Source: a virus. From it: a stretch of DNA of 20,888 bases. The notes under the pieces are model-generated. The model saw only the letters and a program-made list of their open reading frames with translations. It searched no databases and had not been told where the DNA came from. The position numbers and the translations under genes were made by a program. Shown here piece by piece: positions 1 to 20,888 of this stretch; position 1 is the stretch's first letter, and each line of letters opens with the position of its first letter. The stretch spans positions 618 to 21,505 of IMG/VR virus record IMGVR_UViG_3300029319_000602; one strand, 5' to 3'.

Positions 1-1
1 A

Positions 2-832
2 AATTATTTTTTATCCGCTAACTGGTTTTTAGATGATGTAAAAGAAAAAAATGAAGATAAGTTTAATTTTACTCAGATAGACTATAGACTCAAAAATACT
101 TTTCCTTATAAAGCTAAATTTTTATGTTTAAATAGAATAACTAGAGCTCATAGATTATATTTTTTTTATAGGTTAAATCAGTTACCGGATTTATATTACA
201 ATACTTTAATTTCGTTAGCTACTAAAAGTCATGGAAATGGATTAGACTTTACTATGTTTGACCCAGTAGAAGAGCATACATTACCTCATGAAAGGTTATT
301 GAAAGATCCAAAAGAAAGTTTAAAAGTATATAATTTTTTTAAAAATCGTAAATTTAATATTTTTTTAGACGATTATGATAAAAATATAAATTTAGCTAGT
401 AATGTACCTTACGACTTATTTAATACTACTTTTATATCTATTATTACTGAAACTGATGTTAGTGCTGGAAAAGTTTTTATTTCAGAAAAAATAGCAAAAG
501 GTTTTTATTCTAAACAGCCTTTTATTTTATTAGGTAATCCATCTACTTTAGTATATTTAAAAAAATTAGGATTTAAAACTTTTAGCAAATGGATTGATGA
601 AAGTTATGATCAAGAGTATGATTTCAAAAAAAGAATAAATAAGATAATTAAACTTATGAATGATTTGAATAAGTATTCTGATAAAGAATTATTTGATATG
701 AGAAATGAAATGTCCAAAGTATTAGAACATAACCATAATAAGATTATTCAGTATAATGACATGAATAGGGTATTCAAAAAAGTAAATATTTATAAGAAAG
801 AAGACGATAAACAAGTTGTAAAATTAGTATAA
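2..832 (+). CDS. Conserved phage protein, glycosyltransferase-like (5' partial)
   Basis: The frame is open from base 2, so the start lies left of the window; 276 residues are visible. I do not recognise a named family with certainty. The region around 380-620 reads as ITETDVSAG, then ISEKIAKGF, then QPFILLGNPSTL, then GFKTFSKWIDESYD. This order (acidic TE, SEK, a PFIL.G strand-turn, a final acidic patch) recalls the donor-sugar end of GT10-like glycosyltransferases and is common in uncharacterised marine phage proteins. An early CLNRITRAHR segment also fits that group. It ends one codon before the SGNH hydrolase gene, in the same frame, and opens a cassette of sugar-related genes. Function as a sugar transferase is inference; no catalytic residue can be assigned. 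Confidence 0.6.
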   Translation, partial: NYFLSANWFLDDVKEKNEDKFNFTQIDYRLKNTFPYKAKFLCLNRITRAHRLYFFYRLNQLPDLYYNTLISLATKSHGNGLDFTMFDPVEEHTLPHERLLKDPKESLKVYNFFKNRKFNIFLDDYDKNINLASNVPYDLFNTTFISIITETDVSAGKVFISEKIAKGFYSKQPFILLGNPSTLVYLKKLGFKTFSKWIDESYDQEYDFKKRINKIIKLMNDLNKYSDKELFDMRNEMSKVLEHNHNKIIQYNDMNRVFKKVNIYKKEDDKQVVKLV

Positions 833-835
833 GTT

Positions 836-1570
836 TTGAAGTTTAATAGGTTAATAACTTTTGGTGACAGTTCAACATACGGTCATGGATTACCAGACTG
901 TTTTATTCCTCCATATAATGCTGGCGATTATCCTAGTGAGTTAGGTTGGGTAAATATACTCGCTGATAAATTAAATATAGATAAAATAGTTAATTTAGCA
1001 AGACCAGGAGCTTCTAATAGATTTATACTACATAGAATAATTAACTTTAATGATTTTAAAAAAGATGATTTAGTTATAATCCAATTTGCTCATTTAACTA
1101 GAGATTTTTATTTTAAAAATGACAGCAAAATAGAATTTGTAGGCAGTTGGAATTTAGATCCAGATTTAGATTTAGATGTTAATTGGAAGTATTTTTTAGG
1201 TAGAGAAGAATTAGAATATACTTTTAGATCATATGAATATATTCTATCCTGTATAAATTTTATGAAACTCAAAGAAAGCACTTTTCACTGTATGTCAGTT
1301 GAACCTATTGATAATTTTACTAAATTTATAGATAATACTAATGTTGAAGATACTATAGTAGGTTTAGGAAATTACAAATTTACGTCTGCGCTTATTAAAA
1401 ATACTTTTGAAGATATTAAAAAATATTTTACTTTAAAAGATTGCCATCAGGAAACTAATCATTTTTTGAACATACATAAAGATTATGCTTTAGATGGTAC
1501 TCATTGGGGTGAAAAAACCCACAATTTTTGTGCAGAAAAAATACAATATTATTTAGAAAAAAACGATTAA
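836..1570 (+). CDS. SGNH/GDSL-type hydrolase
   Basis: This 244-residue protein has the hallmarks of SGNH hydrolases, which remove acyl or acetyl groups from sugars, lipids or cell-wall polymers. Block I is FGDSSTYG (nucleophile Ser12 in GDS, residues 10-12). GASN (58-61) is a likely oxyanion block, and DGTHW (220-224) supplies the Asp and His of block V. The start is TTG: no ATG lies between the preceding TAA (830-832) and the GDS motif, and the frame is the same as the gene before it, separated only by TAA and GTT. No signal peptide is seen, so it probably acts in the cytoplasm or on the virion. The setting beside a nucleotide-sugar dehydrogenase suggests work on glycans; the substrate is unknown. 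Confidence 0.75.
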   Translation: MKFNRLITFGDSSTYGHGLPDCFIPPYNAGDYPSELGWVNILADKLNIDKIVNLARPGASNRFILHRIINFNDFKKDDLVIIQFAHLTRDFYFKNDSKIEFVGSWNLDPDLDLDVNWKYFLGREELEYTFRSYEYILSCINFMKLKESTFHCMSVEPIDNFTKFIDNTNVEDTIVGLGNYKFTSALIKNTFEDIKKYFTLKDCHQETNHFLNIHKDYALDGTHWGEKTHNFCAEKIQYYLEKND

Positions 1571-1574
1571 TAAA

Positions 1575-2744
1575 ATGAAAATAGGATTTATAGGAGTAGG
1601 TAAGTTAGGTCAGTATGCTGCTGAAGTTATGGCTGAAAAACATAACGTTATAGGTTATGATATTAATGAAGTTAAACCTTCTAACTTCAATATGGTTAGT
1701 TCTATAGAAGAAGTTTGTAAAGATAGAGAATTAATTTTCATTGCTGTACCAACACCTCATGACCCTAAATATGATGGTCGTTATCCAACATCTCATTTAG
1801 ATAATAAAGATTTTGATTATTCTATAGTTAAAGAAGTATTAAGCGAAGTAGATAAACATACTAATAAAGATCAATTAGTAATTTTAATCTCAACCGTACT
1901 ACCAGGGACTATTAGAAGAGAATTTATACCTTTGTGTAATAATTTCAGATTTATTTATAATCCTTATTTAATAGCAATGGGAACTGTAAAATGGGATATG
2001 GTTAATCCTGAAATGGTAATAATAGGTACTGAAGATGGTTCTATGACCGGTGATGCAAAATTATTATTAGATTTCTATTATACTTTTATAAAAGAAGGAA
2101 CTAGATATGAAGTAGGAACTTGGGATGAAGCAGAAGGAATAAAAATATTTTATAATACTTTTATCTCTACTAAAGTAGCATTAGTAAATATGATACAAGA
2201 TGTAGCAGAAAAAAACGGTAATATGAATGCTGATATAGTAGCAGGAGCTTTAGCAAGATCTACTCAACGTATTATGGGACCTGCATATATGAAACCAGGT
2301 ATGGGAGATGGAGGAGGATGTCATCCAAGAGATAATATTGCTTTAAGATATATGGCAGAAAAATTAGACTTAGGATATGATTTATTCGATGCTATTATGC
2401 TTGCTAGAGAAGTTCAAGCGAAAAATTTATCTACTAGATTAGTAATAGAAAGTCAAAAAGATGATTTACCTATAGTAATATTAGGTAAAGCTTTTAAACC
2501 TGATGTAGATTATATTGACGGTTCTTCTTCTATACTAACAGGTAAGTACTGTGAGAGGTTTGGCAGTAAGTTTGAAGTTATATATGACCCAGAAAAACCT
2601 ATTAAAGCTGTTTACTTATTAGCTCATATGGGTAAGTTTCATGATTACGACTTTCCGGAAGGTTCAGTAGTAGTAGATCCTTGGAGAGAATATAAAACTG
2701 ATAAAAATATTAAAGTAATACATTACGGTAATACAAGAAAATGA
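1575..2744 (+). CDS. UDP-glucose/GDP-mannose dehydrogenase family protein
   Basis: Enzymes of this family oxidise the C6 alcohol of a nucleotide sugar twice with NAD+, giving a uronic acid donor for polysaccharides. The 389 residues show an N-terminal Rossmann fold (GFIGVGKLG, 4-12; acidic D29), STVLPGT (106-112), the central helix with K190 and N194, the nucleophile motif GGGCHPRD with Cys249 and Asp253, and a C-terminal domain starting with GKAFKPDVDYIDGSSS. Length matches the family (about 390-450). An oddity is that the family motif with two glutamates (PEFLRE) reads NPYLIAMG here, so both Glu positions are changed (Tyr131, Met135). It may therefore use another nucleotide sugar or be altered in activity. 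It starts 4 bases after the hydrolase gene and overlaps the next gene by 4 bases (ATGA), so the genes are translationally coupled. Confidence 0.88.
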   Translation: MKIGFIGVGKLGQYAAEVMAEKHNVIGYDINEVKPSNFNMVSSIEEVCKDRELIFIAVPTPHDPKYDGRYPTSHLDNKDFDYSIVKEVLSEVDKHTNKDQLVILISTVLPGTIRREFIPLCNNFRFIYNPYLIAMGTVKWDMVNPEMVIIGTEDGSMTGDAKLLLDFYYTFIKEGTRYEVGTWDEAEGIKIFYNTFISTKVALVNMIQDVAEKNGNMNADIVAGALARSTQRIMGPAYMKPGMGDGGGCHPRDNIALRYMAEKLDLGYDLFDAIMLAREVQAKNLSTRLVIESQKDDLPIVILGKAFKPDVDYIDGSSSILTGKYCERFGSKFEVIYDPEKPIKAVYLLAHMGKFHDYDFPEGSVVVDPWREYKTDKNIKVIHYGNTRK

Positions 2745-3400
2745 AAGCTATAATTATATCAGGCTTTTTATTTGATCTTTCAGATAATATAAATCCTTTT
2801 TTAGATAAAGATACAGACCTTTATATTCATACTTGGAATAGCTCTGAAAATTTAAGATGGATTAATAAAGCAAGAAGATTAAAAAAATATGTAAATAATT
2901 TTGAAATTCATATAGAAGATAAAAAATTTGATAATAAATTATTTTCTTATATCTATTCAACTTATAAAGTCGTTAATAATATAAAAGATATAGATCAATA
3001 TGAATATATTATTAAATTTAAACCTAACTTAGATGCAATTAGAATAAAATATAGATTATGCTTACAAGAAAGTTTTAATAAAGCAAAAGTTCAAACTAGA
3101 CCTTTATTATCAGATAAAAATATAGATGATTGTTTTTTTGGTAGCATTTATTATAAAACTTTAGACGAAAGATTATTTACCGGCTTTCCTAAAAGTTTTA
3201 GAAAAGTATTTATAATGCCTGAAAATGAATTTATAAATAAGTCAATAAAATTAAATAATAAATTATTAGAAAAATATAAAGATTACGAAGGTAGTATATT
3301 TTGGACTGAATTAATAGAATCATCAGGAGTTGAAATAATACAAGATTTAAACTTAAAAATACCTAATAATAAAAATTTTAATAATAAAGTTGGATATTAG
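2741..3400 (+). CDS. Putative sugar-transfer related protein
   Basis: A 219-residue protein that I do not recognise by name. The start overlaps the end of the dehydrogenase gene by 4 bases. It opens with a beta strand (KAIIISGF), followed by DTDLYIHTWN (about 24-33) and EYIIKFKPNLDAI in the middle. In many uncharacterised capsule or LPS proteins the paired signatures D.fiHTW and Y..viR.RpD occur in this order and spacing, and those proteins are usually annotated as putative glycosyltransferases. The link is therefore plausible but weak, as the second motif lacks the usual Arg-Pro-Asp. The C-terminal end is Asn/Lys rich and AT driven. Position at the end of the glycan cassette supports a sugar role. 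No terminator is seen after it. Confidence 0.5.
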   Translation: MKAIIISGFLFDLSDNINPFLDKDTDLYIHTWNSSENLRWINKARRLKKYVNNFEIHIEDKKFDNKLFSYIYSTYKVVNNIKDIDQYEYIIKFKPNLDAIRIKYRLCLQESFNKAKVQTRPLLSDKNIDDCFFGSIYYKTLDERLFTGFPKSFRKVFIMPENEFINKSIKLNNKLLEKYKDYEGSIFWTELIESSGVEIIQDLNLKIPNNKNFNNKVGY

Positions 3401-3420
3401 CAATATTTATCTTATATTAT
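3390..3420 (+). promoter_or_regulatory. Promoter-like TTG-N20-TATATTAT
   Basis: TTG at 3390-3392 is followed by exactly 20 bases and TATATTAT at 3413-3420, 21 bases before the ATG of the small coiled-coil gene. The same arrangement occurs at 6185, 16442 and 18283. It resembles the Bacteroidota -33 (TTTG) and -7 (TAnnTTTG) boxes. A TATTTATC element (3404-3411), a variant of the second promoter-like motif in this window, lies between the two boxes. Confidence 0.55.
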
Positions 3421-3441
3421 ATTAAAGTAAATTAATTAGTC

Positions 3442-3687
3442 ATGGCGAAAGCAAAAAAGATTACGAAAAAAGAATTAGAAAGTCTACAGAAAATTAAAAC
3501 TGAAGTTGCAGCTGTAAGAGAAAGAGCAGGTGATTTATACCTTCAGGAAAAGCAAGTTGAAGATGCTAAAAGAAGATTAGATAGTAAATTAGCTTCTATC
3601 AAAAAAGAAGAGCTAGATATTAGTATTGAATTGCAAAAAAAGTACGGCGAAGTTAATATTGATTTAGAGACAGGAGCCATAAGTTAG
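3442..3687 (+). CDS. Small coiled-coil protein, unknown function
   Basis: An 81-residue, highly charged protein. Residues 10-70 form a nearly unbroken Lys/Glu-rich helix with heptad-like Leu, Ile and Val spacing, so a coiled coil is likely; the C-terminal end (VNIDLETGAIS) reads as a short beta strand. No cysteines, signal peptide or membrane segment are present. It stands alone between the glycan cassette and the tail sheath gene, with its own promoter-like element upstream and 155 noncoding bases downstream. I do not recognise a named family. A role as a small structural or chaperone protein would fit its place next to the tail genes but is only a guess. Confidence 0.7.
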   Translation: MAKAKKITKKELESLQKIKTEVAAVRERAGDLYLQEKQVEDAKRRLDSKLASIKKEELDISIELQKKYGEVNIDLETGAIS

Positions 3688-3713
3688 TAAAGATTTTCAC
3701 AATGGGTTTTTTT

Positions 3714-3737
3714 AAAGGAGGTTTTGTAATCTCCTTT
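3714..3737 (+). terminator. Inverted repeat, possible weak terminator
   Basis: AAAGGAG (3714-3720) pairs perfectly with CTCCTTT (3731-3737) across a 10-base loop, 26 bases after the stop codon of the small coiled-coil gene. The stem is followed by CCTATTTATAT and not by a run of T, so it could be a weak terminator or an RNA-processing hairpin. Confidence 0.3.
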
Positions 3738-3739
3738 CC

Positions 3740-3750
3740 TATTTATATAA
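3740..3750 (+). promoter_or_regulatory. TATTTATA promoter-like motif (distal, sheath gene)
   Basis: TATTTATATAA lies 103 bases in front of the sheath ATG. It matches the TATTTATAnTA element that occurs in front of several tail genes in this window. No matching -33 box is seen at the right distance. Confidence 0.35.
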
Positions 3751-3805
3751 AACGAAAACCATACTTATTAAAATTTTATAAGGCCCGGTTTCGATAATAC
3801 TAAGA

Positions 3806-3816
3806 TATTTATTATA
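3806..3816 (+). promoter_or_regulatory. TATTTATT promoter-like motif (proximal, sheath gene)
   Basis: TATTTATTATA lies 37 bases before the sheath ATG. It has one mismatch to TATTTATA but lies at the usual distance. Together with 3740 the sheath gene would have two such elements, in keeping with strong late expression. Confidence 0.45.
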
Positions 3817-3842
3817 GAACTCATTAATTAATAGAAAGAAAC

Positions 3843-5606
3843 ATGGCAGAAACATTAATCTCCCCAGGTGTATTAGCGAGAGAAAATGATATTTCATTTA
3901 TAGCACCTGCTCCTGTCGAAGCTGGCGCTGCTTTTATTGGACCGACAGTATTAGGACCGGTAGAAGAACCTACTGTTGTAACATCATACGGTCAGTATCA
4001 GAGAGTATTTGGTACAACATTTGAATCCGGTTCAAATAAATATGAATTTATGACTTCTCTTGCTGTCAAATCATATTTTAATCAAGGCGGAAACTCAGCA
4101 CTTATTACTAGAGTAGTATCTGGCTCATTTACTAGAGCATCAAGTACTCACGTAACAGCATCAGCAGTTTCAGCTAAACCATTTGCATTAGAGACTTTAG
4201 GTAAAGGATTTATCTATAACGGAGCTCTATCAGCTGATCCAGCAGACATATCACTTAATAGTGATGGTTCATTATCTAGTGGATCTGCAGACAATATCAG
4301 ATGGGAAATTTCTAACGTTGATAATTCAGCAGGTACTTTTTCTTTGATTGTAAGAAGAGGAGATGACAGTACAAAGAATAAAATTATCCTTGAAACATTC
4401 AACGATTTATCATTAGATCCAAACTCAGGAAACTATATCGAAAAAGTAGTAGGAAATCAGTACAATTCTAAAACTACTGATGGAGATGGATCAATTTATA
4501 TTAAGACAGTTGGTGAATACGTAAACAGATCTAAATATGTTAGAGTATCTGCCGTAAATACTCCAACTTTAAATTATCTAGGTACAGACGGAGTTTCTGT
4601 AAATGTAGATTCTAATGATGTTAGCTACTCAGGTTCATTACCAACAGCTGGTCAATCAGGATCATTCTTCGGAGCTACTGGAAAGAATTACCCAGATAAT
4701 AGAAAAGCATTATATTTTGAAGATATTTCAAATACCGATTCTCAAGGATTAGTAGGAGCAAATTATGCTGATTCAATTTCAATCTTAGGAAACAAAGATG
4801 AATATGTATTCAACATTATATCTGCACCAGGTCTAATCTACGATTACGGTACTCATAAAACTCAATTAGATTCAATCATATCTTTAGCAGAGACTAGAGG
4901 AGATTGTATCTCAGTAGTAGACTTAGAGCAATATGGAGCTACAGTATCAAACGTAGTAGCAGCTGCTTCAACAGTAAACAGTTCATATGCTGCAGGATAT
5001 TGGCCATGGCTACAAACTGCTTCTTCTACTGGTAAAAATGTATGGATACCTGCTTCAGTAGTAATACCTGGAGTATATGCATTCACTGATGGAGCTGCGG
5101 CACCATGGTTTGCACCTGCTGGTTTAACTAGAGGTGGTATTTCAGACGTAATCCAAGCTGAAAGAAAATTAACTAGAACTCAAAGAGATACTCTTTACAA
5201 GTCTAACATTAACCCAATTGCTACTTTCCCTGGAGCTGGTATATCAGTATTCGGTCAGAAAACATTGCAAAAGAAGTCAAGTGCTTTAGACAGAGTAAAT
5301 GTAAGAAGATTATTAATCGCTCTGAAGAAGTTTATAGGAGACGTTTCAAGAACTTTAGTATTCGAACAAAATACTACAGCTACAAGAAACAATTTCTTAG
5401 CTCAAGTAAATCCTTACTTAGAATCTGTAGTACAGAGACAAGGTCTATTTGCTTTCAGAGTAGTAATGGATGAAACAAACAACTCAGCAGACGTAATAGA
5501 TAGAAACCAATTAATAGGACAGATATTTATTCAGCCAGCTAAAACAGTAGAATTCATAGTATTAGACTTTACTGTTGAGCCAACTGGAGCGTCTTTTGGA
5601 GGATAA
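3843..5606 (+). CDS. gp18: Tail sheath protein (T4 gp18-like)
   Basis: The 587-residue protein forms the contractile sheath around the tail tube; contraction drives the tube through the host envelope. The N-terminal end has the conserved sheath features: ISPGV (6-10), a GPVEEPT...YGQYQRVFG stretch (38-57) and SYFNQGG..ALITRV (77-91). The C-terminal domain (about 506-587), which carries the interlocking arm and core of the sheath, is well preserved with the segment TRNNFLAQVNPYLESVV and an ending of FIVLDFTVEP. The middle (about 100-280) is Ser/Asp/Gly rich and probably a surface domain. T4 gp18 is 659 residues, so this one is somewhat smaller. C-ending codons (AAC, TTC, TAC, ATC) are commoner than in neighbours, as expected for an abundant protein. 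The tube gene follows 39 bases downstream. Confidence 0.95.
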   Translation: MAETLISPGVLARENDISFIAPAPVEAGAAFIGPTVLGPVEEPTVVTSYGQYQRVFGTTFESGSNKYEFMTSLAVKSYFNQGGNSALITRVVSGSFTRASSTHVTASAVSAKPFALETLGKGFIYNGALSADPADISLNSDGSLSSGSADNIRWEISNVDNSAGTFSLIVRRGDDSTKNKIILETFNDLSLDPNSGNYIEKVVGNQYNSKTTDGDGSIYIKTVGEYVNRSKYVRVSAVNTPTLNYLGTDGVSVNVDSNDVSYSGSLPTAGQSGSFFGATGKNYPDNRKALYFEDISNTDSQGLVGANYADSISILGNKDEYVFNIISAPGLIYDYGTHKTQLDSIISLAETRGDCISVVDLEQYGATVSNVVAAASTVNSSYAAGYWPWLQTASSTGKNVWIPASVVIPGVYAFTDGAAAPWFAPAGLTRGGISDVIQAERKLTRTQRDTLYKSNINPIATFPGAGISVFGQKTLQKKSSALDRVNVRRLLIALKKFIGDVSRTLVFEQNTTATRNNFLAQVNPYLESVVQRQGLFAFRVVMDETNNSADVIDRNQLIGQIFIQPAKTVEFIVLDFTVEPTGASFGG

Positions 5607-5619
5607 TTTAAAAGTAAGA

Positions 5620-5630
5620 TATTTATAATA
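5620..5630 (+). promoter_or_regulatory. TATTTATA promoter-like motif (tube gene)
   Basis: TATTTATAATA begins 26 bases before the tail tube ATG and is identical to the element at 10411. TTTTGG sits about 20 bases upstream, inside the end of the sheath gene, but this is AT-rich sequence and may be chance. Confidence 0.5.
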
Positions 5631-5645
5631 AATAATTAAAACAAA

Positions 5646-6131
5646 ATGGCAGTATTAGATCCAAATGAAATAATGTTCAGAGCCTTCGAACCTAAGGTTC
5701 AAAATAGGTTCATTATGTATATCGATGCTATTCCTTCTTTCATGGTTAAGAACGTTTCAGCTCCTAGCTTTACTGATGAGGAAGTGAAACTAGATCACAT
5801 CAACTCATATAGAAAAATTAGAGGAAAGAGAAATTGGGAAAATATGGATTTAACACTCTATGATCCTGTAACTCCTTCTGGTGCACAAGCTGTAATGGAT
5901 TGGGCTAGACTTTCTTATGAGTCGGTAACTGGAAGAGCAGGATACAGCGATTTCTACAAAAAAGACTTAACACTAAATATTTTAGGACCTGTAGGAGATA
6001 TCGTCTCTGAATGGGTAATCAAAGGTGCTTTTATAGTTAATATGTCACAAGGTTCGTTTGACTGGGCTACATCTGACGTAGCAGAATTAACTATATCAGT
6101 AGCAATGGACTATTGTGTATTGAATTACTAA
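5646..6131 (+). CDS. gp19: Tail tube protein (T4 gp19-like)
   Basis: At 161 residues this matches T4 gp19 (163 residues), whose hexamer rings stack to form the inner tail tube. Conserved features include an N-terminal FEPKVQNRFIMYIDAIPSF segment, the YRKIRGKRNWENMDLTLYDP turn, the ALMDW-like region (AVMDWAR), and the C-terminal strand GAFIVNMSQGSFDW. Its position right after the sheath gene is the standard order of T4-type phages. A strong terminator follows 29 bases after the stop codon, so the tube mRNA should end there. C-ending codons are again more frequent than in most of the window, in keeping with high expression. Confidence 0.95.
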   Translation: MAVLDPNEIMFRAFEPKVQNRFIMYIDAIPSFMVKNVSAPSFTDEEVKLDHINSYRKIRGKRNWENMDLTLYDPVTPSGAQAVMDWARLSYESVTGRAGYSDFYKKDLTLNILGPVGDIVSEWVIKGAFIVNMSQGSFDWATSDVAELTISVAMDYCVLNY

Positions 6132-6159
6132 TATTTAGTTAAAATACTTATTGACTTAG

Positions 6160-6183
6160 AACCCGGAATTATCCGGGTTTTTT
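6160..6183 (+). terminator. Intrinsic terminator after the tail tube gene
   Basis: AACCCGG (6160-6166) pairs with CCGGGTT (6173-6179) over a 6-base loop (AATTAT), followed directly by a run of T to 6183. This is the clearest rho-independent terminator in the window. It would end the sheath-tube transcript before the baseplate and tape-measure genes. Confidence 0.85.
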
Positions 6184-6184
6184 G

Positions 6185-6220
6185 TTGGTCCTAAAAAATA
6201 TTCTTCGTATATTTATATAT
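6185..6220 (+). promoter_or_regulatory. Promoter-like TTG-N20-TATATT with overlapping TATTTATA
   Basis: TTG at 6185-6187, exactly 20 bases, then TATATTTA at 6208-6215. The TATTTATATAT element (6210-6220) overlaps the -7-like box, so both promoter types may be combined. It starts just after the terminator and lies 26-60 bases before the ATG at 6247, a sensible place to restart transcription. Confidence 0.55.
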
Positions 6221-6246
6221 AAACTAGTTTTAAATTAATAAAATTT

Positions 6247-6990
6247 ATGGAAAGTAATAACAAATTCCCAACAGAAGTTATTGATTTACCTTCAAAAGGA
6301 TTACTTTACTCTAAAGATTCACCTCTATCATCCGGAAAAATAGAGATGAAATATATGACTGCTAAAGAAGAAGATATTCTTACTAATCAGAATTATATAG
6401 CTAAAGGTACTGTAATCGACAAACTTCTACAATCTCTTATAGTTGATAAAAAAATTAGCTATAATGATTTATTAGTAGGAGATAAAAATGCTTTACTTAT
6501 AGCTGCACGTGTTTTAGGTTATGGTAAAGATTATACATTTGATTATGCAGGTGAAAAAGTAACATTAGATTTATCACTATTAAATGCTAAAGAAGTAGAT
6601 GAAAGTAATTTTGCCGATGGTAAAAATGAATTTTCTTTTACCTTACCAGCATCAGGAGCTAATATAACTTTTAAATTATTAACTCATAGTGACGAAACTA
6701 AAATAACTAAAGAGATAGAAGGTCTTAAAAGAATAAATAAAGACGTTTCTCCTGAATTATCTACAAGATTAAAATATATGATTACATCTGTAGATGGTGA
6801 TTCAGATACTAAAACAATTCGTGAATTCGTGGATAATAGATTCTTAGCTAGAGACTCAAGAGCATTTCGGACATATGTTTCTGAGATCCAGCCGGACATA
6901 GATCTAACATTCTATCCCGACAATGGTCCGGAGAAGGGGGTGACTATCCCTCTGGGAGTAAACTTTCTTTGGCCTGACGCCACAGTATAG
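6247..6990 (+). CDS. gp26: Baseplate hub/tail-assembly chaperone (T4 gp26-like)
   Basis: The 247-residue product has the order of conserved segments seen in the T4 gp26 baseplate protein family: DLPSKGLLY (13-21), KYMTAKEEDIL (35-45), a GTVIDKLLQSL helix, and DLLVGDKNALLIAARVLGYG (74-93). The later part is charged and ends with IPLGVNFLWPDA. gp26 is needed for hub assembly in T4. The gene lies between tube and tape measure, the spot that in many tailed phages holds a tail-assembly chaperone made in a short and a frameshifted long form. The last 50 codons use G/C-ending codons (CCG, GGG, GTG, CTG, GCC) rare in the rest of the gene. Its stop at 6988 lies in the region where the next ORF is open in the +1 frame. 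Confidence 0.8.
   Translation: MESNNKFPTEVIDLPSKGLLYSKDSPLSSGKIEMKYMTAKEEDILTNQNYIAKGTVIDKLLQSLIVDKKISYNDLLVGDKNALLIAARVLGYGKDYTFDYAGEKVTLDLSLLNAKEVDESNFADGKNEFSFTLPASGANITFKLLTHSDETKITKEIEGLKRINKDVSPELSTRLKYMITSVDGDSDTKTIREFVDNRFLARDSRAFRTYVSEIQPDIDLTFYPDNGPEKGVTIPLGVNFLWPDATV
6962..6990 (+). other. Possible +1 frameshift site (overlap of two ORFs)
   Basis: The frame of the downstream ORF is open from 6962 (just after a TAA at 6959-6961), while the gp26-like frame stops at TAG 6988-6990. Any switch must occur in this stretch and must be +1 (or -2). CTT-T (6967-6970, followed by GG) allows the tRNA on CTT to re-pair with TTT, the same slip used in the bacterial prfB gene, though here the next codon is TGG and not a stop. 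A second option is at GTA just before TAG. Confidence 0.45.
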
Positions 6991-6997
6991 AGCAAGT

Positions 6998-7231
6998 TTG
7001 TTCAATCAGATCCATGAGATAGTTTTTCATGGTAAAGGAGGCTTTGATTACCATACTGTATATAATTTTCCTATATGGTTACGTAATTATACCTTTCAAA
7101 AAATGAATGAACATTACGAAGAAGAATCTAAGGCTTATAAGAAAGCATCCGGTAAAAGTACTTCACCAGGAAGTATACCAAAAGGTCCTGCAATAAGGAA
7201 ACCTAACTATAGTACGAAGGCTCGCAAATAA
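6998..7231 (+). CDS. C-terminal extension of the gp26-like protein (separate frame)
   Basis: The frame is open from 6962 to 7231 and carries a well-organised domain: LFNQIHEIVFHGKGGF followed by TVYNFPIWLRNYTFQKMNEHY, then a charged, Lys-rich tail. The HE...GKGGF...VYN.PIWLR pattern resembles the C-terminal part of gp26/gp51-type baseplate assembly proteins of other T4-like phages, where it continues directly after a segment like NFLWPD. Here that segment ends the preceding ORF. There is no ATG before the domain, only TTG at 6998, eight bases after the upstream stop, without any ribosome binding site. I think it is more likely made as a frameshift fusion than as a 77-residue protein of its own. 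The stop codon lies inside the loop of a terminator hairpin. Confidence 0.65.
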   Translation: MFNQIHEIVFHGKGGFDYHTVYNFPIWLRNYTFQKMNEHYEEESKAYKKASGKSTSPGSIPKGPAIRKPNYSTKARK

Positions 7232-7241
7232 GCGAGCTTTT
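7217..7241 (+). terminator. Intrinsic terminator before the tape measure gene
   Basis: GCTCGC (7220-7225) pairs with GCGAGC (7232-7237), extended by A-T/G-T pairs on both sides and followed by TTTT (7238-7241). The loop contains the TAA stop of the preceding ORF (7229-7231). The T run is short, so termination may be partial. A promoter-like motif starts 3 bases later. Confidence 0.7.
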
Positions 7242-7243
7242 GC

Positions 7244-7254
7244 TATTTATACTA
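7244..7254 (+). promoter_or_regulatory. TATTTATA promoter-like motif (tape measure gene)
   Basis: TATTTATACTA starts 24 bases before the tape measure ATG and directly follows the terminator at 7217-7241. It matches the motif found before the sheath, tube, gp26-like and 65-residue protein genes. Confidence 0.5.
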
Positions 7255-7267
7255 TATAGCAATACGT

Positions 7268-10200
7268 ATGGCTACTAATCAAGATAAAGAAAACGAAAAG
7301 GAAATTACCAGACAAAAAGCTGAGCAAGATAAGCTCAACAAGGAAGCTGTTAGGGATACTAAAAAGATTTCTGATAATACTAAGGATACAGGTAATAACT
7401 ATAAAGTTATTAATAATGAATTCCAAAGTTATGCAGACGCTATTCGTGCAGCTAATGTAGAAATACAAGGTTCTAATAAATCATTAAATGATGCTAAAAA
7501 AGCATATAATGATCTTACTTCACTTGCAACCCAATTAGCCAGAAACCAACAAGATTTAGGTGATTTATCTAAAAAAGAATTAAATGATATAATAGAGAAA
7601 TCTAAAGCAAGACGTGCTGATATCAAAGATGCTGCTATGGGTATGCAGCAAGAACTGGCATCACTTAAAAAGAAAATTGACGATGGTGGTAAATTAACCA
7701 AAGTTGAACAAACCAGGAAAGATCAAATATTAGCTTTATTAAAAGCTACAGGTGAAAGTTTAGAATTAGAAGAAAGTATTACTAAAGAAGCTGAAGAACA
7801 GCTTAAACTTGAAGAAAAAATATCTGAAAAAGCAGGTTTAACAGGAGATATTCTCAAATCTGCTCAAGGAGTTCTTCAAAAAATGGGATTCGAATCCAAG
7901 ATAGTTGGAGATGCAATCGCTAACGCAAACGCTGAAATGCGTAAAATGGTTCTTGAAGCTGAAAAGAATGGAACTGAAATAAGTAAAGCTGACGTAATGT
8001 TTAAAGGACTTGGTACTACTGTATCAGGTTTAAGTAAAGCATTAATGGATCCTCTAGCAATAATTGGTTTTTTCGTTGCTGCTATTGGTAAAGCTGATAA
8101 AAGAATTACAGGTTTACAGAAAAGACTTGGTTTAAGTAGAGATGCTGCGAGAGGTATTAACATGGAGATGGCAGGAGTTGCTGCTGCTTCCGGTAATGCG
8201 TTTATTACTTCAGATAGATTATTAAAGACTTTTAGTGCTCTTACAGACGAAATCGGAATGTCAGCAAGAGTATTTAGTAATGATGCTCTTAAGTCAGCTA
8301 CTATATTAACTGAAAAACTTCATATGTCTGCAGGTGAAGCTAGAGTATTAACTCAAGCAATGCAAGCTAATGGACAAGCATCTGAAGCTACATTATCATC
8401 CGTAGGAGATCAAGTTACTGAGTTTAATAAGCAGAATAAAACTATGTTTAGCACAAAGGATATTTTATCCGATGTAGCTAACGTCTCTAAAGCAACTTTA
8501 TTAACTAATAAGAGTAATGTTAATGCATTAGCAGCCGCTGCAACAGAAGCAAGGAAATTAGGGATGAACCTAAATCAAGTAGAAGCTATTGGTGAATCAT
8601 TATTAGATTTTGAATCTTCTATAGCAGCTGAAATGGAAGCTCAATTAATGTTAGGTAAAAATATTAATTTGAGTAAAGCTAGAGAAGCAGCATTGACAGG
8701 TGATACCGAAACTCTTACTAAAGAAATAGGTAAACAAGAAGCTATATTCCAAGCATTTAGAAGCGGTAACGTATTACAGCAACAAGCAGCTGCAAAAGCT
8801 CTTGGTATGAGCAGAGAAGAATTAGCTGGAATGGTTCATCAACAAGAATTAGTTAAATTAGGAGCTGAAGGATTTAAAGACGCATATGGAGAATCAGCTT
8901 ACGAACAGTTACAGGCTCAAACAGCTCAAGATAAATTTAATGATATACTAAACAAAACGATGGGCTTGATAGCCGATTTAGTTACACCTTTTATGCCTTT
9001 AGTAGATATTATTACTAAAATTCTTAAAATTCCTTTCTTACCTCAATTTTTAGCTATAGGAGTAGCTATAAAAGCAGTAGGAGGTAATCTTACCGGGGTA
9101 GTGGGTGGAATAGGAAAGATGAGTAAAGGGTTACTGAATGCTGCTAAAAATTCTAAAGGTCTTCTTAAGAATATGGTAGAAATGGCTAAAAATAAATTGA
9201 TGGGTGAAAAAATCGGCGGTCAATTTATAAAAGGTGGAGGTAGAGCACCAGCAGGAGCTAGAGCAGGTATTACAGGTAAAGGAGGATTATTAGGAGGATT
9301 AAAAGAAAAAATTACCCCAGGTAAAGAATCGAAACTACCTTCGATGGATAAAACTAAAGACATTACTAAAAATACTAAAGGTGTTTCTCCTAAATTAGGA
9401 AAGAGTATCAAAGAATTTTTAACAGGGTTAGGTGATGGATTAGCTCATATTGGTGGAAAATTTGGAAAAGTAGTTGCAGGTGGAATTGCACTTGGTATAG
9501 CCGGTGCTGCATTAGGAGGAGGTTTTGCTGTAGCATTAAAACTATTACCAGATGTTGATCCAGCAACAATATTAGCATTTGCAGGAGGATTATCAGCATT
9601 AGGATTTTCTTTAGCGGCAGTAGGTAAAGTAGCTTCAGGAGCTATAAAAGGAGCATTAGCATTATCTATAATGTCAATTGGATTAATTCCAGCGGCATAT
9701 GCATTCTCTCTTTTAGCAGGAGTTGATCCAGGTGCTATAATAGCTTTCGCTTTAGCATTACCTATCTTAGGTTTATCAATATTAGGTTTAGGAGCAGTAG
9801 TAGCTGGCCCTGGTTTAATACTATTTGGAGCTGGAATTGCGGGGTTACTTGCCTTAGGTGCAGCTGTTATACCTTTAGCAGCAGCATTCGCTCAATTAAA
9901 AAATGTAGATATTGAAGGTTCAATAGGAGGAATATTATCATTAGGAAGTGCAGCAGCAAGTATGATAGCGGCAGGAGCAGGATTAGCAGCGTTAGGAGGA
10001 GGATTAATGGCATTAAGTGTGGGAGCATTATTCTCAGGACCTGGTCTTGGTATGTTAAAGGAATTAGGTTCTATTGGTGGTAGTCTTCAAGCAGCAGGTG
10101 CCGGAGTAAGAGCATTAGCAGAAAATATAGGGCTTTTAAAAGATAATCTTAATGAACTAGAGGTAGAAAAATTAAATGAATTACAAGGGTTAATAACTAC

Positions 10201-10408
10201 AGCAGCAATAGCAGCACCTATGTTAGCATTAGCTGGAGGTTTAGGACAAATGGTAGCAGGTATTACAGGAGGTCAATCAGGAGGTAATGATGCTGTAGCA
10301 GCTAAGTTAGATGAATTAATAGCGGTTGTTAAAGAAGGTGGTGATGTATTTATTGACGGTAGTAAAGCAGGTAATGCATTAGTATTAGCTTCAAGTAAAA
10401 GTTCATAA
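7268..10408 (+). CDS. Tail tape measure protein
   Basis: A 1046-residue protein with the standard tape-measure layout: an N-terminal Lys/Glu-rich, coiled-coil part (1-200), an Ala-rich helical middle (about 270-560), a Gly/Lys-rich linker (630-720) and a long hydrophobic stretch (730-1000) with several probable membrane-spanning helices, of the kind inserted in the host membrane at injection. It sits after tube and chaperone genes as expected, taking the place of T4 gp29 (590 residues) though much longer. Using the usual 0.15 nm per residue for a stretched helical ruler, tail length would be about 150-160 nm. The hydrophobic part contains three imperfect copies of an LL..VDP..I.aF...L..LG.S unit. 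A peptidase domain was not recognised. Start: the first ATG after a promoter-like element. Confidence 0.9.
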   Translation: MATNQDKENEKEITRQKAEQDKLNKEAVRDTKKISDNTKDTGNNYKVINNEFQSYADAIRAANVEIQGSNKSLNDAKKAYNDLTSLATQLARNQQDLGDLSKKELNDIIEKSKARRADIKDAAMGMQQELASLKKKIDDGGKLTKVEQTRKDQILALLKATGESLELEESITKEAEEQLKLEEKISEKAGLTGDILKSAQGVLQKMGFESKIVGDAIANANAEMRKMVLEAEKNGTEISKADVMFKGLGTTVSGLSKALMDPLAIIGFFVAAIGKADKRITGLQKRLGLSRDAARGINMEMAGVAAASGNAFITSDRLLKTFSALTDEIGMSARVFSNDALKSATILTEKLHMSAGEARVLTQAMQANGQASEATLSSVGDQVTEFNKQNKTMFSTKDILSDVANVSKATLLTNKSNVNALAAAATEARKLGMNLNQVEAIGESLLDFESSIAAEMEAQLMLGKNINLSKAREAALTGDTETLTKEIGKQEAIFQAFRSGNVLQQQAAAKALGMSREELAGMVHQQELVKLGAEGFKDAYGESAYEQLQAQTAQDKFNDILNKTMGLIADLVTPFMPLVDIITKILKIPFLPQFLAIGVAIKAVGGNLTGVVGGIGKMSKGLLNAAKNSKGLLKNMVEMAKNKLMGEKIGGQFIKGGGRAPAGARAGITGKGGLLGGLKEKITPGKESKLPSMDKTKDITKNTKGVSPKLGKSIKEFLTGLGDGLAHIGGKFGKVVAGGIALGIAGAALGGGFAVALKLLPDVDPATILAFAGGLSALGFSLAAVGKVASGAIKGALALSIMSIGLIPAAYAFSLLAGVDPGAIIAFALALPILGLSILGLGAVVAGPGLILFGAGIAGLLALGAAVIPLAAAFAQLKNVDIEGSIGGILSLGSAAASMIAAGAGLAALGGGLMALSVGALFSGPGLGMLKELGSIGGSLQAAGAGVRALAENIGLLKDNLNELEVEKLNELQGLITTAAIAAPMLALAGGLGQMVAGITGGQSGGNDAVAAKLDELIAVVKEGGDVFIDGSKAGNALVLASSKSS
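9542..10042 (+). repeat. Three imperfect hydrophobic repeats in the tape measure protein
   Basis: The encoded protein has three related units anchored by VDP or VDI at residues 763, 819 and 880 (spacing 56 and 61). The pattern is LL..VDP..I.AF...L..LG.SL...G, followed by a Gly/Ala-rich hydrophobic helix. The third copy is more divergent. DNA identity between the copies is limited, so this is an old duplication or selected pattern. Confidence 0.6.
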
Positions 10409-10410
10409 GC

Positions 10411-10421
10411 TATTTATAATA
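10411..10421 (+). promoter_or_regulatory. TATTTATA promoter-like motif (baseplate gene block)
   Basis: TATTTATAATA begins 34 bases before the ATG of the 65-residue gene, just after the tape measure stop codon. It could drive the block of six tail and baseplate genes from 10445 to 16439, in which no further promoter-like motif is seen between genes. Confidence 0.5.
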
Positions 10422-10444
10422 AACTAAATTTAAATTTTTTAATC

Positions 10445-10642
10445 ATGGGAATATTAGATAAATTACAAAAAGGAGTAAGTGCTTTAGGTTTATCTGGTTT
10501 GACACCAGAAAACAGAGCAGGTGCTAGTTCAGAATCACAACTACATGCTCAAGGTAGTAAACCTACTATTATGAAAGGAGAGCATTCAGTATTTGATTTA
10601 GACGGTGCAACTCCTGAAAAGTATCAGAATCCAGAAAAGTAA
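10445..10642 (+). CDS. Small tail-region protein, unknown function
   Basis: A 65-residue protein with an amphipathic N-terminal helix (GILDKLQKGVSALGLSGLTP) followed by a Ser/Gln/Glu-rich tail and FDLDGATPEKYQNPEK at the end. No family was recognised. It lies between the tape measure gene and a baseplate gene, 9 bases ahead of the latter, and follows a TATTTATA element, so it is very likely a late, tail-related protein. Codon use resembles the neighbours, which argues for a real gene. It might be a small virion component or an assembly aid; the sequence does not decide. Confidence 0.7.
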   Translation: MGILDKLQKGVSALGLSGLTPENRAGASSESQLHAQGSKPTIMKGEHSVFDLDGATPEKYQNPEK

Positions 10643-10651
10643 TAATACATT

Positions 10652-12967
10652 ATGCCGCAGGGGCCTTTAATATCTTTAACTAGCGATTTACGCAGCCTGT
10701 CTAATACTGAATTCAATACTCAAGAACCTTTCGTTAAGAAGGGTCTACCTGAGTATAATGAAGATGGACCTCGCACAACTCAGTTAAATGCAAGAACTGA
10801 TGATGTAAAGAGAATAACTAAGTTAATCACAAGTTCTAAACCTGGTAGAAAATTTACTACTAATTTAGGACTTTTAACAGCAACTACTCAGCAAGGTGAT
10901 CTTTTAAAGAAAGCATTAGGTACGGTTGGTAATACTGCTAAAGTCATAGGAGCTACTTTAGCTCAAGTTCCAGTAAATGGTACTGGGACCCACTTAATCT
11001 ATGGCTTTAATGGATTTACCTACCTTAAAAACCCTACAGATGGTGATGCTGATGGAGGTAACTTTAAAAAGTTTATGAAGAATAACCTCGGTATAGGAGA
11101 TACTGGGGGTATCAAAGGAGCAGGAAATGCAATCAACGGTAAACCTATTGGTAATACTAACGAAGAATACGATGGGCTAGGAGGTTCTAATACTTTTAAA
11201 CCATCAGCCGCTTCCTTATTTTATGACGGTAAAAATCTAACTGTTAGTAGCAAGTTTGATTTAAGACCAGGTAATGATCAGTTTGGGGGTGCAGTTGGTG
11301 CTACAGCACTTGGAAAAGAACTTATAAGCGGTATAGGACAAGGAGCTAAAGCTATTGGTAAATTTTTAGGGATAGGAAAAGATAAAACTAATGTTGTAGG
11401 AAGCTCTGACGCAGATGGAGGAGATAAAACAACTGGAGTTGAAGGATATACAGGTATAAGTGATGTATATGCTAAAATTAAATCAACAACAGTTAAAAGA
11501 AGTGACAAAGGTTCTAAAAATTATAGTTTAAGTAAATTAAATAATCCTCAGTTAAGTAACGAAGAGTTTGTACCAGGAGGAAGTGCAGCAACTCTTATTA
11601 ATAAAGATAGGAAAGATTTAAGTAATGAAGTTGAATTAGTAAAGAAAAAAGACGCTCCTGAAACAAGTCCTAGACCAGGTCAATACGGGGCAGGAATGGC
11701 TGCTTTGGCAATGGCTGCTGCTGAAACAGCATCTCAATTAGAACCTAATACTTATACTAAACAAGATGGAAGATCTTTAGTTAAACAAGCACAAGATTTT
11801 GACGGAAAAAAGAGAGCTAAAAATGAAGAAGCTGCAGCACAAGGAACAACATCTGAATCAGAAGAAAGTGATACTATACCTACTGGTAATTTAATACCTA
11901 CAAAAAATACTCCTACTATAGATGGTAGAACTAATGAAAAAATAAATACAGAATTAGCAGAACATCCTGAGAGTAGATTAAAAGAAGGAACTAAAAAGTT
12001 TCAAGAAAAAAATCTACAAGATGAAGAAGGAAATGAAAAGACTAAATACTTAAATAAAAATGCTTTAGATGATAGAAAAGATCCTAATAGCTTTATAAGT
12101 ATAACTGACGAAAATGTACCTGATGATAAAAGACAAATACCTAGACCTGAAACAGATGGTACTTTCACATATGATGCAAATAACCGTTTACAAGGAGGTA
12201 AAGATATTTCTCTTTCTGTAGATGAACAAAAAAATATTAAATCTAATTTTACTCCTAAAACTAAAGAACAAAGAGAAAAAGTAGCTAATTTTAAAACTGC
12301 ATATGTACCTAAAGGTGGAAGTAAAAATTATATAACCGATCCTTTATTTATTCCTACTAAAAGGAAAATGCGAGATCAATCTACACCTAATGCTAACCCA
12401 GTAGATTATATAAATAAGTTAGCTGAATCTGCTTCTGAAAATGTAGAAGCAAAAAAATCTCAAATTATACCTTTTGAATTCAAAGTAATGGAAGGTGATG
12501 ATACTAATAATTTTTTATACTTTAGAGCATTTTTAGATTCATTAAGTGATAACTATACAGGAGATTGGCAAGGTACTAAATATGTAGGTAGAGCCGAAGA
12601 TGTTTATAATTATACTGGTTTTTCAAGAGATGTTTCTTTTGCATTTAAAATAGCTGCTTTATCTAAAGACGAATTAAAACCTTTATATAAAAAAATTAAC
12701 TTATTAGCAGGTACTACTGCTCCTACTTATAATTCAAATGGAGCATTTATGAGAGGAACTTTAACTAGAATAACAATAGGTGATTATTTAAAAGAGACTA
12801 ATGGGTTTATTAAATCAGTAGGTTTATCATGGGATGTAGCTTATCCTTGGGAAATAGATTTAGAAGATAGTGGTGAATTAAAAGTACCTCATATACTTAA
12901 TGTAGATATTGCATTTACTCCTATTCATAACTTTGCACCTACTACAAGAGGAACATATATTGGATAA
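10652..12967 (+). CDS. Baseplate/tail-tube junction protein, gp48/gp54-like C-terminal domain
   Basis: A 771-residue structural protein. The C-terminal domain (about 604-771) shows FRAFLDSLSDNYTGDW, then YVGRAEDVYNYTGFSRDVSFAFKI, LYKKINLL, a Pro-Tyr turn, TIGDYLKETNGFIKSV and PWEIDL. This is typical of a group of T4-type baseplate proteins that I compare with the tail-tube initiators gp48/gp54; in T4 those genes follow the ruler gene as here. The N-terminal 130 residues (with THLIYGFNGFTYLKN) look folded. Between them lies a long Lys/Glu/Asn-rich, low-complexity stretch (about 250-600) that is probably disordered. The first codons (ATGCCGCAGGGGCCT) are unusually GC rich. The end overlaps the next gene by 1 base. 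The exact T4 counterpart is not certain. Confidence 0.7.
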   Translation: MPQGPLISLTSDLRSLSNTEFNTQEPFVKKGLPEYNEDGPRTTQLNARTDDVKRITKLITSSKPGRKFTTNLGLLTATTQQGDLLKKALGTVGNTAKVIGATLAQVPVNGTGTHLIYGFNGFTYLKNPTDGDADGGNFKKFMKNNLGIGDTGGIKGAGNAINGKPIGNTNEEYDGLGGSNTFKPSAASLFYDGKNLTVSSKFDLRPGNDQFGGAVGATALGKELISGIGQGAKAIGKFLGIGKDKTNVVGSSDADGGDKTTGVEGYTGISDVYAKIKSTTVKRSDKGSKNYSLSKLNNPQLSNEEFVPGGSAATLINKDRKDLSNEVELVKKKDAPETSPRPGQYGAGMAALAMAAAETASQLEPNTYTKQDGRSLVKQAQDFDGKKRAKNEEAAAQGTTSESEESDTIPTGNLIPTKNTPTIDGRTNEKINTELAEHPESRLKEGTKKFQEKNLQDEEGNEKTKYLNKNALDDRKDPNSFISITDENVPDDKRQIPRPETDGTFTYDANNRLQGGKDISLSVDEQKNIKSNFTPKTKEQREKVANFKTAYVPKGGSKNYITDPLFIPTKRKMRDQSTPNANPVDYINKLAESASENVEAKKSQIIPFEFKVMEGDDTNNFLYFRAFLDSLSDNYTGDWQGTKYVGRAEDVYNYTGFSRDVSFAFKIAALSKDELKPLYKKINLLAGTTAPTYNSNGAFMRGTLTRITIGDYLKETNGFIKSVGLSWDVAYPWEIDLEDSGELKVPHILNVDIAFTPIHNFAPTTRGTYIG

Positions 12968-13269
12968 TGGGAAGATATAGTAACATAGAAATAAAAAAAG
13001 ATTTAAAAGGCAGAAGATATTATTTGAATTCTGTTTATCCTGATATACCGTTATCTGAAGACGATATATACGTTATTACAACAGGAGGAGACAGATATGA
13101 TACTTTAGCTCAACAGTTTTACGGAGATAGTTCTTATTGGTGGATAATCGCCTCAGCAAATACTTCTAAAACCGACGGGCTTGTCTGTAAACCTGGGGTT
13201 CAGTTGAGAATACCAGATAATCCATTAAAGCATCAAACTGCTTATGAAGAACTAAATCGAACTAGGTAA
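12967..13269 (+). CDS. gp53: LysM baseplate wedge protein (T4 gp53-like)
   Basis: A 100-residue protein whose residues 34-84 form a LysM-like fold: YVITTGGDRYDTLAQQFYGD, then WWIIASAN, then the closing PGVQLRIP. Small LysM proteins of this type are baseplate components: T4 gp53 joins neighbouring wedges, and P2 gpX has a related domain. The N-terminal 30 residues are basic. One-base overlaps (TAATG) link it to both neighbours, so the three baseplate genes are probably translated together. It has one Cys (74). An alternative name is tail protein X; the T4-like setting favours gp53. Confidence 0.82.
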   Translation: MGRYSNIEIKKDLKGRRYYLNSVYPDIPLSEDDIYVITTGGDRYDTLAQQFYGDSSYWWIIASANTSKTDGLVCKPGVQLRIPDNPLKHQTAYEELNRTR

Positions 13270-15392
13270 TGTCATCAATCGGAGGATCAATAAGTACTAA
13301 CGTCACTGCTCAGTTAAGAGAAAGACAAAAGATTTTTGATAAAAAAACTAAAGATGAAAAAGATCTTAGATTTTTATCTTCGAAATCAGCATGGATATTA
13401 ATGAGATCGAGTGTTGATACTATTTCAGAAACTGCATCTCTTCAAGCATTTACTAATACAGCTAATAGAAAAAGTAGCGGAGATAATTCTAATGCTAAAA
13501 ATTATAAATTAGGTAACGCTCCTAATAGAGCAGGAGTTGGAGGAAATAATGCTTTATACTCTACTGATAGTCTGTACGGGTATAGACCTAAACCAGGTAT
13601 AACTAGTTTATCAGTACAATCAAAAAATACTTTTGGTACTTTACTTGAAGCAGTAGTAAAATTTAAAGTATTTTCTATAGATGATTTCAATATAATTGAA
13701 AAACTTTATTTTAGACCAGGTTATAGTATGTTATTAGAGTGGGGTAATAGTGTGTACGTTGACAATGGCGGAAATATTCAATATGCTTCAGCGGCTAATG
13801 CTATTAGTGATACTGTTTTCTTTAGTCCAAAATCTTTTAATAAAATGGACGAGTTAGTCCAACAAAAACGATTACAGTTTGACGGTAACTATGATGGAAT
13901 GTTTGGTTATGTAGTTAATTTTGATTGGAATTTTAATAATGACGGTTCCTATGACTGTAGTGTAAAGATACTATCTAGAGGTTCAGTATTGGAAGGACTT
14001 AAGGGTGCTAAAATGACTGATATTATTCCTTCGTCTGAAATTAAATCTGATGAAAAAGAAGATGAAGTAGAAGAAGAAACTAAATCACTTTTTCATTATA
14101 TAGTTGAAAGAGGTACTGATAACTTAAATAATTACGGAGGAGCTAAAGTAAAGAGTTTAAAAGAAGCTTTAAGAGGAAATGATGCAAATACTGTCGCAAA
14201 TAAATTAAGGGGAGATGTAGATATTTTTATGATGCATCAAGAAGATAAAGAAGGAGCTGAAATAGATATATTTTTCATGCCTTTAAGAGGTTTATTAATG
14301 ATTTATAATTCATTTATAGCATTATCTAACCCAGGAAAATCTGCAGATGCTTTATTTGTTACTAGAGGAGTTAACAATAAACATTCTATGTCTGATGTTT
14401 CTTTTTCAATCGACCCTTCTATATGTGTATTACCTTACCCTCCTTCTAGCAATCCTGATTTTAAAGAATGTAAATTAAGACCTAAAAAAATGAAAGACCT
14501 TCATAGTAGGATGCAAGGTTATGTAGGAGGAAAATCAAAAAATGTATTAGATATAATGGTCTGTAGCACTACTATAAAAGCAGTAGCCGAGCAATTTATG
14601 GTTGGTGATATAAATGAAAATAAAGGAATGATGGACTTTATACAAGGTATACTTGGCCAGATTAATGAAGCATTAGGAGGAGTTCCTGAATTAGATGTTG
14701 CTTATCACCATGAAGGAGATTATAAAGGTAAGTTTACTATAGTTGATAGAAATGGTCAAAAGGCTAAAAATCCTGCCCAGATAGATGTATTTGGATTAAG
14801 TTCTACTGTTTTCGGTCTCAATGTAAGTAGTAAGATTAGCTCTAATATAGCAAATCAAGTAGCTATAGCAGCTCAAAGTACAAAGTCTGCAACTTCTCAG
14901 GAAGATTTATCCGTAATGATGAATTGGAATAGAGGAGCTATAGATAGACATATGCCTATCAAAGAACAAGGAGAAGCTAAAACCCCTGATGATACTAATT
15001 CGGCAGCTAAAGCAGCAGATAGAAGGAAAAAATTTGTAGAAGGCTTTGAAGAAGTATATGATAATTTTAATAATAAAGGAAATAAAAACTTTGACCCAGC
15101 TTTTTTAACTAAGTTTAGAGCAGATGCAACAGCTGAACTAGTAAAATATAAAGCTACTAAATCTAAATCTGATCCTACTTTAGGAGTAGTACCAGTAGAA
15201 TTAAGTATGGATTTAGACGGTATACAAGGATTTGTAATAGGAAGTAGTTTTAAAATAAATAAAGGAATACTACCTTCAAAGTATGATCGATTTGGCTTTA
15301 TAATTACAGGAGTTAGTCACGAGATAGGAACAGATATGAAATGGAAAACTAGTGTAGGAACTCAATTTTATCCTTTAAAAAACGCAACATAA
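13269..15392 (+). CDS. Baseplate hub-like structural protein
   Basis: A 707-residue protein that I place in the baseplate hub on pattern and position. The segment LYFRPGYSMLLEWGNSVYVD (147-166) matches the PG..vllEWG pattern common in hub proteins of marine T4-type phages, and FDWNFNNDGSYDCSVKILSRG is the next strand pair. The C-terminal part (about 640-707) reads GIQGFVIGSSFKIN...LPSKYDRFGFIITGVSH...W.T, the shape of a gp27/gpD-type hub barrel. A Glu/Lys-rich loop (about 255-275) interrupts the middle. Hub proteins bind the end of the tube and hold the spike. Whether it replaces gp27, or gp27 plus part of gp5, cannot be told; no lysozyme motif is seen. It overlaps the gp53-like gene by 1 base. 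Confidence 0.65.
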   Translation: MSSIGGSISTNVTAQLRERQKIFDKKTKDEKDLRFLSSKSAWILMRSSVDTISETASLQAFTNTANRKSSGDNSNAKNYKLGNAPNRAGVGGNNALYSTDSLYGYRPKPGITSLSVQSKNTFGTLLEAVVKFKVFSIDDFNIIEKLYFRPGYSMLLEWGNSVYVDNGGNIQYASAANAISDTVFFSPKSFNKMDELVQQKRLQFDGNYDGMFGYVVNFDWNFNNDGSYDCSVKILSRGSVLEGLKGAKMTDIIPSSEIKSDEKEDEVEEETKSLFHYIVERGTDNLNNYGGAKVKSLKEALRGNDANTVANKLRGDVDIFMMHQEDKEGAEIDIFFMPLRGLLMIYNSFIALSNPGKSADALFVTRGVNNKHSMSDVSFSIDPSICVLPYPPSSNPDFKECKLRPKKMKDLHSRMQGYVGGKSKNVLDIMVCSTTIKAVAEQFMVGDINENKGMMDFIQGILGQINEALGGVPELDVAYHHEGDYKGKFTIVDRNGQKAKNPAQIDVFGLSSTVFGLNVSSKISSNIANQVAIAAQSTKSATSQEDLSVMMNWNRGAIDRHMPIKEQGEAKTPDDTNSAAKAADRRKKFVEGFEEVYDNFNNKGNKNFDPAFLTKFRADATAELVKYKATKSKSDPTLGVVPVELSMDLDGIQGFVIGSSFKINKGILPSKYDRFGFIITGVSHEIGTDMKWKTSVGTQFYPLKNAT

Positions 15393-15395
15393 AAA

Positions 15396-16439
15396 ATGTA
15401 TTTACCTAAATTTAAATTTTTAAAAGACGTAGCAAAACCAGGAGCATTCTCTCTACCCGGAGGAGGAAGCTTTGCTGGTGGTATAATAAAAGACTTTTTA
15501 GGAAGAGCATTCAAAGGTAGTTCTCCTGCAGGTTTAGATGCAGAAAAAGATCAATTAATAGATTTAGGTACTGCAACTCCAGCAGATAAACAATTTGTTA
15601 ATCAACTTAATCCTCCTAATTCTAAAGATTATGCAAAAGGTTCTTTTCCAAGATTTTTCATTAAAGATTCTCGAAATGAAAAAATAATAGAAGTTAAAAA
15701 AGATAGTTATAGAGCTGAAAAAGACGCAGATAAATTATATAGAAGAGTTTTAAGAATAGAATGGTATGTAACTGGACCTAAGAAAGATCAATTAATAAAT
15801 GGGTACTTACATCCTGGTACTGAATCTAAAAATCAAGATGTAATAAATCAAGCTGAACAAATATTACCAGGTATTGGAGCTCAGATATTAAAAGATCCTG
15901 GTCAGTTTGTTTTATCTGATAGTGAAATATCTCAGTTACCTAAACCTAAAAGACCTAAAGTTAGAGAAAACCTATTTACTAACGGTAAAGAATTTGTTAA
16001 TAAAAGAACAGGACAAGAATACGTAGGTCCTTACCATATACATCCTTCAGAAGGAGCTATGGTTGGTGCAGTACATGTAGCTAAAAAACATGATAAGTTA
16101 GTACCTTTTCCAGAAATGTTTAAAGGTCCTAAATCTATCTTACCCCCTATACTTAAACCTCAACCTGAAGAAGAGTTTACATTTGATCCTAAACCTCCTA
16201 GAAAGTCTCCTATCAAAGAAGAAGATATTATAGATGCTAAACAGAAGAAAAAAATGGATGAAGCTAAAGCAGCATCTGAAGAAAAAGAAAGGTACGAAGA
16301 AGAACAAAAAGAAACTATCGAACAATTACAAGAAGATAGAGATACTGATAGACAAAGAATAGCAGCATTAGAAAGACAAGTAGCTCAATTAGGAGCATCA
16401 GGAGGGGGAAGTGGTAGAAACCGAGGTTCTTCTTATTAA
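15396..16439 (+). CDS. Virion protein with YHIHP...GAVH motif and coiled-coil tail
   Basis: A 347-residue protein of unknown function at the end of the tail block. N-terminal residues 1-60 are Gly/Lys rich. A folded part (about 84-180) contains FPRFFIKD and YRRVLRIEWYVTGP. Residues 192-234 read NLFTNGKEFVNKRTGQEYVG followed by PYHIHPSEGAMVGAVH and KKHDKL; the histidines at 214, 216, 227 and 232 could bind a metal. This Gly-rich YHIHP pattern is, to my knowledge, widespread in uncharacterised phage structural proteins. A Pro-rich hinge (245-275) and a Glu/Lys/Gln coiled coil (about 280-332) follow, then a Gly/Ser-rich end. It starts 3 bases after the hub gene, so a baseplate or spike role is likely. 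It is not a PAAR protein by sequence. Confidence 0.65.
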   Translation: MYLPKFKFLKDVAKPGAFSLPGGGSFAGGIIKDFLGRAFKGSSPAGLDAEKDQLIDLGTATPADKQFVNQLNPPNSKDYAKGSFPRFFIKDSRNEKIIEVKKDSYRAEKDADKLYRRVLRIEWYVTGPKKDQLINGYLHPGTESKNQDVINQAEQILPGIGAQILKDPGQFVLSDSEISQLPKPKRPKVRENLFTNGKEFVNKRTGQEYVGPYHIHPSEGAMVGAVHVAKKHDKLVPFPEMFKGPKSILPPILKPQPEEEFTFDPKPPRKSPIKEEDIIDAKQKKKMDEAKAASEEKERYEEEQKETIEQLQEDRDTDRQRIAALERQVAQLGASGGGSGRNRGSSY

Positions 16440-16441
16440 AG

Positions 16442-16472
16442 TTGTTTCTTAAAATTATTTTTTATATATTAG
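16442..16472 (+). promoter_or_regulatory. Promoter-like TTG-N20-TATATTAG (polymerase gene)
   Basis: TTG at 16442-16444, exactly 20 bases, then TATATTAG at 16465-16472, 18 bases before the polymerase ATG. TATATTAG differs from the Bacteroidota -7 box TAnnTTTG at one position. It sits directly after the tail block, where transcription of replication genes should begin. Confidence 0.6.
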
Positions 16473-16490
16473 TAAAAAGGTTGTTATTAA

Positions 16491-17813
16491 ATGTTTTATA
16501 TAGTTGAATCTGATAATCAGATAGAGAAACTAAAAAGTTATGGTAAAAAAGGTTACGTAGAAGTTATTTCTAATAACGATAACATTCATCCTAAACTTTC
16601 TACTACTGTTGCTCTATATATTAGACCTTTAGAATCTAATAAAGGTTACATTATTCCTGTGGAACACGACGAAGGTATTAATATTTCAAAAAACCGTGTC
16701 TCCCAAGTTCTAGATACATTCGATACACTTTATACATTAAATAGAAAAGACTTTATATACCACTTTAATACCCGTGGATTAATTGATATTTCATTACTAT
16801 ATTCTATGATAGAGTATGATAGATTGGATATTTTTCATAGTAATAAGACTTATAACTATTTTTATAGTAAAAATTCTAATTTTAAAGATATCAATAAACT
16901 TATACCTTTATCGAAACATCATGAAAAATGCGAAGAAAATTTTAGTAAAATAAAAGATATTTTAGAAAAAGATATACCAAAAGGGTTCGATTTTTATAAT
17001 GAAACTTGCAGTAATGTATTTTATTTAATTGAGCAGCAAGGATTAGGTATTTTTTATAATGCTTTTAACGAATTATTTAAACCAAAGAATCCTTTATATA
17101 ATATTTATAACAATACAGTATTAACATCATATAATTTATACAATGCAACGTCTAGACCTACTAATGCTCATAATAGCATTAATTTCGCTGCTATTCCTAA
17201 ATCTGAGAAACATCGAAAGTGTTTCAAACCTCAAAACGACAAGTTTGTTGAGTTTGATTTTGACGGTTATCACTTGCGTTTACTTTGTGATCAAATTAAC
17301 TATAAGTTAAATGAGGAATCAGCTCATAAACAGCTTGCGAAATTATACTTTAATAAAGAAGAAATAACTGAAGATGAATATTCTGAAGCAAAACAGTTAA
17401 ATTTCCAAGCAATCTATGGAAAAATACCAAAAAAACATAAAAATTTAGAGATTTTTAAATTAATACAAGAGTATATTGATAATATGTGGAAAATATACCA
17501 AGATACCGGTGAGGTATGTAATCCGCAATCAGATAAACCTTTTACTAGTAAACTTAAAAGGATGAATCCTGCTAAATTAATGAATTATATGATGCAATCA
17601 TTAGAAACATCTAATAATGTTTTAATTTTAAAGGATGTATTAAGATATTTGAAAGATAAGAAGACTAAGATAGCTTTATACACGTATGATGCTATATTAT
17701 TTGACTTTTCAAAAGAAGACGGTAAACAAACTTTACTAGATATTGAGAGAATTATGAGCAGAGATAATAAATATCCTGTTAAATTTAAATTCTCACAAAA
17801 TCTAGTTTTATAA
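16491..17813 (+). CDS. Compact divergent family A DNA polymerase
   Basis: The 440-residue protein carries the three family A polymerase motifs in order. Motif A is DFDGYHLR (256-263); the first Asp is the metal ligand. Motif B is K301-x3-F305-x3-Y309-G310. Motif C is YTYDAIL with Asp400. Upstream, TSRPT (220-224) matches the TGR.T primer-binding segment, and Q369 in NYMMQS fits the QG motif. Compared with E. coli Pol I, Glu710 is His261, Arg754 is Tyr297 and His881-Asp-Glu883 is Tyr-Asp-Ala; the 762 position is Phe305. The first 180 residues resemble a 3'-5' exonuclease domain that has lost its DxE residues. It is only half the size of T7 polymerase (704 residues). It probably copies the phage genome, taking the place of T4 gp43; a repair role is possible. 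Confidence 0.85.
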   Translation: MFYIVESDNQIEKLKSYGKKGYVEVISNNDNIHPKLSTTVALYIRPLESNKGYIIPVEHDEGINISKNRVSQVLDTFDTLYTLNRKDFIYHFNTRGLIDISLLYSMIEYDRLDIFHSNKTYNYFYSKNSNFKDINKLIPLSKHHEKCEENFSKIKDILEKDIPKGFDFYNETCSNVFYLIEQQGLGIFYNAFNELFKPKNPLYNIYNNTVLTSYNLYNATSRPTNAHNSINFAAIPKSEKHRKCFKPQNDKFVEFDFDGYHLRLLCDQINYKLNEESAHKQLAKLYFNKEEITEDEYSEAKQLNFQAIYGKIPKKHKNLEIFKLIQEYIDNMWKIYQDTGEVCNPQSDKPFTSKLKRMNPAKLMNYMMQSLETSNNVLILKDVLRYLKDKKTKIALYTYDAILFDFSKEDGKQTLLDIERIMSRDNKYPVKFKFSQNLVL

Positions 17814-17835
17814 ATTAATTAAATATTTATTTAAA

Positions 17836-18294
17836 ATGGAATTAGTTACGGAAAAAGTAAACTTCGAGTACGATCTCGATAGAATTACTATAAACGACGA
17901 TATGAGTAATAAACTATTCTGCACTTTCTCAACTGAATCTGACTTAGATAACACTCTACAGGTCATACAGAGTAAGTACAATATAATCTACAACAAAATT
18001 TTTGTCTTATATGCAAAGAGTCAAGACGAATATATTTGTACGTATAATGTAGATTTCGGTAATGTATCAAACTTTTTGGAAAATACTATTTTAGTACATA
18101 GAAAAAAAGAATCTAATACATTATATACTATCAATGCATTAAATACAGTTATAAAAGAATTGAACGGTGGAGTATTAGATACTTCATATAAGATCAATTG
18201 GAGTGATTACAGAAATTGTATATTACTTACTAAGGGTTCTGAATTAAAAAGAATTAATACCAAACTTTTTCGTATAATAGAGTTGGATAATTAA
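17836..18294 (+). CDS. Unknown protein between polymerase and ssDNA-binding protein
   Basis: A 152-residue protein that I do not recognise. It shows alternating strands and helices: a strand pair around RITINDDMSNKLFCTF, a helix (DLDNTLQVIQSKYN), strands FVLYAKSQDEYICTYNVDFG, then TLYTINALNTVIKELNGGVL and INWSDYRNCILLTKGSELKR, ending KLFRIIELDN. There is no nucleotide-binding, zinc or membrane motif. The gene follows the polymerase by 22 bases and precedes the gp32-like gene by 54, so it is probably a replication or regulatory protein. The compact alpha/beta layout would suit a small nucleic-acid-binding or accessory protein, for instance a translational regulator or a polymerase partner, but nothing in the sequence proves it. 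Confidence 0.75.
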   Translation: MELVTEKVNFEYDLDRITINDDMSNKLFCTFSTESDLDNTLQVIQSKYNIIYNKIFVLYAKSQDEYICTYNVDFGNVSNFLENTILVHRKKESNTLYTINALNTVIKELNGGVLDTSYKINWSDYRNCILLTKGSELKRINTKLFRIIELDN

Positions 18295-18313
18295 TTTTTT
18301 TTTCCTATATTAT
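18283..18313 (+). promoter_or_regulatory. Promoter-like TTG-N20-TATATTAT (gp32-like gene)
   Basis: TTG at 18283-18285 lies at the end of the preceding gene; exactly 20 bases later comes TATATTAT (18306-18313), 35 bases before the ATG. The spacer contains a run of nine T. Confidence 0.55.
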
Positions 18314-18348
18314 TATTAATAAGTTATAAAATAAAAAAAAGTTATACT

Positions 18349-19137
18349 ATGGACTTAAACGCAATTAAAGAAAAGCTTAATGCTTTAAACAACGACAGTA
18401 ATTCTCAAAGAGAGAAAACTGACTATTCCAAGATATTTTGGAAACCTGAACTTGGTAAACAAGTAATTAGAATCGTTCCTTCTGTTTTCGATCCTGCATT
18501 TCCTTTTAAAGAGTTAAAGTTTCACTACGGTGTTGGAAAATACCCTATGGTCGCTTTATCTAATTTCGGTAAGCAAGATCCAGTAGAAGAGTTCGTAAAA
18601 GAGTTAAAGAAGACATCTGATAAAGATAATTGGTCTTTAGCTGGTAAATTAACACCGAAAACTAGAATATTCGCTCCAGTAGTAGTAAGAGGTCAAGAAG
18701 ACCAGGGAGTAAGATTATGGGGATTCGGTATTACTATTTATAAAGCTTTATTAGCTTTAGCTGAAGATGAAGATGTTGGAGATTTTACAGACGTAATGAA
18801 TGGTTGGGATATGGTAGTAGAGCAAAGACAAGGTAATCCTTACCCTGAAACTAGTGTAAGAATTAAACCTAAACAGACTCCATTATCCGATAATAATGAT
18901 TTAGTAGATACTTGGTTAAAAACTCAACCGAATCCTACTGAAGTATTTACTCAATATGATTACGACTTCATTAAGAAGCAATTACAATCTTATTTAAACC
19001 CTGGAGCTGAAGAGTCTACTGAGACTACTTCAACACAGCCAGAAAGCTCAAATAAAGCATCAGGCTTTACTTTAGAGACAGCTACTGCTGGCAATCAAAC
19101 TAAAGTAGAAAAATTTGATGATTTATTTAACGAGTAA
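18349..19137 (+). CDS. gp32: Single-stranded DNA-binding protein (T4 gp32-like)
   Basis: The 262-residue protein coats and protects ssDNA during replication and recombination. It has a gp32-like order: a short helical N-terminal part with mixed charge (1-25), an OB-fold core (about 27-180) with FWKPELGKQVIRIVP, KTRIFAPVVVRG and GVRLWGFGITIYKALL, then a Ser/Thr-rich linker and an acidic C-terminal end (FDDLFNE, 256-262), the tail that in T4 binds partner proteins. T4 gp32 holds a zinc ion through a His and three Cys; this protein has no cysteine at all, and the CPVC position reads DPVE. The start is the ATG after a TTG-N20-TATATT element. uvsX follows after 2 bases, as would suit two proteins that work together. 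Confidence 0.88.
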   Translation: MDLNAIKEKLNALNNDSNSQREKTDYSKIFWKPELGKQVIRIVPSVFDPAFPFKELKFHYGVGKYPMVALSNFGKQDPVEEFVKELKKTSDKDNWSLAGKLTPKTRIFAPVVVRGQEDQGVRLWGFGITIYKALLALAEDEDVGDFTDVMNGWDMVVEQRQGNPYPETSVRIKPKQTPLSDNNDLVDTWLKTQPNPTEVFTQYDYDFIKKQLQSYLNPGAEESTETTSTQPESSNKASGFTLETATAGNQTKVEKFDDLFNE

Positions 19138-19139
19138 TT

Positions 19140-20207
19140 ATGGCAAAAAAGAAGACTATTGCAGCAGCTACTAAAGCTGTCAAGGCGAATTTTGATTTAG
19201 GTAAATTTAAAAAGAAGAAAGGTTTTTCCAATGCTTCCGTAAAGTTCAAGGAGCAAGGATGGATACCATTATCTAAAGCCTTTCAGGATATTACATCCTT
19301 ACCCGGCATACCTACCGGACACATCACTCTATTGCGTGGACATAGTGATACGGGCAAAACAACTGCCCTAATTGAAGCAGCGGTGAGTGCTCAGAAAATG
19401 GGCATTCTCCCAGTCTTCATTATCACTGAGATGAAATGGTCTTGGGACCATGCTAAAGAGATGGGATTAGATATCACTGAAATAACTGATGAATCTGGAG
19501 ATATAACAGATTATGATGGATTTTTCTTATATGCTGATAGAGGTACATTAAATACTATAGAAGATGTAGCAGCTTATATGGCTGACTTAATGGACGAGCA
19601 GACTAAAGGAAACTTACCTCATGATATGGTATTTTTATGGGATTCAGTTGGATCAGTACCTTGTGATTTATCTGTAAGATCTAATAAGAATAATAATGAG
19701 TGGAATGCAGGAGCTATGTCTACTCAGTTTGGTAATAATCTTAATCAAAAGATTTTATTATCTAGAAAATTAGGTAATCCGTATACTAATACATTAGTAG
19801 CGATTAATAAAGTATGGACTCAGAAACCTGAATCTCCTATGGGTATGCCGAAACTACAAAATAAAGGTGGTATGTCTATGTGGTATGATGCTACGTTAGT
19901 AGTTACTTTTGGTAATATTACTAATCCGGGTACTTCTAAAATAAAAGCTATTAAGAATGGATTACAAGTAGAGTTTGCTAAAAGAACTAACGTACAGATA
20001 GAAAAGAATCATATAGGCGGTGTTCAATCTAGAGGAAGAGTTGTAATGACTCAACATGGATTTATTCCAGATGATAAACGAGCTATAGATAAGTATAAAG
20101 ATCAGTATAAAGATCACTGGTTAAAACTTGTTGGTAGTTTAGATTTTGATTTGATTGAAGAAGGAGATCTAGAAGAAGAAAACATAACACCGAATCTATT
20201 AGATTAA
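19140..20207 (+). CDS. uvsX: UvsX/RecA-like recombinase
   Basis: The 355-residue product is a RecA-fold ATPase that forms filaments on ssDNA and carries out strand exchange for recombination-dependent replication and repair. The Walker A motif is GHSDTGKTT (67-75). The catalytic Glu is E97 in FIITEMKW, the Walker B Asp is D168 in MVFLWDSVGSVP, and the DNA-binding loop 2 area is KVWTQKPESPMGMPKLQNKGG. The C-terminal end is acidic. The length is close to T4 UvsX (391). The first 340 bases or so use many G/C-ending codons (GGC, GCC, CTC, GTC, ATC) while the rest is A/T-ending. It lies between gp32 (2 bases) and a flap exonuclease (1-base overlap), a compact recombination and replication unit. 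Confidence 0.93.
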   Translation: MAKKKTIAAATKAVKANFDLGKFKKKKGFSNASVKFKEQGWIPLSKAFQDITSLPGIPTGHITLLRGHSDTGKTTALIEAAVSAQKMGILPVFIITEMKWSWDHAKEMGLDITEITDESGDITDYDGFFLYADRGTLNTIEDVAAYMADLMDEQTKGNLPHDMVFLWDSVGSVPCDLSVRSNKNNNEWNAGAMSTQFGNNLNQKILLSRKLGNPYTNTLVAINKVWTQKPESPMGMPKLQNKGGMSMWYDATLVVTFGNITNPGTSKIKAIKNGLQVEFAKRTNVQIEKNHIGGVQSRGRVVMTQHGFIPDDKRAIDKYKDQYKDHWLKLVGSLDFDLIEEGDLEEENITPNLLD

Positions 20208-20888
20208 TGAGTAAATCGTACGATAATATCTTATCTAACCTTAAAGAAACCCCACCCCGTGAGCTAAACGACCATATCTTGGTTGTGGATGCTATGAATA
20301 CTTTTATTCGTAGTTTCTCTATGCTCAAAGCAATGAATCCGCAAGGTCACCATATCGGAGGCCTTGTTGGCTTCTTGCGTTCTTTAGGTTATGTAACTCG
20401 TATATTTGAACCTACGAGAATATTATGCGTATTTGATGGTAAAGGATCTTCTGTAAATAGAAAAAATATAGATCCTAATTATAAAGCTCATCGGACTAAT
20501 ACTAGAATAACTAATTGGGGTATGTTTGATAGTAAAGCCGAAGAGTATGAATCATTAGCAGCACAAGTAGATAGATTAAAAGACTATTTAGATTGCTTAC
20601 CAGTGCATTCATTAGAAATGGAAAAATTAGAAGCCGATGATATTATTGCATATATGGCATTACAAGCTTCTAAATCTAATAAAAAAATTACTATAGTATC
20701 GTCTGATAAAGACTTTTTACAATTAGTAAATAAAAATGTTGAAGTTTATTCTCCTATAAAGAAAACTGTAATAAATACTGATAATATAAAAGATCATATT
20801 GGAGTATTACCTGAAAATTATAGTATAGTAAAAGCACTATTAGGAGATAATTCGGACGGGCTGAGTGGAGTTAAAGGATTAGGTCTTA
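20207..20888 (+). CDS. 5'-3' exonuclease / flap endonuclease, T4 RNase H-like (3' partial)
   Basis: The ATG overlaps the TAA of uvsX by one base and the frame is open to the right edge (227 codons seen). The protein has the acidic two-metal site of the FEN/Pol I 5'-nuclease family: D28 in VVDAMN, D77 in FDG, ExDD in LEADDI (E142, D144, D145), SSDKDF (D167, D169) and GDNSDG (D214, D217), followed by the start of the helix-hairpin-helix (GVKGLG). Such enzymes remove RNA primers and flaps during lagging-strand synthesis, like T4 RNase H. This gene is separate from the polymerase, which has no 5' nuclease domain of its own. The first 200 bases are noticeably richer in G/C-ending codons than the rest. 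Confidence 0.92.
   Translation, partial: MSKSYDNILSNLKETPPRELNDHILVVDAMNTFIRSFSMLKAMNPQGHHIGGLVGFLRSLGYVTRIFEPTRILCVFDGKGSSVNRKNIDPNYKAHRTNTRITNWGMFDSKAEEYESLAAQVDRLKDYLDCLPVHSLEMEKLEADDIIAYMALQASKSNKKITIVSSDKDFLQLVNKNVEVYSPIKKTVINTDNIKDHIGVLPENYSIVKALLGDNSDGLSGVKGLGL

Follow-up and report, generated by a model that had tools for sequence, protein, structure and literature searches.

How does a marine phage translate a frame that overlaps the end of a tail gene and offers ribosomes no proper start codon? This question is raised by a pair of overlapping open reading frames at 6,247 to 7,231 of the window analyzed here, a 20,888-nt stretch of DNA comprising positions 618 to 21,505 of IMGVR_UViG_3300029319_000602. 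Very probably, one tail-building helper is made in a short and a long form, some ribosomes skipping one base to produce the latter. Judged from the sequence comparisons below, we strongly favor the view that both ORFs belong to a single tail-assembly chaperone gene, in which a programmed +1 frameshift would yield a 247-aa short form and a 327-aa long form.

Layout of the locus

The features of this locus lie on the + strand. ORF1 (6247..6990) encodes a gp26-like product of 247 aa whose C terminus, NFLWPDATV, is followed by a TAG at 6988..6990. It matches phrog_150 (baseplate hub, E 1e-7) and narrowly misses the gathering cutoff of the Pfam family PF12322, T4_baseplate (23.0 bits versus 24.5, E 7e-5). 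The +1 frame relative to ORF1 is open from 6962 to a stop at 7229-7231, overlapping ORF1, and is closed upstream by a TAA at 6959..6961, so that any shift into it must take place 3' of this codon. Its sole listed start in the window is a TTG at 6998, a few nucleotides past the TAG.

The upstream neighbor (5646..6131) is a tail tube gene of gp19 type (Pfam PF06841, E 3e-8; PHROG tail tube, E 3e-22). Downstream, a 1046-aa ORF at 7268..10408 has no Pfam match and is a probable tape measure gene by its position and size, its counterpart in Flavobacterium phage immuto being annotated as tape measure. The pair is thus located, as an earlier sequence-only reading of this DNA had stated, between the major tail protein and tape measure genes, which is the location of G/GT. 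Elsewhere in the window, GDSL hydrolase and UDP-glucose dehydrogenase-like genes (836-2744) stand immediately 5' of the tail genes, and a family A DNA polymerase-like protein, short at 440 aa and with a Pfam match only at residues 207-315, is encoded at 16491-17813, adjoining gp32-like and RecA-like genes.

Conservation of the two-frame layout

Searching with ORF2, we found about 600 related contigs, together with four Flavobacterium phage records, Microcystis phage Mel-JY01, and a 484-kb uncultured phage; ORF2 of LR756508 as query returned no further relatives. Where both halves are present, ORF2 occupies the +1 frame in 172/174 loci, and the two exceptions, L129 and L160, have an indel farther upstream in ORF1, while their junction is intact and still +1. 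This layout is far beyond chance. The sequence-only reading had proposed a programmed +1 frameshift joining the gp26-like gene to the next ORF, with a two-frame layout that should recur in related phages, and both this recurrence and the conserved junction described below support it. Dereplication at 90% nucleotide identity left 90 loci.

Flavobacteriaceae-binned contigs among the relatives, together with the immuto phages, suggest that much of the clade has flavobacterial hosts. ORF1 and ORF2 are each single copy in immuto (160 kb), Mel-JY01 (190 kb), and one 177-kb contig, and therefore no other gene able to supply a long form was found in these three genomes. The immuto record (L082, 2354-2464) annotates only a 36-aa hypothetical protein at the +1 extension, most of which is missed.

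Selection at the junction and on the +1 peptide

Within the overlap lies a near-invariant junction, TTT CTT TGG CCT GAC in the window (6964..6978), for which the 90 dereplicated loci give the consensus TTT-YTT-TGG-CCT-GAC, with TTT in 90/90, CCT in 90/90, and GAC in at least 84/90. The base after TTT is C or T in every one of them. Synonymous conservation in ORF1 is maximal at this TTT, whereas synonymous sites elsewhere in ORF1 vary freely in the same loci (mean F 0.11). The 15-mer of the junction occurs once in the window, and across the 90 loci it occurs 78 times on the + strand and 0 times on the opposite strand. Codon choice is equally constrained: the Gly codon of the +1 frame is GGC in 84/84, compared to 7.5% of ORF1 Gly codons, the Leu codon is CTG in 87/90, compared to 1.9% of ORF1 Leu codons, and the junction Asp codon is GAC in most loci, compared to a predominance of GAT (77%) among ORF1 Asp codons, although the 90 loci are kin and these counts are not independent trials.

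Coding in both frames (WPD and GLT) can account for part of the constraint at the junction. CCTGAC (6973-6978) is almost invariant among the 90 loci, although the tail of the short product should be free to vary, and dual coding accounts for part of that invariance as well. Variants include CTA in place of CTT in L084 and L098 and, in place of TGG, TAC in L006 and TTC in L072. The overlap contains a conserved slippery sequence, but one of +1 type, unlike the usual -1 heptamer.

The peptide encoded beyond the junction is conserved in its own right. The +1-frame extension (6968..7231; 87 aa and a stop, beginning FGLTPQYRASLFNQIHEIVFHGKGG) shows conservation in all relatives, starting at its first residues and following the pattern F-GLT..YR..QIHEIVFHGKGG. 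Its conservation begins at FGLT in every relative, even where the nucleotide sequence differs, as with F-S-L-T in L072 and Y-S-L-P in L084, and Tyr-Arg is retained in the 12 loci in which frame 0 stops 5' of it. Given this starting point of conservation, the shift must occur at or before YTT-T, either from UUU to UUY or from YUU to UUU. Moreover, in the part of the open +1 frame that precedes the conserved GG motif, 65/90 loci have no ATG and 33/90 have none of ATG, GTG, and TTG, in agreement with the earlier description of a second frame, open from 6962, without a proper start. As far as sequences can tell, selection on the +1 peptide and the lack of a conserved start codon are established, and the second ORF would be entered by a shift of conserved direction.

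Site and direction of the shift

In the mechanism that we favor, the majority of ribosomes would end ORF1 at the TAG at 6988, giving the gp26-like, lambda G-like short form of 247 aa. In a fraction of ribosomes, the P-site tRNA-Phe would move by +1 from UUU (6964-6966) to UUC (6965-6967), and these ribosomes would read on through UUU-GGC-CUG-ACG to give a GT-like form of 327 aa with an 87-aa C-terminal extension. The fusion junction would read NF-F-GLT. By analogy with lambda, the tape measure may be coated by the short form, while the long form may recruit tail-tube subunits, with many short forms made for few long ones. We infer the slip codon, its efficiency, and the ratio of the two forms, as well as these roles.

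The sequence-only reading had placed the slip one codon later, at CTT-T (6967-6970), where tRNA-Leu would move from CUU to UUU while awaiting Trp at UGG, as in RF2, and the fusion would read NF-L-GLT. A +1 slip on CUU is proven for RF2, and CTT T or TTT T is found in nearly all loci. However, the A-site codon is not always UGG, as the TAC and TTC variants demonstrate, and there is no stop at that position. Nor does the site resemble that of RF2 in this respect, since the frame-0 stop lies 5-12 codons downstream of TTT, varying among relatives, and not in the A site next to CUU. In L084 and L098, CUA would need to slip to UAU, and the more distant phages SP-15 and GXN1 lack a CTT at this position. 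Because the CTA of L084 and L098 and the sites of SP-15 and GXN1 fit a move of tRNA-Phe from UUU to UUC and not one of tRNA-Leu from CUU to UUU, we place the slip at UUU_C (6964..6967) and consider a slip at CUU rather unlikely. Thus, the junction originally singled out is conserved, but a UUU_Ynn shift site one codon earlier fits better than CTT-T. An in-frame UUU followed by a pyrimidine, present in all 90 loci, belongs to the UUU_Ynn class, reported to undergo +1 shifting with particular ease in bacteria, also where no stop codon is present (PMC5009743).

We found little sign of a stimulator. RNA folding at the junction is weak against shuffled controls (mean z between -0.9 and +0.1), the RNAalifold consensus reaches only -2.0 kcal/mol, and a helix at the junction shows no compensatory changes. 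No conserved purine run was found just upstream of the site, and an RF2-type Shine-Dalgarno element there was rejected. A purine-rich element, GAG AAG GGG in the window (6931..6939, which lies roughly 25-33 nt upstream of the slip site) and GAG-GAG-GG in most relatives, is conserved at synonymous positions, its Glu codon being GAG in 62 relatives and GAA in 3. It is too far from the site for the known Shine-Dalgarno effects on frameshifting.

Three other routes into the second frame do not involve a slip of +1 on the ribosome. RNA polymerase could omit one U of the run, so that the altered mRNA would be read in the +1 frame, and 50/90 loci do have at least 7 consecutive T. In the other 40, the window included, a C breaks the T run (TTTCTTT or TTTCTA), an interruption that should abolish slippage, yet the layout is kept; we therefore regard transcriptional slippage as very unlikely. 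ORF2 could also be a separate small protein made by re-initiation near the ORF1 stop, for instance at the TTG at 6998 just beyond the TAG, and several cyanophages have an ATG after the stop. That TTG is kept in only 3/90 loci, a third of the loci (33/90) lack any usable start, and conservation of the +1 peptide extends 5' of every such start, all of which makes re-initiation very unlikely. Finally, a shift of -2 yields the same frame, and the sequence-only reading had allowed either direction. In TTTCTTT loci, the tRNA would then pair poorly (Phe on ACU, or Leu on UUC), but a +1 move from UUU finds a full match whichever variant is present, so that +1 is favored and -2 is highly improbable. 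A sequencing error or decayed gene, for which nothing speaks besides the two-frame layout itself, is practically excluded, and sequencing error is ruled out by the 172/174 loci at +1, as the layout is common to hundreds of contigs and several isolated-phage records with both frames conserved.

A short/long pair made in three ways

Because ORF1 falls below the Pfam cutoff, its membership of PF12322 rests on intermediates above it: LR756508 gp26, which has 41.8% identity to ORF1 (E 2e-53) and scores 55.9 bits, and SP-15, which scores 99.9 bits. In Pfam and PHROG scans of the fused protein, the profile did not extend into ORF2. PF12322 matches both T4 gp26 (E 9e-64) and T4 gp51 (E 4e-52, residues 1-201 of 249), and the two proteins match each other by BLASTP (E 2e-6). 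Their common match to the family indicates that they are paralogues, gp51 having an extra C terminus. The 3' end of T4 gp26 (GGC CTC AAA GAG TTC TTT GAG TTA CTA TAA) contains no shift site. Campylobacter phage CP220 (L286, L287) likewise has two PF12322 genes, one with an open frame of 228 codons and one with a frame of 244 codons that ends in a gp51-like extension, as in T4.

Other members of the family have overlapping frames. A +1 ORF is found at the equivalent Phe-Phe point in Bacillus SP-15 (GAA-TTT-TTT-CAC) and Streptococcus GXN1 (GAA-TTC-TTT-CGT), and both sites permit a move from UUU to UUC. In the cyanophages P-SSM2 and S-PM2, pelagiphage HTVC008M, KVP40, and S-WAM2, gp26 ends in a Phe-Phe run, U_UUU_UUC (UUU in HTVC008M), and gp51 lies in a -1 frame that stays open through the junction. 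S-WAM2 has no ATG at the gp51 junction. All 80 contigs found with P-SSM2 gp26 as query have a -1 ORF after U_UUU_UUC, and the -1 arrangement recurs in Rhizobium AF3 (U_UUU_UUG) and Desulfovibrio phage 7757 (U_UUU_UUC). In these cyano-, Vibrio, Rhizobium, and Desulfovibrio phages (L195, L196, L198-L277, and L279-L282), gp26-gp51 resembles an unannotated -1 frameshift pair at U_UUU_UU(C/G).

The extensions themselves appear related. The cyanophage extension is homologous to the C terminus of T4 gp51 (hhalign E 3.5e-12), and the flavophage extension encoded by ORF2 matches cyanophage gp51 (hhalign E 2e-4, probability 46%) and the SP-15/GXN1 extension (E 4e-5), although these are single comparisons of short domains and constitute moderate evidence. 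Compared directly, ORF2 and T4 gp51 give E 0.066 (probability 1%, not significant) or 0.006, depending on the comparison. ORF2 would correspond to the C-terminal extension that separates T4 gp51 from its paralogue gp26, and not to gp51 itself. PF12322 appears to be a family in which one short/long pair is made by a +1 shift, a -1 shift, or two paralogous genes.

T4 gp26 has long been listed as a baseplate hub subunit and gp51 as a hub assembly catalyst. We lean toward a different view, in which gp26 and gp51 would be the missing T4 counterparts of lambda G/GT: an ancestral frameshift at the Phe-Phe point would have flipped direction between lineages, and duplication in T4 and Campylobacter phages would have replaced frameshifting. 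The record of Citrobacter phage Moon (L278) assigns the GT-like fusion of a tape measure chaperone to gp27/gp28; judging by PF12322, that pair is gp26/gp51 instead. Among long-tailed phages, frameshifted tail chaperones are described as widely conserved, and T4 is named the exception (PMC5009743); a short/long chaperone pair in T4-related phages offers an explanation for this exception, duplication instead of frameshifting. Moreover, the natural series of +1, -1, and two genes makes the need for a fixed short-to-long ratio directly testable.

Structure models of the two halves

ORF1 and ORF2 were modeled separately. The ORF1 model is good (pLDDT 88.5), and only three PDB matches exceed Z 2.1, the score of the next row: YqbN (3klu, Z 5.5), the HK97 chaperone (2ob9, Z 4.6, over 83 residues), and 5ir0 (Z 4.0), all confined to residues 1-96. 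In Foldseek, 2ob9 also comes first of 350,542 chains, with E 0.79, a weak and partial match, and a sequence search of the PDB with ORF1 gave no match. The predicted fold of ORF1 agrees with a chaperone role without proving it. ORF2 is modeled as a helical hairpin at low confidence (pLDDT 66).

Comparison with known systems

Frameshifted tail chaperones in general are already known, and so are +1 examples. Within the open-licence literature, in which we found no prior description of a gp26/gp51 frameshift, three points appear to be new: a +1 site in the PF12322 family, the change of direction at a homologous site, and T4 gp26/gp51 as a duplicated G/GT pair. The sequence-only reading had called a +1 shift in such a phage unusual; it is uncommon, but not without precedent. 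The tail chaperone gene of the myovirus HSTV-2, which has an archaeal host, is reported as very likely +1 shifted (PMC5009743), and the PRFect study drew on 350 forward sites of annotated phage genes, the majority of them tail chaperones (PMC10885494).

Lambda G/GT likewise lies between tail tube and tape measure genes and makes a short and an extended form from overlapping frames, but lambda and most of its relatives shift by -1, whereas the flavophage-type gene would shift by +1 on UUU_Y. The likeness to lambda is one of layout, the fold match being weak and to the HK97 chaperone only. With T4, ORF1 shares the gp26 family through its relatives, and the C-terminal extension of gp51 stands in the place of ORF2; there, however, the short and long forms are two separate in-frame genes. 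The gp26-gp51 pairs of Kyanoviridae cyanophages and pelagiphages and of KVP40 have the same gene order and the same Phe-Phe point, but their gp51 lies in the -1 frame, behind U_UUU_UUC or U_UUU_UUU, and in many of them an ATG could serve to start gp51 by itself.

RF2 (prfB) is likewise a +1 system, and CUU U is present in fewer than half of the loci here. In contrast to RF2, the flavophage site has neither an A-site stop nor a Shine-Dalgarno-like element just upstream and is not autoregulatory. Influenza PA-X and the bacterial UUU_Ynn sites share the proposed mechanism, P-site tRNA-Phe moving from UUU to UUC, the GXN1 site UUC_UUU_CGU_C being nearly the PA-X site UCC_UUU_CGU. PA-X differs in its eukaryotic host, whereas here an invariant GGCCUGAC follows in a structural phage gene. 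The site proposed here, UUU_Y plus GGCCUGAC, would be a well-conserved bacterial +1 signal that operates without an A-site stop.
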